From Picosynechococcus sp. PCC 7117 (GTDB taxonomy: Bacteria > Cyanobacteriota > Cyanobacteriia > Cyanobacteriales > MRBY01): a DNA stretch of 64,000 nucleotides. Where the stretch lies: the NCBI RefSeq assembly GCF_001693275.1, contig NZ_CP016482.1:186001-250000 (forward strand), read 5' to 3'. The notes under the pieces were generated by a model. The model did not search any database, was not told the origin of the DNA, and saw only the letters and a program-made list of their open reading frames with translations. Positions 1 through 64,000 of the stretch are shown piece after piece; position 1 is the first letter of the stretch; every line of letters starts with the position of its first letter. A program made the translations under genes and the position numbers.

Positions 1-548
1 AACGTAGACTCCATCCTGAATTGGCGGTATTTGCCACAAATGGTCGACAAATCCTGATGGCATTCGACCAAGACCGTAAACAAAGCACGATTCAAAATGT
101 ACGCCGTGATTTAGTGCGAACAGGTGAACTTTTCGAGGAAGCAGGCTGCAAAGTTTCAGTTTTGAAATGGCAGTCCCACGAAGGCAAAGGCATCGATGAT
201 TTGATTGTGAAGCAAGGTGTAGAGAGATTTTCAGACGTCTTAAACCATGCCATCCCATTAACTTGGGAAGCTGACAAGCACTATCGCAATGAGTATCTCA
301 AACTGAGGAATTATCTGCTCAAAACCCAAGGACAGGGACGGAAGTTAACCGAACTGATGATTGATATGGCGATCTCCTACACCGCGCACTCCCAAGACAG
401 AACCAAAATCCTGCACCAGAGCAACACCCTCGAAGCACGGCGAAAGCAAGGTATTCCTGAAGATGTCAAAAGCTATCAAGTCCAGATAGAGCAGGAATTA
501 CAGCGTCTACAGCAAAAATTGAAACCTAAGCGAAGACAGGAGGTGTAA
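1..548 (+). CDS. C-terminal part of a DUF3854/Toprim-like plasmid protein (partial)
   Basis: The frame is open to the window edge (it reads from base 3), so only the end of the gene is present. The visible stretch FATNGRQILMAFDQD and the later GKGIDDLIV resemble the Toprim-like fold of DUF3854 proteins, large primase- or helicase-like proteins common on cyanobacterial plasmids. The acidic DQD and the Asp pair in GIDD would be the metal-site residues of such a domain. A basic, glutamine-rich tail follows. Family assignment is by motif pattern only; role in plasmid DNA replication is inferred from the family. Confidence 0.65.
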   Translation, partial: RRLHPELAVFATNGRQILMAFDQDRKQSTIQNVRRDLVRTGELFEEAGCKVSVLKWQSHEGKGIDDLIVKQGVERFSDVLNHAIPLTWEADKHYRNEYLKLRNYLLKTQGQGRKLTELMIDMAISYTAHSQDRTKILHQSNTLEARRKQGIPEDVKSYQVQIEQELQRLQQKLKPKRRQEV

Positions 549-635
549 GTAGGGGCAATCTCGTTTCGATTATTTCGTTTATAATATGGAGTTGTAATCT
601 GTGCAAAAAATGCGTAGAAAACATAGGTAAAAAAC

Positions 636-1049
636 ATGACAATTACCGCCAATGTTTTGGGTACTGTAGTACCAACTCAAGCCGAAACACAGCTTGCAAT
701 GGAATCCAGTCATCAATTGTTGATGCTTCTAAAGAATAGAGAATTAGAAGCTCACCCCTGCAATTACAGGCTGCATATCCAAATAAGTGAAGGAAACGAA
801 GAGCGGATCGACATTCCTTCAGGTGCTTTTCGCCTATTGCAAGAGATTTTGGTGCAGATGGCGGGTGGCAATGCAGTCACATTGATACCGATCCATGCAG
901 AATTAACAACCCAAGAAGCCGCTGATATCTTGAATGTCTCCCGTCCTTTCTTGATTAAGTTAATCGAGAATCAGGAAATGCCCTATCGAAAAGTAGGAAC
1001 CCATCGTCGGATTTTGTTTAAAGATGTGATGGATTATAAGCAAAAATAG
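636..1049 (+). CDS. Excisionase-type HTH antitoxin, frameshifted near its end
   Basis: The C-terminal half (TTQEAADILNVSRPFLIKLI) is a MerR/excisionase-type helix-turn-helix as found in antitoxins paired with PIN toxins. The frame stops at TAG 1047. A -1 shift at the A run 1042-1046 opens a frame reading KIDSQRMQALDELTQEAQ and ending in GLGY at TGA 1115-1117, which is the usual tail of this antitoxin family. The full-length version would overlap the toxin start by four bases (TTGA), a normal arrangement for such pairs. So either one A has been lost or slippage makes the full protein. A TATAAT-like box lies at 580-585. Confidence 0.8.
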   Translation: MTITANVLGTVVPTQAETQLAMESSHQLLMLLKNRELEAHPCNYRLHIQISEGNEERIDIPSGAFRLLQEILVQMAGGNAVTLIPIHAELTTQEAADILNVSRPFLIKLIENQEMPYRKVGTHRRILFKDVMDYKQK

Positions 1050-1117
1050 ATAGTCAAAGGATGCAAGCACTGGATGAGCTAACTCAAGAAGCTCAGGAAC
1101 TAGGATTGGGATATTGA
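1043..1117 (+). other. Out-of-frame antitoxin tail
   Basis: This is the shifted 3' part of the preceding antitoxin. It encodes the conserved tail IDSQR...LDELTQEAQELGLGY, which normally contacts the toxin. It is reached only by a -1 shift at the A run 1042-1046 or if an A was lost from that run. Confidence 0.7.
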
Positions 1118-1689
1118 TTGCCAACAATTTCACTGCACTAATCGATGCTTGTGTTCTGTACAAAGCACCTGTAAGAGATCTGCTGATGCGTTTAGCTGTA
1201 AAAGATTTGTATCGTGCAAAATGGACAAACGAAATTCATGATGAGTGGATCAGAAATCTGTTAAAAAATAGACCTGACATTGAAAAAAAACGCCTAGAAA
1301 GAACAAGAGACTTGATGAATAGTCATATTCGAGATTGTTTAGTTGATGGCTATCAGGAACTGATTGAATCATTAGAGTTGCCAGATAAAGGCGATCGCCA
1401 CGTATTAGCAGCAGCAATTTGTGCAAGAGCAGATGTGATTGTGACTTGTAATGAGTTAGATTTTCCGTCGCAAAACATTAAAAAATATGGAATTGAAGTA
1501 CAAAATCCAGATGTATTTATCAGCCATTTGATAGATTTAGACCCTTTGGTCGTTTGTGATGTAGTGAGAACATTACGAGAAAGTCTAAAGAATCCGCCCC
1601 GTAGTATTAATGATTTACTCGCAGGATATAAAGGTCAAGGTTTAACTCGAACAGTACAAGCACTGGAGAAGTATAGCGAATTACTGTAG
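1114..1689 (+). CDS. PIN-domain ribonuclease toxin (VapC-like)
   Basis: A 191-residue PIN-domain protein, expected to cleave RNA and to be held in check by the preceding HTH antitoxin. The acidic catalytic set is visible: Asp11 in ALIDACVLY, the Glu in TNEIHDEW, the Asp in KGDRHVLAAA and the Asp in TCNELDFP. The start used is TTG at 1114, which overlaps the frameshifted antitoxin stop (TTGA), so the two genes were translationally coupled. A run of LKNPPRSINDLLAGYKGQGL near the end is typical of this long PIN subgroup. With the antitoxin frame broken, how the toxin is controlled is unclear. Confidence 0.85.
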   Translation: MIANNFTALIDACVLYKAPVRDLLMRLAVKDLYRAKWTNEIHDEWIRNLLKNRPDIEKKRLERTRDLMNSHIRDCLVDGYQELIESLELPDKGDRHVLAAAICARADVIVTCNELDFPSQNIKKYGIEVQNPDVFISHLIDLDPLVVCDVVRTLRESLKNPPRSINDLLAGYKGQGLTRTVQALEKYSELL

Positions 1690-1707
1690 CAATAAATCTC
1701 AGAAACT

Positions 1708-1905
1708 CTATATTTTAGAAAAATGTTGATCTAACTTATCGAGTAAGGCTAAAGCACGGGGTAAATTAGCTGTACTAGCTAACATTTTAAACCGAATTTT
1801 TGCCTTGATTGTACCTAGTTTAATATCAGAAATATTGTCCATAAATGTATAAAAATAAATCTTTATTCTTGTGCCAAGATAGCGCATCAATAGAATTTTT
1901 GCCAA
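1708..1905 (-). CDS. Small hypothetical protein
   Basis: A 65-codon reading frame downstream of the leftward terminator. Its C-terminal half (LASTANLPRALALLDKLDQH) looks protein-like but I recognise no family, and no clear ribosome binding site is present. It may be a remnant. Confidence 0.22.
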   Translation of the reverse strand: MAKILLMRYLGTRIKIYFYTFMDNISDIKLGTIKAKIRFKMLASTANLPRALALLDKLDQHFSKI

Positions 1906-1930
1906 AAAAAAGGCATCCTCGAAGATGCCA
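1904..1930 (-). terminator. Rho-independent terminator of the leftward transfer operon
   Basis: Read on the minus strand: a perfect six-pair stem GGCATC/GATGCC with a TTCGAG loop, followed directly by eight T. It lies just after the last gene of the leftward operon. Confidence 0.88.
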
Positions 1931-1944
1931 AAGAAATTTAAAAA

Positions 1945-2136
1945 TCAACGCTGAAAAGGACATTCAAGGGGAGGAGATGTCCCAAAAGCCATCCGTAGAA
2001 AGGAACGATTAAGGACAAAACTCCCCGTTCCCTCGATGACCAGCAGACAGACCCAAAGCCAGCGACCTCGATAGAGGATAAATCCCATAAACGAGATCAG
2101 TTTGTGAGCAAAATAGATAAGGGCAAATGCTTCCAT
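1945..2136 (-). CDS. Small membrane protein of the transfer operon
   Basis: A 63-residue, hydrophobic, aromatic-rich protein with one or two membrane segments (ALIYFAHKLISFMGFILY, then LWVCLLVIEGTG). It starts three bases after the stop of the upstream gene and is followed by the operon terminator, which supports translation as the last cistron. I recognise no family; a small accessory part of the secretion channel is a guess from position. Confidence 0.6.
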   Translation of the reverse strand: MEAFALIYFAHKLISFMGFILYRGRWLWVCLLVIEGTGSFVLNRSFLRMAFGTSPPLECPFQR

Positions 2137-2139
2137 GAT

Positions 2140-3234
2140 CTATGCCTTCTGAATCTGCGAACGGTGGCTAGGTGGGTGATTTTCCACTGAAGCCGATTGA
2201 GGAAGCAGCTTCTGGGTTTGTCCATAGTATTCATGGGCTTGTTGGACAAAACTCTGGAGAATGTTCATGTCCTTCGGGGTTGCAGAGGTCGGTGTAATTT
2301 TTTGATTGTCAGCCTTGCGGGTTAAATTCACGCCACCGTCAGGGGTGATTTGCCAAGAAATAGCGTTGGTTTGAAAAGTTTTAGTGCCGTCTTGAGCGAC
2401 CTCCACCTCGCCAATTTTTTCCATTTGACTGACAACGACCTTGACCGCAGGTTCAACAAAATTTTGCATAAAAACCGTGGCTGCCTGTTGTCCAGTATGG
2501 CTCAGGGTTTGATGGATTTGTTGCTTGACCTGGTTGTGGGTTTGCTTAAACTTCTGGGAGGCAGTGACAGAAAACTGATTTGCTAAACCACGCAGTTTAT
2601 CGGCAACCATATTGCGCTGCTGATTAAACCAGTCACCAACCCGTTGATTCGGAGTATGAACCGGGGTGGGATTAAAGGGACGGCTTTTCACCAAATTATC
2701 CAACCGTGCTTGCAGCTCATGAAGTTTTTCATTCGTTACATGGAGTTGATTTTGCAGATCATCAAACTGTTCCTGGGAGACAGGCGAGGCACTTTCCGGT
2801 TCCGCCGTTGCAGTGGACGTAGTTTCAGATGAAGATGATACTGTATCATCAGGCATTCTAGGCACGACAGTTTCAGCTTGGAAATGAGACAGTATGTTCT
2901 TGGCAATCTGTCCTTCTTTACTCTTAAATAAGAGGGTATTCTTCTTGTCAAGAATGCGCACAGAACCGGAATTTTTCTGAGGCGAAAAAGCTTCCCTGAG
3001 AGTTTTGGTCTCTTTCGGGGTGAGTTTAGAGCGCTTGCCATTTCCGCCAACAGCACCATCATAAATTTTCTTAGAACCGACCCGAATAGTGATCTCTTGA
3101 TCATTTTTCATGCCCAATTGAAGGAGCTTTTGGAGAAATTGATCAAGGGCAGATAGAGTCAGTTGAGTTGCTTCAACGGAACTGTTGGTAATGTCACGGG
3201 CAGATTGCTGATCACTAGATTGTTGAATATCCAT
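2140..3234 (-). CDS. Hypothetical coiled-coil protein of the transfer operon
   Basis: 364 residues from ATG 3234, chosen over the upstream TTG 3261 because a GAGGAAT box lies about six bases before it. The N-terminal third has a compact segment (ITIRVGSKKIYDG ... LTPKETKTLREAF ... SVRILDKKNTLLF), followed by an acidic Ser/Thr linker, a coiled coil (EEQFDDLQ-like heptads in the 160-195 region) and a Gln-rich amphipathic region. No signal peptide. Position between the coupling ATPase and the terminator suggests a cytoplasmic conjugation accessory, perhaps acting on DNA or relaxase. I do not recognise the family. Confidence 0.7.
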   Translation of the reverse strand: MDIQQSSDQQSARDITNSSVEATQLTLSALDQFLQKLLQLGMKNDQEITIRVGSKKIYDGAVGGNGKRSKLTPKETKTLREAFSPQKNSGSVRILDKKNTLLFKSKEGQIAKNILSHFQAETVVPRMPDDTVSSSSETTSTATAEPESASPVSQEQFDDLQNQLHVTNEKLHELQARLDNLVKSRPFNPTPVHTPNQRVGDWFNQQRNMVADKLRGLANQFSVTASQKFKQTHNQVKQQIHQTLSHTGQQAATVFMQNFVEPAVKVVVSQMEKIGEVEVAQDGTKTFQTNAISWQITPDGGVNLTRKADNQKITPTSATPKDMNILQSFVQQAHEYYGQTQKLLPQSASVENHPPSHRSQIQKA

Positions 3235-3270
3235 AGATTCCTCAAAAATAAAGTCAAACAAAAATCGAGA

Positions 3271-3666
3271 CTATTGTTTTAAAGCCTTGAGTAAACAAGA
3301 CATTTGAGCAGCGGGAGATAATAAAATATCGGGTAATAAACAGCCACCTAAAGTGTCAAGAATGAGTTCGCCATGGACTTGGACATAACGGGGAATTTCG
3401 TCGATGACGAGGACAAAGGTGGAAGTCGTGCGATCGCCAAGAAAGTCAGGATCAATGTAGGCCAGACGGCCATCTTGAATCATCAAGCAGGTATCATCTG
3501 CACCATTGGCGTAGATCTCAACGAATTCAGGCAGGTAACCGTCAGGTAGCGGTTCAGCGTCCCAACCTTGACCTGTGAGTAAACCGAGGGATTCAGAAAA
3601 ATCGACCTTGGCGCGGATTACTTCTGGAAGGTCGTCAATGAGTTTTTGGTCGGAATCCATAAGCAT
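3271..3666 (-). CDS. Hypothetical protein of the transfer operon
   Basis: 131 residues from ATG 3666, which has a GAGG box about nine bases upstream; ATG 3660 is an alternative. Acidic, soluble, no obvious membrane segment. Segments such as EVIRAKVDFSESLGLLTG and YLPEFVEIYANGADD suggest a small folded domain. Its upstream gap (3667-3771) carries a motif shared with the promoter region of the second transfer operon, so this gene may begin a separate transcript. No family recognised. Confidence 0.65.
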   Translation of the reverse strand: MLMDSDQKLIDDLPEVIRAKVDFSESLGLLTGQGWDAEPLPDGYLPEFVEIYANGADDTCLMIQDGRLAYIDPDFLGDRTTSTFVLVIDEIPRYVQVHGELILDTLGGCLLPDILLSPAAQMSCLLKALKQ

Positions 3667-3739
3667 GGGAGAGTACCTCAAAGTATTGGTATAAAGGCAA
3701 AAACTGCCTTCTATGGAGTAAGAGAAAAAAGGGGCGAAA

Positions 3740-3771
3740 ATTCGGATAAAGTTGCAAAATAAATTTCGAGA
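3740..3771 (-). promoter_or_regulatory. Motif shared by the two type IV secretion operons (copy 1)
   Basis: The stretch beginning ATTCGGATAAAGTTGCAAAA and ending TTTCGAGA is almost repeated at 26971-27004, upstream of the VirB2-like gene. Both copies lie in front of a leftward transfer gene. A shared promoter or operator is inferred. Confidence 0.5.
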
Positions 3772-5619
3772 TCAGAAAACAGCGGCGAGTAAGTCGGCGG
3801 TTTCTGGGGCATCAATCGCCCGAAAAGCTTGGGCATCTTGACGCAGTTGATCGAGGTCAATTTCTTTACTGGTAGGTGTTTTCGCTTGGGGAAGATCCGG
3901 ACAGATCTCTTGATAGGCAGAAATTAGAGCGAGATCACGTTTGATAAAATCTCGCTGGGTGAAGTGGGGCAATGCCGTCTTTAAAAACTGCTGCTTGAGG
4001 GTTTCCCAGTCGGCAGTGGATTCCTTAAACGCCTTGAGATCATGCTCTGGAATAATGATGGTTTGGATCAGAGGAATGCGGGAACCCTGGCGATCGCCGA
4101 TCCCCCGATTCCAGATAATCGCTTTCCCCTGGGAGAGTTGCAGAATTTCACTGGGGTCGATGATAGCAACGGATTGCTTATGCTCCGTATTACTGGTGGA
4201 ATTGCCGCCCTTTTGCCGAGATCGCCCTCTGGTGTCGAACTCCACATCCCGATTGCCGACCGATTTCGAGTATTTTTCCGCATCGGCAATGTCATTCGCT
4301 TGAAACACCAATTGCGTCGCACAGGCTTTGAGTAAACGACTTGCCCCATCTTTGCCATAGCGTTTTTCAAGGACTTCAGGAAATTGCACCCCGATTGCCA
4401 TCACCAGACCCGCCGAACGGTGAATATTCGGCCAGTCTTCCGCCGAAGGGAGATAGATTTGGGAAATCTCATCCAGCCAGAGTAAAAAAGGACGTTGACG
4501 TGGCTTGAGCAAATTACGGTTTGTGAGAAGGTGGATCACCGTTGCCAAAATCGGGTTCACAATCTCGCCCCGTTCCGCATCACTGCCACAGATGAGGATT
4601 TTGCGTTCATCTAAATCCAGCGGAATCGTCGTTTTTCCACAGATGGCAGGCAAAAGATCTGGCATCAATAAGCCACTCAAAAGATTGGCAAAAGTCGCCT
4701 TGATGCTGCCATAGGTTTCCTCAACGCCAAAGACATCGACCACCGCATCAAACACCATGCGAATCGCCTCTGGTTGCGCGTCTACAATAGCCTGCAGTTG
4801 GTTACTCGGCAGGCGTGTCAAGGTGCGACACATCACCAGATCAGGGCAGTCCGTTTGTTTCGCCAGCAGCATCACCCCCGCCAAAAAAGAAGTCGTCGCC
4901 TCCGTGAAAAAGGGATTGGAACCCCCCTTCAAAGCCTGGGGATTTAAGTTCAGGTAAAGGACTTTGGCAATTTGTCGCGCCATCGCCGCATCTTCTGGGT
5001 GACGAATAAAATCGAGAACATTGCAGCAGAGCGATTCCGGTTTACCAGGGGCAAATAAGCCGACCTCATAGTTCAAACGCTTGGCATAGCCTGCAATCAA
5101 CGCCGTGGGAGCGGGATCTTCTGGGGAATGGGTGGAATATTTGATGTCGAAATACAGTCCCGGAATGCCCTGGGCCAAACCCGACAAAAAGAGAGGATTT
5201 AAGGCCGAAAAACTTTTTCCTGAACCCGCACCACCGAGAACAGAAATGCCAGAGGTACAGTCGCTGAGATAAAGGGTTTGCGGGTCATAGCAGAGATCGA
5301 TGGACCATTTTCCCTTTTGACAATGAAAAACTGACCCTTTCGGCGTGCCAACCCAAAGCCCAACATCGGCTCGTTTCGTTGCTTGAACCTGCTTTAACGT
5401 TCGCAATGCGCCATTTTTGACCTGTTGCGGTGTGGCGAGTTTACCCTTGCCGAGACTGGCAGATTTGCGGCGATCGCCCTTAAAGTTCATGAAGGCTAAT
5501 AAAACTCCACAACCTAGCAATAGTAAGCCAAGCGGCGAAAAAATCAGCTCACTCACATAGACGTTAAGGTCGGGTTGGGGAGTCGGAGAAGGCGGGTGGT
5601 TTGTCTGCAGGTTGGACAT
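3772..5619 (-). CDS. virD4: Type IV coupling ATPase (VirD4/TraG-like)
   Basis: A 615-residue inner-membrane ATPase that would bring the relaxase-DNA complex to the secretion channel. One membrane segment lies at about residues 26-45 (FSPLGLLLLGCGVLLAF). The Walker A motif GGAGSGKS is at 129-136 and Walker B PFLLWLDE at 377-384, followed by a TraM-recognition-like stretch (DWPNIHRSAGLVMAIGVQFP). Length is usual for the family. The gene overlaps the end of the upstream gene by 56 bases. It is the ATPase of the leftward operon whose other members are VirB6-, VirB8-, VirB9- and VirB10-like. Confidence 0.9.
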   Translation of the reverse strand: MSNLQTNHPPSPTPQPDLNVYVSELIFSPLGLLLLGCGVLLAFMNFKGDRRKSASLGKGKLATPQQVKNGALRTLKQVQATKRADVGLWVGTPKGSVFHCQKGKWSIDLCYDPQTLYLSDCTSGISVLGGAGSGKSFSALNPLFLSGLAQGIPGLYFDIKYSTHSPEDPAPTALIAGYAKRLNYEVGLFAPGKPESLCCNVLDFIRHPEDAAMARQIAKVLYLNLNPQALKGGSNPFFTEATTSFLAGVMLLAKQTDCPDLVMCRTLTRLPSNQLQAIVDAQPEAIRMVFDAVVDVFGVEETYGSIKATFANLLSGLLMPDLLPAICGKTTIPLDLDERKILICGSDAERGEIVNPILATVIHLLTNRNLLKPRQRPFLLWLDEISQIYLPSAEDWPNIHRSAGLVMAIGVQFPEVLEKRYGKDGASRLLKACATQLVFQANDIADAEKYSKSVGNRDVEFDTRGRSRQKGGNSTSNTEHKQSVAIIDPSEILQLSQGKAIIWNRGIGDRQGSRIPLIQTIIIPEHDLKAFKESTADWETLKQQFLKTALPHFTQRDFIKRDLALISAYQEICPDLPQAKTPTSKEIDLDQLRQDAQAFRAIDAPETADLLAAVF

Positions 5620-6103
5620 TGTCTGGAATCTCGATTTCTAGATTTTTTAGAGCTTGATAACGGTCAGCGGGCATGTACAAAATTTCGTCAGACGCTTGGG
5701 CGAAGACTGCAAAACCCGCCTCAAATTCTTCCTTGCCGCCCAGGGCGTCGATCTTGTGTTGCCAAAGTTGTTCATTGAGGGCGATCGCCGCTTCGGGATT
5801 GATATATCTGCTAAAGGGATAATCACTATCACTGGGCGGATTCAAACGACTACAAATGTCATTTTGAACAGTGACCAAAATCCCTTCAGGATGATGCCCA
5901 TGGTCGTCAACATCAGTTGCCTGAATCACTTGATATTGTTGGTATTCCGCAAGAATGATGAAGGGTTCAGGGAGGCAACTACTTTGATAGGGGCGATCGC
6001 CAGAGTCGGAACGGACGGAGAGCATCACCCCCAAAAAACCCATGAGCATGAGAACACAACAAAAAAGGAGGGAGTGCCTTTTAAAAAGATTAGAAATTGA
6101 CAT
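5564..6103 (-). CDS. Exported hypothetical protein of the transfer operon
   Basis: 179 residues from ATG 6103, which overlaps the end of the M23 peptidase gene by 14 bases; an earlier start at 6154 would overlap more. The N terminus is basic then hydrophobic (NLFKRHSLLFCCVLMLMGFLGVML), so it is probably exported or membrane-anchored. The rest is soluble and ends in a Pro-rich tail that is encoded in the overlap with the VirD4 gene. Two cysteines (SSCLPEP, NDICSRL) could form a disulfide. No family recognised; position suggests a periplasmic transfer component. Confidence 0.65.
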   Translation of the reverse strand: MSISNLFKRHSLLFCCVLMLMGFLGVMLSVRSDSGDRPYQSSCLPEPFIILAEYQQYQVIQATDVDDHGHHPEGILVTVQNDICSRLNPPSDSDYPFSRYINPEAAIALNEQLWQHKIDALGGKEEFEAGFAVFAQASDEILYMPADRYQALKNLEIEIPDNVQPADKPPAFSDSPTRP

Positions 6104-8060
6104 AGTTACGAGGATTGAGAGGAGAACCAAAGCGATCGCCATCACGGACTTCAAAATGGAGGTGTGCCCCTGTGCTGCCGCCCGTGGAACCCTCCAAGCC
6201 GATCAATTGACCTTTTTTGACCGTCTGGTTTTGATTGATTTTTTGGGTAGTCATGTGGGCATAGCGAGTAAAAAGATTGTTCTGATGCTTGAGGATCACC
6301 ACATTGCCATAGCCTGATTCCCAGCCCACATAGGTGGCCATACCGCAGTCCGCCGCGAGGATTGATGATCCCATCCCTGCACTGACATCAATGCCCGCAT
6401 GGAGTCGCCACGTGCCATAAATCGGGTGGAGACGATTACCCATCTCACTAGTGACCACACCTTTCGAAGGACGTTGCATTTTACCGCCCCCGCAAGAACC
6501 GCCAAAAAAGCAATCTTTGAGCGCTGCCTGATAATCAGAAGCTTTGTGGGCAAGGGTTATAGTCTGTTCTGAGGGTAAATTTAGGGCTGTGCCAACCCCA
6601 AAAAAATCAACTTTGGTGGCAGTAATGAATTGTTTTAATTCAGGGATCATCGTCTGCATAGATGTGCTGTGATGGGAAAGGAGGTAGGCGATCGCATAAG
6701 CAGTTTGGGATTCAGTGAGATTGAGCGTTTCCGCCTGTTCCAATAGCGAGGGCAAGCGGGATGCGACCCCAGAACGTTGGGCAGGGGGAAGCGTTTGAAG
6801 TATTTTTTGCAAGCAATCATCGTCATTGTCATCGGGGGACACCGCATCGCCGTATTGGGCCTGGGCCGCTTGCAGTTGCGCCTGAACCGAGTCTGGGACA
6901 CTCACCTGGGGATTAGGAAGAGCTTGTTGATTATCAAAACCCAGAAAAATGCCGTCTTTTTCCTTAGCGTGAAACAGTGACCACGGGCCAAAAATAAAGG
7001 GTGTACAACCAAGATCAAGCAATCCTTTTTGACAAAACCTTGTGGACAAACCAAACTCCGCTGTTCCCGCAGTTTCATCGGTATCCATCAAAATCAGCTT
7101 AAATTCTGAGCCGAGCATCCGTCCTGTGGGTTCCAAGCTGCCGAACGCTTGACCCAGTAAGCCAGAACCGCCTGGCACCATTTGCCCACCTGTCTCTGAA
7201 TCGCCACCTTTGATCCAGCGATCGCCCCGATGTTTTTGATCTGAGAGTTCGATGTAGGCGCAGCGTTCCTGTTGGCAAGGATAACGAAACCCGACTTTAG
7301 TACTGCCGGAAATGGGTTGAAAGGTTGCATTTGACTCCCCTGCTCCCCAAACAATGTCCAAGGTGGCGATCGCCGAGGGAGATAGGATGCCCAAGTCAGC
7401 GAGGGGAATAAGATCCAGACCAGGAATATCCTTGAGAGGAATCCCCTGCCAGCCTGTAAATGCCTTGAGGGACGTTTCCGCCAAGCTGGGAATATCTGCC
7501 ACCGAAAAAGTTGATAAATTAGGAATTTGAGTGAGGGGCAGTTGGGCGATCGCCGGATTGTTCAGCAATGTCCCAAGATTGTCAGACAGAACATCCTGTA
7601 TTCCTTCATTTATCTGACTTGTAACCAAATCCGCTAAGGGAGGAATATCGGTTAAAGGCAGGCTGTTGATCGTCGGTAATGCCTCAGCCAAAGAACCTAA
7701 AGATTGTTGGGTGAAATGGGAAAAAGTTGACAAGGCAATATCTTGTAAATCAAGCTGTGCCAGGGATGCAATTTGCAGTGGCGATAAATCTGCAATTCCC
7801 GTATTCGCCATATCCCCCAGGGTAAAAATATCCGTCAGGCGATCGCCCGCTTGAATCTGTTTATCGAGGGAATACCCCACCTGCTCCGATAAACCTGTAT
7901 CAACCGGATAGAAAGCACTGGTTTGAATCGGCGGCAAATCAGCCCAGCGTAACGTTTCTAGATTGATCGTCGGTGCAGAAGTCGCGGCGCTGCGGGAGCC
8001 CCAGCCAAAACTCAGCAGCAATATTAAGACCAGGGAGACCCAAAGAAATGGCAATTTCAT
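6090..8060 (-). CDS. Exported M23-family peptidoglycan endopeptidase of the transfer system
   Basis: 656 residues. An N-terminal signal peptide (FLWVSLVLILLLSFGWG) is followed by leucine/proline-rich short repeats of the form L-x-D-I-P-x-L (about residues 30-235), a middle domain, and a C-terminal M23 domain. Zn ligands are visible: HAGID (His, Asp) and GAHLHFEV (HxH). Such enzymes cut peptide cross-links in the cell wall, and here the protein probably replaces the VirB1-type lytic transglycosylase to let the channel cross peptidoglycan. It overlaps the upstream gene by four bases (ATGA). The repeat section may bind other channel parts. Confidence 0.88.
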   Translation of the reverse strand: MKLPFLWVSLVLILLLSFGWGSRSAATSAPTINLETLRWADLPPIQTSAFYPVDTGLSEQVGYSLDKQIQAGDRLTDIFTLGDMANTGIADLSPLQIASLAQLDLQDIALSTFSHFTQQSLGSLAEALPTINSLPLTDIPPLADLVTSQINEGIQDVLSDNLGTLLNNPAIAQLPLTQIPNLSTFSVADIPSLAETSLKAFTGWQGIPLKDIPGLDLIPLADLGILSPSAIATLDIVWGAGESNATFQPISGSTKVGFRYPCQQERCAYIELSDQKHRGDRWIKGGDSETGGQMVPGGSGLLGQAFGSLEPTGRMLGSEFKLILMDTDETAGTAEFGLSTRFCQKGLLDLGCTPFIFGPWSLFHAKEKDGIFLGFDNQQALPNPQVSVPDSVQAQLQAAQAQYGDAVSPDDNDDDCLQKILQTLPPAQRSGVASRLPSLLEQAETLNLTESQTAYAIAYLLSHHSTSMQTMIPELKQFITATKVDFFGVGTALNLPSEQTITLAHKASDYQAALKDCFFGGSCGGGKMQRPSKGVVTSEMGNRLHPIYGTWRLHAGIDVSAGMGSSILAADCGMATYVGWESGYGNVVILKHQNNLFTRYAHMTTQKINQNQTVKKGQLIGLEGSTGGSTGAHLHFEVRDGDRFGSPLNPRNYVNF

Positions 8061-9229
8061 AGCCCCACTGCCTCCGGTGTAACCCCCGCATTTTTCAGCA
8101 CCGATTTCACATGGTTAAGCTGGAGATTGCCTTGTCGTGCTGCTTGGGAAAGAGTTGAACCACGCCGTAAACTGCGGATCATTGATTGGTAACGCAGATA
8201 GAGTCTACTCCGGTAGGGGGTATCAGGGTGGGTGATCAGCCCTCTGGCGATCGCATTGGCAATTTGATGATTATCTAGGGTACGAGGAACAGGGGTCGCT
8301 GTAGGACGCGGAATTGTATTGATTGCGAGGGTAATGGGTTTACTTTTTGGTGAATCAAGACGCTGGGCCACCTGATTTTGCCGTTGTAGGAGGGTGGCGA
8401 AAATTTCCTGCTGCTGGTCTAGGGTTTGCAATTGCGCCAAAAATTCTGATTGCTGGGAATCCAAGCTGGCCACACGGCCATCCAAACGCTCCACCTGATT
8501 TTCTAAAGCCGTCAGTCTGGCCTCAACATCGGCATTATTAGTTTCAGAAACCCCCTCAACTCTGACCAACAGTGGTTCCTGGCGCGTGGGATTATCTGGT
8601 AAAGATTCACCTTGACCCATGTGGAAAAGCTGGGCAAGGGTGCGGGGATCGAGTTGAAAAGTAGTCGCCGCCTGTTCCATGACCATTCCTTGGTCAATCT
8701 TAGAAATTGCCCCCTGAATCGCCCGATGTAATTCCGAATTTTCTACCAATAACTGTCGTTCAATCGCTAGGCGAACACCTTGCTGGAGTTGTCGTGTCGT
8801 ATTCGGGGTCTGAGCTGTCGCAGCCCGCACAGTGTCAACAGGGTGAGCTGTGACATTGACGATACTATTCCCTTGGGAACCTGCCACCAGTTTAAAAACA
8901 TAGAGCGATTCCACTTGATTTGCATCACGGGTCACCAGGCTGAGTTGGGCTTGTCCTGTTTGATTAGCAACCAAATGGAGTACAGACGCCCCCTGCTCAA
9001 ACGGGCGATCGCCATCGAGTTGAATGAGCGAACCATCATCCAGCCAACCCTTATAGGCCAAAACTCCATCCGGCAAAGTGAGGTTAACTCCCTGGTTGAC
9101 CTTGAGCGCGATGGTGGGAACCTGACGTTGTGCTGCCTCAGCTGAAATTCGTTGGGTTTGCGCCAAGACAGGTGTCCCCCACAATCCAAAAATCAGCGTA
9201 AACATCGAAAGCTTTGCAAGAGATTTCAT
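8057..9229 (-). CDS. VirB9/TraK-like outer channel protein
   Basis: 390 residues with a clear signal peptide (KLSMFTLIFGLWGTPVLAQT). The N-terminal half is beta-rich (TIALKVNQGVNLTLPDG ... LHLVANQTGQAQLSLV), as in TraK/VirB9/secretin N domains. A coiled coil at about residues 235-275 and a C-terminal helical domain follow. Position between the VirB10-like gene and the M23 peptidase fits a periplasmic or outer-membrane core component. Sequence match to VirB9 is by architecture, not strong motif. Confidence 0.65.
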   Translation of the reverse strand: MKSLAKLSMFTLIFGLWGTPVLAQTQRISAEAAQRQVPTIALKVNQGVNLTLPDGVLAYKGWLDDGSLIQLDGDRPFEQGASVLHLVANQTGQAQLSLVTRDANQVESLYVFKLVAGSQGNSIVNVTAHPVDTVRAATAQTPNTTRQLQQGVRLAIERQLLVENSELHRAIQGAISKIDQGMVMEQAATTFQLDPRTLAQLFHMGQGESLPDNPTRQEPLLVRVEGVSETNNADVEARLTALENQVERLDGRVASLDSQQSEFLAQLQTLDQQQEIFATLLQRQNQVAQRLDSPKSKPITLAINTIPRPTATPVPRTLDNHQIANAIARGLITHPDTPYRSRLYLRYQSMIRSLRRGSTLSQAARQGNLQLNHVKSVLKNAGVTPEAVGL

Positions 9230-9240
9230 CGAAAATAACC

Positions 9241-10662
9241 TTATGGAGAAAGAACAAAAGGAGCGTGAATTGTTAACTGCACAGACGTTTGGGGCTGGAT
9301 CAATTGCACCGCCGACCCCACATCTGGTTCAGCCAGCAGTGAATCTGTCAAACCCTTGAGGGCGGCACTACCGAGACTTGTCCAGTCCTTGCTGCCCCCC
9401 GCCCGCGTGATGGACGTACTTGATTCCGTTTGAAAAAATGTTTCCGAACGGCTAATGTACTGATCTGCCAGTCCCCGACCTGCTCCCAGCAACGCCCGAC
9501 CAAGGGGAGTTTGCAAAAAGCTCTGATCCGTTTTGGCTTTTAGTAAACGTCCATCTAGGGCTGAAACGGTCATGGTTCCACTGGGTAGAAGAACAGGCGG
9601 GCGATCGCCTTGGAGAATTGCCCGCACCTCCGCCACCAAATATCCATCCATAACCTGGGTGATCTCCGCCAGCAGCCGTGAATCCGCAGGTAAACCTAAA
9701 ATTGCCTCCGCCGTGCGAATGTGGAGAATCGCTTTTTCCGCCGCAATCAGTTGTTGCGTTACCGTGCCAGCCAGGGATTGACCCCCTTCAACTAAAAATT
9801 GGCGATCGCCTCGCAAAAAAGACGTTTCCTGCTGCACCAACAAAATCGAATCATCTTGAACAGTTTCCTCAAAAGAAAAAGACGATGGCGTAGGACGAGA
9901 TGGTGAAACCCCAGACTGAACCGAATTTTCCGGCAACGCGCCAAAACTCATCATTTGTTTCGGTGGTGGGGCGGAGGTTGGTAGAGATGCAGTGGGTGTA
10001 ATCGGAATAGGCGGAACCGCACGCATCGGCGTAGGGGCAGGCGGAATAAAATTTTGCCGTGGCGGTGGACTAGGTACTGTTGAGGAAACCGAAGTCCTTG
10101 AATCCATCGGTGGCAGCGGTGCTCGGGCAACTTCTGATTGCTGGGATTGTTCCTGCAATTGACCTGTGAGAACTTGCTGTTTTTGCTGTTCTTCTAAGAG
10201 CGCCGCCCGATTTTTGAGGGAACTAAAGGCAATCTCCCCCTCCAATTCCGCAAGCTTAGCCTGGTCGGGATCAACCTCTTCCTCCTCCAGAGCAACATCA
10301 GGGGCGATCGCCTCTGGATTAGCATTGCCCAGTTGGATACTATTACCCTGCGTTAAAGCCGCCCCAAGAAGCGCACAAACCAGCAAAACACCCGAACCAA
10401 AAAAGATCGCCTTCAGGTGAGGACGTTTATAAAGAGGTACCTTACCGACCTCAATTTCTAAATCTTCCTGATAAGCAGGTGGCGATGGCGGAATATCCTC
10501 CGACACAGAAGCTGGCTCAAGTTCCGATACTTGCACTTGAGAGAAATCAGACGGTGAATAATCCGTTGCAAAAGAAGCCGGACTCTTTTCAGAAGGGGTT
10601 GCTGTTTCAAAATCAAAATTAGCCCAACGTTCCAAGTCTAAGGACTGAAAATTTTCTGACAT
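9241..10662 (-). CDS. VirB10/TrbI-like channel protein
   Basis: 473 residues. A cytoplasmic acidic N terminus, a single membrane segment (about 85-105, LKAIFFGSGVLLVCALLGAA), a coiled coil (LEGEIAFSSLKNRAALLEEQ), a long proline-rich linker (190-250) and a C-terminal domain of VirB10/TrbI type containing segments like LAEITQVMDGYLVAEVRAIL. This order is diagnostic for VirB10, which spans both membranes and couples ATP energy to channel opening. It sits 11 bases before the VirB9-like gene in the operon. Confidence 0.82.
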   Translation of the reverse strand: MSENFQSLDLERWANFDFETATPSEKSPASFATDYSPSDFSQVQVSELEPASVSEDIPPSPPAYQEDLEIEVGKVPLYKRPHLKAIFFGSGVLLVCALLGAALTQGNSIQLGNANPEAIAPDVALEEEEVDPDQAKLAELEGEIAFSSLKNRAALLEEQQKQQVLTGQLQEQSQQSEVARAPLPPMDSRTSVSSTVPSPPPRQNFIPPAPTPMRAVPPIPITPTASLPTSAPPPKQMMSFGALPENSVQSGVSPSRPTPSSFSFEETVQDDSILLVQQETSFLRGDRQFLVEGGQSLAGTVTQQLIAAEKAILHIRTAEAILGLPADSRLLAEITQVMDGYLVAEVRAILQGDRPPVLLPSGTMTVSALDGRLLKAKTDQSFLQTPLGRALLGAGRGLADQYISRSETFFQTESSTSITRAGGSKDWTSLGSAALKGLTDSLLAEPDVGSAVQLIQPQTSVQLTIHAPFVLSP

Positions 10663-10683
10663 AACGCATTCCTAGTAAATTAA

Positions 10684-11433
10684 TTAATTCCGTAAGCGTT
10701 CCGGCATAGACTCAATCACCAACCCAGCCCGCCGTTCTTCCATAACAACCCGCTGAAGATTAGAAATTTGGGGATTGTCAATCGCCTGATCAACAGGAAC
10801 GAGGGGATCAATCACACGCACATAAACTTCATGCTCACGCACTACTTGATCGCCTAAATTGTCACCATTCGCGAAAACCATAAGAAGACCTGTATAGTCA
10901 ACTTTCCAGAGATCTTCTTCTACCTTTTGGGGCACGCCAATCACCGGAGAAGTCATTGCTGTCTGGGTGCGGGGTTGCGTCGTAAAAATATCCTGGGGCG
11001 TCAAAAGTGCAATCTGCGTGAGAATATCCTTGCGAATCCCATCACTAAGCCGAAACCCAGCCCGCCAGGTCGCTGTTGTAATTTTCAACTCGCCATTACC
11101 AGTAGAAATCAGCACACCAAGGTCAGGCTGAGGCGAACCCAGATCCTCCGGTGCATCAGGGGGAAGAATGCCACGCCAATCATAGAGGCTATAGAGGGTC
11201 GAAGCCACGAACTGACGAATCGATTCCGGGGTTGGTTCAGCATGGTCAAGGGCGACCACGTGGCGCGTTAGCCCATCAGCCGTTTCAACCAATCTTGGTG
11301 CAGGTTTATTCAGAAGGCTAATCACCGTGCCAATCACGCCGAGACTCATCAAGAGATTCAAGCCGCCCAAAATGAGACCAGCAACCACGCAGAGGGGCAG
11401 AAAATTAGGAGAACGTTGGGGTAGCAGTTTCAT
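10684..11433 (-). CDS. VirB8/TraE-like inner-membrane protein
   Basis: 249 residues: a short cytoplasmic N terminus, one membrane segment (about 12-38, LPLCVVAGLILGGLNLLMSL), and a periplasmic domain with alternating strands (LWKVDYTGLLMVFANGD, EHEVYVRVIDPLVP), as in VirB8 and TraE. These are assembly scaffolds of the inner-membrane complex. The start ATG overlaps the stop of the upstream VirB6-like gene by one base (TAATG), so the two are probably coupled. Confidence 0.75.
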   Translation of the reverse strand: MKLLPQRSPNFLPLCVVAGLILGGLNLLMSLGVIGTVISLLNKPAPRLVETADGLTRHVVALDHAEPTPESIRQFVASTLYSLYDWRGILPPDAPEDLGSPQPDLGVLISTGNGELKITTATWRAGFRLSDGIRKDILTQIALLTPQDIFTTQPRTQTAMTSPVIGVPQKVEEDLWKVDYTGLLMVFANGDNLGDQVVREHEVYVRVIDPLVPVDQAIDNPQISNLQRVVMEERRAGLVIESMPERLRN

Positions 11434-12605
11434 TATCGTTTCCCCCGATGAACAACTTTGAGACTCGTGGTGAAAGCCGCCCCTGCTGCCGCAAAAACAG
11501 CAGAAAAGCCCATACTGCCCGCAAAAAGGGCAAGGAAAGGATTAACTAATCCCCCCAAAAACGGGTAGAGCAAACCATGAAAACCAAGGGCTGTACTCTG
11601 TTGACTGGCGAGGGCAATTTGGAGGATGGTGAACATCCAGATACTCAACATCCCTGCAAACAGCCCACTGATAAAAATTTGCAGACCACTTTTTGCTGCT
11701 GGGTAGAGGGAGATGGCAATCCAGAGAGGTGCAGAAGAAGCCCAAACCGCGAGAGCATAGGCCATGATGATGTGGAATGTGCCTGCGACAAAACTGAGGA
11801 AACCCGTCACCACCAACTGGGTAAAATCATTGAAAAAGCGACCAACTGGATTAAGAAACGACCAATCTGAAGTAGACTCAGCCCCCAATTCTGCCGCTGC
11901 AGTATCCATCTCTGCATCAATCTCTGCAAGGCATTGTTCCTGCTCTAAACCACTGAGAGAGAAACAAGATTCTCGTTTTTGCTGATAGGTTTGATTAAGA
12001 CCCTGCTGAAGATTGGCATTCTTAATTAAATCCCGCCCAGCGACCCCGTTGTAGGTCTGAGAGAGGAGATAATTGTTCGCCCCATAGACCAAATTTTTGT
12101 ATGCCTGTAGACCCAATAAAGTAAGTTGACCTCCATTGGTAAAAAGCAAAACCACTACGAGGGGGGTGTAGATCATTTGCCAGGGAAACTGTTTGTAACT
12201 AGCAGCCTGCCACTTATAAACAGCGGCGATCGCCCAGAACATAAAGCCAACTGCAACGATGTAAGAAGTCGCCTGAAGTAAAATCGCAAAGTAAGGCGAA
12301 TCAAGGGAGAGATAAGTTTCCCAAAGCGTATCAAAGGAACCAGCAATATCACTAATCCAAATCTGCGAATCAAGGGTGGCATCCCCAGCAATTCCATCAG
12401 TGCCCGCCGGAAAAGGAACCCCAGACTGAGCCAGAAGCGGAAGAGGACGGCAGCTCAAAACCATCAACAGACCCAAAAAAGCCCACTGCAGGAGCCAACA
12501 CAGTCGACAATAAAGCCGCAGCCACACAGAAGGCATCCAACGAAAACAATCAAGACAATGCAGTTGAATAGCGTGATAAATTGTTTGATGAAGCGTTAAA
12601 AACAT
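11433..12605 (-). CDS. VirB6/TrbL-like polytopic membrane protein
   Basis: 390 residues with many hydrophobic segments: an N-terminal one (LLQWAFLGLLMVLSCRPLP), then about 100-145, 150-170, and a cluster from 250 to the end (FLSFVAGTFHIIMAYALAVW, APLWIAISLYPAA, FAGMLSIWMFTILQI). A large loop with cysteines lies between. This pattern fits VirB6/TrbL, the channel base in the inner membrane. Coupled by one base to the VirB8-like gene. No catalytic motif expected. Confidence 0.75.
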   Translation of the reverse strand: MFLTLHQTIYHAIQLHCLDCFRWMPSVWLRLYCRLCWLLQWAFLGLLMVLSCRPLPLLAQSGVPFPAGTDGIAGDATLDSQIWISDIAGSFDTLWETYLSLDSPYFAILLQATSYIVAVGFMFWAIAAVYKWQAASYKQFPWQMIYTPLVVVLLFTNGGQLTLLGLQAYKNLVYGANNYLLSQTYNGVAGRDLIKNANLQQGLNQTYQQKRESCFSLSGLEQEQCLAEIDAEMDTAAAELGAESTSDWSFLNPVGRFFNDFTQLVVTGFLSFVAGTFHIIMAYALAVWASSAPLWIAISLYPAAKSGLQIFISGLFAGMLSIWMFTILQIALASQQSTALGFHGLLYPFLGGLVNPFLALFAGSMGFSAVFAAAGAAFTTSLKVVHRGKR

Positions 12606-12666
12606 GCAAAACTATTTTCATCTCAAAAGATAAAAAACCAATAACAGTAAGAACAAGAAAAACACA

Positions 12667-13899
12667 TTAAAAAGATGTAATCCAACAAAAAGGACTTCCT
12701 CTTGCCCGCCTCGAAAGAGTCTGCAAATGAATCAAAAATTGTCGATATAAATTAATAAATAAGAAACCTCGATGTGGGCACCAATCTGGGGAGCAAAATA
12801 GTGAGTAAATGAAATTATCTAAAAGATTAAAAGAATAAAATATGCTACTCGCTTTTCTAAAGAAACAAGGTAGTAAATTCGGAAAATTAGGCAAAGATAA
12901 TTTAGCTTGAAGAGAAGTGACAATCCGAATTAAAGACAAATGAAAGCCATGCTCATGCTCACAAGATAGCTCCTTGAGTAGATTATTTATATTGAGTTTT
13001 TGAAAAGAAAATTTTCCTTTTGATAAACGAGAATAAATAGTCTGAAATCCAAGCCCAGAATCAAACGGAAGCCATGAGGATAAAAGGCCATTAAAATCAA
13101 CAAGAGGTTGTGCGCACTGGAGAGCGAAATATCTCAGAGGTGAGCGAAACTTCAAAAACTGCTTAAAGCGAATCTTTGAATCCTGATCTTGCTGACATTG
13201 CTCTAAAGAAAGTGTAAGTTTCGGAAAATAGGTCTGAAGAAAATCAAAGTCAATAAAACGGTGTAAAAGTTGAACTAAATCAGAATTAATTTTAAAAGCT
13301 CGTTGAAAATAATTCCAAGCCCGTTGTGCACTAGCCTTAGAGAGTTCTAAATAGTCGGCTAATTCTAAAATAGTGGGAACTTCTCCAGGAATTTGACAAA
13401 GAAAAGTCAAAATAGATTGTTGACGTTTTGTTAAAAATGGTTGACATAAAGCTTGTAGAAATTGCCAGCCATACTCATCAAAATCAGGAGCTGAAAAATG
13501 GGATGTAGAAACAAACTCAAGCTCTCGGAAAAAAGAGTAAGACTGTAACTTTTGGGCAAAGTGGGGCGTGACAGAAATTGGATAAAGATTACGGGCAGCT
13601 CCAGTCCTGACAGCATTACGGAGGTTCCAATAGGAAGTTAATTCAGCCGGATCATCAGTGCGAAGAGCCGTTTCAAAAAAGTGAGTAACCGCCTCTTGGT
13701 AAGCATCCTCAAAACCCCATTGCCTGGCCCAAGCAGTCGAGCGACACATGGCAGCAATATCGTCGGCATGGGCTTGGAGAAGAAGATCCAGGGCTCGCTG
13801 GCGAGTATGGGGTTGCTTAACATCTTGAAGGAGTTGACAGGTAGATTCCCAGGAGAGAGAAAGGTGCGCAGGATCAGATTTAAGAGCAAAAGAAGACAT
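12667..13899 (-). CDS. Sigma-factor-like regulator at the head of the transfer operon
   Basis: 410 residues from ATG 13899 (AGGAAT box eight bases upstream; the TTG 13926 start lacks one). The N-terminal part (IAAMCRSTAWARQWGFEDAY, then QEAVTHFFETAL) resembles sigma-70 region 2. The segment LTKRQQSILTFLCQIPGEVP, followed by TILELADYLELSKASAQRAW, resembles a region-4 helix-turn-helix. The C-terminal 200 residues are Phe/Leu-rich and unassigned. It sits first in the leftward transfer operon and may direct its transcription. Sigma activity is inferred; it could instead be another HTH regulator. Confidence 0.55.
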   Translation of the reverse strand: MSSFALKSDPAHLSLSWESTCQLLQDVKQPHTRQRALDLLLQAHADDIAAMCRSTAWARQWGFEDAYQEAVTHFFETALRTDDPAELTSYWNLRNAVRTGAARNLYPISVTPHFAQKLQSYSFFRELEFVSTSHFSAPDFDEYGWQFLQALCQPFLTKRQQSILTFLCQIPGEVPTILELADYLELSKASAQRAWNYFQRAFKINSDLVQLLHRFIDFDFLQTYFPKLTLSLEQCQQDQDSKIRFKQFLKFRSPLRYFALQCAQPLVDFNGLLSSWLPFDSGLGFQTIYSRLSKGKFSFQKLNINNLLKELSCEHEHGFHLSLIRIVTSLQAKLSLPNFPNLLPCFFRKASSIFYSFNLLDNFIYSLFCSPDWCPHRGFLFINLYRQFLIHLQTLSRRARGSPFCWITSF

Positions 13900-13937
13900 G
13901 AAAAGATTCCTAAAATTGCATGGCAATTCAAGGACTT

Positions 13938-13994
13938 CGCCCGTTAATCGAGTATAATGAAAACGGGCAAATGAAGTACTTGTATTTAATTTGC
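13938..13994. promoter_or_regulatory. Nested, mutually exclusive inverted repeats upstream of the sigma-like gene
   Basis: GCCCGTT pairs with AACGGGC, and the overlapping GGGCAAAT region pairs with ATTTGCC a little further on, so only one hairpin can form at a time. They lie 40-95 bases before ATG 13899. A TATAAT-like box is in the first loop. This could be an operator or an attenuator-like switch. Confidence 0.4.
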
Positions 13995-14702
13995 CGAGAT
14001 AAAGGCTCTTATCCAGAAGTTTTCGAGGCTATATGGATGGGAGTCTTTGTGTTGCGGGATAAACAGAAAATAAAGAGTTGAGATTAAGACAAGGTAAAGA
14101 ACCAAATCGAAGAAAAGACTTTATTTTCAAAGAATTGTAAAAGAATATTGTTGTCCTCTATGAGTTTGAGTACTAAATCAAGAATCTCAAAAACAGAGTA
14201 ATGCTGTTCGAGACATTGAATAAATAGAATTTAGCGTAAAAAATAGATTTTTGGAACCTTTTTGAAAAAAAGTCTCAGTGCACACAAAAGAACAAGAATT
14301 AATTTTAAATCTTAAAAAATGTTAAGAATAGATCTCGAGCCCTAAGAATGTAGCTCAATGTAAAAAAAATATAAAATCCCATAAGAATAGGGAACAAAAA
14401 AATGAGCGCATACAATCTTACGAAATTACGATGATCGATACTGTGATTTTACGAATTGTCCAAGCAGATTAATGACACAGTATTAAAATGCCAGGAATAT
14501 GAGATTAATCGTAAATAAAGAGGTATTATCTAACTAAAGAAAACGAGATAGGAAAACTAATGTTTTATGCTTAGCATAAACATCTAGAATACGCCACTAT
14601 CGATGAAAGTATCACCGCTAAAGATTCTGTAGAAGAAATTAAATTCTAGTGGCACAGCAAAAAACGTTCGTTAAGGTATGGCGGCAGATCTAAGGTCAAA
14701 AT
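13995..14702. other. AT-rich intergenic region between divergent genes
   Basis: About 700 bases with no convincing ORF. The region is A-rich with many short stop-laden frames. The only clear structure is the inverted repeat at 14560-14583. As the divergent control region of the transfer operon and the giant methyltransferase-helicase gene it must hold promoters for both; it could also hold an origin of transfer, but I see no recognisable nic site. Confidence 0.5.
14560..14583. repeat. Inverted repeat upstream of the giant gene
   Basis: ATGTTTTATGC, spacer TTA, then GCATAAACAT: near-perfect arms with a single extra T in the left one. It lies 120 bases before GTG 14703 and is a candidate operator. 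Confidence 0.5.
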
Positions 14703-17700
14703 GTGACAGAAACAGATCTAGAACGGATACAGCTAAGAAACTATTTGACAAATTTGTGGCAGCGAGGAGGCAAATTTGATTCAATCACAGCAGCAAGAAA
14801 AGCTATTCAAGCGGAATTAGGGATCGCCATTGAGCCGGGGAGTCAAACTGCAAAAATCATTGATGAAGTACTGGAATTATCATTGGTGACCGCAGCACGG
14901 GAAATAGCGTCTGAAAAAAAGCCACTAGAGGCATTTGACTTACTGGTAGATTTGTACGATCGCCAACCGCGTTTAGGGGTACGGTCATCAACAAGCGTCA
15001 GACAGCAAGCTTATAGTACGGCTTTACCCATCGCTTATTTAGCCTCGACTTTGGCGGGCATTAATCCAACCGCAAAAATCTATGAACCGACCGCAGGAAA
15101 CGGAGCATTATTGCTAGGGGCAGCACCAGAAAATTGCACTGTTAATGAACTGAATCCAGATCGAGCTAATCAACTCCGTAGCCAAGGGTTCACAGTGACG
15201 GAACAGGATGCAACGGCATATCTGCCGAACCAATTCCATGATGTGGTGATCATGAATCCGCCGTTTGGTCGGGTGAAGGGGAAGCGATTTCGCCTCGCTG
15301 GAGAGATGGGAACAACAAGCCAAATTGATCAGGCGATCGCCCTCCAGGCGTTGCAGGCGATGAAAAACGATGGTAGAGCAGTTTTGATTTTGGGAGGGAA
15401 ACCAGAAACCACGACATCGGAACGGGCCGAAGCCTATAACAGTCTGGAAACTCGACGCTTTTTTTATGTATTACAGCAGCAGTATAACGTCATTGATCAC
15501 TTCACCATTAGTGGTGATCTATACCGGAAACAGGGGGCCGGTTGGGCAATCGATATTATCCAAATCGCTGGGCGGGGGCAATCTCAACGACCTTTACCCG
15601 CCGTAGAACCGCCCCGAATTTATACCAGTTTTAATCAATTACGAGGATTTCTCCATGACTATCTCCAACGCAATCCAATTGCCGAGTTACAACGAATACC
15701 AAACCACCGACCGCGTCTGGATCCCAAAAACAGAGGGGGATCAGGCGTTATTTATGGTACGAATTCCAGCGAACCTAAGCACTCTCGACTTTCAGACGTA
15801 CCTCGAATTGATGAAAGTGCGGGTCGAGTGGATGTGCCGCCAATGGCTGGAACAGACCGGACAGTTGAAGAGCTTACAGGAGGAATTAGAGGAGACATTA
15901 CAGCAACTCAATCCGTATTTGATGGCTCCTTTGCTCTATCAGAAAGAGGACACCGACGAAATCGGCGATTGGTTGATGAACTGGGCGGTGAATCTGGTGG
16001 AATTCAATTCGACATGGCGGAATTGGTGGCAGATAACCAACTGGGCAATCGAGTTTCCCGTCTCCCTAACGGAATTAAAGCCGGATCCCAATCAGATGGC
16101 ACAGCACGACGCAGTGACAATATCGCAATTTCTGTCGGAACTCAGAACTCCTTTCCCATAAATGAAGAAACCACCATGAGTGAAGAATTTAACATTCCTT
16201 ATCAACCCCGTAGTCAAGGGCGATCGCCGCAAACTCTTATTCCAACAAACATGGCGGTGGCAGCCCAGAAAGCTCTTGATGTTTTTGAAGCAGTCCATGG
16301 CAATATTGACGATTTTGTTTGTCAGCGATTAGGCTATCCCTCCAAATCAGTGATGTTTGAGGTGTTGTACGCCGAGCAGATTGATTCCCTTGCCTTGGCT
16401 TTTGTCCAGAAGGATCAGGGGAAAATTTTTCTTAACGGCGACCAGACGGGAAATGGTAAGGGTCGATTTGGTGCTGCCAATATCATTGATGCCCAGCGAC
16501 AGGGCCATATTCCTGTGTTTGTCACCCAAAAGCCCAATCTCTATGCCGCAATGTTGGAGGACTTGGCGGATATTGGGCAGGGTGGAATGACGCCTTTTAT
16601 GACCAATAACAATGAGAAGCTGATCCTAAAAAATGGCACAGTGTTGACCACCGGAAATAAGGCGAGTCAGGAAGCAGAGATGTTCCAGATCGCCCAACGG
16701 TTGCATCTTGGCAATTATGGTGTAGTATTTACGACCTACAATCAGTTACAAACGGTCAATAATCAGGAACCCTATCGCCGAGAATTTTTGCGGGCGATCG
16801 CCCACCGTTCAGTCTTTATTTTTGACGAAGCCCACGAAGCCGGTGGGGGTCAGTCCGAAACATGGAAAACCGGACAGGCTCCCAATCGTGCTGAATTTGT
16901 CCGGGAATTGGTAGATCTCAGTGCAGGCGCGATGTTTATGTCCGCCACTGCCACTAAAAATCCTGCTGTGATGGATTTGTATGCCCGGAGAACCGATGCA
17001 ATCCATGCAGTAGATAGTATGTATCGCCTGGAAAATACCCTAAAAGCGGGAGGAATTCCCCTCCAGCAGATGATGGCAACCCAGTTTGTCCGTGCGGGCA
17101 ATATGCTGCGACGGGAACGGAGTTTCGACAATATTAGTTTCGATGCCAAGACTGTTCCTGTAGATCAAGACGTTGCCGACAATATTTCCGCCGTGATGCG
17201 AGCTATTGATCGCTTTGATGCGACCAAAGCCAAGGCAATGAAAGAATTGCGCAAGGAGGTGAGGGCAGAAGCGAAGAGTCTTAGCGAGGATAATTCCATT
17301 GGGCAGGCTAGTGTGCAGTCGGTAAATTTCACTTCCCTCATGCACAATGCTATTGAACAGGGATTACTTTCCCAAAAAGCAGAGGCCACTGTCCAAGAGG
17401 CGATCGCCGCCCTAGAACGAGGTGAAAAACCTTTAATTGCCCTGTCCAATACCATGGATAGCTTCATCGGCAGTTATGCCAAAGACCAAGGCATCGAGGC
17501 AGGGGAAGCGATTGAAATTACCTTTGGCGATGTTCTAAACCGTTATCTCGAACGTTCCCGCGATGTCATTATTACCGACTATCTCGGCAAGCGTACTCGA
17601 ATGCCCATGACCGCTGACCAATTGGGTGAAGAGGCGATCGCCGCCTTTGAAGAAGCCAAGGAAATCCTTGCCAATGCTGATTTTACGAAAATCCCCCTCA

Positions 17701-20700
17701 GTTCCATCGATTACATGAAATACCGTTTAGCCCAGGAGGGTTATCGCGTTGATGAAATTACAGGACGCAGCAGCATTCTCCAGTACAACGATTCAGGCAT
17801 GACCTATGTCCTCCGTTCCGCCAAGGACACCAGCCCCCAAGCCAAAATTGATATTGTCAATCGCTTTAACAGTGGGCAATTAGATGTCGTCATCTTAAAC
17901 CGCAGTGGTGCGACGGGGATTAGCCTCCATGCCTCTGAGAAATTTACTGACCAACGCCCCCGACACATGATCGTCGCCCAGGCTGAGCGGGATATTAACC
18001 AGATGATGCAAATGTTGGGACGGGCAAACCGTTTTGGGCAGGTGATCGAGCCAAAATTCACCCTGGTGATGGCAGATGTTCCCGCCGAGAAACGCTTGGG
18101 GGCAATCTTGGCGAAAAAAATGGCATCCCTCAATGCCAATACCACCGGCGGACGGGATTCTGCCTTGAGCGTGGGCAACGTGATTGATTTCATGAATACC
18201 GCTGGAGAGGAGGTAATCACCGAATTATTGGAGGAAAATCCAGAACTCGATGCCATGTTGTCCTACCCGACACGGGGCAGTTTAGACGGAGATACTGCCC
18301 TCATCCAACGGGTGACAGGACGTATCCCCCTTTTACCTTTGTCAGACCAAGAAGAACTTTACGGCATCATCGAAACCGAAACTGAAGCCCTGATCAAACA
18401 AAAAGAGGCGATGGGGGAGAACATTCTTGCGGCGGATAAACTCGACCTCGATGCCCGCACTGTGGCAATGATGGAAGTTGTGCCAGCGGATGCCAATGTA
18501 GTCAGCGAATTTACTGGAACTGTGGTGCTGGAGGTGGTCGATGCCAAGGTAATCAATAAACCCCCTTCCCAATTACAGGTAATGAACTTGGTGCGAGAAA
18601 ATCTCGAACAACCCAAGGTGAAATCCATTGAAGAAAATGATCTTGGAGCAATTCAGGCGATCGCCCAACAAGAGGGTCAGGTCAAACTCCAAACCCTCCA
18701 AACGGCGATGACCGCCTACCGAGAGCGGGTATTGTCCCAACTCAGATCTGCGGCAACTCTAGAAAAAACCCAGGAAAAACTCGATCAACAGTGGGATGCT
18801 GTTCAGAAGATCATTGAGCAATTTCCAGTGGGAGAACCCGTTCAGTTTTTTAGCCTTGGTTTGGAAGGTGTAAAAATTTCCTCCGGTGTGGTGATAGACA
18901 TTACTCAAAAAAGTCGCATGATCGGTAGTCCTAGTGCCCCCACCAACTGGACAATGCAAATTATCAGCCTCGAAGGGAAACGGCTTTCTTTACCTTTTTC
19001 TAAAATCAATACCGGACGGGCCTCTAGTATTACCCTCAATCCAGCGGATTCAGACCGGAATATCTACGGCGAATTTGATCGTCTACAACAGGCACAGCGG
19101 ACGGAAATGCAGGTATTCACGGGAAATTTACTGAAAGCTTACGAAAAATTTCCCAAGGGTAAGTTTGTGAACTTCACCGACCAGCAGGGGCAAACCCGAC
19201 AGGGACTGTTGATGCACCAGGACTTCGATATCGTCGAACAGCTCCAGCAACAACCTGTATCTTTTGAAAACCCAGAACAGGTGAGTCTTTTCCTGACGGA
19301 ATGGAGTCATAACCGGGGTGTGGTGGAATCTTTGGAGTTAGATTTAGCGATCAAAGCCAATGGCAATGCCAGGCTCACTGGCAAACCCCCAGAATATTAT
19401 GTGGTGCAGGTTCCAGAAGCAACGAGTCGTGGGGGCAAATATTTTCTCAATGAAGCTTTACTCCAAGCTGCACAGGAGGAGTTTTATTCCGTGGGTGGCC
19501 GCATGGAAATGCGAGTACAACCCAAGGATTTAGAGGCAGTTGTACAGGTTTTGATGGAGGCATTAAAGGTGAAATTGGCCGTCCATGATCCCAGCTACAA
19601 AGAATTATTAAGGGAACATTTAGGACAATCTTTGCCGACTTTACAGCAGATGGTAACGACTCCAGTTCAGCCTGAAGCCACGGAACAATTGCAAATTTTC
19701 AATGCTCCACCTGCCGCAATAGCCACTCCACCACTGCCCAAGTCCGTTGAACCTATACCTATGACTACAATTGCTGAATATACTGCGCCGGTGCAGTCCT
19801 CAAGAGCCAAAACCCAAGGTATTCTGTCGTCGGAAAAGCAGGGGAGTAAGGCAGCGAAACATATCGCCCAACTTCTGCATAAATCAGGATTTGCGGCACT
19901 GGTGCTGGCAGGGGAGAGTTTCCATCAGCGGTTTGAACAGGATGGTTATTTACCTTTTGTGATTGAACGGCACGGTGAACAGTTTTATTTAAGCCATTAC
20001 GCTGAATTGAATGGGGATCACTATATTGACGCCGAAATGGTGTTTCAGATTGGTCAGCGGGGAAATTTATCATTACTGGAAACGGCGAGTTATAACCCTT
20101 TGACTGGGGGTGAACTGCGAAATAAAGATTATCGTTTTGCTGAATTATTTTCTGGGAATCTTTTGGCACAGGGCTGGGCGGAAGTTATGCAAGCCAGTCG
20201 GCAGGATTTCGTTCCAGGGCGAGAGGAAGAGATCGTCGTCTCAGAACCAACAAAAACTCCAGAAAAAATTGCATACCCACAAGAACAGCCTGCTCTAAAA
20301 TCTGACCCACCGCTTCAGAATAGTGCCCCATCAAGTCCGAGAGATTTGGTCGTCAGTCCGGAAAATTGGGGCACGGTGGCAAGGGCGATCGCCAAATCCC
20401 CAGCGTATTTGCAACGAATTCAGGAGGTTACAACAAAACCCTTACAGGAGAAGGCTGTCACTGCGATGGAAAATGATTTTGCCGCTTTTCAGCAGTCCGT
20501 GACTGCATTACGGCAATGGTATGCTCACGCCCGCTGTATCGATAAAGCCGCCAATTATCTACAAGGCATTCAGGCGATCGCCGAACAATTTAAAGCCGGC
20601 CAACCCCTGAGTGAAGCCATCCACTGCGCCATGCAAGAAGATCGCCGTGTCGCTACCTTTGAGCAGCTCGCAACGGACTTAGACCGCCAACACCCCGCAA

Positions 20701-20939
20701 CTTTTCTCCAAACTGTCGCCCAAAGAGGCTTACAGAAAGGATTGCAAGTACAAGAACTCGCCGCGACTCTATTACAAGGCGATCCAGCCCTGCGGGATAT
20801 TCATAAAATTCAGCCCCAATCAACCCAAGCCTACCTGCAAAAAATTCTTGCCACCGCTGAACAACTTTTCACCAGAGAACAGTCCCAACCCATGCCGGCA
20901 AAAGTCTCCAGTGAACAACACCATCACCAAAAACTTTAA
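14703..20939 (+). CDS. Giant DNA methyltransferase / Strawberry-notch-like helicase (DarB-like)
   Basis: 2078 residues from GTG 14703 (AAGG upstream; ATG 14701 is followed at once by a stop). An N-terminal N6-adenine methyltransferase has a SAM-site stretch (YEPTAGNGALLLGA, about 122-135) and the catalytic NPPFG at about 184. A low-complexity linker (about 300-490) leads to a superfamily 2 helicase of Strawberry-notch type: GDQTGNGKGRFG at about 579, FIFDEAHEAGG at about 706, MSATATK at about 745, and QMLGRANRFGQ at about 1104. Long C-terminal accessory domains follow. The order matches phage P1 DarB and plasmid relatives, which protect incoming DNA from restriction; that role is inferred. 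Another ORF is nested in the linker. Confidence 0.88.
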   Translation: MTETDLERIQLRNYLTNLWQRGGKFDSITAARKAIQAELGIAIEPGSQTAKIIDEVLELSLVTAAREIASEKKPLEAFDLLVDLYDRQPRLGVRSSTSVRQQAYSTALPIAYLASTLAGINPTAKIYEPTAGNGALLLGAAPENCTVNELNPDRANQLRSQGFTVTEQDATAYLPNQFHDVVIMNPPFGRVKGKRFRLAGEMGTTSQIDQAIALQALQAMKNDGRAVLILGGKPETTTSERAEAYNSLETRRFFYVLQQQYNVIDHFTISGDLYRKQGAGWAIDIIQIAGRGQSQRPLPAVEPPRIYTSFNQLRGFLHDYLQRNPIAELQRIPNHRPRLDPKNRGGSGVIYGTNSSEPKHSRLSDVPRIDESAGRVDVPPMAGTDRTVEELTGGIRGDITATQSVFDGSFALSERGHRRNRRLVDELGGESGGIQFDMAELVADNQLGNRVSRLPNGIKAGSQSDGTARRSDNIAISVGTQNSFPINEETTMSEEFNIPYQPRSQGRSPQTLIPTNMAVAAQKALDVFEAVHGNIDDFVCQRLGYPSKSVMFEVLYAEQIDSLALAFVQKDQGKIFLNGDQTGNGKGRFGAANIIDAQRQGHIPVFVTQKPNLYAAMLEDLADIGQGGMTPFMTNNNEKLILKNGTVLTTGNKASQEAEMFQIAQRLHLGNYGVVFTTYNQLQTVNNQEPYRREFLRAIAHRSVFIFDEAHEAGGGQSETWKTGQAPNRAEFVRELVDLSAGAMFMSATATKNPAVMDLYARRTDAIHAVDSMYRLENTLKAGGIPLQQMMATQFVRAGNMLRRERSFDNISFDAKTVPVDQDVADNISAVMRAIDRFDATKAKAMKELRKEVRAEAKSLSEDNSIGQASVQSVNFTSLMHNAIEQGLLSQKAEATVQEAIAALERGEKPLIALSNTMDSFIGSYAKDQGIEAGEAIEITFGDVLNRYLERSRDVIITDYLGKRTRMPMTADQLGEEAIAAFEEAKEILANADFTKIPLSSIDYMKYRLAQEGYRVDEITGRSSILQYNDSGMTYVLRSAKDTSPQAKIDIVNRFNSGQLDVVILNRSGATGISLHASEKFTDQRPRHMIVAQAERDINQMMQMLGRANRFGQVIEPKFTLVMADVPAEKRLGAILAKKMASLNANTTGGRDSALSVGNVIDFMNTAGEEVITELLEENPELDAMLSYPTRGSLDGDTALIQRVTGRIPLLPLSDQEELYGIIETETEALIKQKEAMGENILAADKLDLDARTVAMMEVVPADANVVSEFTGTVVLEVVDAKVINKPPSQLQVMNLVRENLEQPKVKSIEENDLGAIQAIAQQEGQVKLQTLQTAMTAYRERVLSQLRSAATLEKTQEKLDQQWDAVQKIIEQFPVGEPVQFFSLGLEGVKISSGVVIDITQKSRMIGSPSAPTNWTMQIISLEGKRLSLPFSKINTGRASSITLNPADSDRNIYGEFDRLQQAQRTEMQVFTGNLLKAYEKFPKGKFVNFTDQQGQTRQGLLMHQDFDIVEQLQQQPVSFENPEQVSLFLTEWSHNRGVVESLELDLAIKANGNARLTGKPPEYYVVQVPEATSRGGKYFLNEALLQAAQEEFYSVGGRMEMRVQPKDLEAVVQVLMEALKVKLAVHDPSYKELLREHLGQSLPTLQQMVTTPVQPEATEQLQIFNAPPAAIATPPLPKSVEPIPMTTIAEYTAPVQSSRAKTQGILSSEKQGSKAAKHIAQLLHKSGFAALVLAGESFHQRFEQDGYLPFVIERHGEQFYLSHYAELNGDHYIDAEMVFQIGQRGNLSLLETASYNPLTGGELRNKDYRFAELFSGNLLAQGWAEVMQASRQDFVPGREEEIVVSEPTKTPEKIAYPQEQPALKSDPPLQNSAPSSPRDLVVSPENWGTVARAIAKSPAYLQRIQEVTTKPLQEKAVTAMENDFAAFQQSVTALRQWYAHARCIDKAANYLQGIQAIAEQFKAGQPLSEAIHCAMQEDRRVATFEQLATDLDRQHPATFLQTVAQRGLQKGLQVQELAATLLQGDPALRDIHKIQPQSTQAYLQKILATAEQLFTREQSQPMPAKVSSEQHHHQKL
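15655..16161 (+). CDS. Nested out-of-frame ORF inside the methyltransferase-helicase linker
   Basis: 168 codons in a different frame from the giant gene. It has its own GAGG box eight bases before ATG 15655, a balanced Trp- and Leu-rich composition (RVEWMCRQWLEQTG, LKSLQEELEETLQQLNPYL) and stops at 16161. ATG 16176 (MSEEFNIPYQ) follows 14 bases later in the helicase frame. Ancestrally this may have been three genes (methyltransferase, this protein, helicase). Both frames are stop-free here. No family recognised; protein-like composition is my main evidence. Confidence 0.5.
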   Translation: MTISNAIQLPSYNEYQTTDRVWIPKTEGDQALFMVRIPANLSTLDFQTYLELMKVRVEWMCRQWLEQTGQLKSLQEELEETLQQLNPYLMAPLLYQKEDTDEIGDWLMNWAVNLVEFNSTWRNWWQITNWAIEFPVSLTELKPDPNQMAQHDAVTISQFLSELRTPFP

Positions 20940-20954
20940 AACTCTAAAAAACCC

Positions 20955-21269
20955 ATGCATGATCAACAAAAAACCGTCCACGAACTCAACCAAGCTGTCC
21001 TCGCCACTGCCCTGAGCAAACTGGTGAGCAATCTGCAATCCTGCCAATCTCGACTTGATTACGCCTATGCCAGAGCTACCCGTTCTCAAAATGTCCATAT
21101 CCAAGGCAAACTATCAGCAGCTTCATTGAAACTCTCAGAAATGCAAGAAATTTTGAATGATGAAGCCATACAGGCACTGCTCAAGACTCATCCAGAGCGG
21201 GATTTACTGCGGGAACTGATGGTCAACCCAACTATTCCCGCCCCAGCCCACGAAGAAATTAACTTTTAA
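20955..21269 (+). CDS. Small helical hypothetical protein
   Basis: 104 residues, 15 bases after the giant gene, so probably cotranscribed. Predicted all-helical (ELNQAVLATALSKLVSNLQS, KLSAASLKLSEMQEIL), no Cys, no membrane segment. A partner or regulator of the DarB-like protein is possible from position. No family recognised. Confidence 0.6.
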   Translation: MHDQQKTVHELNQAVLATALSKLVSNLQSCQSRLDYAYARATRSQNVHIQGKLSAASLKLSEMQEILNDEAIQALLKTHPERDLLRELMVNPTIPAPAHEEINF

Positions 21270-21276
21270 CCTTGCC

Positions 21277-21295
21277 TATTCGGAATTTGCGAATA
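21277..21295. promoter_or_regulatory. Inverted repeat before the HTH gene
   Basis: TATTCG, seven-base spacer, CGAATA, 32 bases before ATG 21327. A candidate autoregulatory operator for the HTH antitoxin-like protein. Confidence 0.45.
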
Positions 21296-21326
21296 TAGAA
21301 TAAAGGTCACGAGAAGAAAAAAATAA

Positions 21327-21836
21327 ATGCTAAAACCCCAAGACATCGTGATCTTACTTCAAGTTCACTGCTTAGGTACAACATGGACATATAGCGAATT
21401 AGCAAAAAGTCTAAAAATGAGTGCCTCAACCGTCCATGAAGCCTTACAACGTTGTGAACTGAGTCATCTATATAATCAAAACAAAAGAAGAATTTTAAAA
21501 GGAGCATTAGAGGAATTTTTAGTGCATGGTTTAAAGTATGCTTTTCCTGCAGAAGCTGGAGCAATCACACGTGGAATTCCTACCGCTCATTCAGCCGAAC
21601 CATTAAAAAAATTGTTAATGATAGAGGAGAAAAATCCTTATGTGTGGGCTTCAGCGAAGGGAAAAATTAAAGGTCAAAGGATAACTCCCCTGTATAAATC
21701 TGTGCCAGAAGTGGTGGAAAATGAGGAAAATTATCGATTATATGAATTGCTGTGTCTTGTTGATAGTTTACGGATAGGAAAGATTAGAGAACAGGAATTA
21801 GCATCAATGGAGTTGAGTAAAAGATTATATGTCTAA
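21327..21836 (+). CDS. HTH regulator, likely antitoxin partner of an AbiEii-like toxin
   Basis: 169 residues. An N-terminal winged helix-turn-helix (TWTYSELAKSLKMSASTVHE at about 19-38) is followed by a conserved middle (GLKYAFPAEAGAITRGIPTA), typical of a cyanobacterial regulator family found next to nucleotidyltransferases. The next gene overlaps it by eight bases and is such a nucleotidyltransferase, now decayed, so this reads as the surviving antitoxin half of an AbiE-like module. It would bind its own promoter; TATTCG/CGAATA arms lie upstream. Confidence 0.7.
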   Translation: MLKPQDIVILLQVHCLGTTWTYSELAKSLKMSASTVHEALQRCELSHLYNQNKRRILKGALEEFLVHGLKYAFPAEAGAITRGIPTAHSAEPLKKLLMIEEKNPYVWASAKGKIKGQRITPLYKSVPEVVENEENYRLYELLCLVDSLRIGKIREQELASMELSKRLYV

Positions 21837-22502
21837 TCCGCAGATTAAGAATTTAGAAAAAGTCGCTGCTATTTTATCTCACATTCCGGAGCAATTTGTC
21901 TTTACAGGTGGTGCAACTATTGCTCTGTATTTAGATTAAATATTGTGGGATGAAGTGCGTCCGACAATGGATGTAGATTGTGTCGTGGAAATTGCTTCTC
22001 GTGCGGAATATTATGCTTTGGCAGATCGCCTCAGGGCTTTGGGCTTGGAAGAATGTATGGAACCTGATGCACCGTTGTGCCGTTGGTTATATCAAGATTT
22101 AATCGTGGATATTATGCCCTGTGATGCAGGGATTCTAGGTTTTAGTAACCGTTGGTATCAGGCTGGAATTCAGCACAAAATATCCTATACATTACCAAAT
22201 GGTCGGGCGATCGCCATTTTTCCTCCTATTTATTAGCGAGTAAAGTTGAGGCTTTTCTTGGGCGGGGTCAAAATTTTCGATATTCTAAGGATATTGAAGA
22301 TATCGTAATTTTGCTAGATGGCTATGACATTTTAATGGCGCAATTGGCAACGGCGGAAGCAGATGTGTCTGCATTTTTAAAAAATTAGTTTCGTGAAAAT
22401 CAAGAAGATTTAGAAGAAGCTATGCTCTGTTTTTTACCGACATCAAGCTATGAACGGGAAGATGTGGTTATGGGGCTAATCCAACGATTCGCAGAATCAT
22501 AA
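21829..22502 (+). pseudogene. Decayed AbiEii-like nucleotidyltransferase
   Basis: The original reading starts at ATG 21829 with FVFTGGATIALYLD and continues DVDCVVEIASRAEYYALADR, the nucleotidyltransferase core with its Gly pair and acidic residues. Three lesions break it: TAA at 21937, a one-base frameshift at about 22221-22230 (FPP then YLLASKVEAFLGRG), and TAG at 22386. The last part (FRENQEDLEEAM) ends at 22502. With the lesions the toxin should be inactive, while the HTH partner remains intact. Confidence 0.85.
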
Positions 22503-22503
22503 A

Positions 22504-22533
22504 AATAGGGAACAGAAAAAGCCACTCCCTATT
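22504..22533 (-). terminator. Terminator of the virB2-virB5-like operon
   Basis: On the minus strand: AATAGGGA and TCCCTATT arms around a 14-base loop, followed by a T run. It lies just after the stop of the VirB5-like gene. Confidence 0.65.
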
Positions 22534-22571
22534 GAATATTATTCGTGTGTTTTTAATAAAAGAAAGTTAGC

Positions 22572-23288
22572 TCAAAGATCATCAACTAAAGCATTATTAA
22601 ACTGCACCTCACGGAGAATCTGATTGGCAGCGCGATCCTGTTCAGCTTGCTGGGTGCGTTCTGCACGGGCCATGGTTTTGAGAACATTAGCTTGGGCAAT
22701 ATTATTCGCAGCAAGTTGTTGAAGAATCTGCTGGTTTTGCTCGATTTGGATCCGGGAAAGCTGGGTTTCATTCGCCATCTGGAGCGTCATACATTTCATC
22801 ACTTCCTGGGTGATATTCAGGGTTTGGCATTGGGCTGCTAGATCGCCGGAGGTGCTAGAGATTTGTGTTGAAGTTGCTGACAATTGTTCGGTATTCTGTT
22901 GGCCTTCAGCAGAAAAAACAATTTCTCCAAGGGTACTAGAAGTACCGGCAGCGACTTCGGCTTGTCTTAAAATGCCTTCTGCAATGTCGTTAATATCAGT
23001 TTGATTGAGGGTGGCTTGGTCACGAATCTCTGCAAAAATACCGCTGGGATCTGGCAAGCCTAATGCGCCTGAGATCGCCTCGATCCCTTGGGGTACATAG
23101 ACTTGAAGGAAGTCTTCAACATGGCTGCCGACATAGGTTTCAAAGGCACCAGAAATAATTTGGGTAGTTTGGTTCCAAGTGTTTCTGAGAATGTCGAGGG
23201 CTGAGGCTTCGCTTTTAGCGGTGGAAATGAGGATGATGCTCGTGGAAAGGGGAATGATGATCAATAGTTTTTTGGTGCGGTTTTTCAT
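22572..23288 (-). CDS. VirB5/TrbJ-like exported protein
   Basis: 238 residues. A signal peptide (LLIIIPLSTSIILISTAKSEA) is followed by a helical body and a long Gln-rich coiled coil to the C terminus (NETQLSRIQIEQNQQILQQL). Two cysteines (AAQCQTL, VMKCMTL) may form a disulfide. This fits VirB5/TrbJ, a minor pilus-tip protein. It is the last gene of the leftward operon after VirB2-, VirB3- and VirB4-like genes, which is the usual order. Confidence 0.72.
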   Translation of the reverse strand: MKNRTKKLLIIIPLSTSIILISTAKSEASALDILRNTWNQTTQIISGAFETYVGSHVEDFLQVYVPQGIEAISGALGLPDPSGIFAEIRDQATLNQTDINDIAEGILRQAEVAAGTSSTLGEIVFSAEGQQNTEQLSATSTQISSTSGDLAAQCQTLNITQEVMKCMTLQMANETQLSRIQIEQNQQILQQLAANNIAQANVLKTMARAERTQQAEQDRAANQILREVQFNNALVDDL

Positions 23289-23290
23289 GG

Positions 23291-26056
23291 TTAAAAATCC
23301 TCTAAGGGTTTGCCCTGTTGCATACAGGTTTGGAAGTGGGCGCCCCAGCGGGCAGCGGCTTCGAGGGGGTTAGGGTATTGTTCAAAGAAGCGATCGCGGG
23401 CGGTGACTTGGGCTTTGTTGTTGGCGAGTAAACCGACGAGAATCGGACTGGCAAAATAGCGTCCGTGGGTATAACGGCGATCGCCATCGACTAGCCATTG
23501 GGAAGTACCGCGACGGGGGTCGGCCTTAAAGGTACTGGCAACGTTTTCGCTGATGATGGCTTCAGGCGTGCGATGGATGCGTTGGTAATGGTCAATGTCA
23601 TCGCCGTTGATTCGTCCTGTAATGCGCAAGGAAAGATTGGTACGCATCTTGGCACTGGCGGCATTGGTTTCGATGATCACTGGATCTTGAGTGGTTAAAA
23701 TAACCGTCAAACCAGACTTTCGCGCCGTTGCCATTTGCACACCGACATATCTTGCTAGACCGGCATATTCGAGCCAGATAGAAGCCTCATCAATGTAAAA
23801 AATAGAGCGGGAACATTGCAGGGCGCGCCGTTGGGCGATATTGCAAATCATCAGTCCCAAAACCCGTGCTTTTTTCTCAGAACTGGGTTTGAGGCAGGAA
23901 AATTGCAGGTAGGGTGTGCGGAAAAAATCAACGCTAGAAGGTTGGGCGATCTGCTTACCCATTGCCCCTTCAATCCAACTCATCAGGGCGGAACGGATGA
24001 AATTAACCGCCTGCCGTTGCCCCTCGTCGTCGTTTTGCACTAGTGAATAATTGATCCGCTCGTAGAAATCTTGGAGAGTCGGATAGGCTTGCCATGCCGC
24101 AGAATGAATTCCCTGTTTTTGAGCCTGGGCAATGCGGTCAAGAATTTCGGGATCACGATAAAAACGGGCGATCGCCGTCGTGAGAATAAACTCAACCTGC
24201 GTGGCTAAACCCGAATCAGTAACCCCATCCAGCACCAAGGCTTGCAACATTGCCTCAATAGATTCCACAAACGCCTCCCGTCGCTCCAGTTGAGTTTGGG
24301 GCGAAAAGTTAGAAAAATCTGGCAATTCTAAAATATTGGATGCTTCACGGGAAGGATCAAACTCCGTGCCACCAAGAAATTTAATCAACGCCGAATAGGT
24401 AGAGGAAGTCTTCTGGGACTCCTCTAAAGACTCAGTTTCAGACGGTACGACCAAATCCATGGAGGTAATCTGCGCCCCTGTAAACGCTGCTTCCACGAGC
24501 ATATCGCCCACCAGAACTGACTTACCCGAAGCCGTTCTGCCGTAGACGACCCCGTGGCGCGGACTGCCAAATTCATCCTCCAGACTGGCGCGAAACGGTA
24601 CGCCTCCCTGAATACTGATAAATTCCGTGCCTGTCTCCGCCTGATTGACGATGCCCGTGAGGTTGACTAAGCCCAACGCCGCCGAAGCATTGATGGAAAG
24701 CCGATAATCACCCGTCACAAAACCCGCACAACGCCACAACAATTCCAGCTTGATGGGCAAGGTTTGCAGCCAAATCCGCCAGACATAATCCCGCTCCTGA
24801 AACAGGCGAGTGGGGCGATTAAAGCCTTTCCGAATCAAGGTTAATTTGTCGCGGAGAATATCTAAATTAGGGGCATAGACGAGGATTGCTACGCCCACAT
24901 AAACCGGATAATCCCCTTGCTGAATCAGCCGTTGCGCCTCCATCGCCTCCTCGGAGGTAACCACCGCCGTTTGGTCTGCCTGCCCATTTTTGTTGGAGGT
25001 GCGGAGCTGTTGTTTGGTGTAATTTTGTAGGGATTTGCGTACCCCATCCACCGAGGCATAACTGTATTGGGTAATCAGGTCATAATCGCTGAGATCTAGG
25101 GAAATCAGGCAATCCCAGAGCCAACGATATTTATGTTCTGGTGAAGTGAACTCGTCGGGTAAATCCTCAAAACCCAGAATCGCACAATATTGTTGCCGTG
25201 CAGGAAGCCAGAGGTGTTCTTGGTGTGTCCGGGGAAAATTCTCGTCGGTAAAAAGCTGTGACAACAATGACAAGGGTTCTCCCGTCAGACTTTCACCCGT
25301 GCGCTTAAACTCCTGAATTTCGGGATGGGGGTCATCGAGATCGACAAATAAATAGTAGGGTAATGTCGAATCACCGCCGATCGCTTGATTGAGCATCTCC
25401 CAGAGGCGATCGCCATCATAGAGTTGCGCCTGATCTAGTTTCAGCGTGGCATAGAGGGTTTTCTCAAACTCAATCCCCGCCCGGTAAGCAGACTGAAATA
25501 GCGTCAACAACTGGTCGTATTCCCGCTCATATTCCACATCGGTGAACAGAGCTTCCCAGCGGCGAATCACCTTGGAGAAAAACTTTTCGACCCCATTATC
25601 CGAATCCACTGCTGACCCATCGACCGTAAACGTACTATCAATGCGATAGGTAATTTGCTTGCGTTGTTTGCTGTGGGCGAGACTGCGGCGCGTACTATCC
25701 TTGTTCAGCCAAAGTAATTGTGCCGCTGGATTCGGTAAATGCTCCGCTGGGGAAGCCTCAAAATGAGAATTCACCTGCGTCGAAAAAGTGAGCTTTTCCT
25801 GCTCCGCTAAACCTTTCAGCACCGATAGTAAACCCGCCATGGAAGGCTCGTGGGCTTCATTGCTATGGATACACTGATAACTGGCACTGAAGGAAAACTG
25901 AGTTAAATCCCCCTGGGTATTGGCGATCGCCCAGACATCATGACCCCCTTTTCGCAGACAAACAATTTTGACGAGATCTAAAAAATTCTCAATTGCAGGC
26001 AAATAATCCGTGGGCATAGAACCCCGCAAAGCCTGAATTGCCGTTGCTAAACCCAT
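23291..26056 (-). CDS. virB4: VirB4/TraC-like secretion ATPase
   Basis: 921 residues. The C-terminal ATPase domain carries Walker A GRTASGKS at about residue 505 and Walker B SIFYIDEAS at about 755, followed by a sensor-like VILTTQDP. The N-terminal half (about 1-450) is the VirB4 domain that contacts the inner-membrane complex. The enzyme powers pilus assembly and substrate transfer. The start overlaps the stop of the VirB3-like gene by one base (TAATG). Length is at the upper end of the family. Confidence 0.92.
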   Translation of the reverse strand: MGLATAIQALRGSMPTDYLPAIENFLDLVKIVCLRKGGHDVWAIANTQGDLTQFSFSASYQCIHSNEAHEPSMAGLLSVLKGLAEQEKLTFSTQVNSHFEASPAEHLPNPAAQLLWLNKDSTRRSLAHSKQRKQITYRIDSTFTVDGSAVDSDNGVEKFFSKVIRRWEALFTDVEYEREYDQLLTLFQSAYRAGIEFEKTLYATLKLDQAQLYDGDRLWEMLNQAIGGDSTLPYYLFVDLDDPHPEIQEFKRTGESLTGEPLSLLSQLFTDENFPRTHQEHLWLPARQQYCAILGFEDLPDEFTSPEHKYRWLWDCLISLDLSDYDLITQYSYASVDGVRKSLQNYTKQQLRTSNKNGQADQTAVVTSEEAMEAQRLIQQGDYPVYVGVAILVYAPNLDILRDKLTLIRKGFNRPTRLFQERDYVWRIWLQTLPIKLELLWRCAGFVTGDYRLSINASAALGLVNLTGIVNQAETGTEFISIQGGVPFRASLEDEFGSPRHGVVYGRTASGKSVLVGDMLVEAAFTGAQITSMDLVVPSETESLEESQKTSSTYSALIKFLGGTEFDPSREASNILELPDFSNFSPQTQLERREAFVESIEAMLQALVLDGVTDSGLATQVEFILTTAIARFYRDPEILDRIAQAQKQGIHSAAWQAYPTLQDFYERINYSLVQNDDEGQRQAVNFIRSALMSWIEGAMGKQIAQPSSVDFFRTPYLQFSCLKPSSEKKARVLGLMICNIAQRRALQCSRSIFYIDEASIWLEYAGLARYVGVQMATARKSGLTVILTTQDPVIIETNAASAKMRTNLSLRITGRINGDDIDHYQRIHRTPEAIISENVASTFKADPRRGTSQWLVDGDRRYTHGRYFASPILVGLLANNKAQVTARDRFFEQYPNPLEAAARWGAHFQTCMQQGKPLEDF

Positions 26057-26397
26057 TACCGTAGTTCCTCCTGAATTGAAACTTGCCGACTAACTGCCAC
26101 AGTCGGCGTCCGTTTAAGCCACATCGAATGTCGCCCCCGACCGCGACGCCAGCGGGGCGGCTGCTGATATTTCGCCGCTGTTCTTGCTGGAGAGTGACCC
26201 GCAACAATCAGCCAAGTAATGAAGGGCGCACAGGTATAAACCATGACCCAGATAAAATTTGCTTGGCACCAAACCCCGACAACGATAAAGCCAAAAAACA
26301 GCGACAAGCCAAACGGGATAATGTGTTCAGGGCTGAAGATAAAGAAATTGGCGCGGCGACGAAAAGATTTATTGACCTTCGTATTTTTCACAGACAT
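26056..26397 (-). CDS. VirB3-like membrane protein
   Basis: 113 residues from ATG 26397 (the earlier TTG-type start would overlap the upstream gene). Two membrane segments are adjacent (FGLSLFFGFIVVGVWC, IWVMVYTCAPFITWLIVAG), followed by a basic Arg-rich tail. Small size, paired segments and position directly before VirB4 define VirB3. Confidence 0.78.
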   Translation of the reverse strand: MSVKNTKVNKSFRRRANFFIFSPEHIIPFGLSLFFGFIVVGVWCQANFIWVMVYTCAPFITWLIVAGHSPARTAAKYQQPPRWRRGRGRHSMWLKRTPTVAVSRQVSIQEELR

Positions 26398-26402
26398 GAT
26401 GT

Positions 26403-26924
26403 TTAGCCCCCACAACCACTACCCATGATGAGCGGTTCAATTGCCCCCACCACGACAATGGAAACAATTGCGTAGACAATCGTTTTGATTTGTTCCGAGG
26501 AATCCTGCTGTTTCCGTTTTTCCTGCCATGCCTCAAAGGCAACGAACGCTAAACCAAGGACAACACTGCCCCGAATCGCCGTAAAAATTAACCCAGACAA
26601 TACCGCTAAACCTGCAATTTGACTGAAAATACAGGTTTCCATCGCGGTTTGAGTGGCTTGGAGTAAGAACGAATACTCGATCGCCATTACCGGAGGACTG
26701 ATGCATAAACCCAGCATCGCTAACCCAGTCAGGGCCGCAAGGAATTTAGACCGAGGTTTTAACCGTTGAAATGCCCGTAGCCCTTGGGAAGTGAATAGAA
26801 GGGCATAGATACAGAGGGGAATCATTGCCCAAGACGGCTGTCCCGATTTCAGCAATAACAAACTGAGGGGAACGCTGAGGGTTTCCACCAAACGAGTGGG
26901 TCTGAAATGAATTGAGTGCGACAT
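26403..26924 (-). CDS. VirB2-like prepilin with N-terminal extension
   Basis: 173 residues from ATG 26924 (TTG 26945 has no better context). The C-terminal 95 residues have the pilin pattern: cleavage-like site (SPPVMAIEY), hydrophobic segment (IAGLAVLSGLIFTAIRGSVV), a short basic loop (EKRKQQD) and a second segment (IVYAIVSIVVVGAIEP). The N-terminal 75 residues contain further hydrophobic stretches and are longer than a usual leader. It is the first gene of the operon, as expected for the major pilin. Confidence 0.72.
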   Translation of the reverse strand: MSHSIHFRPTRLVETLSVPLSLLLLKSGQPSWAMIPLCIYALLFTSQGLRAFQRLKPRSKFLAALTGLAMLGLCISPPVMAIEYSFLLQATQTAMETCIFSQIAGLAVLSGLIFTAIRGSVVLGLAFVAFEAWQEKRKQQDSSEQIKTIVYAIVSIVVVGAIEPLIMGSGCGG

Positions 26925-26970
26925 AAAAAACTTTGAACGCTTCAATCCCTAAGAGCAAAGGGCATTCCAG

Positions 26971-27004
26971 ATTCGGATAAAGTCGCAAAATTATTTTTTC
27001 GAGA
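26971..27004 (-). promoter_or_regulatory. Motif shared by the two type IV secretion operons (copy 2)
   Basis: ATTCGGATAAAGTCGCAAAA followed by TTTTTTCGAGA, matching copy 1 at 3740-3771 over about 30 bases. It lies 47 bases upstream of the VirB2-like start. Confidence 0.5.
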
Positions 27005-27077
27005 CCTGGGCAAAAGAGGAGAATCATCCAAGCTTGAGAGGCTCTAGGCTCCGAACATGAGTGAGTCATTAGCGCGA

Positions 27078-27099
27078 TTACCCATAACGTTATGGGTAA
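27078..27099. promoter_or_regulatory. Perfect 22-base palindrome
   Basis: The half-site TTACCCATAAC is followed immediately by its exact complement GTTATGGGTAA. It lies between the end of the Doc gene and the VirB2 promoter region. A homodimeric repressor site is the simplest reading; there is no T run, so a terminator is less likely. Confidence 0.55.
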
Positions 27100-27131
27100 C
27101 CAACCAGCGCAACCAATCTCCAGGCTTTGAA

Positions 27132-27524
27132 CTAGGTATGACGTTTTAACCAGCAAGATATTTTTTCGATTTCTGTAACCTGGGGAGCCTGGCCCATAGA
27201 TATTTCCCGAAATAGACTAGCAGCTTCTGCTGGTAGCGCATTTAATTCAACGTCATTAATCGCTAAAAACGTATAGACAACGATCAAAGCCACTCGCTCA
27301 TTTGCTTCGACAAAACAATGATTTTTGGTAAAGGCATAGGCATAGACTGCCGCTAAATCACAAAGATCTCGATTCTGGGAGTAGTAGAAAACATTTTTCG
27401 CTTTATGCAAACTTGCCATAATTGACCCAGCAGCTAAAATACCGGGCTGTCCACCTGATGCTGCAATCACTGCTTGATGGATGCCATAAATATCTGCGGC
27501 ATTTAACCAAATCGGTTCTTTCAT
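27132..27524 (-). CDS. doc: Doc-type Fic toxin
   Basis: 130 residues of the death-on-curing family, which phosphorylates elongation factor Tu. The Fic motif reads HCFVEANERVAL at about residues 76-87, with the catalytic His and the conserved Asn and Arg present. The usual DGNKR core is EANER: Gly is Ala, and the Lys is Glu, which may reduce activity. It overlaps the preceding antitoxin by four bases (ATGA). Confidence 0.85.
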   Translation of the reverse strand: MKEPIWLNAADIYGIHQAVIAASGGQPGILAAGSIMASLHKAKNVFYYSQNRDLCDLAAVYAYAFTKNHCFVEANERVALIVVYTFLAINDVELNALPAEAASLFREISMGQAPQVTEIEKISCWLKRHT

Positions 27525-27745
27525 CGGGCTAACTCAATTAAGGCTTGCTGATATTTTTCGATACCACATTGGGCAATTTTCATTTTTTGCGCCAAATCTA
27601 AATCTGCCGGAGACTGGCGTCGATGCTTATCCAAGATTTCCTCAAGAGCCATAACAGTCAAAGCTTCCAAGGAAAGGTCGAGGTGGAGCGCAAGAGCGAT
27701 GGATTGTTCTGCAAGATCATCGGGTAGTGCAATAGTAATCGCCAT
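27521..27745 (-). CDS. Antitoxin of the Doc pair
   Basis: 74 residues. The N terminus (MAITIALPDDLAEQSIALAL) is an AbrB/CopG-like dimerisation and DNA-binding part in outline, and the C-terminal helix (IAQCGIEKYQQALIELAR) resembles the neutralising tail of Phd-like antitoxins. It is coupled to doc by a four-base overlap and would repress the operon. Confidence 0.72.
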   Translation of the reverse strand: MAITIALPDDLAEQSIALALHLDLSLEALTVMALEEILDKHRRQSPADLDLAQKMKIAQCGIEKYQQALIELAR

Positions 27746-27837
27746 GGTTTTTTGTGGTGTGGTTGGTGTTTGGGATCTGAAAAGCAGATTTTAAAGATCA
27801 ATTGTGAATATCTACTTTACCGAGAGTATTAGCCAAG

Positions 27838-29082
27838 TTAGCGCTGCAGTCGTTTCTGCAAATACTCACAAGTCCAGCCCCGGTCCACTAGCACTTGCCA
27901 GGACACCAAATGAATACCATCCCGCACCAGATAATCCCCATCCACCTCTTCGTAGTAACCCAAACGCCCCAACTTCTTCATCGCCTCAAACCAGTAGAAG
28001 AAATTCGCCCTTTCACTCGTGTGATTATTTGCCACTGCATTCTTGACTGCATAGACAAAAAAGCCCGCTGGATTTTTCACATAGTGGTCACGCCGATACC
28101 GCTGATAGGCGGCGATCGCCCCCTCAATGATTTCTGCCGCCGTCGTCTTCACTAACCGCACCAGAGAAGGATTCAACACAATCCCTAGATCATCAAGCCG
28201 TTCCAAATGAGCCTTGGCTTGGGAATTTACCACCACATCCGCTTTATCCGCTTCTTCCGTCTGCAGTTGTTTTTCCTCAATGGCTTGAGTTGTAACGTTC
28301 CCAGCTTCCTGAACTGGAGTTCGCTTATCTTTCTCTTTCTCTTTTTGCCTCAATTCCCTTGATTCCGTTGAAAACTCAACCCTTTTCCCAGAATTAGAAG
28401 TTGATTGGCTCTCTCCTTGCTCCCTAGGCCCAATCATCGCCGATTTCTCAGTCACCAGCCCATTATCGTGATCACAAACATTTCTTGTTGATTCTACACT
28501 TTGGCCCGTCGCTTTTTCTTTTTCTTGGTCTAACTTGTGGGTTTCACCAGTAACTGCATTTCCAGCTTCATGGTTTTTAACATTTTCCCCTTGGCTAGAC
28601 TGAGTTTTCTGTTCCAGTACATCAGTAGCCTGAGGATCCAAAAAAGAAAATTTTAATTGAACAGCAGAACAATCCTGATCTGTTGAATCTTTAGTATCTA
28701 TATAAGAAGGTACGGCAGCATCAGGGTTTGAGGCGCGTTTTTGAGAAGTTTTATTCCCAAACTGGGAAGTTTTGTTCTCGATTTGGGAAGTTTTATTCCC
28801 GGGACGATAAGCGGCGAGTTTGTAGATTTTGCTGTTGTACTGGCGCTGAATATTGACGAGACCAATGTTTACGAGTTCGGTCACGGCCTGGCGGATCCAC
28901 TTGAAGCAATAGGGTTTCTTGCGGAATTTGCCAGTCCAGTGGCGGAAAGTATCGAGGTCTACTTCAAAGGTTGTACCGGCGGGACGTTTGCGTAGAAGCC
29001 AGTTGTAGAGGGTGGCGGCGCAGCGACTTACTTGGTTGAGGAGGCAGTCACTATCGGCGGTAATCATGGCAAAGGCGGTCAT
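27838..29082 (-). CDS. Winged-helix protein, possible plasmid replication initiator
   Basis: 414 residues from ATG 29082, which has a GGAG box nine bases upstream. The N-terminal 100 residues form a winged-helix-like domain (TFRHWTGKFRKKPYCFKWIR, AVTELVNIGLVNIQRQYNS). Three tandem NKTSQ units follow, then a long charged, disordered stretch (120-300) and a C-terminal domain ending NPAGFFVYAVKNAVANN, a pattern of plasmid and phage replication proteins. I infer a replication initiator; a transcription factor is the main alternative. Confidence 0.5.
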   Translation of the reverse strand: MTAFAMITADSDCLLNQVSRCAATLYNWLLRKRPAGTTFEVDLDTFRHWTGKFRKKPYCFKWIRQAVTELVNIGLVNIQRQYNSKIYKLAAYRPGNKTSQIENKTSQFGNKTSQKRASNPDAAVPSYIDTKDSTDQDCSAVQLKFSFLDPQATDVLEQKTQSSQGENVKNHEAGNAVTGETHKLDQEKEKATGQSVESTRNVCDHDNGLVTEKSAMIGPREQGESQSTSNSGKRVEFSTESRELRQKEKEKDKRTPVQEAGNVTTQAIEEKQLQTEEADKADVVVNSQAKAHLERLDDLGIVLNPSLVRLVKTTAAEIIEGAIAAYQRYRRDHYVKNPAGFFVYAVKNAVANNHTSERANFFYWFEAMKKLGRLGYYEEVDGDYLVRDGIHLVSWQVLVDRGWTCEYLQKRLQR

Positions 29083-29411
29083 TTTTTTATTCTCCAGATG
29101 GGGGGGTTGGAGAATCAGCAAAAAAGCTGCTAGAATGTACCCATCGAAAATCCCTGGAAAAAGTTTTTCGATGGGTCGGTGGAAGCAGAATTCCGCTGAC
29201 CCTCATCTTTTTTAAATTTCTCTAATTCTACAGGATCTTCTCCAGGAAAGGGAAAGCCCCCTAGGGGAGATCTATATCAGCTAATCTGGCGTTGCTACGT
29301 CACTGTGACGAAAAGTCGTAGGTTATGGCACCGTCTGTTTAAGGGCATTGAAGCAGTAATAATTTAATAAAACTTTACAAACTTCCCTGATAGAGCCAAA
29401 CCAATGATGGC
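29083..29411. other. Control region upstream of the replication-like gene
   Basis: 329 bases without a convincing ORF. It holds a 12-pair hairpin (29139-29176), a CCCCTAGGGG palindrome at about 29261-29270, and the 13-base palindrome CGTCACTGTGACG at 29298-29310. I see no iterons. Confidence 0.5.
29139..29176. repeat. 12-base inverted repeat (strong hairpin)
   Basis: ACCCATCGAAAA and TTTTCGATGGGT are exact complements around a 14-base loop. In the minus-strand message it lies about 57 bases before ATG 29082, so it could control translation or transcription of the replication-like gene. Confidence 0.65.
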
Positions 29412-32333
29412 TTAGCTGCCTTGGCAGATGAAACCGGCCCAATAAAAGGGATCGATATAGGGTTGTTGGTTGGGGTTCCCTATGTTGATCTGGTGGGCCA
29501 GCTCCGGAAAGTCACGACACAGGTCGGCAATAGTCACATTTCTAAGACGCTGTTGAGCTTGTTGTAGGGCGATCGCCGGTTTTTGGGTTTCTTTGAGGAC
29601 TTCATAGTAGTAGCTAGTGAAAATTGCTGTTGCGAGGTCATCTACCGCCCAGAGAGAGGAAATCACCGTTCTTGCACCCGCACAGAGAAAACCTGTCCCC
29701 AGGGTCAGTAGGTCATCGGTTAGCTCTGGTTTACCGAGGTTGGTTTCGCAACAGGAAAGGAACACATGGTTGAGATTTGGGTAGCGTTTTAGCATTAGAC
29801 TGCCCAGGCTAAAGTTGCCATCGCCTAATTTCAGGGCCGATTCTCGCGGATTACTGAGGTTTGATTCGGCGTGGTGGGCGGAATGGATATTCTCAACTCG
29901 TTCTAGCAAGGCCTGATAGTTTTTAACGGTAACTTCTGCTTTGCCCCTGAGGTAATTTTCAGGCAGGACGGTTTCTAACTCTCTGAGTCGTTGGGCTTCA
30001 ATGTGGGTAAATTTCAGGTCATCACTGGCATTTTCGACGATGCCATAGGTGATTTTCTGGGGTTGGGGGCGGTCATGGCAGTATTTGAGGATCTGGCAAC
30101 TGGGCAGCACCCGGATCTGGAACTGATCACCTAGGTAGGTTTTGTGGATGATGCTCTGGATTTTTGTGATCTTGGTTTTTTCCTTGAGCTTAATGCGGGA
30201 ATTATCCGGAGAGTTGCTAGTCACCGTTGCTTGGGCATCGCCGAGGGGCAGGGCAGCAAAGGGAATGTGGTGGAGGCCCAGGTGGGGAATGATGATTAGC
30301 TCCTTAATGCCTTGTAGGTGGTCTTGAACCAGTTGCTCTAGGTTTAGGGCTTGGGCAATGTTTTGTAGGTTGTGTCCCAGATTAGCCCGCCATTGGGGAT
30401 TATTTTCCTGGTAGGGGATTAACCACTGTTCGGTCAGGAGTTCCTCCAGCTTGCCGTAGGTCAGCTCTAGACAACTGTGGAGAGTTACTATCGGCTTGGC
30501 TTGCTTCGGTTGCTGGAACCGGGAAAATAGACCTGATTTTTTTGGGGTTGCTGCGGGATAGCGGATGACAAAAATATGGGTTTCGGCGCCGGTATTGCAG
30601 ATGCTGAGGATGGCACTCTCTGGGCCTGGCAACAAGGCAGCAATCTCCGCAAAGGAAATCGCCTCCACCTGGATTTGTTGGGCGATCACAGGGTCAGCGC
30701 GGCGAATTTCCCGCCAGAGGGTTTGTTTCTCTGCTGCTAGGGCTTGGATTTGTTCTAGTTTTTCTTCCCTTGCCTCTGAGCTGAGGTTAGTTTCCTGGAA
30801 GCGACTGAATCGTCTTTCCATGCTCCCCTGGGAATCATCTTCTTGACGCAGGTCATGGAGTTGTTTTTCTATGGCTTCGTAACGGGCGAGGTAGTCCTGA
30901 ATTTCTGGAGGGATTTCTGCATCGGCATAGAGATCATTACTGGCAATTAGATCCACCAGGCGACGACTACGGCCCCGCTCAGCGTAGGTAATTGCCTCAT
31001 CATATTTCCCCAGGGCAACGCAGGCTTGGATAATGTTGTCATAGACTTCAATATTTTCAGTAATAATTTGTTGTTTATAGTCATCATCGGTTGCCCAACT
31101 GGTCAACAATTCAATACATTCAATCGCCGTTTGATAGGCTTTAATTGCTTCTTGCCAGTTTGCTTGTTGGAAGTATAAATCGCCCAATCCAGAACTGGTG
31201 TTTAAGCACTCATGAGGATAGTCATTTTTTGTCCTCACGGTTAAGGCTTGTTGGTAATGAAAGATAGCGCGTTCAAGGTTCTCCCGTCTGTCCCCCTCTA
31301 TCCGGTCACTATAGGCACTAGCCAGGTTATTCTGGGTCGTTGCCCAATCTTCTGGATAGGCTTCTTCCGTACTGACGGTTAAGGCTTCTTGGTAGTGGAA
31401 GATAGCGAGTTCAAGGTTCTCCCGTCGCTCCCCCTCTATCCGGTCTAGGTAGGCAAGAGCCAGGTTATTTTGGGTTGTTGCCCAATATTCTGGATAGGTT
31501 TCTTTCGTATCAATGGTTAAGGCTTGTTGATAGTGGAAGATGGCAAGTTCAAGGTTCTCTCGTCGCTCCCCCTCTATCCGCTTACGGTAGGCAGAAGCCA
31601 GGTTATTTTGGGTTGCTGCCCAAGCCTCCGGATAGGCTTCTTTAGTCCTCACCGTTAAAGCTTGTTGACAGTGGAAGATAGCGAGTTCGATGTTCTCTCG
31701 TCGCTCCCCCTCTATCCGGTCTAGGTAGGCAAGAGCTAGGACATTTTGGGTTGTTGCCCAATCTTCTGGATAGGAATCTTTTGTCCAGACTGTTAACGCT
31801 TCCTGGTAATGGTGAATGACCCTTTCTGTAATTTCGCGTCTATTTTGCTCGAGATTGTCAAAATAGTCATAGGCGATATCCCACTGGATTTCAGCCCAGT
31901 CTTCCGGTGATTTAATTTTGCCCGCTTCAAATTCCTGCAGAATCAACGGCATCCGCAACATCTCAAAGACCACCGCAATCTTGAACATTAGCCATTGCTG
32001 TACTGACTCAACATCCACATCCGGCAACTCCATCGCCACCGCCGCCTCAATCTCCTCAAGGGTTTCTGTAGGTGGCTCCAGGTCATTAAAAATGAACTGG
32101 AAAAGATCATGAATATTCTTTTGACTCAGCCTTAAGAGCGCTTGGTTGAGGTGAATTTCTGACTCGAACTCAAAGGAATTTTGTAAAACATCCTGGAGCA
32201 GTTCAATCGCCCTAAAGATCAGCTCTAACTCCGCTTCCTCACAATTTTCCTCCAGGTACTCAGACAGCTCATCAATCGTCCACTCGTTCAGATTCGCATC
32301 GAGGTTTTGTTCGTACTCTGTTTTGGACATCAT
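29412..32333 (-). CDS. TPR-CHAT protease-like protein, copy 1
   Basis: 973 residues from ATG 32333 (ATG 32330 is adjacent; the longer TTG start is less likely). An acidic helical N-terminal domain leads to about five TPR-like units of 46 residues (EGERRENLELAIFHYQQALT, then WATTQNNLALAY), more TPRs, a coiled-coil linker and a C-terminal CHAT caspase-like domain. The catalytic His lies in IHSAHHAESN and the Cys in FLSCCETNLG. CHAT proteases often act when a partner senses a signal, for example in type III-E CRISPR and gasdermin defence. It ends an operon with a sigma-like factor and a DUF1822 protein. A close paralog lies at 37764. Confidence 0.9.
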   Translation of the reverse strand: MMSKTEYEQNLDANLNEWTIDELSEYLEENCEEAELELIFRAIELLQDVLQNSFEFESEIHLNQALLRLSQKNIHDLFQFIFNDLEPPTETLEEIEAAVAMELPDVDVESVQQWLMFKIAVVFEMLRMPLILQEFEAGKIKSPEDWAEIQWDIAYDYFDNLEQNRREITERVIHHYQEALTVWTKDSYPEDWATTQNVLALAYLDRIEGERRENIELAIFHCQQALTVRTKEAYPEAWAATQNNLASAYRKRIEGERRENLELAIFHYQQALTIDTKETYPEYWATTQNNLALAYLDRIEGERRENLELAIFHYQEALTVSTEEAYPEDWATTQNNLASAYSDRIEGDRRENLERAIFHYQQALTVRTKNDYPHECLNTSSGLGDLYFQQANWQEAIKAYQTAIECIELLTSWATDDDYKQQIITENIEVYDNIIQACVALGKYDEAITYAERGRSRRLVDLIASNDLYADAEIPPEIQDYLARYEAIEKQLHDLRQEDDSQGSMERRFSRFQETNLSSEAREEKLEQIQALAAEKQTLWREIRRADPVIAQQIQVEAISFAEIAALLPGPESAILSICNTGAETHIFVIRYPAATPKKSGLFSRFQQPKQAKPIVTLHSCLELTYGKLEELLTEQWLIPYQENNPQWRANLGHNLQNIAQALNLEQLVQDHLQGIKELIIIPHLGLHHIPFAALPLGDAQATVTSNSPDNSRIKLKEKTKITKIQSIIHKTYLGDQFQIRVLPSCQILKYCHDRPQPQKITYGIVENASDDLKFTHIEAQRLRELETVLPENYLRGKAEVTVKNYQALLERVENIHSAHHAESNLSNPRESALKLGDGNFSLGSLMLKRYPNLNHVFLSCCETNLGKPELTDDLLTLGTGFLCAGARTVISSLWAVDDLATAIFTSYYYEVLKETQKPAIALQQAQQRLRNVTIADLCRDFPELAHQINIGNPNQQPYIDPFYWAGFICQGS
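31284..31830 (-). repeat. 138-bp tandem repeats encoding TPR units (copy 1)
   Basis: The TCCCCCTCTATCCGG core recurs with a 138-base period (about 31292, 31430, 31568, 31706). Units are diverged more than in the paralogous gene. Confidence 0.75.
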
Positions 32334-32431
32334 GGCGCTGATTTCTGTAACAAGGTTAATGAATGCAAGGTAATCACCCAGGGGACAATTGGGGAGGTAG
32401 GGAGGCAACAGGCTGTCACCTCCCCAGTAGG

Positions 32432-33577
32432 CTAAATCTGAAAGTATTTTTGGACTAAGGTATCGCTGAAGGAAAACTCCAGAAGAAAACCTTCTCCGGT
32501 TTCTCCTTCTAACTCAAGGCTCAGTTGGCGATCGCCTTCATCCACTCGTTCCTCATATAAGACCGCATCAGTATCATCGAGCAAGCGGAGGCTAAGACCC
32601 ACAGGGAGCGCTTCTGCTCCTTCTTGGGGATAGACTTCAATGGCAATATCCACGGAGTTTTCGTCCTTAGGGAGACAACGGATCACCACCCGCAAATCTT
32701 GACCCCCTAAGGACAGCATGCTGATGCCATGACAGAGGGATTGATGCACAGGGGCGCTGGTAGAGCGCGTTTGGCCCGCAAGACTGAGGTTAAGATCTGG
32801 GTACATCAGGGTAGCGAACTCGTCCTGGAGATTGGCCCAAGCCCCCTGCCATTGATCCTTTAACCAATCCCCCAGAGCGACAAAATCCCCCCAGAGAGTA
32901 TTCAGTTGCGCGAGGAAGTGATTTGCCGTTTCGTCCAGTTGGGGATAGGCCTGAAGCAATGCCACTTTTCGTTGGCGCAGGGGTAAATCCTTAAGGCGTT
33001 CCAGCATCACAATGGCATCGGCGGTAGAGACAAAGACTTCCGTGGCCATCAGTTCAGGCAAAATTTCCAGATATTCTTCTAAGCCGTAGAGATAGTCCTG
33101 GAGTTGCTTAATGTCCTGGAGTTGGCTGAGAGAAAAATCAGTGGCATCTTCAGCGAGGTCTGCTGTCGGGAGGTAACCATAGAGCCGACAGGAAGTCGTT
33201 TCGCCAGAAAACAGAACCACCACATAACCAAGGGCAGGTGCTGCCTGGAAAGGTAACGGAAGGCGATCGCCCTCCGCTAGATCCTTACCTTGTACAGGAA
33301 TACAAATAAGGGGGCCAAAATCAGGTAACTCTAAATCAAACGTGGGGTTGAGTTGGCGTAGAAGAGGATGATCACTGTTGCTGGTACTCAGCTCCGTGGT
33401 GATATGTAGCTCGGAGAGAAAATCCTGAACTGCAGTACGGGCCAGGGTTCCCAGATAAACAGACTCTGCTTGAGCTTCACTCAGCTGTTGGGCCGCATAA
33501 CGGCGTGCTAGATATTGTTGTTCCGGTTTAAAAGTTACAGTAAGGCCAGTTGTGGCATCTAAAAGAGGTGTATTCAT
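32432..33577 (-). CDS. DUF1822 family protein
   Basis: 381 residues from ATG 33577, 13 bases after the stop of the sigma-like gene. The sequence (VTFKPEQQYLARRYAAQQLS, LGTLARTAVQDFLSELHI, LICIPVQGKDLAEGDRLPLP) matches the DUF1822 pattern, a cyanobacterial family of unknown function. The C-terminal 120 residues are beta-rich (LRVVIRCLPKDENSVDIAIE). In cyanobacteria these genes commonly sit between a sigma-like factor and a CHAT protein, as here, suggesting a shared stress or signal module. Confidence 0.75.
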   Translation of the reverse strand: MNTPLLDATTGLTVTFKPEQQYLARRYAAQQLSEAQAESVYLGTLARTAVQDFLSELHITTELSTSNSDHPLLRQLNPTFDLELPDFGPLICIPVQGKDLAEGDRLPLPFQAAPALGYVVVLFSGETTSCRLYGYLPTADLAEDATDFSLSQLQDIKQLQDYLYGLEEYLEILPELMATEVFVSTADAIVMLERLKDLPLRQRKVALLQAYPQLDETANHFLAQLNTLWGDFVALGDWLKDQWQGAWANLQDEFATLMYPDLNLSLAGQTRSTSAPVHQSLCHGISMLSLGGQDLRVVIRCLPKDENSVDIAIEVYPQEGAEALPVGLSLRLLDDTDAVLYEERVDEGDRQLSLELEGETGEGFLLEFSFSDTLVQKYFQI

Positions 33578-33590
33578 AAAAATAAGGGGG

Positions 33591-34319
33591 TTAACAATAA
33601 TGTTGACGAAGCTCGTCAAGGAGAGGTTTGCATTTACGGTGCCAGTGACCAGTGATTGTTCCCTGGGAAATGCCAAGCTCTAGGGCAATTTCTTTAAAGG
33701 TTTGTTTGGGCTCCCGAAGATTTTGACGATAAAAAATGTCATAGCAATTGCACTGAGAATATTTTTTGGAGGCACAGGCTAGTTTTTTCGGTAATAACAC
33801 GAGAATTTCTTGGTATTTCCGTTGATTTTCGCGGATAGTTTCAGCGTCGATGAGAGTATGCATAGGATTTGTATCAGCAGGAATACAATCTTCGAGGGTT
33901 TGCCCTTCACCGATAGGCGTGCCAAGACTAATAGAGCCTTGAAATCCTTTGCCGGACTCACGACGACGATCTAGTTTACGCTTTTCATCCTGGCAATCCC
34001 GCTTGAGGATCATTGAAACCCAGTTGATAAAAGCTTTAGAAACGATTTCTATATCAGTTGGCTGATCAAGCTGCCGTTGGCTGAACTTGACCTGGGCCTT
34101 GTCTGTAAAAAATTTGGTGATATTTTTTTGGACATCCTTCATGGTCATCGACAATGCTTGCTCGTAGTAGCGCGAGTAACCAGGGCCCAAAAAGGCTTTT
34201 AGTCGGGGGATTTGGTCAAGCCCATAAGCAAGTGTTTCTACAGCATTGTCATAGGGTTGGTTGGTGGCATGGCAGTGGTAAATGTTGAGAATGAGGGTGC
34301 AGAGGGTGTGGTCGTCCAT
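33591..34319 (-). CDS. Sigma-70-like factor
   Basis: 242 residues. The N-terminal half is helical (NYAV-type region-2 features such as YYEQALSMTMKDVQKNITKF). A central segment (LDRRRESGKGFQGSISLGTP) is like the region 2-4 linker, and the C terminus (KEIALELGISQGTITGHWHR) is a clear region-4 helix-turn-helix. It starts a leftward three-gene operon and would direct its transcription, or that of the whole cluster. Core sigma motifs are weak, so ECF-like activity is inferred. Confidence 0.65.
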   Translation of the reverse strand: MDDHTLCTLILNIYHCHATNQPYDNAVETLAYGLDQIPRLKAFLGPGYSRYYEQALSMTMKDVQKNITKFFTDKAQVKFSQRQLDQPTDIEIVSKAFINWVSMILKRDCQDEKRKLDRRRESGKGFQGSISLGTPIGEGQTLEDCIPADTNPMHTLIDAETIRENQRKYQEILVLLPKKLACASKKYSQCNCYDIFYRQNLREPKQTFKEIALELGISQGTITGHWHRKCKPLLDELRQHYC

Positions 34320-34526
34320 CGCGTCGGGTATTAGTAAGTGTTGGCAGTGGAGGAGAACATAGTTTTTAGGATAACTAAGGAATTAATGGGGAGTAAGAGA
34401 ATATAAGCCGGTAAAAGACCTCCAAAACGCTTGCTGTACTGTAATATCGTCAGTCCAAAATAATTTATGCAAAAAGAGGAAAATTTCTTTGACTCAATTC
34501 GGCGATCGCCCCTCTGTCATACCGCT

Positions 34527-35342
34527 TCAGTCCCTATGACGGTCGTTTGACTTTCTTTGTAAGGCATTGTTTTGCTGTCGGAGTAATTGCGGTGAAACAT
34601 AGATCTCAAAAGGAATCGGGCCAATTCCCCTGGCGGTTGTTGCAGTCTGTGAAATCACTCTGGGAGTCTCTAGTGAGTGATGCGGATCTAATTGTTCAAT
34701 GTCCGCCAATCTTTTCTGGATGTTGGCGGCTTCAGGCTCATAGGCCAATACTTGATGATAATCGCGGCGGGCCGTTGCATAATCTCCCCGTTGAGCATAG
34801 AGTGCCACCCGCTTCGTCAGAGCAACCACAAAATCAGGTCGGAGGGCGATCGCCTTGGTGAGATCCCGAATAGCATCAGCATTACGTTCTTGGGCATGGT
34901 AGACAATCGCCCGTTCATAAAGCCACTGTGCATTGGTGGGTTCTCCACGGATCGCTGCCGAAAGATCCTGTAAAGCAGCCTGCCAATGGTAGGTGGCTCG
35001 CTGCTGGTAAAAAGCTGGATAATCGCCTAGAGGCTTTAAACACGAAGCCCGGTAGAGCAGGAGTTGATCCCAGGAAAACTCAAGATTGAGTTGATCACCA
35101 CCCCGAGTCATCCGTTGCCGATGAAAGCCTGATGCTTGAAAGTATGGGGCAGCATTGTCAAAGTCCCGGAGGGCAGACTGATAACGCCGCGTCAAAAATA
35201 GGCCAATGCCCCGGTAGAAAAAAGCCAGACCCTGCTGATGACCTTGTAGTAAGAGGTCATTAAAAAAATTGAGTGCCTCTTCCGGTGCTTCATTCAGTAA
35301 GGCGATCGCCTGAGCAACGTCTCGATCTAATTCAGTGGCCAT
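34527..35342 (-). CDS. Tetratricopeptide repeat protein
   Basis: 271 residues, almost entirely TPR: FYRGIGLFLTRRYQSALRDF, LYERAIVYHAQERNADAIRD, LTKRVALYAQRGDYATARRD. No signal peptide. A Gln/Asn-rich tail follows (QLLRQQNNALQRKSNDRHRD). It is a likely protein-interaction scaffold. It heads the leftward wing and is transcribed away from the DAC gene, sharing the control region 35343-35562. Confidence 0.8.
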   Translation of the reverse strand: MATELDRDVAQAIALLNEAPEEALNFFNDLLLQGHQQGLAFFYRGIGLFLTRRYQSALRDFDNAAPYFQASGFHRQRMTRGGDQLNLEFSWDQLLLYRASCLKPLGDYPAFYQQRATYHWQAALQDLSAAIRGEPTNAQWLYERAIVYHAQERNADAIRDLTKAIALRPDFVVALTKRVALYAQRGDYATARRDYHQVLAYEPEAANIQKRLADIEQLDPHHSLETPRVISQTATTARGIGPIPFEIYVSPQLLRQQNNALQRKSNDRHRD

Positions 35343-35562
35343 AATTATGCTCCTGACAAGCTCAAATTAGCAAAGTAAACATGGGTCGCCATTGATAGAC
35401 ATTCCCGTGTCACTAAATCGCCGCTTCCCCCAGATTTATGCAATGCGTTCGTTTTTTGTGAAAATCCATCACCTAAATTCCGCCTGAACCGCCAAAAATT
35501 GCATAAAAGCAGAATAAGCGCCGATATAACCTTAGCAGCTTGAAAAATAATCCATTTTTCCG
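35343..35562. promoter_or_regulatory. Divergent control region of the TPR/DAC wings
   Basis: 220 bases between the leftward TPR gene and the rightward DAC gene. I see no strong palindrome or terminator. A minus-strand ORF across it has no coding character. Confidence 0.4.
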
Positions 35563-36072
35563 ATGATGACCTTGCCGAAGCCCGAAAATATGCCCTTAAG
35601 CCATAGCCCAACCATCCAGACCCTCATCCAAACCATTGATTACCTATCCCAGCATCAAATTGGTGCCTTATTAATTATTGAGCGCCAGATTCCCCTAACC
35701 GAGCAAGATGCCCTCAGGCCTGGTGTCCCCCTAAGGCTGCCTCTAACCCAAGATAATTTGGTGCGTATCTTTAGACCGAGTTCACCCCTCCATGATGGTG
35801 CAACCCAAATTCGGGGCCAAGAAATTATTGCTGCCGGGACTCTCCTCCCCCTCTCCTGTCAGCCCCTGCCCCGTCGCTACGGCACAAGACACCTGGCAGC
35901 ACTGGGGATTTCAGAACAAGTGAGTAGCTGTGTTGGGATTGTGGTCTCCGAAGAAACTGGCGGGATTACCCTGACCCATAAAGGAAGCTTTAACAATAAT
36001 CTCACGCTCCCCCAACTGCAAATCTATTTACAGCAACTCCTGCTGCCTCCCACGACCGAGTCACTTCCCTAG
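35563..36072 (+). CDS. Stand-alone diadenylate cyclase (DAC) domain protein
   Basis: 169 residues, soluble, without the membrane helices of CdaA. The DAC core is visible: GALLIIER at about 44-51, SPLHDGATQIRG with the DGA motif at about 73-82, GTRHLAALGISE at about 107-118 and IVVSEETGGITL. Such domains join two ATP into c-di-AMP. The RHR motif is RHL here, losing one Arg that binds phosphate, so activity may be changed. It starts a rightward set with a GHKL-zincin gene and a membrane-anchored CHAT protein. Confidence 0.85.
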   Translation: MMTLPKPENMPLSHSPTIQTLIQTIDYLSQHQIGALLIIERQIPLTEQDALRPGVPLRLPLTQDNLVRIFRPSSPLHDGATQIRGQEIIAAGTLLPLSCQPLPRRYGTRHLAALGISEQVSSCVGIVVSEETGGITLTHKGSFNNNLTLPQLQIYLQQLLLPPTTESLP

Positions 36073-36155
36073 ACCACCAAGCATCACAGATGCATTTAAC
36101 CATTGGTTGAATTAACTCCATTAACACCCTAGATTTAAGGAAATTAAGAAAGACA

Positions 36156-37712
36156 ATGCTGACCCAATCCAAAGGCTGGCTCGCCATTAGTACCGACGGC
36201 TTTGCCGCGATGAATGCTGCCCGTCCCCCCGAACACCTCGTCAAAGAATTAGTACAAAATGCCCTGGACTCTATTCCTGAAGGGCAACCCGGTCAAATTG
36301 ATCTGAATTATGGCTATGGGCAAAATAAATTCTTCGTTGAATGTCATGACAATGGCGGTGGCATTGAATGTCTATCTGATTTGCGCGTTGTTTATCTCAC
36401 CCACAAAACCGATAGTCACCTCAAGCGGGGACGTTTTGGTCGGGGGTTTAAAGAAGCCCTTTGTGTGGCCGACTATGCCCTTGTCCAAAGCCAAGGCCAG
36501 CAGATTGAATTTCTCTATGATGGCCAGGAGCGAGTGACCCAGGAAAATCCTAGTGTAACTTCTCAACTCGGCACCCTGGTAAAAATGCAGATGGCCTGGC
36601 CCCCAGAAACCAAGCTCAAATTGGATCACTATTTCCGCCAGTTTCTAATTCCAGAAGGAATCCAATTCCGGCTCAATGGCATCCCTCTAGTGACTCGCCC
36701 GAGTCAGTATCGCGTCGCAACCCCTCTCACGACAGAAGTGTACGATTACCAAGCTCAAAGCTGGAAGAAACCCCGCCGCAAGACAAGCATTCATTTAATT
36801 CACAGCCAGGCCGACGAAATACCGATGATTTATGAGATGGGCATTCCCGTAGCCCCAGTGGAATGGACAGTCCCATTTCATTGCAATATCCAACAGCGGG
36901 TTCCCATGAACCCTAACCGCGATGCCGTGGCGACGGGCTATCCCCTCAAGCTTCATGTGGCCTGTTTACCGATTCTGTTGGAGAGTATGGATTCTGAAAC
37001 TGTGCGCCAAGACTGGGTGGGCAATGCCGGCAAAAAATGTGACCAGGCAGTGAAACAACAGATCATCACCAAGGCCTTTGGGGGAAATATTGCCCGCTCT
37101 GTGCCGAAGACAGGGGCCAGACAATTTGATGAAGATGCCCGGGAGTTGGGGATCGAGATTGTAAAAACCAGCCAGACCAGCGGCGGTTTCCGGGAGATGC
37201 TAAAGGAATTAATCCCCACGGCGCGGGAGATCGTCCAAAAAGACGAGGTACAGAAGGCTGCGGAAGCAACGGCCAGTGGATTTGTGCCGACCCAGCCTTT
37301 ACCAGAGCAGGATCCCCGACAAATGTGGATCGAGCGCCAGGGAGGGATTGACCATGTGAACCGCTGCTTAGATTTTGCCGTGTGGTTTTGTCAGCAGCTG
37401 CTGGATAGTTATCCGTTCCCCTTGCGGCGAGTGACGGGGAAGGTGGCGGTGAACCCTGAGGGCAGACAGCGATTCGTGGCCCATTGGAGTAGTGAGAATG
37501 TGTTAACTTTGGCTTTAGACCACGACGAGCTATGGCGTAATCCCTTGGGGCCAGAGTCTTTGGAGGTTTTTATCCATGAAGCAGCCCATGCGATGAATAT
37601 GCACCATGGCGAAGATTTTCGCCGGGAAGTGGAGCGTTTGGCTGGGATTGCTGCCCATGTAATGTTGATGCAAAATCAGTTTATCTACAGAAAGTATCAG
37701 AATCTAATCTAA
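36156..37712 (+). CDS. GHKL ATPase fused to a zinc metallopeptidase
   Basis: 518 residues. The N terminus is a GHKL (Hsp90/MutL/histidine kinase type) ATPase: N box LVKELVQNALDS at about 29-40, G1 CHDNGGGIE at about 66-74, G2 GRFGRGFKEAL at about 94-104. The C terminus has a zincin site HEAAH at 474-478 with a third ligand in HHGEDF (483-484), as in SprT/YgjP-like peptidases. ATP-driven conformational change could gate proteolysis. It lies 83 bases after the DAC gene and 51 before the CHAT gene. I know no named system with this fusion. Confidence 0.8.
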   Translation: MLTQSKGWLAISTDGFAAMNAARPPEHLVKELVQNALDSIPEGQPGQIDLNYGYGQNKFFVECHDNGGGIECLSDLRVVYLTHKTDSHLKRGRFGRGFKEALCVADYALVQSQGQQIEFLYDGQERVTQENPSVTSQLGTLVKMQMAWPPETKLKLDHYFRQFLIPEGIQFRLNGIPLVTRPSQYRVATPLTTEVYDYQAQSWKKPRRKTSIHLIHSQADEIPMIYEMGIPVAPVEWTVPFHCNIQQRVPMNPNRDAVATGYPLKLHVACLPILLESMDSETVRQDWVGNAGKKCDQAVKQQIITKAFGGNIARSVPKTGARQFDEDARELGIEIVKTSQTSGGFREMLKELIPTAREIVQKDEVQKAAEATASGFVPTQPLPEQDPRQMWIERQGGIDHVNRCLDFAVWFCQQLLDSYPFPLRRVTGKVAVNPEGRQRFVAHWSSENVLTLALDHDELWRNPLGPESLEVFIHEAAHAMNMHHGEDFRREVERLAGIAAHVMLMQNQFIYRKYQNLI

Positions 37713-37763
37713 GAAAAAATCACAAGCTTTGTTTCTAAGTAAATTCTTTTCATTAACAAACTA

Positions 37764-40526
37764 ATGTTTCAGAAATTCATATTTGTTTTAACAGTCATTT
37801 GTCTTTTATTGGGAATAATCTTAATTCCAAGCCTATTCTTATGCTTTCTTTTACATTGCTTTAGTAAATTGCTTAAACCTATTTCACGTGAATGGTGGGC
37901 TTATACTGTTGCGCTAGAGGGACTTTTTTGGGGTATTGCATCTTGGGCTAGCTTAAGTCAGCATAAGGGTGCTAATTATCAAAATAAATCTATTGATTGT
38001 TATAAAAAATCCCTAAAAATATTTGTAAGGACTAAATCTTTAAAAATATCAGGAACGATACATTGTCGTCTGGCTCTTGCCTATAAAAACCGAATAGAGG
38101 GGGAGAGAAGGGAGAACCTTGAACTTGCTATCTACCACTACCAACAAGCTTTAACGGTCAGAACGAAAGAAGCCTATCCAGAGGATTGGGCAAGGACCCA
38201 GAATAACCTGGCTAGTGCCTACAGTGACCGGATAGAGGGGGAGAGAAGGGAGAACCTTGAACTTGCTATCTACCACTACCAACAAGCTTTAACGGTTTAT
38301 ACAAAAGAAGCCTATCCAGAGGATTGGGCAAGGACCCAGAATAACCTGGCTAGTGCCTACAGTAACCGAATAGAGGGGGAGAGAAGGGAGAACCTTGAAC
38401 TTGCTATCTACCACTACCAACAAGCTTTAACGGTTTATACAAAAGAAGCCTATCCAGAGGATTGGGCAAGGACCCAGAATAACCTGGCTCTTGCCTACAG
38501 TGACCGAATAGAGGGGGAGAGAAGGGAGAACCTTGAACTTGCTATCTACCACTACCAACAAGCTTTAACCGTCAGTACAGAAGAAGCCTATCCAGAGGAT
38601 TGGGCAAGGACCCAGAATAACCTGGCTAGTGCCTACAGTGACCGAATAGAGGGGGAGAGAAGGGAGAACCTCGAACTGGCTATCTACCATTACCAACAAG
38701 CCTTAACTGTGATGACAAAAAATGGATTTCCCCTTGATTGTTTAAGTACAAGCTCTTTATTAGGTGATTTGTATCTCCAACAAGAAAGCTGGCCAGCAGC
38801 CATTGAAACCTATCAAACAGCAATTGAGTGCATTGAATTACTGACCAGTTGGTCGACTGATGAGGACTATAAACAACAGATCATCGCTGAAAATATCAGG
38901 GTCTATGACAACATCATCCAAGCTTATGTTGTCCTGAGAAACTATGATGAGGCAATAACCTACGCCGAACGGGGGCGCAGTCGTCGCCTGGTAGACCTGA
39001 TCGCCAGCAATGACCTTTACGCCAATGCGGAAATCCCTCCAGAAATTCAGGACTACCTCACCCGCTACGAAGCCCTGGAAAGACAACTCTACAACCTCCG
39101 CCAAGCTGATTCTCCTGAAATAAGCGATGGTCGATTATCTAGTTCACACCGTAAGACAAATCTTTCCTCTGAAGAACAAGAGGCAAGGCTTGAACAAATC
39201 CAAGTCCTAGAAACAGAGAAACAAACCCTTTGGCGGGACATTCGCCGAGCTGATCCTGTGATTGCCCAACAGATTCAGGTGGAGGCGATTTCCTTTGGGG
39301 AGATTGCTGCCCTGTTACCCAACCTAGAGAGCGCCATCCTCAGCATCTACAATACTGGCGCTGAAACTCATATCTTTGTCATTCGCCAGAGAGCGCAAGA
39401 AACCGAGATTAGCCTTCATAGCTGTCCAGACCTGACCTATGGCAAGCTGGAGGAACTTCTGACGGAACAATGGCTGCTCCCCTACCAGGAAGAAAATAAC
39501 CAGCAATGGCAGGTTGACCTGGGCCAAAACCTGCAAAATATTGCCCAAGCCCTCAAGCTAGAGCAACTCATCCAAGATCACCTGACAGGCATCCAGGAAT
39601 TGATCATCATTCCCCATCAGGGCCTCCACCATATTCCCTTCGCAGCCCTGCCCCTCGGTGATGCCCAAACGACCGCGACTAGTAGCTCTCCGGATAATTC
39701 CCGCATTAAGCTCAAGGATAAAACCAAGATAAAAACAATCCAGAGCATCATCCACGAGACCTACCTGGGGGATCATTTCCAAATCCGTGTGCTACCCAGT
39801 TGCCAGATCCTCAAATATTGCCATGACCGCTCTAAACCTGAAAAAATCACCTATGGCATCGTCGAAAATGCCAGTGATGACCTGAAATTTACCCACATTG
39901 AAGCCCAACGGCTCAGAGAATTAGAAACAGTCCTGCCTGAAAATTACCTTAGGGGAAAAGCAGAGGTCACCGTGAAAAACTATCAAGACCTTTTGGCCCG
40001 CGTCGAGAATATCCATTCTGCCCACCATGCTGAGTCAAACCTCAGTAATCCCCGCGAATCGGCCCTGAAATTAGGCGATGGCAACTTTAGCCTGGGGAGC
40101 CTGATGCTGAAACGCTACCCGAATCTCAATCATGTATTCCTTTCCTGTTGCGAAACCAACCTAGGTAAACCGGAGCTCACCGATGATCTGCTGACCTTAG
40201 GGACAGGTTTTCTTTGTGCCGGGGCGCGGACAGTGATCTCTTCCCTCTGGGCTGTAGATGACCGAGCAACGGCGATCTTTAGTAGCTACTACTATGAAGC
40301 CCTAAAACAGACCCAGAAACCATCTCTAGCCCTACAACAGGCCCAACAGCGTCTTAGAAAAGTAACTTGGGAGCAGTTGTACAAAGATTTTCCTGATTTA
40401 AAAACAGCGATTAGAAAAGAGGAATTAGCTCGACGTCAGGGTGTGAATTTCCAGGGAAAAGATGCCAGTCAATATCCTTTTGCAGATCCCTACTACTGGA
40501 GTGGCTTTATCTGTCAGGGGGTGTAG
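37764..40526 (+). CDS. Membrane-anchored TPR-CHAT protease-like protein, copy 2
   Basis: 920 residues. The N terminus differs from copy 1: two hydrophobic segments (FIFVLTVICLLLGIILIPSL, FLCFLLHCFSKLL) give a membrane anchor. Five nearly identical 46-residue TPR-like units follow, then TPRs, a linker and the CHAT domain with catalytic His in IHSAHHAESN and Cys in FLSCCETNLG. The CHAT part is nearly the same as copy 1, so this is a recent duplication in inverted orientation. It is last in the DAC/GHKL-zincin set and could be its effector. Confidence 0.9.
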   Translation: MFQKFIFVLTVICLLLGIILIPSLFLCFLLHCFSKLLKPISREWWAYTVALEGLFWGIASWASLSQHKGANYQNKSIDCYKKSLKIFVRTKSLKISGTIHCRLALAYKNRIEGERRENLELAIYHYQQALTVRTKEAYPEDWARTQNNLASAYSDRIEGERRENLELAIYHYQQALTVYTKEAYPEDWARTQNNLASAYSNRIEGERRENLELAIYHYQQALTVYTKEAYPEDWARTQNNLALAYSDRIEGERRENLELAIYHYQQALTVSTEEAYPEDWARTQNNLASAYSDRIEGERRENLELAIYHYQQALTVMTKNGFPLDCLSTSSLLGDLYLQQESWPAAIETYQTAIECIELLTSWSTDEDYKQQIIAENIRVYDNIIQAYVVLRNYDEAITYAERGRSRRLVDLIASNDLYANAEIPPEIQDYLTRYEALERQLYNLRQADSPEISDGRLSSSHRKTNLSSEEQEARLEQIQVLETEKQTLWRDIRRADPVIAQQIQVEAISFGEIAALLPNLESAILSIYNTGAETHIFVIRQRAQETEISLHSCPDLTYGKLEELLTEQWLLPYQEENNQQWQVDLGQNLQNIAQALKLEQLIQDHLTGIQELIIIPHQGLHHIPFAALPLGDAQTTATSSSPDNSRIKLKDKTKIKTIQSIIHETYLGDHFQIRVLPSCQILKYCHDRSKPEKITYGIVENASDDLKFTHIEAQRLRELETVLPENYLRGKAEVTVKNYQDLLARVENIHSAHHAESNLSNPRESALKLGDGNFSLGSLMLKRYPNLNHVFLSCCETNLGKPELTDDLLTLGTGFLCAGARTVISSLWAVDDRATAIFSSYYYEALKQTQKPSLALQQAQQRLRKVTWEQLYKDFPDLKTAIRKEELARRQGVNFQGKDASQYPFADPYYWSGFICQGV
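38092..38720 (+). repeat. 138-bp tandem repeats (about five near-identical units)
   Basis: Units start at 38092, 38230, 38368, 38506 and 38644, each with TAGAGGGGGAGAGAAGGGAG near its beginning. The near-identity at silent positions points to recent expansion or conversion. Confidence 0.9.
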
Positions 40527-40616
40527 TGATATTTTGCTAGGCTAAGCATCAATCGACATACGGCAATTTGCCGGATATATTTGGAGTATGGTCAATTGTT
40601 ACTCCCGCGTATCTTC

Positions 40617-40913
40617 ATGAAACCAGCCCCTAAAAGCAAAAATCTTGCCCGTCTAGAAGCTCGCCTCAGTCCAGAAGTAAAGGCGCTCATGCAGAAAGCA
40701 GCGGATCTCGAAGGGCGATCGCTGACTGATTTTGTCGTGACCAGTGCCCAAGCCGCAGCCTATGCAGTGATTGAACGCCATCACACCCTGAAACTAACCC
40801 TAGAAGACAGTGAAGTTCTTGTCGAAACCTTATTACAGCCACCGGAGCCGAATACAGCTCTCCAACAAGCAGTAATCCGTTACCAAGAAAAAATAGCAGC
40901 CCATGGTGCTTAG
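40617..40913 (+). CDS. TacA-like (DUF1778) antitoxin
   Basis: 98 residues from ATG 40617. The ribbon-helix-helix part (LARLEARLSPEVKALMQKAA, GRSLTDFVVTSAQAAAY) is diagnostic of DUF1778 antitoxins. The C-terminal segment (EDSEVLVETLLQPPEPNTAL) would block the toxin active site. It overlaps the toxin gene by 11 bases. The DNA-binding N terminus probably represses the pair. Confidence 0.85.
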   Translation: MKPAPKSKNLARLEARLSPEVKALMQKAADLEGRSLTDFVVTSAQAAAYAVIERHHTLKLTLEDSEVLVETLLQPPEPNTALQQAVIRYQEKIAAHGA

Positions 40914-41406
40914 GATTCAACCTCTGGACAAACGAGTCCACCAGCGCGGGGATTTTTCTTGCGGTGAAGTTTCTTTAGATACCTATTTGCAAAGGCAAGC
41001 TTCCCAAGATCTGAAGAAGCGGGTGGCGACAGTCTTTGTATTGGTGGATGAACCAGATATGGTGGTGCTGGGCTACTATACTCTGTCGGCTTATACAGTT
41101 GATGTAGGTGTTCTGGGGGCAGATGTGACTAAGGGTTTACCCCGCTATCCCCTCCTGCCAGCAACCCTATTGGGACGCTTGGCAGTGGATCAAGACTGCC
41201 ATGGTCAAGGTTTTGGAGAGTTCTTATTGATTGATGCTTTACGTCGAGCCTGGGAAGCTTCCCAGACCATTGGTTCTTTGGTCGTCGTAGTGGAAGCGTT
41301 AAATGAGAGAGCCCGGCGTTTTTACCTGAAATATGGCTTTATACCGTTTTTGCAGGCACCATTAAATCTTTATTTGCCAATGAAGTCGATTGAGGCTCTT
41401 TTTTGA
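40903..41406 (+). CDS. TacT-like GNAT acetyltransferase toxin
   Basis: 167 residues. It starts with IQPLDKRVHQRGDFSCGEVS, typical of TacT-type toxins, and has the acetyl-CoA loop in LGRLAVDQDCHGQGFGEFLL (Q-x-x-G-x-G/A form) and a C-terminal RRFYLKYGF motif with the conserved Tyr. These toxins acetylate the amino group of charged tRNA and stop translation. Paired with the DUF1778 antitoxin. Confidence 0.88.
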   Translation: MVLRIQPLDKRVHQRGDFSCGEVSLDTYLQRQASQDLKKRVATVFVLVDEPDMVVLGYYTLSAYTVDVGVLGADVTKGLPRYPLLPATLLGRLAVDQDCHGQGFGEFLLIDALRRAWEASQTIGSLVVVVEALNERARRFYLKYGFIPFLQAPLNLYLPMKSIEALF

Positions 41407-41570
41407 TGATGCTTTGCTTGACCTGCAGTACCAGGAAACATAGGTGAGACATGAGGATAACGGCGGCTGGTCAATTTCAAGCAAAATTTTTCAGAGATTT
41501 TTGGAAAATTTGCATAAAAAAATTTGAGGTAGCGATTTAAAGAGTAGAAGCACAAAACGGAGCCCCTCCC

Positions 41571-42023
41571 ATGGATGACAAACACCAAGAACTTCTCCTC
41601 CAACTCGCCGCCCTTAAGGAAGCTGCCAAAGCAAGACCCAATAACCTAGAAATTCAAGCGGGCATTGAAATCCTAGAACAGTTACTCAAGGAACGCCGTG
41701 CCCTCCAAGAAAAATCCCAACAGGAGCGGGAGCGGCGACAACAACTCAGTAGTCAGTTATGTGAATACCGCGAGAATTATCAAATCCAGGCTGAAGATCT
41801 CAAAGCTACTTACCAAGAAATGAACCGCTCCATCCAAGAAAAACAGCAGATTGTCGCTCGACGCGATCAACTGCGAGGTGAACTAGAAGCCATTGACAGC
41901 ACTGTTCAAGAAGCTGTTGCTCAGGTTAAGGCCAGTAACTCCCTGCGACAAAAATTCAAAATCCTCTGGGATTTCCTCCAGGTCGTTTTCTTTGATGAGT
42001 CAACAGTCATTTCCTCATCTTAA
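41571..42023 (+). CDS. Coiled-coil protein A of the seven-gene operon
   Basis: 150 residues, mostly a long coiled coil (EIQAGIEILEQLLKERRALQ to IQEKQQIVARRDQLRGELEA). The end carries a conserved hydrophobic patch (KFKILWDFLQVVFF) shared with the next gene's product (KFSIVWNFLQSTFF), so the two are paralogs. No signal peptide. First gene of a compact rightward operon. Function unknown. Confidence 0.6.
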   Translation: MDDKHQELLLQLAALKEAAKARPNNLEIQAGIEILEQLLKERRALQEKSQQERERRQQLSSQLCEYRENYQIQAEDLKATYQEMNRSIQEKQQIVARRDQLRGELEAIDSTVQEAVAQVKASNSLRQKFKILWDFLQVVFFDESTVISSS

Positions 42024-42133
42024 TCAAGATCAAGTGAACGACTATCCCCTAACCTCCCCAGGAAACGCGAACAATGCCACTGACGACTCCCTTAGCCTCG
42101 ACACCTTTTGTAAACTCTAGCCCTGTAACAACC

Positions 42134-42724
42134 ATGGACGGACAAGAAAACTTTGAAGAACTTATTAAACGACTCTATGAGATGGCCAGAGAAAATCCCG
42201 ATGATGAAGATCTCCAAGCAATCGTCGAATTGATCAAATTTTTACGCCGTTCCCGAGGCAGTTTGCAAAGCTGGAATCACCGTTACCGCAGCGATATCAC
42301 CAATCTCCAAGATGAAGTGAATGACCAAATGCTCACCAACGAATCTTTGCAACAGGATTTGCTGCGCGCCCAACAGGAGATGCAACAATTGGCCTTAGAA
42401 AAACAACGATTAGCCCAGGAACGGGAAAAGATCCGCGCTGAATTAAAAGAAATCGACCGGGAAGTCAAAGTTGCGGCAGCTAAAGTGCGCTCTAGTAAAA
42501 GTTTGTATGGCAAATTCTCCATCGTTTGGAATTTTCTCCAGTCCACCTTTTTCTCCGATGACCCCCAAGATTTTGGCAAAATCGAACCCGGTAATGACGA
42601 TGATCCCGATATTCCCCCCAGCGCTGGTCCCGTTGATCCCAATCCGAACCCAAATAGTGGTGGCGATAAACCCTGGATGAGCTCTAGTAGAGCCGATATC
42701 CAACGCGATCTGCTAGACCGCTAA
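42134..42724 (+). CDS. Coiled-coil protein B, paralog of A
   Basis: 196 residues from ATG 42134, chosen because MDGQENFEELIKRL aligns with the start of paralog A. Coiled coil to about residue 125, the shared patch KFSIVWNFLQSTFF, then an acidic Pro/Asn-rich tail (DDDPDIPPSAGPVDPNPNP) that paralog A lacks. It may pair with A through the coils. Function unknown. Confidence 0.6.
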   Translation: MDGQENFEELIKRLYEMARENPDDEDLQAIVELIKFLRRSRGSLQSWNHRYRSDITNLQDEVNDQMLTNESLQQDLLRAQQEMQQLALEKQRLAQEREKIRAELKEIDREVKVAAAKVRSSKSLYGKFSIVWNFLQSTFFSDDPQDFGKIEPGNDDDPDIPPSAGPVDPNPNPNSGGDKPWMSSSRADIQRDLLDR

Positions 42725-42759
42725 TTATTTATTCTTTGTCCAAACTCCCGAAATACTTT

Positions 42760-43155
42760 ATGTCACGCTTTAGCAAACTCATTGACCAACTCGAAGACCT
42801 AGACCAGCAGGATTTGCGTAATACCGCTAAGGTCTTTGCGATTACCGCTGAACTTTATGAACGTCTGCAACAGGTGGTTGAGGCCCAAAAAGAGCCCCCC
42901 CCGGCACAAATCCCTGGGGAGCAGATTAGTGAAGCACTGATAAAAGAACGCTATGGCAGCTACAACGAAGCCTATCGAGCCTACCAGCAGACCTATCACA
43001 TTAAATGTAGCCGCGGTTGGAAACACCTGTTACCCCAGGTGAAGGATCTACCAATGCCCCAGACCCAGACAGAACGGATCGAGCAACTCGAAACAACCGT
43101 GCAAACCTTATCTGAGATTGTGATGAACCTTGTTCCGCCGCCGGGTTCTTCTTGA
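42760..43155 (+). CDS. Hypothetical protein of the seven-gene operon
   Basis: 131 residues from ATG 42760. The central segment (ERYGSYNEAYRAYQQTYHIK, then CSRGWKHLLPQVK) looks like a small helical DNA- or protein-binding domain; a C-terminal coiled coil follows (TERIEQLETTVQTLSEIVMN). It lies 35 bases after coiled-coil protein B. No family recognised. Confidence 0.6.
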   Translation: MSRFSKLIDQLEDLDQQDLRNTAKVFAITAELYERLQQVVEAQKEPPPAQIPGEQISEALIKERYGSYNEAYRAYQQTYHIKCSRGWKHLLPQVKDLPMPQTQTERIEQLETTVQTLSEIVMNLVPPPGSS

Positions 43156-43220
43156 TCAGGGTCTGAGTGCAATCAAAAGATTGCCAATCAATTTATTAGA
43201 AAATATCAGGAGTAATCATC

Positions 43221-43394
43221 ATGTCTCTCTGGACGCGCCGCTAACCCTGTCCAAGCTGTGGTCGCTCTGGCACAGGCCGAATTAAATGCAGTAATTGTCA
43301 GACTGTAGGTTGCAGCAATGGCAATTGTGAAATCGGTGGTTTGAACCGCTGGTGTCCCATTTGCTGCAAAGAAACCCGAAAAATCCACCTATAG
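43221..43394 (+). pseudogene. Zinc-ribbon miniprotein with an in-frame stop at codon 8
   Basis: A strong AGGAG box lies nine bases before ATG 43221. The frame reads MSLWTRR, then TAA (43242-43244), then PCPSCGRSGTGRIKCSNC, CSNGNCEIGG and WCPICC to a stop at 43394. The four CxxC/CxC-type pairs would bind zinc. Only the one stop interrupts an otherwise clean 57-codon gene, so this is a recent nonsense mutation, a sequencing error, or readthrough. Fills the gap between the operon's third and fifth genes. Confidence 0.65.
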
Positions 43395-43559
43395 TGAGAC
43401 CCTGCTCTCGTCAGTCAATGCCTTGCCCCTCCTCTGTTTGTTCAGGTGGAGGTTATTTTTTGGCTCAAAGCTAGATTGCATAAACCATCCAGAGGATATC
43501 GATATAGATACCAGGGGAACAAAAACCCCACCCGCCCCAATTATTACGATCGCCTCCCT

Positions 43560-44711
43560 ATGCAAACACCAATTCCCCAGACCTACCCTTCAAAACTGCG
43601 CTTCGATGCTCTGCCGAGTAGTGAAGATTTATCTTCCTCTGTGCAAGCCGCCCGTAAAACAACTCTTTTTCTCCTGAAATGCGCCTTTGTCTGTCACCCC
43701 AAGGATCTCCATGGGACGGCCATTGTCACCAAAGAAGTCAAACAGCGGGCCCGCTTAAATGCCAGCCTCATCACAATTTCTAGTTTGATTAATACCATTG
43801 GTATCACCCCATTTATTCTCATTGCCCTGAGTGGCTTCGGCATTGGGACAATCCCCGCCGCCGCCGTTGTCCTCGGTGGGCTTAATGCCGCCTCTAACCA
43901 CTGCGGGGCGATCGCTGCCAGACATGCCCCAGGTTATCGCGCCAATGCCTGGTGTGGCCTCAGCGGGTTTCTGATGCTCAATACCCTCCTGACTGTTTTT
44001 ACAGGCCCCGGCATTGTGATGTTTACCAACAAACCCGCCGTCCAACAACAGCTGGCAACCAGCATTATCGAGGAACAACGGGAGCGCCTCGATGTATTAA
44101 AGCCAGCAGATGAACTAGATGATCTGGAAACCCAAATTAATGAAGCCCAGACAAGCCTCCAGAAAATTGTCATTGAAGAAGGAGAGGTAGCTTCCCGAGA
44201 AAATCCCGAATGGCAACGACTTCATTTGAGTCTTTATGGAACCTATGAAGAGCGCGATACCGACTGGACGACGGTCAAAACACCAAATCTGCCCCTCACT
44301 CAAAAACTCGAACGCCTTGAGACAGAAAATCTGGCCGCCTACAATGCCGCCAAGGCTAACCTAGATGAACGCCTCAGCCGCCGCACCCAATATGGCAACG
44401 ATGTGCAATTTCTCCAGGCAGAAATGCCCGACCACTTTAGCAGCAATTTTCAGCCCAACCAGGAATTAAAATCTCCTGCTGATGGAGCGGCGATCGCCAC
44501 CGAACTTTTTACCACGGATCTGAAGGCCGGTCGCTTTGAACGCCTCGCCTTTCCAATGCTCATGGCGGGAATCTCCATTGCCTTAAGTGCCACGGCCTGT
44601 GTCCTGACCTATACCTTTTCCCGGAGCCCTGCCGTCCAAGATAGTTTCGACCCCCAGAAAAAGGCGTTAGTTCGCAAAGCGATTCAAATGCTTCGTCAAC
44701 GTTCCCAGTAA
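43560..44711 (+). CDS. Membrane protein with central coiled coil
   Basis: 383 residues from ATG 43560; longer starts add a basic stretch without protein character. Membrane segments at about 70-100 (ITISSLINTIGITPFILIAL, then GIGTIPAAAVVLGG), 130-155 (LSGFLMLNTLLTVFTGPGIV) and near the end (FPMLMAGISIALSATACVLT), with a long coiled coil between. The soluble loop would extend to one side of the membrane. Function unknown; part of the same operon. Confidence 0.65.
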   Translation: MQTPIPQTYPSKLRFDALPSSEDLSSSVQAARKTTLFLLKCAFVCHPKDLHGTAIVTKEVKQRARLNASLITISSLINTIGITPFILIALSGFGIGTIPAAAVVLGGLNAASNHCGAIAARHAPGYRANAWCGLSGFLMLNTLLTVFTGPGIVMFTNKPAVQQQLATSIIEEQRERLDVLKPADELDDLETQINEAQTSLQKIVIEEGEVASRENPEWQRLHLSLYGTYEERDTDWTTVKTPNLPLTQKLERLETENLAAYNAAKANLDERLSRRTQYGNDVQFLQAEMPDHFSSNFQPNQELKSPADGAAIATELFTTDLKAGRFERLAFPMLMAGISIALSATACVLTYTFSRSPAVQDSFDPQKKALVRKAIQMLRQRSQ

Positions 44712-44736
44712 GCCTCATCCCCAGAAGATTAAACCG

Positions 44737-45426
44737 ATGACTCTCTCCTATCCCACGCAGTCTAGCCCAGGCCCCAATTCAGCTTTGCTTGATCATATTG
44801 AAGCGACCGGTGAAGTGGACGAATGCCCAGAACTAGCACTACTCGTTGCGGAATTGATGCAACAGGAAGCCGAACAACAGGATTCTCCCGAAATAACATC
44901 AATCGATCCAGCGGCGATCGCCACCTATGAACAGGATTTATCTATCCAACGGACAGCCCTGAAAAACCACTGTCGGCAGCTATACCAAGCCCTTTCGACA
45001 ATCGAAACGACCCCAGAAGCATCATTCACCGGAGCACCCGCTGAAATCCAAGACCACATCGAACAAATTCAGCAGGTGATCATGCCCATCATGAATTTGA
45101 GCTATCGCTATCATGACATCCTCCAAACGAGCGATCGCCGAGACGGCATTACCCACTGCTATTACACACGGGGCCTGACCTACTGCACCCACTTCATTGC
45201 CCAAAAAGCCAGCGTCACGGCGATCACCACAGAATTGAATACTGCTCTCCGACCAACCATTCTTCTAGCACGTATCTACCGCTATCTCGACCAATTACCC
45301 AGTCTCTATGACGCCTTAAGCAATCGACTGCTACAAACCCTGTGGGAGCAAGTTCCCAGCGAAGCTGAATCAGCCTCTCTGTTTTTTACCCAACCCACCG
45401 AGTCCCCGAACCAAGAGGAAATTTAA
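44737..45426 (+). CDS. Hypothetical helical protein of the seven-gene operon
   Basis: 229 residues, acidic and helical, no membrane segment. The middle (IMPIMNLSYRYHDILQTSDR, THCYYTRGLTYCTHF) has clustered aromatic residues and Cys/His pairs. It begins 25 bases after the membrane protein and ends four bases before the pentapeptide-repeat gene, so cotranscription is nearly certain. No family recognised. Confidence 0.6.
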   Translation: MTLSYPTQSSPGPNSALLDHIEATGEVDECPELALLVAELMQQEAEQQDSPEITSIDPAAIATYEQDLSIQRTALKNHCRQLYQALSTIETTPEASFTGAPAEIQDHIEQIQQVIMPIMNLSYRYHDILQTSDRRDGITHCYYTRGLTYCTHFIAQKASVTAITTELNTALRPTILLARIYRYLDQLPSLYDALSNRLLQTLWEQVPSEAESASLFFTQPTESPNQEEI

Positions 45427-45430
45427 ACCC

Positions 45431-46612
45431 ATGAAACGTTTTGTTCGTACCGTTATCCAAGGCCTTGATACCCTAATTTTCTGGCACCGCACGGCTCCTT
45501 TCCGCCCGACTTTCTCTAAAGAACGCCTCAACAATGCCCAGTTTAAACAAGCCATCCAAGGCGATCGCCGTGATTTTAGCCGTGTGGTTTTTGTGGGGGT
45601 CGACTTTAGCCAATATTCCCTCCAGGGATTTGTGTTCTACCAGGCTGATTTTCGCCTGTCAAACTTATCTGCCCCAGGAACTAACCTAGCCGGTGCTGAG
45701 TTAACAGGAGCTCTTTTGCAGAATGTGAATTTAGCCGGTGCAAATCTGGAGAATGCCATTCTGTGCCATGCCAATCTCGAGGGTGCTAACCTTGCCAACT
45801 GTAACCTTAAAGATGCGAATCTAACTGCCGCCAACCTAAGCAATGCCCTCTTAAATCAAGCCCAGCTCACGGGGGCGATTCTTGTCCAAGCCAAAGCCCA
45901 AGGCGCTAATTTAAAAGAAATCCAAGGCCAGGGTCTCAATGCCCATAGTGCTGATTTACGAGGCGTGAATTTAAGCCAAAGTATTCTCAATGCCGCTGTG
46001 TTTAGCCAGGCACAATTGGGCGCAGCAAATATTGCCCATAGCCAATTGCAAAATAGCAATTTTGCCGAAATCCAAGCCCCTCAACTCAATGGCGTCGGCT
46101 GTGATTTATCGGGGGCTGAACTGCAAGAAGCCAACTTACAAGGGGCCAATCTCCAGGATGCCGTGTTAAAGCGCACCATGTTGCAGCAGTCCAATTTAGC
46201 CGGGAGCCAGTGGGCCCGGGCCGATTTGACCCATGCCACCCTCAGTGGAGCAAACCTCAGCGGTTGTGTCTTTGATAATGCCAATTTAAATGGCGCTAAT
46301 CTCGCAAAGGCCGCCATGAAAGAAGCCAACCTAAACCATGCTTACTGCGCGGGGATTAATGCTGCAGGTGCGAACTTAGCCGGGAGTAACCTCGCCAATG
46401 CAGACTTGCGAGATGCCAATCTCCAGGGGGCAAATTTAGGCCGTGTGAACTGTGCTTGGGCGGATTTACGGGGCGCAAATTTGCTGGGGATCCAAAGTAC
46501 TGACTTGAATTTAGAGAATGCCGATTTGACGGAGGCTAGCATCTCTGGCCTAGACAATATAGCGGCAATGACCTGGCTACCAAAAGAATATAGCGTTAAA
46601 AACTCTGAATAA
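45431..46612 (+). CDS. Pentapeptide repeat protein
   Basis: 393 residues. From about residue 35 to 375 the sequence is built of A(N/D)Lxx units (NLAGANLENAILCHANLEGA, ANLSGCVFDNANLNGANLAK), forming a right-handed quadrilateral beta helix of roughly 65 units. The N terminus (RTVIQGLDTLIFWHRTAPF) is a short helical, possibly membrane-facing, cap. Such proteins act as scaffolds or DNA mimics. Last gene of the operon. Confidence 0.88.
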   Translation: MKRFVRTVIQGLDTLIFWHRTAPFRPTFSKERLNNAQFKQAIQGDRRDFSRVVFVGVDFSQYSLQGFVFYQADFRLSNLSAPGTNLAGAELTGALLQNVNLAGANLENAILCHANLEGANLANCNLKDANLTAANLSNALLNQAQLTGAILVQAKAQGANLKEIQGQGLNAHSADLRGVNLSQSILNAAVFSQAQLGAANIAHSQLQNSNFAEIQAPQLNGVGCDLSGAELQEANLQGANLQDAVLKRTMLQQSNLAGSQWARADLTHATLSGANLSGCVFDNANLNGANLAKAAMKEANLNHAYCAGINAAGANLAGSNLANADLRDANLQGANLGRVNCAWADLRGANLLGIQSTDLNLENADLTEASISGLDNIAAMTWLPKEYSVKNSE

Positions 46613-46668
46613 GTAAGACACAAATCTACTTTATCTGCTATGGGTAACTGTTTTCTCAAGAAGAACTA

Positions 46669-46882
46669 AGAGGCTATTTATAAAGTAAATGAATTTCTTA
46701 ATTTGACCCGTTCGACTGAGCGTTTGACGACTCGACTGCCTTTGACTCGAGCTCAGGCCGAGAGTAGCTCATCGAAGTCTCGTGTCGAAGCCTAAATCCC
46801 CCAAAATGGGGGACTTTCATTCCATTGATTGCCTAAAAATTTCCCCCAGACTGGGGGCCGGGGGGCTTTATAAATCAGCTCT
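46669..46882. mobile_element. Miniature inverted-repeat element, copy 1
   Basis: Terminal arms AGAGGCTATTTATAAAG and CTTTATAAATCAGCTCT are near complements. The inside shares blocks with copy 2 (48472-48608) in the opposite orientation, for example GTCGAAGCCTAAATCCCCCA. It carries no ORF, and its right arm supplies the last codons and stop of the WYL gene. Confidence 0.7.
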
Positions 46883-48094
46883 AACGTCGTGTTTTTTATG
46901 TGTCGATGTCTCCAATTCGTAGCGCTTTAAAATTTTCTGGGCTTGCTGATAATGTTGTTTGATCAAGAAATCCGGTGTCAAAATCTGGATATTGTGCTCA
47001 TATCTCCTCAACCACTGCATAAATTCAGGGATGGATCGCCGGGGTAATTCCAGCGAATAATCAACGTACTTTGGTTGATAACCCCTAGATGCTTTTGGGC
47101 CTTTGCGGATCCGTTGGCTCAGATGTCGTTGTTCTGCTTCGAGGGTAATCATGGCTGCCCCGTCAAAGAAGCGCACTTTGATGGGGATCAACTCAGCGGT
47201 GCCTTGCAATTCAGCCTGTTGCTCCTCTGCTGTGCCTAACCGGAGGCCCCACCCTTGTGCCAAAAGTTGGTGGGCGATCGCCAATCGTTCTCGCTGTTGA
47301 TCCAAACCCCGCCCTTGGGGATCAATAATTCGAAAATGCTCTGCAAATCTGTTAAGGCGACCAACCACGAGACACCCATTCTGACAGTCTTCATAGAGGA
47401 GATACCAGGCCACGTGGTAAAAAATCAATTGCAGGGGCCAGACTCTCTGTAATCCCAGATATTTTTCTGTATAGAGAGAACTATGGCGACTAATTTCAAT
47501 TTTTTGGCCTTTCCAGATCGCTGTCTCAAGGTCTGGTAAGTAATGAAATAATGTGTGTCGATATTCGCCCTGGGCCATCATCAGCTCTGGGTCGGTCTGA
47601 TTGACGGGGTGATTGAGGTTTTGCCGGATTGGATAGGTGGGGTCTAGCTCCTTAAAGTCGAAGCCCCGCAGATAGCGTTGGATCTTTTCTAAGGTTTGAC
47701 GGTAACGGAAGTCACCCAAATCATGGGCGATCGCCCCCATACCGTTGAGCGCTAATTGAAGATCCGCCGCACTAAAGACCCCCGTTCCCAGATAGTAGCC
47801 CCAGCGGTACATTCGATTTTCAAGAATTCTATATTTTCGTAAAAAACTAAAGTCCTTACGAATGGTGGCTAAAGAAGGGTAGTTCGGTCGAAAATCGATA
47901 CCTAGTTCACGGGCGATCGCCTGCCATTTTTCTTGGACAGCAGCCAAGGCGTTATGGTGTTCCTCCCGATTACCCATGCCATCAACATCAGGACATCCTA
48001 CCCCCGGAAAACGGATTAAGGCAGTTATTAAAATAAGTAAGCGATCAAAACTTTTTTGGTCAGAGTAAGGATGGGTTTTGGACACTTTCGGCAT
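46868..48094 (-). CDS. WYL-domain transcriptional regulator
   Basis: 408 residues. An N-terminal winged-helix region (about 1-110), then the WYL domain with its signature in HVAWYLLYEDCQNGCLVVGR at about residues 210-230, and a WCX-like C terminus (FFDGAAMITLEAEQRHLSQR). WYL regulators commonly adjoin CRISPR loci and sense nucleotide ligands; in Synechocystis one controls a subtype I-D array. The last residues and the stop are encoded by the arm of the miniature element, so the native end may be altered. Divergent from csx18-cas1-cas2, which it may control. Confidence 0.85.
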   Translation of the reverse strand: MPKVSKTHPYSDQKSFDRLLILITALIRFPGVGCPDVDGMGNREEHHNALAAVQEKWQAIARELGIDFRPNYPSLATIRKDFSFLRKYRILENRMYRWGYYLGTGVFSAADLQLALNGMGAIAHDLGDFRYRQTLEKIQRYLRGFDFKELDPTYPIRQNLNHPVNQTDPELMMAQGEYRHTLFHYLPDLETAIWKGQKIEISRHSSLYTEKYLGLQRVWPLQLIFYHVAWYLLYEDCQNGCLVVGRLNRFAEHFRIIDPQGRGLDQQRERLAIAHQLLAQGWGLRLGTAEEQQAELQGTAELIPIKVRFFDGAAMITLEAEQRHLSQRIRKGPKASRGYQPKYVDYSLELPRRSIPEFMQWLRRYEHNIQILTPDFLIKQHYQQAQKILKRYELETSTHKKHDVRADL

Positions 48095-48275
48095 GATGTT
48101 GACCTAGGACTAACCCGATACTTCTTTCATTGTCTACCAAAAGAAACTATTCCAACATTGTTTCGACTGATTCTTAATCAGACAACAAATGCGATTTTAA
48201 TAATATTGGCTTTTTGCTGATTTTAATTAAGAACATTTGATTCAATAAAAATTGTCTGTAGTAGGGGCGATCGCC

Positions 48276-48473
48276 ATGAATAGCCAAGAATGGTTCAAAG
48301 TATGTACATCCGTCGCCATTATTGTCTGGGGATTTTCCACCGCTGGGGCGATCGCCCAAGAAAATCAAGTTTGCCATTATGATCGGTGCTACTTAGATGG
48401 TGGATCAAAGGTACTTTGTCGGGTATTAGTGCTTGGCTCCCTTGGGATCGCCACTAGTATCTTGCGTTCTTAG
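48276..48473 (+). CDS. Small hydrophobic protein
   Basis: 65 residues from ATG 48276 with a hydrophobic segment (VCTSVAIIVWGFSTAGAIA) like a signal peptide, four Cys and a second hydrophobic end. Its stop TAG abuts the left arm of the second miniature element. Possibly real but short; no family. Confidence 0.3.
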   Translation: MNSQEWFKVCTSVAIIVWGFSTAGAIAQENQVCHYDRCYLDGGSKVLCRVLVLGSLGIATSILRS

Positions 48474-48608
48474 AGCCTCTTTATAAAACCCCCGGCCCCC
48501 AATTTTGGGGGATTTAGGCTTCGACATGAGACTTCGGCGTGAGCTCAGTTAAACGCTCAGCCGAACGGGGCTGATCTAGGAATTTATTGACTTTATAAAT
48601 GACCTCTT
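48472..48608. mobile_element. Miniature inverted-repeat element, copy 2
   Basis: 137 bases with terminal arms AGAGCCTCTTTATAAA and TTATAAATGACCTCT and the shared internal block TTAGGCTTCGAC. It is the reverse complement of much of copy 1. The pair frames the WYL gene and the small gene after it. Confidence 0.68.
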
Positions 48609-48652
48609 AGGTTCAGCATAGTTTTGTTCTAATATGCTTGGAGTTTCAGGCG

Positions 48653-48949
48653 ATGTATCTTTCTTCCCGCGCCATTTTTGTGCGCAATTTTGCTGCTGCT
48701 CTAGTCAATGGTGCCATCACCCTGATTATTCTGCTCATTGCTCCCTTGGGTTTAGCGGCAGTGATCATGAATACTTTTTTGGTGGGTCTGTCTACATTTT
48801 TGGTTTGTAGTGCCATGGATCTTGTCAGTGCTTGGCTACTGGGAGGCGCTACACCACCCCAATCCCTAGGTGCCACGCGTCGAGGAGATCTGACCCAAAC
48901 CCATCGCCAAAAAGATATTTATCCTTATCGCGATCGCCACGACCAATGA
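48653..48949 (+). CDS. csx18: CRISPR-associated membrane protein Csx18
   Basis: 98 residues from ATG 48653 (GGAG box about ten bases upstream). The sequence (YLSSRAIFVRNFAAALVNGA, ITLIILLIAPLGLAAVIMNT) with two membrane helices fits the Csx18 family found next to cyanobacterial cas1. A basic tail follows. It overlaps cas1 by four bases (ATGA), so the two are coupled. The family's function is not known; it has been linked to adaptation loci. Confidence 0.78.
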   Translation: MYLSSRAIFVRNFAAALVNGAITLIILLIAPLGLAAVIMNTFLVGLSTFLVCSAMDLVSAWLLGGATPPQSLGATRRGDLTQTHRQKDIYPYRDRHDQ

Positions 48950-49932
48950 GAACGCTCTACGTGTCAGAGCAGGGTTGTTATGTGCGTCTACGGCAGGAAT
49001 ATCTCACTGTGTGGCGCAAGCAGGATTGTTTAACTGAAATTCAGTTGCCCCAACTTGAGCAGGTGTTGATTTTTGGGAAATCTCAGCTCTCAACCCAAGC
49101 GATCCGGGCCTGTTTATGGCGGGATATTCCCATTGTCTTCTTATCTCGAATGGGATTCTGTTACGGTCGCATCATGGCCCTAGAGCGGGGTTATCGTCAT
49201 TTATCGCGTTATCAGCAAGCTCTCGCGCCAGTGGATAAGTTGACCGTCGCCCGTGCGATCGCTGGGGCCAAGCTTCAGAACAGTCGAGTTATCCTCCAGC
49301 GGCAACAGCGTAAACGGCCTCTGGAACCTGTGGCCTTTGCTATTGAGACCTTGGGTTATTTACGCCAACAGATCTCCATGGCCAATTCTGTAGAACGGAT
49401 TATGGGCTTAGAAGGGGCAGCGGCAGCGAGTTATTTTAATGCTTTGGGTTATTGTCTACGCAATGAGGCTTTTCCTTTTATGGGGCGATCGCGGCAGCCA
49501 CCACTAAATCCAGTCAATGCTTTACTCAGTTTTGGCTATCAAGTGTTATGGAACCATCTATTTACGCTCATCGAAATTCGTGGTCTAGACCCCTATCAAG
49601 GCTGTTTACACCAGGGTTCAGAACGCCATGGGGCTTTGGTTTCGGATCTCATCGAAGAGTTCCGCGCTCCCCTTGTGGATAGTTTGGTTTTGTATCTCGT
49701 GAATAAAAACATCATTAAACCGGATCATTTTATCTATCGAGATGGAGGCTGTTTTTTGAATCAAGCAGGACGCAAGGTTTATCTCTCAACTTTTGTGCAG
49801 CAGATGGAAACAACTATTTCCCTAGAGGATCGTCAGGAACCGCGCTGGCATCTGTTGACGCGGCAAGTTCGTGCTTACCAAAATTTTGTTTATCGTCCAG
49901 TGTTGGGTTATGCGCCTTACGAAATTCGTTAA
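48946..49932 (+). CDS. cas1: Cas1 integrase
   Basis: 328 residues. Start ATG 48946 overlaps the csx18 stop (ATGA). The N-terminal beta domain (TLYVSEQGCYVRLRQEYLTV) and helical C-terminal domain carry the metal-binding residues: Glu in IMGLEGAAAASYF, His in YQGCLHQGSE and Glu/Asp in SDLIEEFRAPLVD. It joins new spacers into the array with Cas2. Full length and intact. Confidence 0.95.
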   Translation: MRTLYVSEQGCYVRLRQEYLTVWRKQDCLTEIQLPQLEQVLIFGKSQLSTQAIRACLWRDIPIVFLSRMGFCYGRIMALERGYRHLSRYQQALAPVDKLTVARAIAGAKLQNSRVILQRQQRKRPLEPVAFAIETLGYLRQQISMANSVERIMGLEGAAAASYFNALGYCLRNEAFPFMGRSRQPPLNPVNALLSFGYQVLWNHLFTLIEIRGLDPYQGCLHQGSERHGALVSDLIEEFRAPLVDSLVLYLVNKNIIKPDHFIYRDGGCFLNQAGRKVYLSTFVQQMETTISLEDRQEPRWHLLTRQVRAYQNFVYRPVLGYAPYEIR

Positions 49933-50210
49933 TGTTTTATCTGGTCGCCTATGACATTAGTGATAATAAGCGGCGCAAAAAGATCGCGGATCTGCTGGAG
50001 GGTTATGGAGTGCGCGTACAATATTCTGTTTTTGAATGTCATCTGTCACCCAAAAAGTATAAAGAGTTGAAAAAACGACTTTCGCGTTATTACAAAGAGG
50101 ATCAAGGGGACAGTTTGCGGTTTTATCCGATTTCGAGTCATACTCTTTCCCAGGTGGAAATTTGGGGGTTACCTTCTCTGACCGATCCACCTTCGTCAAT
50201 GATTATTTAG
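49932..50210 (+). CDS. cas2: Cas2 adaptation protein
   Basis: 92 residues with the ferredoxin-like fold start FYLVAYDISDNKRRKKIADL, GVRVQYSVFECHLS and the typical C-terminal beta strand (SLRFYPISSH). It overlaps cas1 by one base (TAATG) and forms the Cas1-Cas2 complex. Intact. Confidence 0.95.
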   Translation: MFYLVAYDISDNKRRKKIADLLEGYGVRVQYSVFECHLSPKKYKELKKRLSRYYKEDQGDSLRFYPISSHTLSQVEIWGLPSLTDPPSSMII

Positions 50211-50388
50211 CGACCGATTTGGAAAATGGCTGAAACAGTATTAACTTCGTGCAATTGCTCGAAAGCTTACCTGGCAAAGGTTTTAGGGATTTTTTTCTGG
50301 CCTTTTCTGTTGGAGCCTGGTAAAATTTTGCTATCGGTCGCAAACGCTCGCTGGAGTCCTCTCCGGACAAGCGTTTGAAAGACCAACA
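50211..50388 (+). promoter_or_regulatory. CRISPR leader
   Basis: 178 bases between cas2 and the first repeat. GCGACCGAT (50210-50218) and ATCGGTCGC (50333-50341) are exact complements framing most of it. A second hairpin follows (CAAACGCT at 50341-50348 with AGCGTTTG at 50370-50377, enclosing GTCC/GGAC), ending 11 bases before repeat 1. These are candidate sites for integration factors or the array promoter. Confidence 0.7.
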
Positions 50389-51166
50389 GTTTCTCTTTAC
50401 TTGAGAAGCTAATAGATTGGAAACGCTTAGAATTTGACCAGTTGGTCAATAAGCCATTGCGTTTCTCTTTACTTGAGAAGCTAATAGATTGGAAACAATA
50501 CAGAACCCTTTTCTGTTCCTTTACATCGTCATGATGTTTCTCTTTACTTGAGAAGCTAATAGATTGGAAACTTAGTACACATTGAATATGGAGGTATCAA
50601 CATGTACTTACGTTTCTCTTTACTTGAGAAGCTAATAGATTGGAAACCCATTGTTACAGTGCAACAAGTTGATTACATCTGTGGCAACAGGTTTCTCTTT
50701 ACTTGAGAAGCTAATAGATTGGAAACTCAGTAACAGCTGTGTCTAGTAGATAGTGTCTGTAGGTATGTTTCTCTTTACTTGAGAAGCTAATAGATTGGAA
50801 ACTTAGATTTTCTAGAAGAAAATTATCAATTTAATTTAATAAGTTTCTCTTTACTTGAGAAGCTAATAGATTGGAAACTTTTCAAGTATTATGGATGGAC
50901 GAAAGATTTAGATATGAGTTTCTCTTTACTTGAGAAGCTAATAGATTGGAAACCGGTCGAGCTCGTCCCAGTCCACCGGGGTCGAGACCGGTGTTTCTCT
51001 TTACTTGAGAAGCTAATAGATTGGAAACAGTTTGTAGATAGGTTCAATCTCTACATCTTCAAAGAAGTTTCTCTTTACTTGAGAAGCTAATAGATTGGAA
51101 ACCTCCTGCAGGTCTTTAACTTGTTGTTGGAGTTGGACAAGAGTTTCTCTTTACTTGAGAAGCTAA
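50389..51166 (+). CRISPR. CRISPR array, ten full repeats plus one truncated repeat
   Basis: Repeats are 36 bases, beginning GTTTCTCTTTACTTGAGAAG and ending AATAGATTGGAAAC, all full copies identical. Starts: 50389, 50461, 50536, 50612, 50691, 50767, 50843, 50918, 50993, 51067. Spacers are 36-43 bases. The eleventh copy (51143-51166) keeps 24 bases and loses its last 12. The intact end faces cas2 and the leader; the decayed end is distal, so the direction is rightward. Confidence 0.97.
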
Positions 51167-51398
51167 ATTCGATTATCATAAGCTTACTAAAATCGCTGAA
51201 ACTACTGCTATACATAGATTTCAGTGGAAACATCTCAAAATTACCGTAAGCTTAGACTATTTTTTGTCTACTTTTAAATTCATTCTATCGCCGGGGATCA
51301 TTGCCCCATAAGCTTTTCAGAGGATCTGGTATCGTGAACTACTGGTAAATTAAGCCCACAGTCTATGATGAGTATGCTGTAATCCAATTTTGCGCACC
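51167..51398. other. Region after the array
   Basis: 232 bases without a gene. The sequence departs abruptly from the repeat at 51167, suggesting a rearrangement that removed the end of the last repeat. Two TAAGCTTA copies occur. The promoter for the Dnd-associated methyltransferase is presumably here. Confidence 0.4.
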
Positions 51399-53459
51399 AT
51401 GATTCGCGAGACTTTTCACTTCGCCACGGTTCAATCCCAGTTGCAGCAGCTACCCTTCGGGAAAAAATTACCTACAGCCCTCTATCTCCACATTTCTGCC
51501 CTCAAGTATTTGCCTCCTGAGTTACAAGACTATGAGGCGATCGCCCGCTCTCTGTTCCCTGATAAAACTTTCCCCATTACCCTGATCAAGTTCAATACCA
51601 GCGAACCGAAAGTTTCCTATCTGGACTACCCCGATTTTGATATAGACCCCCATCCAGCCCTCAAACAAAGTATTCAGGTCAACTTGGGAGTAGGTAGCTA
51701 TCAGGTGCGGCAATATGGCGATAATCCGCCAATTTTGCATCGTAAAGAAACCTTTGTCCATCCCACCTATCCTCACTACGCAACCTTTACCCAATTGACC
51801 CAAGCTGAGGAAAAACTAGGTTTACTGGCCGACTCCCACAACATTGGCTATCAGCAGCAGTGGGAGAAGAAACTACAACATTTTCAGGTCACAATCAAAG
51901 ACCATCGACTACTTGAGATTAAGGATTCTGAACAACAATCGCCTAAGATTGATCGCCATAAGGCTGCAATAATTCGGCGGCAGATGTCCCGTCCTGTGCG
52001 ATCGCTCCTTGAAGCCAACCTTCTCACCGAGGGCATGACCTTCTTTGACTATGGCTGTGGCCATGGAGAAGACCTGAAATTTATTGCCGAGAAAGGATTT
52101 CAAGTACAGGGATGGGATCCCTTTTACAAGCCTGATAACGAGAAAAGTCCAGCAGATGTCGTCAATCTCGGCTATGTGATCAATGTGATTGAAAATCCCG
52201 CAGAACGGCGGGAGGCATTGGTTAAAGCCTGGGCATTAACCCAAAGAATCCTAGTAGTTTCCGCCCAGGTGCTGATTGCCGATGGCGGCTATGGTCAGGT
52301 GGCCTATGGCGATGGGGTAATTACCAGTCGCAATACGTTTCAGAAATACTACGACCAAGAAGAGCTGAAACTTTACATTGATCAAGTGTTGGGGGTTGAT
52401 GCGGTTCCGGTGGCATTGGGAATTTACTTTGTCTTCCGGGATGAAGCCCAGGCAGAAACCTTTCGAGCTTCGCGCTTTCGATCACGGGCAACAACCCCTA
52501 GGATTCGTCTTTCAGTTAAACGGTTCGAGGATTATCAATCACTCCTACAGCCCCTGATGACCTTCATCACCGAACGGGGGCGCTTACCCAAAAAAGGAGA
52601 ACTGCCAGAAGAAACAGCTATCTGTGCAGAGTTTAGAACCCTAATCCGTGCCTTTAAGGTGATTGAACAGGCGACGGATGCAGAAGAATGGCAGCGAATT
52701 GCCGAACAGCGCAAGTCTGATATTCAGATTTATCTAGCTCTCTCGAAATTTGCCAAGCGGCCAAAGTTTAGTCATTTAGACCCCACTCTACAGACCGATA
52801 TCAAGGTTTTGTTTGGGACGTATAAGCAAGCCTGTCTACTTTCAGACATGATGCTGTTCAGTTTGGGAGATTTGCAAAACCTAGCGGATATTGCCCAGGA
52901 AAGTAAAATCGGTATTTGCTCGAATAAGGCATTGTTGGTGCATATCAGTGCCCTCGAACAGCTTGACCCGTTACTGAGGCTCTATGAAGGCTGTGCCAGT
53001 CGAACAGTGGGACGGTTAGAAAATGTGAGTTTGGTGCGATTTTATCTCCATGAGCCGAAGATTGCTTATATTTCTTGTGCTGATTTTGATGATGATCTTC
53101 ATCCGCGTTGGCAGATAGCAATGCAGATTGGGTTACAGGATCTGAAGGTGCGGTACAAAGAATATGACCCAGATTTTGCTCCGGTGGTGCAACGCAAGGA
53201 TCGCCTAGTGGGTCAGGATTATCCCCGCTACGAAAAGTTTGCCAAGCTCTCCCAACAGGAGGAGGATTGGGGCTTACTGGAAAATTGGTCAGAGATTCAG
53301 CTTTGGTCAGGTTGGCAGAAGGTATTACGGGAAACGGGTGTTGAGTTTAAGGGTTCTCGGTTGCAATGGCGGCAGGATGCTGATTCCTATCAACAGAAAA
53401 TTGTGAAGTCGCGGATTCGCTCTCGACAGCGGCAACGACAGAAGGAAAAGGATAATTGA
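51399..53459 (+). CDS. DNA phosphorothioation-associated putative methyltransferase
   Basis: 686 residues from ATG 51399. The pattern GKKLPTALYLHISALKYLP, KVSYLDYPDFDIDPHPAL and ILHRKETFVHPTYPHY, then a Rossmann methyltransferase (FFDYGCGHGEDLKFIAEKGF), matches the Dnd-associated methyltransferase family found beside dnd genes. The N-terminal domain recurs after the methyltransferase at about 510-660 (NKALLVHISALEQLDPLLRL, KIAYISCADFDDDLHPRW, VVQRKDRLVGQDYPRY), so the domain is duplicated around the enzyme core. It is separated from the other dnd remnants by later insertions. Its exact reaction is unknown. Confidence 0.85.
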   Translation: MIRETFHFATVQSQLQQLPFGKKLPTALYLHISALKYLPPELQDYEAIARSLFPDKTFPITLIKFNTSEPKVSYLDYPDFDIDPHPALKQSIQVNLGVGSYQVRQYGDNPPILHRKETFVHPTYPHYATFTQLTQAEEKLGLLADSHNIGYQQQWEKKLQHFQVTIKDHRLLEIKDSEQQSPKIDRHKAAIIRRQMSRPVRSLLEANLLTEGMTFFDYGCGHGEDLKFIAEKGFQVQGWDPFYKPDNEKSPADVVNLGYVINVIENPAERREALVKAWALTQRILVVSAQVLIADGGYGQVAYGDGVITSRNTFQKYYDQEELKLYIDQVLGVDAVPVALGIYFVFRDEAQAETFRASRFRSRATTPRIRLSVKRFEDYQSLLQPLMTFITERGRLPKKGELPEETAICAEFRTLIRAFKVIEQATDAEEWQRIAEQRKSDIQIYLALSKFAKRPKFSHLDPTLQTDIKVLFGTYKQACLLSDMMLFSLGDLQNLADIAQESKIGICSNKALLVHISALEQLDPLLRLYEGCASRTVGRLENVSLVRFYLHEPKIAYISCADFDDDLHPRWQIAMQIGLQDLKVRYKEYDPDFAPVVQRKDRLVGQDYPRYEKFAKLSQQEEDWGLLENWSEIQLWSGWQKVLRETGVEFKGSRLQWRQDADSYQQKIVKSRIRSRQRQRQKEKDN

Positions 53460-53525
53460 TTAGGCGATCGCCAACACCGAAAATTCCTCGAAAAAATCGA
53501 TAAATACTTAACTCTATAATTACCA

Positions 53526-53554
53526 TTGCCAAAAACTTCGCAAAACGCTAAGAT
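53526..53554 (+). promoter_or_regulatory. Candidate promoter of the HigBA module
   Basis: TTGCCA, 17 bases, TAAGAT. An AGGA box at 53581-53584 follows. Confidence 0.5.
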
Positions 53555-53590
53555 TTAGACGTGGCAATAAACCACAACCAAGGAAAGCAG

Positions 53591-53725
53591 ATGATGGCTG
53601 TCAACCCCACCTTGGATAATGTTGCCTATGCACATCATCTCGAAAACTGCCCTGAAGCAATTCTGGGAAAAGCATCCAAATGCCAAAGCGAGCTTAACGG
53701 CTTGGTACAAAATTGCCAGCCATAG
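53591..53725 (+). CDS. Short ORF overlapping the start of higB
   Basis: 44 codons from ATG 53591, which has the best Shine-Dalgarno (AGGAA) in the area. It runs out of frame across the start of higB and stops at 53725. It may be a leader peptide that tunes higB translation or a chance frame. Confidence 0.25.
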   Translation: MMAVNPTLDNVAYAHHLENCPEAILGKASKCQSELNGLVQNCQP

Positions 53726-53948
53726 CAAGTGGAAACATTTAGATGATGTTCGTCAAACCTTTCCCCATGCAGATCTAGTTGGGCAACTAACTGTATTTAA
53801 CATTGGTGGAAATAATTATAGGCTCATCACCAAAATTGTCTTTCCTACAAACGAGAGTAATATTGGCCGAGTTTATATTAGAGCTGTGTTAACCCATGCA
53901 GACTATAGCAAAGGTAATTGGAAAAAGGATTCATGGTTTAAATCATAA
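53628..53948 (+). CDS. higB: HigB-family mRNA interferase toxin
   Basis: 106 residues from ATG 53628 (TTG 53619 is an alternative). HIISKTALKQFWEKHPNAKA, WKHLDDVRQTFPHAD and NNYRLITKIVF, then RVYIRAVLTHADYSKG, are the HigB/RelE-fold signatures of ribosome-dependent mRNA nucleases. The HigA partner is next but 140 bases away. Confidence 0.88.
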   Translation: MHIISKTALKQFWEKHPNAKASLTAWYKIASHSKWKHLDDVRQTFPHADLVGQLTVFNIGGNNYRLITKIVFPTNESNIGRVYIRAVLTHADYSKGNWKKDSWFKS

Positions 53949-54088
53949 ATCTAATTTCCTAAAAGATTAAGGAATAGCTAATTTAGACAAAATCTTAAAA
54001 TCATCTTGCTTTCCTTTTAAGGCACTTAGTTCTTCGTATTAATCTTTGTCAAAAACAAAATTACCTTATTTAGTATAAAATCATTTCT

Positions 54089-54508
54089 ATGACCCATACA
54101 TACTTAGAATTAATTCAGTCTTTTCCTCCCCGCCCCATTCACTCTGCAACAGACTTTGAGGCAACTCAAGCAGTTGTCAACAATCTGCTGGATAAAGAGC
54201 TATTAACTGCTGACGAAGCAGACTATTTAGAAGTTCTAGGTACTTTGATCTACGACTACGAACAGCAACAAGAAGATCTTATTCCTGACATTTATGGTGT
54301 AGAGCTTCTGCGTGTTTTAATGGAAGAACGTGAATTGAAGCAAAAAGATCTCGTGTCAATTTTTAAAACGGAATCGATTGTTTCTGCGGTATTAAACGGC
54401 AAGCGACAGCTAACAACTCGCCATATTCAAGAATTGGCGGCATTTTTCCATGTTTCTCCGGCTACGTTTTTCCCGGCGAACTTTTCTGAAAATTTTCTTG
54501 CGGCCTAA
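54089..54508 (+). CDS. higA: HigA antitoxin
   Basis: 139 residues. An N-terminal acidic helical half (ATQAVVNNLLDKELLTADEA) and a C-terminal XRE-type helix-turn-helix (LLRVLMEERELKQKDLVSIF, IVSAVLNGKRQLTTRHIQEL). This is the standard HigA of the longer subgroup. It has its own upstream region, so antitoxin may be made independently. Confidence 0.88.
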   Translation: MTHTYLELIQSFPPRPIHSATDFEATQAVVNNLLDKELLTADEADYLEVLGTLIYDYEQQQEDLIPDIYGVELLRVLMEERELKQKDLVSIFKTESIVSAVLNGKRQLTTRHIQELAAFFHVSPATFFPANFSENFLAA

Positions 54509-54627
54509 ATTAAACGAATATCTAGAAATATAAAGTCAAGCCCTGAATATCTTTATTCTGAAAAACTAACCCTAGAGAAATTAGAAAAACATGGTGTGGC
54601 TGTCGCTATTTACAATGGTAAAGATAA

Positions 54628-54903
54628 TCACCAATCTCGGAAATTTTGCAGGTGTGTGAGGCTGTCGGCTGTGGCGATCGCCTTGTTCCTCATAGTCCTA
54701 CTTGAGTGATCGCCGCTGTTGGGATTATCGGTGATGTAGGAGTGAACGTTGTAAAAGTGACAGTAGTAATAAGCCTCTTCTTCTTTCAGCCACGTAAACC
54801 CCACGCCGCAATAGTCCCGATGGCTCTGGGCAATGTACCAGTATCGCTCTACATATGCCGCCACCCTCTCCGCCAGTTCATAGCCAAATTTTTTATTATC
54901 CAT
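54628..54903 (-). CDS. Hypothetical protein
   Basis: 91 residues on the opposite strand between higA and the HNH gene. Composition is protein-like and aromatic-rich (RVAAYVERYWYIAQSHRDYC, EEEAYYYCHFYNVHSYI). No ribosome binding site at proper spacing and no family recognised. Confidence 0.5.
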   Translation of the reverse strand: MDNKKFGYELAERVAAYVERYWYIAQSHRDYCGVGFTWLKEEEAYYYCHFYNVHSYITDNPNSGDHSSRTMRNKAIATADSLTHLQNFRDW

Positions 54904-54947
54904 CCTTGCAACTGGGTAAAATGGTCTTAGTGTGAAGCGTGCGAGAT

Positions 54948-55844
54948 ATGATTAAAGATGTAGCCTACTACCAGCAAAAGTTTAAGAAGCTACGGGTTGA
55001 TCGTTCGCGGGGGACTGCTCCCCATCAGCCGATCATGTTGTTATCGGTGATGGAGCAAATTGAACAGAAACACATCACAGTTAATCGCATCTATCCTAAC
55101 GCCAGTTTAATCGCAACGTTCTCGAAATATTGGAGTTATCTGGCTGGGGAAAATCACCGCAATAGTATGCATTTGCCATTTTTCTATCTGAAAAGTAGTA
55201 AGTTTTGGCACCTAAAAGTTAAGGCGGGTTTGGAAACGGCGATCAAGGGTTTCAGACCAAAAAGTGTGAATACTCTCACGGCTCTGATTGATTATGCTTA
55301 TCTCGATCCAGAGTTGTTTGACTTGCTGCAAAATGTCGGCGATCGCTCAGTTTTAATTCTGACATTATTAGAAAAATGGTTTCCCGATAAACAAGATCAG
55401 ATTAGAAAATTATTTCAGATTGATGCTTTTAAAGATTTTCAAGATCGATTAAGGGAATCGGGCGGCAAAGTTTACGATGTCAGTGACGATGAAGTAAAAG
55501 ACGACAACCTTGTGATTGTACGGGATACAGCATTTAGGCGAAATGTGGTCGCAAACTACAATTATCAATGCTGTTTTTGTGGAATGCGCGTTTTAGACTT
55601 GAAAGGTCAAAACATTGTAGATGGTTCACACATTAAACCTTTCTCAGAATTTAGAGATGATCGCTTTGATAATGGTTTATCTCTTTGCAAAAATCATCAC
55701 TGGGCTTTTGATCGTGGCTGGTTTAGCATTGATGAAAAATATCGAATTATCGTTAGCAAAGATCTAGACGAAATTACACCATATAATCGAGCAATAAAAG
55801 ATTTTGGTGGTACTAAAAGGGTAATGACGGTTTTGTTAAGGTAG
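54948..55844 (+). CDS. Sulfur-binding-domain HNH endonuclease, 3' end replaced by IS1 sequence
   Basis: From ATG 54948 (GTG 54939 possible). The N-terminal domain (RSRGTAPHQPIMLLSVMEQI, IYPNASLIATFSKYW, LPFFYLKSSKFWHL) resembles the SBD that reads phosphorothioated DNA in ScoMcrA-type enzymes. The C terminus is an HNH nuclease (CCFCG, DGSHIKPFSEF, NGLSLCKNHHWAFDRGW). An IS1-family element at 55806 cuts it: the last residues (GGTKRVMTVLLR) come from the IS end. The original tail lies at 56594-56686. The HNH catalytic core is complete, so activity may survive. Confidence 0.85.
   Translation: MIKDVAYYQQKFKKLRVDRSRGTAPHQPIMLLSVMEQIEQKHITVNRIYPNASLIATFSKYWSYLAGENHRNSMHLPFFYLKSSKFWHLKVKAGLETAIKGFRPKSVNTLTALIDYAYLDPELFDLLQNVGDRSVLILTLLEKWFPDKQDQIRKLFQIDAFKDFQDRLRESGGKVYDVSDDEVKDDNLVIVRDTAFRRNVVANYNYQCCFCGMRVLDLKGQNIVDGSHIKPFSEFRDDRFDNGLSLCKNHHWAFDRGWFSIDEKYRIIVSKDLDEITPYNRAIKDFGGTKRVMTVLLR
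55798..55805. repeat. Target site duplication, left copy
   Basis: AAGATTTT immediately before the left IS end; repeated at 56586-56593. Confidence 0.9.
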
Positions 55845-55868
55845 AACGGAAGTCATTGACTCCGACCC

Positions 55869-56168
55869 ATGCCTCAATGTCCCAGCTGTCAATCCCAACA
55901 TACAGTCAAAAATGGGCACATCCACAACGGTAAACAGCGCTTTCTCTGCAAGCAATGCGGTCGTCAATTCGTGGAACATCCCACCAATAAACTCATTGAT
56001 GCTGAAACCCGCGCTCTGATTGACCGTCTGCTTTTCGAACGTATTTCGATGGCCGGCATCGCCAGAGCTGTTCAAGTTTCTGAACAATGGCTGCAAAATT
56101 ACGTCAATATGAAAGCAGCACAAGTACCAAGAAGGGCCAAGGTTGTCCCCAAAAAAAGGGGTCTTTAA
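55869..56168 (+). CDS. insA: IS1 InsA (N-terminal ORF)
   Basis: 99 residues with a zinc finger (CPSCQSQHTVKNG, FLCKQCGRQF) and a helix-turn-helix (SMAGIARAVQVSEQWLQNYV). InsA binds the IS ends and represses transposition. The stop lies directly after the slippery A7 run at 56151-56157. Confidence 0.93.
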   Translation: MPQCPSCQSQHTVKNGHIHNGKQRFLCKQCGRQFVEHPTNKLIDAETRALIDRLLFERISMAGIARAVQVSEQWLQNYVNMKAAQVPRRAKVVPKKRGL

Positions 56169-56578
56169 AGGTGCAGTGTGACGAACTCTGGTCTTTTGTT
56201 GACCACAAAGGCAATAAACAGTGGGTCTGGCTGGCCCTTGACGTTCAAACCCGGGAAATTATTGGTCTGCACGTTGGTTGCCGTGGTCGAGAGAGTGCAA
56301 AAGCACTGTGGGCGTCATTGCCTGGGGTATATCGGCAATGTGGAGTCTTCTACACGGATGAGTGGGAAGCCTACCGTGGCGTATTCCCTTCAAAGCGTCA
56401 TCGGGTGGTTAGCAAACAGAGTGGTAAAACCAGTTATATTGAGCGCTTTAATTGTACTGTGAGGCAAAGGATGTCACGGTTTGTGAGACGCAGTCTAGCC
56501 TTCTCCAAGTGTGTATTTAATCACATTGGACTATTGTGGAATTTCATCCATCACTACAATTCCTCATTACCCCTTTAG
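56151..56578 (+). CDS. insB: IS1 InsB (transposase C-terminal part, by -1 frameshift)
   Basis: Read by a -1 slip at A7 (56151-56157), giving an InsAB' fusion from 55869. The DDE part is intact: VQCDELWSFVDHKGNKQWVW, YTDEWEAYRGVFPS and KTSYIERFNCTVRQRMSRFV. Transposase is thus presumably functional. Confidence 0.93.
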
Positions 56579-56585
56579 TACTACC

Positions 56586-56593
56586 AAGATTTT
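56586..56593. repeat. Target site duplication, right copy
   Basis: AAGATTTT immediately after the right IS end. Confidence 0.9.
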
Positions 56594-56686
56594 AAAGGCG
56601 AAAAAATTTCTCTACCTAATCAGAGTATTTATAATCCTAGGATTGATTCCCTAGAGTGGCATCTCAACAACATATTTGGCAGATAA
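56594..56686 (+). pseudogene. Severed C-terminal end of the SBD-HNH endonuclease
   Basis: Removing the IS and one AAGATTTT copy continues the HNH frame: KDF, then KGEKISLPNQSIYNPR and IDSLEWHLNNIFGR, stop at 56684-56686. This is the original gene end, four bases before the next gene's ATG. Confidence 0.9.
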
Positions 56687-56690
56687 TAAA

Positions 56691-57716
56691 ATGATAAAAT
56701 ACCGATTTGCAAAAGGAAGCGACAATCAAATTATTGACATTAATGACCTAAGTCGAGAAACAAAAAATACTAGTAAATCTTTTTATTGCTTAGGCTGTAA
56801 TAACGAGATCATTCCTGTTTTAGGAGAAAAGCGAGTCAAACATTTTCGTCATAAGCATGTCGAACAAAATTGTAGTCAAGAAACTTATTTACATCACCTT
56901 TTAAAGTATTTATTCTATGATGTTTATAGTAAGTTTCTTGAAAGTCAAGAACCTTTTTTGATTGAGATAGACGTTTCAAATCAGTGTACTCATTATCAAG
57001 AAGAGTTTTGTCAAGCATGCCCTTGGGGCACTTCACGTAAAACATTTGATATAACAAAATACTTTAAATCGATTGCGTTAGAAACAAAGCTTGACAATTT
57101 CATACCGGATATTTTATTAAAGTCATCCAATAATGATTACATTTTTGTGGAAATAGCTGTCACACATAAATGCGATGAAAAGAAAATTGACTCTGGATAT
57201 AGAATTATTGAAATAAATATTGAAACGGAAGAAGAGTCTGGTCAAATCCTACAGAAGTACATACGAGAATCCGAAAAAAATCTCTTCTATAATTTTAAGC
57301 GAGATAATTTTGGAGACTTTTGCAAGGGAGATTGTATACAAAAACCAGAATCCACTTCTAGTATTGCAAAATATCAAATATTTGTCGTTTATCAAAATGG
57401 CTCTGCAATTTTGTGGTCAAGAAACTTTGATGAGTTTCAAGGTTTAAAAAAATCAAAAACTATTGCATACACAAAACTAGTACCTTTTGATTTTACAAAA
57501 GAGGACAAGCGAGAATATATCAAGGAAGTCTATTTTAAAGAGCTTGATTCTGCTGTTAAAATGGATATTACTATTAAGAGTTGTTTTTTATGTACTTACA
57601 ACATTACCGATCATTCAAAATCCGATGAAACGATTTTTTGTGGAGTGATTAACAGTCGAATAGAAGATAAGGTTGCTTTACAGTGCCCACATTTTAGCCC
57701 TAAAACATTATCTTAA
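56691..57716 (+). CDS. CoiA-like nuclease
   Basis: 341 residues from ATG 56691. The N terminus (SFYCLGCNNEIIPVLGEKRV, KHFRHK) is the CoiA zinc-finger-like part. The middle carries a PD-(D/E)xK-type nuclease core (DNFIPDILL ... IFVEIAVTHKC). The C terminus has Cys pairs (CFLCTYN, CGVINSR, QCPHF). It was once directly after the HNH gene and its end overlaps the convergent helicase by four bases. A nuclease role alongside the helicase in defence is inferred. Confidence 0.65.
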   Translation: MIKYRFAKGSDNQIIDINDLSRETKNTSKSFYCLGCNNEIIPVLGEKRVKHFRHKHVEQNCSQETYLHHLLKYLFYDVYSKFLESQEPFLIEIDVSNQCTHYQEEFCQACPWGTSRKTFDITKYFKSIALETKLDNFIPDILLKSSNNDYIFVEIAVTHKCDEKKIDSGYRIIEINIETEEESGQILQKYIRESEKNLFYNFKRDNFGDFCKGDCIQKPESTSSIAKYQIFVVYQNGSAILWSRNFDEFQGLKKSKTIAYTKLVPFDFTKEDKREYIKEVYFKELDSAVKMDITIKSCFLCTYNITDHSKSDETIFCGVINSRIEDKVALQCPHFSPKTLS

Positions 57717-59246
57717 TGCAGGCTTTCCAATAAGTTTTTTGGCGTATTTACTAAAAACAAGACTTTTTTTGCCCTCGTAAGAGCAACATATGTAAGATTT
57801 AATTCTTGCTCTTTTTCCCAGTCTCTCATATTTTCCCACGAAAAAGGCATTTGATCACTTAATAGTAAGAAAACACGATTGCTCTCTATCCCTTTTGCCT
57901 TATGAATCGTAGAAAGAGTTACTTCACCTCTACCCTGCTTAAATAAGCTAAGTATATTATCTTGTAATTCTTTTACGGATCTAGCTTCTGGAAATCCTTC
58001 ATAGCATAGATTAATTCCTCTGCAATAATCTTTAATTTTTTCGATTTGATTGTTCGAATTAGAAACATGCTTTATCTGCTCTATTTTGTTCTTCAAATAA
58101 AGTCTAACAAAATCTTGTATTTTTATTTATAGCTTCTATTTCAAATAAAATTTCAATCATTGCATCGGCAACATTTTGTCTTGTAATTGATGCAGGAATT
58201 TTTCTTGAAATCAAATCTAATGCTGTTCTAATGAGAGGATAATTAAGTCTACATAAAACTAGATCAGTTGTTTGAATTTTACTCAGCATTTCGTCCTCAT
58301 CTATCTTTTTGACAAATCCATATATTACATCAGGTGCGGCTTCAATATGTGGAACAATATCTTTTGACAGTTTAATATGAGATTTAGGACATCGATAACA
58401 AATACTTAAAGGGAATCGCTGAGCACCTGTAACTTTTTGAATATTTTTGATGCTCTGAGAATCTGCACCTGAAAAGCCATATATGGCTTGTTTTTCATCA
58501 CCTACAAATATGATTCTGCCATTCTTAGAGCAAGACTTTAAAATCAAATCAAGAGATGCTTTATTTAAATCTTGAGCTTCATCTACAAAAATCCATTCAT
58601 ATTGTTGTGGTTTCAGACTCCAGTAATAAGGAAGCCAAACCATGTCAGTATAATCGATAACTCTTTCAATCCTAGCTATTTCTTCACCTCTGTCGATGAT
58701 TTCTCGTACATATGGCAAGAAGATATCGAGATATTCTGTCTCAAGAGAAAAGTGTTCTATTAAATCTTGAATTTCCTGAGTATTATCAGGATTAGTCAAA
58801 GTCATTCGAATATATTTGATAAATTCTTCTAGCTCCGTAAACATCTTGTTCTTTTTGATATTCTGCTCATTTTTAGAGAATTGAGCTAGATATGCTTGTA
58901 AATCACCTTCTATCGCATAGTAAAAATCTCTTTTAACCAATGCGGAATATTTGTATTGCTCGACGGGCTGAATTCTCCCCTTTAAATATCTGCTTATACA
59001 TCCAAAACCGATGGAATGAACAGTTTTTATATCTGAATTGTGATGCGATATTTTGTGTGAAATTTCTTGTTGTATATGCTTGTTAAAAGCACAAAATAAA
59101 ATCCTTTTGTTGTAAATTAATTGAGATGCTTTAATTAATGTTGTGGTTTTTCCACTGCCAGCCACTGCTTCGATTAAGGCGTGTCCATTTCCGTTTTGTA
59201 CCCAATTAAAAATAGCCCGTTGATACTGACTAGGAGCAAAATTCAT
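57713..59246 (-). pseudogene. UvrD-like superfamily 1 helicase, frameshifted
   Basis: All helicase motifs are present but in two frames. Start ATG 59246: AVAGSGKTTTLI (I), IFVDEAQDLN (II), GDEKQAIYGFSGA (III), ICYRCPKSHIKL (IV). The frame stops at 58104. From about 58120, in the other frame, IQDFVRLYLKNKIEQIKH leads to TLSTIHKAKGIESN (V) and LTYVALTRAKKVLF (VI), stop 57713. One extra T in the T5 run 58120-58124 explains the break. A homopolymer sequencing error is possible. Confidence 0.88.
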
Positions 59247-59349
59247 TATCTGTTTCAGTGATTTAGATCAATGTTGAATGATCGTATCAAGAAATTTAGA
59301 GTTGGTGTAGTAGCTTTGCCTTTCTCCCAATGCCAGCCTACCCAACTCA

Positions 59350-60357
59350 TTGATCTATAGCCCCATCGAAGACTGGACAAACGACGAAGTATGGATTTAC
59401 CTCAACCAATTTCCAAACCCTTGGGGACACGACAACAAAGAACTTTTTACCCTGTACCAAGGCGCAACCGCCGATAACGAATGCCCCCTCTTCATCGATA
59501 CCAGCACCCCCAGTTGTGGCGACTCCCGCTTTGGCTGTTGGGTTTGCACCATGGTCGATCAAGACAAATCTATGACCGCCATGATCCTCAACGACGACGA
59601 CAAAGCATGGATGGAACCCCTCCTCGATATCCGTAACGAACTCGACCTAAAAGACGATGGCGATCGCCGCGATTTTCGTCGGATCTGGGGAGGCGTACAA
59701 ATCTTCGAGCGCAGACAAGAGGACGGTACAACCAAACCCGCCCCGATCCCCGGTCCCTACACCAAACAATGGCGGGAACATTGGCTTAGACGAGTCCTCA
59801 GTACCCAGACCGAACTGCGCCGCACCGCCCCCGAACCCATGCGCGACATCACCCTGATCGACCTCGAAGAACTCCACGCCATCCGGCAAATTTGGCTCGA
59901 AGAAAAACACGAATTCGACGATAGCCTCCCCCGCATCTACCAAGAAACCACGGGCGAATCCTTCCCCCTCGCCGCTAGCGAAAGTAGCCTACTCGGTTCC
60001 GAAGAATGGGACGTACTCACCGAGATTTGCCAAGACGACCCCATGCACCTCGAACTCATGGCAAGCCTCCTCGACACCGAACGGCAATACCGCACCATGA
60101 GCAAACGCATTGGGATATTTGATGCCCTCGAAAAATGTTTCGATAGCAGTTCCCGCACCGAAGAGGAGGCGCGCTGCGAAGCAGATCCCTGCGAGATCGC
60201 CCAGGCCCAACGGCGCTACCAAGCCAAACGCGCCCTCAATGACCCCGAAGAATTTAAACGAATTTTGCAGGAAGACGACCCAGCTCAACTCGACCTTACC
60301 CAGGTCAAACCCCAAACCAGCAGTTGGGCTGCCGCTAAGTTTGGAAAACACATATAA
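59350..60357 (+). pseudogene. dndC: 5'-truncated dndC (phosphorothioation sulfur transfer)
   Basis: 335 residues remaining, from YSPIEDWTNDEVWIYLNQFP to the end. DndC is normally about 500 residues and its N-terminal PAPS-reductase-like P-loop domain is missing: upstream in-frame codons (NASLPNSL) do not resemble DndC and hit a stop at 59311. The Cys set CGDSRFGCWVCT that holds an iron-sulfur cluster is kept. Without the ATP-binding part it should not function. Confidence 0.85.
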
Positions 60358-60416
60358 AAATTTCCTATCTTGGAAGAGCTAGGACTCGGCTCGAACCCTT
60401 CCCTGTCGTTCATCGC

Positions 60417-60438
60417 ATTTTCCTAATATAAGGAAAAT
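60417..60438. promoter_or_regulatory. Inverted repeat before the DUF2442 gene
   Basis: ATTTTCCT, AATATA, AGGAAAAT: perfect eight-base arms, 80 bases before ATG 60518. A candidate operator or weak terminator after dndC. Confidence 0.5.
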
Positions 60439-60517
60439 AGCAAAAAGCTGATTATGTAGTGCTACTGAAGGCGATCGCCTACAATAAAAAACCTAAGCAG
60501 TTCGGTTTTTAACACTA

Positions 60518-61075
60518 ATGTCCAAAACCAACAATACCCATTGGAGAAATGGCATGACATCCACCGAAACTAAATGGCAAAAAGACTTTTCAGAGGAAGC
60601 CCTCGCCGCTGGAATTGCCCAAGCCAAAACCGCTGCCCAACAAGCTGAAGCCACCGAACCCTGTGCAAAAAATGCCTATTACGACGGCGATCGCCAACTG
60701 CTAGTGATTGAGCTAACCAACGGCGCGATCTTTAGTTTTCCGCCCCACCTTACCCAAGGATTACAACAGGCAACCCCCGAACAACTCAATGACTGTTGGC
60801 TCGATGCCTCAGGACGGAGTATTCACTGGGAAAGCCTCGATGTGGATTTTAGTATCGTTGGACTGATGACCGGGATTTTTGGTACTCAAGCGTGGATGCA
60901 AGAAATTGGTCGTCGCGGTGGTCAGGCTAAATCACCGGCAAAACGAAAAGCTGCCCGTGCCAATGGCAAAAAAGGTGGTAGGCCCCTCAAAACGGCCACC
61001 ATTGAAGATCTATTTTTTTCCAGCGACATTCTTCAATCCTTTAACCACGCCGAACTGGATGGTGATCGCCCTTAA
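60518..61075 (+). CDS. DUF2442 protein of the dnd locus
   Basis: 185 residues. The core (YYDGDRQLLVIELTNGAIFS, LTQGLQQATPEQLND, WLDASGRSIHWESLDVDFSI) is a DUF2442 domain, and a Lys/Arg-rich tail follows. In cyanobacteria this gene sits between dndC and dndD, as here. Function unknown; a DNA-binding helper is possible from the basic tail. The gene looks intact. Confidence 0.78.
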   Translation: MSKTNNTHWRNGMTSTETKWQKDFSEEALAAGIAQAKTAAQQAEATEPCAKNAYYDGDRQLLVIELTNGAIFSFPPHLTQGLQQATPEQLNDCWLDASGRSIHWESLDVDFSIVGLMTGIFGTQAWMQEIGRRGGQAKSPAKRKAARANGKKGGRPLKTATIEDLFFSSDILQSFNHAELDGDRP

Positions 61076-61087
61076 ACTCCACATTTT

Positions 61088-61303
61088 ATGATTTTTAAAA
61101 CCTTGATCCTTGAAAACTTTGGCCCCTATAGCGGTAGACAAACCCTCGACCTGACCCCTACTGAAACTAGCCCGATTATCCTCATTGGTGGTATGAATGG
61201 CGGCGGCAAAACGACCCTAATGGATGCCCTGCGCTTGGTACTCTACGGACAGCAGGCCCAATGCTCTACCCGTAGCTTGATTTTATTGCTTATGCTCAGA
61301 TAG
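61088..61303 (+). pseudogene. dndD: dndD N-terminal stub
   Basis: The first 60 residues match DndD, an SMC/RecF-like ATPase: MIFKTLILENFGPYSGRQ and Walker A GGMNGGGKTTLMDALRLVLYG. After AQCSTR the sequence changes abruptly and stops at 61303. About 90 percent of the gene is gone, so the ATPase is lost. Confidence 0.88.
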
Positions 61304-61313
61304 CTAAATACCT

Positions 61314-62060
61314 CTAGGATTTTGGTAATTCGGTTTGAGCTAATTTCTGTTTGCGTTGTTCCCAGTCTGGTAGGCATTGACTGAGGAGTCGCCAAAACTT
61401 TTTGCTATGGTTCATCTCTCGGAAATGACAAAGTTCATGGATGATGACGTAATCAATGCAGGAGGGGGGAGCCTGGATCAGGTCAAGGTTGAGGTTAATA
61501 TTGCCTCTGCTGCTACAGCTTCCCCAACGGGTACGCATAGGACGAATTTTAAGATTGATGGGGCGATCGCCTAAATCAAGAATATGTTGTGTTTTTTTGA
61601 TGCACTCTGCTAAATGTCGCTGAAAGAGGAGTGTGGCATGGTCTTTATACCATTGCTGTAATAGGGCTTTGATATGGTCTCGATTGGCGGGGTCAGGGAC
61701 AATGATTTGAAAATATCCCCCTTGGAGTTTGATGCTGTTGCTTTCCCCTTGGGTAATATTCAGGCGGTATTGGCGACCGAGATAATGGTGAATTTCGCCG
61801 GAGATATATTGGCGTTTGGATGGGGGAGCTGGGAGCTGGTCTATTTTTCTGAGCGTCTTATCAATCCAGCGGTTCCGTTTCGCGAGTAGGTTATCGATGT
61901 CGGTGAGGGCGACTTTGTGGGAGGCGTGGACAACAATGCTTTTGTCAGGATGGATAGAAATTTGCAGGGTACGGCGATCGCCTCGTTTAAGGAGATAGGG
62001 CAGGGTTTCACCATAGAGGGAGAACTGTCGTTTTTCTTCAGTAATGGGTGCTTTAGGCAT
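61314..62060 (-). CDS. YgjP/SprT-like zinc metallopeptidase (M48-like)
   Basis: 248 residues. The zincin motif HELCHFREMNHSKKFW (HExxH with downstream His) is complete, preceded by WGSCSSRGNINLN as in YgjP. Such genes often follow hsdR in type I restriction loci, and an hsdR-like remnant lies directly upstream, overlapping by eight bases. Looks intact. Confidence 0.88.
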   Translation of the reverse strand: MPKAPITEEKRQFSLYGETLPYLLKRGDRRTLQISIHPDKSIVVHASHKVALTDIDNLLAKRNRWIDKTLRKIDQLPAPPSKRQYISGEIHHYLGRQYRLNITQGESNSIKLQGGYFQIIVPDPANRDHIKALLQQWYKDHATLLFQRHLAECIKKTQHILDLGDRPINLKIRPMRTRWGSCSSRGNINLNLDLIQAPPSCIDYVIIHELCHFREMNHSKKFWRLLSQCLPDWEQRKQKLAQTELPKS

Positions 62061-62298
62061 CAGGTAAACGAATGATAGCAGTGGCGACGTACCTATCGAG
62101 GATATCGTCGATTTCGTCGAAATTTAGTTTGATGTTGTATTGGTCGAGTTCATCAAAGAGCAGGTTTTCGCTTTTTTGTTTTATGCGGTTCTGAACATCG
62201 CCATTCTTCTGCAAGTTGATAATGCAGTTGTGCTTCGTAAATGTCATCAATGGCGTTGGCGATCGCCTGGGGGAATTAAGGTCACGGGTGTTTATCAA
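62053..62298 (-). pseudogene. hsdR C-terminal remnant
   Basis: The C-terminal 50 residues (DVQNRIKQKSENLLFDELDQ, NIKLNFDEIDDILD) resemble the end of type I restriction subunit HsdR. Upstream the coding signal moves to another frame (AIANAIDDIYEAQLHYQLA) and is then lost, so only a frameshifted fragment is left. The motor and nuclease domains are absent. Confidence 0.6.
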
Positions 62299-62388
62299 AG
62301 AGTATATAACATACTCTTTGTCTTTAAAGCTTAACTAAGCGTTTGTGACTCAATATTGCTCTTTTATTATTTAGTTTGTCGTTAATGG

Positions 62389-63282
62389 TTAGTTTGAAGC
62401 TTGGGTAAGCACTGCTAAAGCTTCTTTGGCAATGGTCTCTGCTCTCTGAGATGTCACCTTTTGGTAGCGTAAGGTTGTCTGGATATTTTCATGGCCCATT
62501 AGGGCTCTCAGGGTTTCAATACCCATCAACCCGACCCGCTCGGTGGCAAAGGTATGGCGCAAATCATGGAACCGGAGGCCCTGGAGTTGGGGTTCTCGTT
62601 GGGTCATGGTGCGCCAATCGCTGTAGGCGGTGCGATAACTGAGGCGACTAACGGCTTTTGTTAAGGGTTGTTGGGCGGTAAACAGGGCTGGATGCTCTGG
62701 ATGGCGATAGTACTTTAAATAAATCCCCAGGCTTTCATCGACATCTGGACTGTAAAAACACCAGCGCTGTTTGTTTCCTTTACCAACCACCTGGAAGCGA
62801 CGTTCCTGTAAATCCACTTGGTCATAGTCCAGGGACAATAATTCGGCAATGCGGGCCCCGGTGCGGTGGAGTAAGCGCACAAGACACTGGAGACGGGGCT
62901 GCTGGGCGGTGGCTTGGTAGAGAAGTTGGAGTTGGTCTGGGGTCAGGTAACGGATCGTCTGGTCGCTGTGGTATTCGCCTTTGTTTGGATTAGGTTTGCG
63001 TCGGGGCAGACGGGCCAGGGGATTGGTCACTAAATACTGCTGCTCAACGGCAAAGTTCAGTAGGGATTGGAGAATGGCTTGGTGGCGACGGTGGGTAGTG
63101 TAGCTGAGGTGTTCTAATTGTTGGAGATAATCCTGTAAGGTCTTGCGGTCGAGGTGGGTAATGGGCCAAGCACCATAGTCTGCTAGCAGGGGTAGCAGGG
63201 CTGTTGTGTAGGAACGCACTGTGCTGGGGGCCAGTCCTGGCCGTTCTAGAAATTCTGTGGCGACGGTGGCAAGGGTAGGCAT
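62389..63282 (-). CDS. Tyrosine recombinase (XerC/D-like integrase)
   Basis: 297 residues with an N-terminal SAM-like core-binding domain (APSTVRSYTTALLPLLADYG) and the full catalytic set: Arg in GARIAELL, Lys in GKGNKQRW, HDLRH (HxxR), GHENIQTTLRY (His, and nucleophile Tyr). Length is normal. It may have integrated this island or resolve plasmid multimers. I see no att repeats in the window. Confidence 0.9.
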   Translation of the reverse strand: MPTLATVATEFLERPGLAPSTVRSYTTALLPLLADYGAWPITHLDRKTLQDYLQQLEHLSYTTHRRHQAILQSLLNFAVEQQYLVTNPLARLPRRKPNPNKGEYHSDQTIRYLTPDQLQLLYQATAQQPRLQCLVRLLHRTGARIAELLSLDYDQVDLQERRFQVVGKGNKQRWCFYSPDVDESLGIYLKYYRHPEHPALFTAQQPLTKAVSRLSYRTAYSDWRTMTQREPQLQGLRFHDLRHTFATERVGLMGIETLRALMGHENIQTTLRYQKVTSQRAETIAKEALAVLTQASN

Positions 63283-63391
63283 TATCTCTAGTCTTAAAGC
63301 TAAACTCTAGGGTAGAAAAATAAAGTAGGCTAAAAGTAGCATATTAAAGATATTTAGATAAATGCTAGTTGATATAAAAAAGTAAAGAATT

Positions 63392-63850
63392 ATGGATAAA
63401 TTAGAAGCGCTAATAACACCGCAATCTGACGAGTCTTTGGGGAACTATGTTCAGCGTCAACGGCGACGGTTAGGGCTCACCCAAAGGGAAGTGGCTTTAA
63501 AGGCAGAAATTCATCCCCAGAGTTATGGGAAGGTGGAACGGGGTCAAACAGTGCAACTTAATCAGCGCACGCAACGGGGATTGGCCTATGCGCTCCAGGT
63601 GCCGGAGGAATATTTAGAGGCTTTAAGTCGCGGCATTGCGGTGGAGGTGGAGAAGCAACAGGCGTTGCGGTTTTGTCCCCAATGTTGGACGCCAGGGTCA
63701 GCACCGGATCCATTATGGTTGGTCTTACGGGCACAGTATTGTTTTGCTTGCGGGACGAAGTTGCAGAGTCGCTGTCAGGGTTGCCAACAGCCAATCACTT
63801 CTTTAAAACATCGTTTTTGTCCCTATTGTGGTAAACCTTATAAAAGTTAA
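63392..63850 (+). CDS. XRE regulator with double zinc ribbon
   Basis: 152 residues: an N-terminal XRE helix-turn-helix (VQRQRRRLGLTQREVALKAE, SYGKVERGQTVQL) and two CxxC-type zinc ribbons (FCPQC ... YCFACGTKL and RCQGCQQPI ... FCPYCGKPY). Divergent from the recombinase gene, which it could regulate. Confidence 0.82.
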   Translation: MDKLEALITPQSDESLGNYVQRQRRRLGLTQREVALKAEIHPQSYGKVERGQTVQLNQRTQRGLAYALQVPEEYLEALSRGIAVEVEKQQALRFCPQCWTPGSAPDPLWLVLRAQYCFACGTKLQSRCQGCQQPITSLKHRFCPYCGKPYKS

Positions 63851-63888
63851 GTCAATCGCCCTGCTTCCCAGGCGTGACCAGCAATGGG

Positions 63889-64000
63889 TTATGCTTCGTC
63901 GCGGTAGTAGGCAACTTTTTGCTCTAGGCGGGCGATCGCCTCGGTGAGGAAAGGATAAACTTCACATTCATCGGTATTGTCGTTCTGAAACATGAGTTCA
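63889..64000 (-). CDS. C-terminal end of an unknown gene (partial)
   Basis: On the minus strand the frame DECEVYPFLTEAIARLEQKV ends AYYRDEA at TAA (63889-63891). An ATG at 63993 might be the start, but the frame continues to the window edge. Too short to assign. Confidence 0.4.
   Translation of the reverse strand, partial: ELMFQNDNTDECEVYPFLTEAIARLEQKVAYYRDEA

Follow-up and report, generated by a model that had tools for sequence, protein, structure and literature searches.

The window analysed here is a 64,000-nucleotide stretch of the Picosynechococcus sp. PCC 7117 genome, located on contig C6 of a six-contig genome. On its forward strand lies a giant gene for a methyltransferase-helicase protein, inside which a second open reading frame, ORF2, is found in another frame. 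The features of the locus are listed below in window coordinates.

14703 to 20939, plus strand: giant gene of 2078 codons with a GTG start, comprising an N6 DNA methyltransferase, a linker, a Strawberry-notch-type SF2 helicase and a C-terminal part with DUF6908
15255 to 15266, plus strand: NPPF motif of the methyltransferase part
15643 to 15647, plus strand: GAGGA, a Shine-Dalgarno-like site 7 nt 5′ of the ORF2 ATG; homologues have sites at the same place
15655 to 16161, plus strand: ORF2, nested gene of 168 codons from ATG to TAA, in frame p, with the giant gene in frame p+2
15655 to 16161, plus strand: the same bases read in the giant frame, about residues 318-487, a hydrophilic inter-domain linker
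16176 to 16178, plus strand: giant-frame ATG, 14 bases 3′ of the ORF2 TAA (16159-16161)
16401 to 17174, plus strand: AAA_34 match (Strawberry-notch P-loop NTPase) in the helicase
17745 to 18233, plus strand: Helicase_C_4 match (Strawberry-notch C-terminal domain)
19902 to 20093, plus strand: DUF6908 match

The giant frame contains no internal stop between 14703 and 20939, giving a product of 2078 aa. Its methyltransferase part matches a PHROG DNA methyltransferase (E 3.4e-8), with Pfam matches below cut-off, and no Pfam match was obtained for residues 1-100 of the N-terminal region (the LPD36 model itself was not run by name). With an N6 methyltransferase carrying the NPP(Y/F) motif, AAA_34 and Helicase_C_4 on its C-terminal side, and homologues on both named plasmids and predicted viral contigs, the protein fulfils three of the criteria for a polyvalent methylase-helicase dyad, including that of plasmid or phage carriage. 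The close named relatives are Picosynechococcus plasmids such as pAQ6 of PCC 7002. On the 3′ side of the giant gene are two small ORFs (20955-21269 and 21327-21836) without Pfam matches, and a 315-base annotated gene directly 3′ of the giant gene is also found in PCC 7002 and NIES-970.

ORF2 lies entirely within the giant gene, on the same strand and in a different frame, and so fulfils the criterion for a nested pair. The initial annotation of this DNA had reported a 168-codon ORF in the methyltransferase-helicase linker, with its own ribosome binding site, a balanced composition and a stop 14 bases ahead of an in-frame ATG of the helicase. Each of these features was recovered as listed above, the ribosome binding site in the form of a sequence match, and the composition of ORF2 is ordinary.

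The two readings of this stretch differ markedly in character. ORF2 is predicted to adopt a mainly helical fold (pLDDT 85.4, pTM 0.83), for which a Foldseek search of PDB and BFVD returned nothing at E 0.001 (best Z 2.8, rmsd 4.8, 86 aligned). Representative ORF2 sequences, which do not include every member, gave no Pfam, PHROG or NCBIfam match above cut-off; a Pfam Arm_PDR match to ORF2 (P0001) at E 0.004 is below the curated cut-off and was set aside. The giant-frame reading is rich in G, S, R, A, E and P, with a GRAVY of −0.99 and 23% hydrophobic residues, compared with −0.41 and −0.34 (41% hydrophobic each) in the flanking parts of the giant protein and −0.32 for ORF2. Because the helicase sequence, translated in that shifted frame with stops skipped, is also hydrophilic (GRAVY −1.04, 34% hydrophobic), the frame relation itself can account for much, perhaps not all, of this linker character. 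A review describes raised disorder in frames that arose de novo in the +2 relation (PMC8227390). The linker is probably a disordered tether, as predicted from composition without a structure prediction. One stretch is thus predicted to specify a small folded product in one frame and, in the other, the linker between two domains of the giant protein, with expression inferred.

Homologues of ORF2 were found by tblastn in four plasmid records and in five of the six genomes of the family, the window's own genome included. A profile of ten ORF2 sequences matched 18 places in 15 of the 388 genomes of the order, and the addition of plasmids gave a first comparison set of 23 places, all cyanobacterial. 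At 20 of these 23 loci the giant gene wholly contains ORF2 and neither frame is interrupted across it; at every one of the 20, the giant frame is p+2 relative to ORF2. Three further overlapped loci (Gloeobacter, G500 and G600) bring the overlapped cyanobacterial copies to 23. Excluded from the overlap statistics and kept as contrast were G236, where the giant frame is disrupted beside ORF2, and two free-standing copies, one in Leptolyngbya boryana NIES-2135 and one a second copy in G195 (G195a_x). In L. boryana (L036, 8540-16165) the helicase precedes the methyltransferase, and a separate ORF2 gene lies directly 5′ of the giant gene. The helicase frame is disrupted further downstream in PCC 7003 (L002), RL_2_0 (L010) and G231 (L042), at each of which both frames across ORF2 are open. 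The annotation of the Gloeobacter morelensis plasmid pGMOR1 (L051, 3488-9425) includes ORF2 (4504-4953) and a helicase start at 4950, so that the gene's methyltransferase half (match 3603-4490) is lost despite a frame with no interruption. On a Thalassospira plasmid, an ORF in the same frame is ORF2-like by eye; its profile E-value is only 0.018, and none of the other ORFs in nine comparators (499 in total) matches the profile at E≤10. A search of the phylum with ORF2 profile A4 gave matches in 8 of 386 genomes, of which those in G421 and G018 were judged false, the proteins being ones that we take to be PspA/IM30-like. Weak matches of this profile at L202 and L203, to helical proteins that are presumably PspA/IM30-like, are probably false.

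Viral loci were reached via the helicase, a direct scan of viral contigs with ORF2 patterns having given no match. Two IMG/VR scans with helicase alignments supplied 58 and 80 loci (80 of 179 from the second), 138 in total with some contigs represented twice, and all of this evidence comes from predicted viral contigs. An iterated ORF2 profile was then applied to 6,568 six-frame ORFs of at least 60 residues from the 138 viral loci and eight plasmid or phage comparators. All 74 matches at E≤0.001, from 73 viral loci and Gloeobacter, fall in one relative frame on the plus strand, and none of the 6,568 ORFs in any other frame matched at that threshold. The 73 viral ORF2s were reduced to 56 unique sequences before counts were made. 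In a single pass, a profile of 20 cyanobacterial ORF2s recovers 25 of the 73 viral ORF2s, whereas a profile of their linkers recovers none. Among named phages, residues 1-866 of the giant protein match 3 of 50,697 records, none of them a P1 record, and searches of named phages and plasmids with the L121 ORF2 gave no match.

The initial annotation had considered its proposal refuted if homologous giant genes were to lack this frame. They do not lack it in close and many distant relatives, but profile matches are missing from 65 of the 138 viral loci and from those non-cyanobacterial plasmids that were examined. Besides these 65 loci (E≤0.001), seven of the eight comparators are without a match at E≤0.001 (Thalassospira, Persicobacter, Vogesella, Pseudomonas putida ND6, Bacteroides phage BS-TP4, Cupriavidus and P. 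savastanoi), P1 DarB and B. vietnamiensis are without one at E≤10, and no ORF2 match was found in L054, which is outside the main profile database and was checked separately. Since the 65 viral loci, the seven comparators and P1 DarB gave no match, related giant proteins work without a recognisable ORF2. Giant genes of the Bacteroides-phage type, in L056-L093 and other viral contigs, have another ORF in the same linker frame, which shows neither detectable sequence kinship to ORF2 nor a clear Shine-Dalgarno site. Three groups of viral ORFs compared with ORF2 by hhalign gave probabilities of 0.5% (A5, Bacteroides-phage-like), 2.6% (A6) and 79% (A7, short), and they are not claimed as members; two of the 12 rows of A7 were already among the profile matches. 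The A6 ORF has a confidently predicted fold (pLDDT 81.4, pTM 0.76) with a helix order similar by eye to that of ORF2. No clear Shine-Dalgarno site is visible by eye in A5 or A6, and ORF identity exceeds linker identity in 49 of 55 pairs of A5, 62 of 78 of A6 and 50 of 78 of A7. A mechanical count of 58 further viral loci with a same-frame open stretch was discarded, as in at least one of them (L087) that frame is the methyltransferase gene itself.

The distribution of ORF2 bears on its origin. In the ORF2 tree the free copies occupy two places inside overlapped groups, both on long branches: G195a_x is placed with G195 and G257, and L. boryana, with weak support, with G202. In the helicase tree, L. 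boryana groups with overlapped genes (SH-aLRT 99 by a quick method, on a long branch). Based on these placements, the free-standing copies are likelier to be later escapes from the overlap than ancestors of it. The helicase tree was built from 84 chosen rows (62 of the 138 viral loci and 22 others, with Thalassospira labelled by eye), and on it the three labels of ORF2, same-frame ORF and neither require 15 changes, against a least possible number of 2. Gains and losses of ORF2 therefore appear, on this tree, not to be simple, and no single clean gain is evident. The initial annotation had offered as one alternative that the giant protein arose by the joining of three genes, which could not be demonstrated, no three-gene precursor having been seen in relatives. 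In such a history ORF2 would once have been a free gene flanked by those for methyltransferase and helicase, which became fused through it when the +2 frame lost its stops. The predicted fold and ordinary composition of ORF2 fit this history, as does the hydrophilic character of the helicase in the same shifted frame, because of which an ordinary gene could serve as a linker; the methyltransferase and helicase of Persicobacter are moreover two genes, at a locus without an ORF2 profile match. However, no three-gene locus is present among the loci compared, the free copies are placed as escapes, and giants without recognisable ORF2 exist. Codon usage does not decide the matter, with ORF2 nearer than the linker to the usage of the giant gene in 35 of 70 cases (17 of 20 cyanobacterial and 53 of 56 viral sequences sampled). 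This origin is thus possible and no more than that, and both the joining of three genes and de novo overprinting remain.

To assess how ORF2 might be translated, its starts were chosen by a rule on Met position that is independent of the Shine-Dalgarno site, in 20 cyanobacterial and 53 of the 56 viral sequences (three are without a usable Met, and Gloeobacter was omitted). A Shine-Dalgarno match of at least 5 bases at a fitting distance precedes 55 of these 73 starts, compared with 103 of 2118 control ATGs taken from the same frame elsewhere in these giant genes (Fisher p 1.6e-51, uncorrected for relatedness); the other 18 have fewer than 5 matching bases. Immediately 5′ of the ATG, 38 of 73 have an ORF2-frame stop, and in 66 of 73 one is found no more than 16 codons upstream. 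A giant-frame ATG follows the ORF2 stop at one offset in all six loci of the Picosynechococcus group and at varying offsets in the other 14 listed, and a giant-frame ATG or GTG is found at most 20 bases 3′ of the stop in 13 of the 20 loci. Because of the Shine-Dalgarno matches and the ORF2-frame stops ahead of the ATG, these sequences favour internal initiation over frameshifting. If ORF2 were instead made as a methyltransferase-ORF2 fusion by +1 frameshifting, without internal initiation, its start, in the +1 frame and just where the methyltransferase part ends, would be well placed. That reading is unlikely, however, as it faces the same upstream stops and ribosome binding sites, and no slippery site common to the upstream sequences of the homologues was found in an inspection by eye.

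Whether both frames are maintained was examined by asking how many stops one frame would acquire if the protein of the other were held fixed. In the window, with synonymous codons drawn from the usage of the giant gene, about 10 giant-frame stops are expected when the ORF2 protein is fixed and none is observed (0 of 4000 draws were stop-free), and with the giant protein fixed 4.2 ORF2-frame stops are expected and none is observed (P0 = 0.005). The same holds in all 20 overlapped loci of the first set, where fixing ORF2 predicts 3.7-13 giant-frame stops per locus and none occurs (P0 ≤0.0003 in 18 of 20; 0.0175 for G202 and 0.002 for Chroococcidiopsis), while with the giant frame fixed P0 is ≤0.05 in 19 of 20. 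By contrast, the two free-standing copies have 18 and 10 stops in the would-be giant frame. Across the 56 unique viral ORF2s, 410 giant-frame stops are expected with ORF2 fixed and none is observed (P0 ≤0.05 in 49 of 56), and the third frame has 724 stops. The reverse viral test, with the giant frame fixed, is weaker: 94 ORF2-frame stops are expected and none is observed, with P0 ≤0.05 in 11 of 56. Relatedness among the loci and among the pairs means that these sums and p-values suggest more independence than there is.

A second line of evidence comes from silent sites, counted over all pairs at codons with equal first two bases, in five of the six Picosynechococcus-group loci and in 34 of the 56 viral loci (the closest group by E-value, place and length). 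In the five Picosynechococcus-group loci, four-fold sites of the giant frame differ at 30 of 579 (0.052) within the overlap, compared with 213 of 599 (0.356) in the methyltransferase end and 462 of 1008 (0.458) in the helicase, so that giant-frame silent sites are about 7-9 times less variable in the overlap than in the flanks. Those of the ORF2 frame differ at 105 of 455 (0.231). The corresponding viral values are 0.649 and 0.628 in the flanks, and 0.141 (giant frame) and 0.421 (ORF2 frame) in the overlap. The silent sites of the giant frame coincide with ORF2 second positions, and those of ORF2 with giant-frame first positions, so depletion in both is what two coding frames predict. Silent-site conservation in homologues, named as a check in the initial annotation, is thus present in both frames. 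In addition, codon periodicity follows giant-frame third positions in the flanks but those of ORF2 within the overlap, and ORF2 identity is higher than linker identity in all 561 pairs of the 34 viral loci (0.54 versus 0.41). Taken together, the comparison shows two frames that are kept open and depleted of silent change, the signature expected of purifying selection on both.

The long open frame is not used as evidence of coding, as linker composition alone predicts long open stretches: given the linker amino acids, null means are 101-109 codons, and the medians seen in the viral loci are 125-131. Because an open frame of this length is unremarkable alone, the weight rests on conservation of the frame in homologues. 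The stop and silent-site tests also speak against translation of methyltransferase, ORF2 and helicase as three separate genes across a giant frame open by accident. The giant-frame ATG or GTG codons within 20 bases of the ORF2 stop at 13 of 20 loci, and the Gloeobacter annotation with its ORF2 and separate helicase start, are compatible with such an arrangement, but it would leave the absence of all 410 expected viral giant-frame stops, and of the 3.7-13 expected at each of the 20 cyanobacterial loci, to chance; the ORF2-frame silent sites are depleted too, and the arrangement is very improbable. Least tenable is translation of the giant frame alone with ORF2 as a by-product of linker composition and conservation, which the predicted open lengths of 101-109 codons permit but which conflicts with the loss of giant-frame silent variation in the overlap, the ORF2-type periodicity, the ORF2 start signals and the failure of a linker profile to recover viral linkers.

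Dual coding of the region is, in the absence of expression data, close to certain from these comparisons. The alternative raised by the initial annotation, in which the same DNA encodes two proteins, is supported by sequence and model evidence alike: depletion of silent change in both frames, start signals, an exclusive frame and a confidently predicted fold. The best overall explanation, in which ORF2 is a nested, dual-coding gene with internal initiation, is given a probability of roughly 0.85, with expression and function inferred. Under this explanation the giant frame would yield an N6-methyltransferase and a Strawberry-notch helicase held together by a linker that is hydrophilic and probably disordered. 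Ribosomes would initiate inside the giant message at the Shine-Dalgarno site and ATG at the end of the methyltransferase part, producing ORF2 as a small helical protein in the other frame that ends just ahead of the helicase. Nesting would keep this protein and the giant one on a single transcript, and ORF2 is proposed to be a partner (subunit, chaperone or regulator) of the plasmid or viral methyltransferase-helicase. The partner role is suggested by the persistence of ORF2 in the giant gene and its position directly upstream of it in L. boryana; the role is inferred, and its odds are put at even. The existence of relatives without a recognisable ORF2 suggests that any such role is that of an accessory subunit, chaperone or regulator, and not a catalytic need.

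The region is accordingly regarded, on comparative tests in which the length test is neutral, as a real conserved dual-coding region and as a new family of nested genes within a known class of giant mobile-element proteins, with expression and function remaining inferred. It provides natural replicates, as 56 different viral and 23 cyanobacterial overlapped copies share one frame, with silent-site depletion in both frames wherever tested (39 loci). An unnamed protein family is thereby added to the plasmid and viral methyltransferase-helicase machines, and the nesting offers an explanation for the low-complexity linker of these giants. Annotation programs usually miss ORF2 or, as in Gloeobacter, cut the giant gene. 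The question of whether a structured gene is able to act also as a disordered linker is made testable in the laboratory strain Picosynechococcus PCC 7002, on plasmid pAQ6, where the homologous ORF2 lies at NC_010480 100513-101013. A six-frame mass-spectrometry peptide search that covered this plasmid is described as giving five regions with at least two orphan peptides and 351 with a single one (PMC3364912). A broader reading, neither favoured nor excluded, is that linker overprinting is an ancient, widespread and lasting device, with a folded partner in one frame, a disordered tether in the other and nesting that couples their making. If this were true, ordinary genes would, as a consequence of the genetic code, be hydrophilic when read in the +2 frame and could therefore double as linkers, and the making of enzyme and partner would be coupled across cyanobacterial plasmids and the viruses of several host groups.

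To our knowledge, long same-strand nested genes have seldom been proven outside small viruses. The virus phiX174 is small in size, whereas ORF2 is carried by plasmids as large as 326 kb and by viral contigs reaching 98 kb (L182). Overprinted genes of the phiX174 type likewise place two frames on one DNA stretch, according to the available sections of a review (PMC8227390). Among the matches listed in the open-access literature, a scope that leaves out most subscription papers, no report of a nested gene in methyltransferase-helicase proteins was found; one paper that combines "polyvalent protein" with "overlapping gene" (PMC13299392) appears, from the portion available, to concern a different subject.

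The giant protein itself corresponds to a known class. As set out in the available text of Iyer et al. 2017 (PMC5512222), methylase-helicase polyvalent proteins join an N6-adenine methyltransferase with NPP(Y/F) to an SF2 SWI2/SNF2-like helicase, with Strawberry-notch variants; the dyad occurs on phages, plasmids and conjugative elements, and is grouped with those proteins of phages and plasmids whose target is incoming DNA, the type being P1 DarB. The protein described here has the same methyltransferase with NPP(Y/F), the same Strawberry-notch helicase and the same carriage by mobile elements. Its section on methylase-helicase proteins makes no reference to a nested gene, and the word "overlapping" is absent from its main text (PMC5512222). 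DarB, which the same source describes as having an antirestriction role and a location in the phage head (PMC5512222), is likewise a methyltransferase-helicase fusion but, unlike the giant gene, has no ORF2 match in six frames at E≤10. The P1 darB region (L195) has a 177-codon open +1 frame just ahead of the DarB Walker motif, which resembles neither ORF2 nor an ordinary protein. The closest working parallel to the nesting of ORF2, judged from the part of the source available, is that of the Rz/Rz1 spanins of lysis, in whose embedded form a whole gene is nested out of frame in another phage gene and the two products are partners in one complex (PMC6139136). The two-component spanins occur in embedded, overlapped and separated versions and are often unannotated, according to the same partial source (PMC6139136). 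The spanins are different proteins, and the frame that hosts ORF2 is the inter-domain linker of a giant enzyme.
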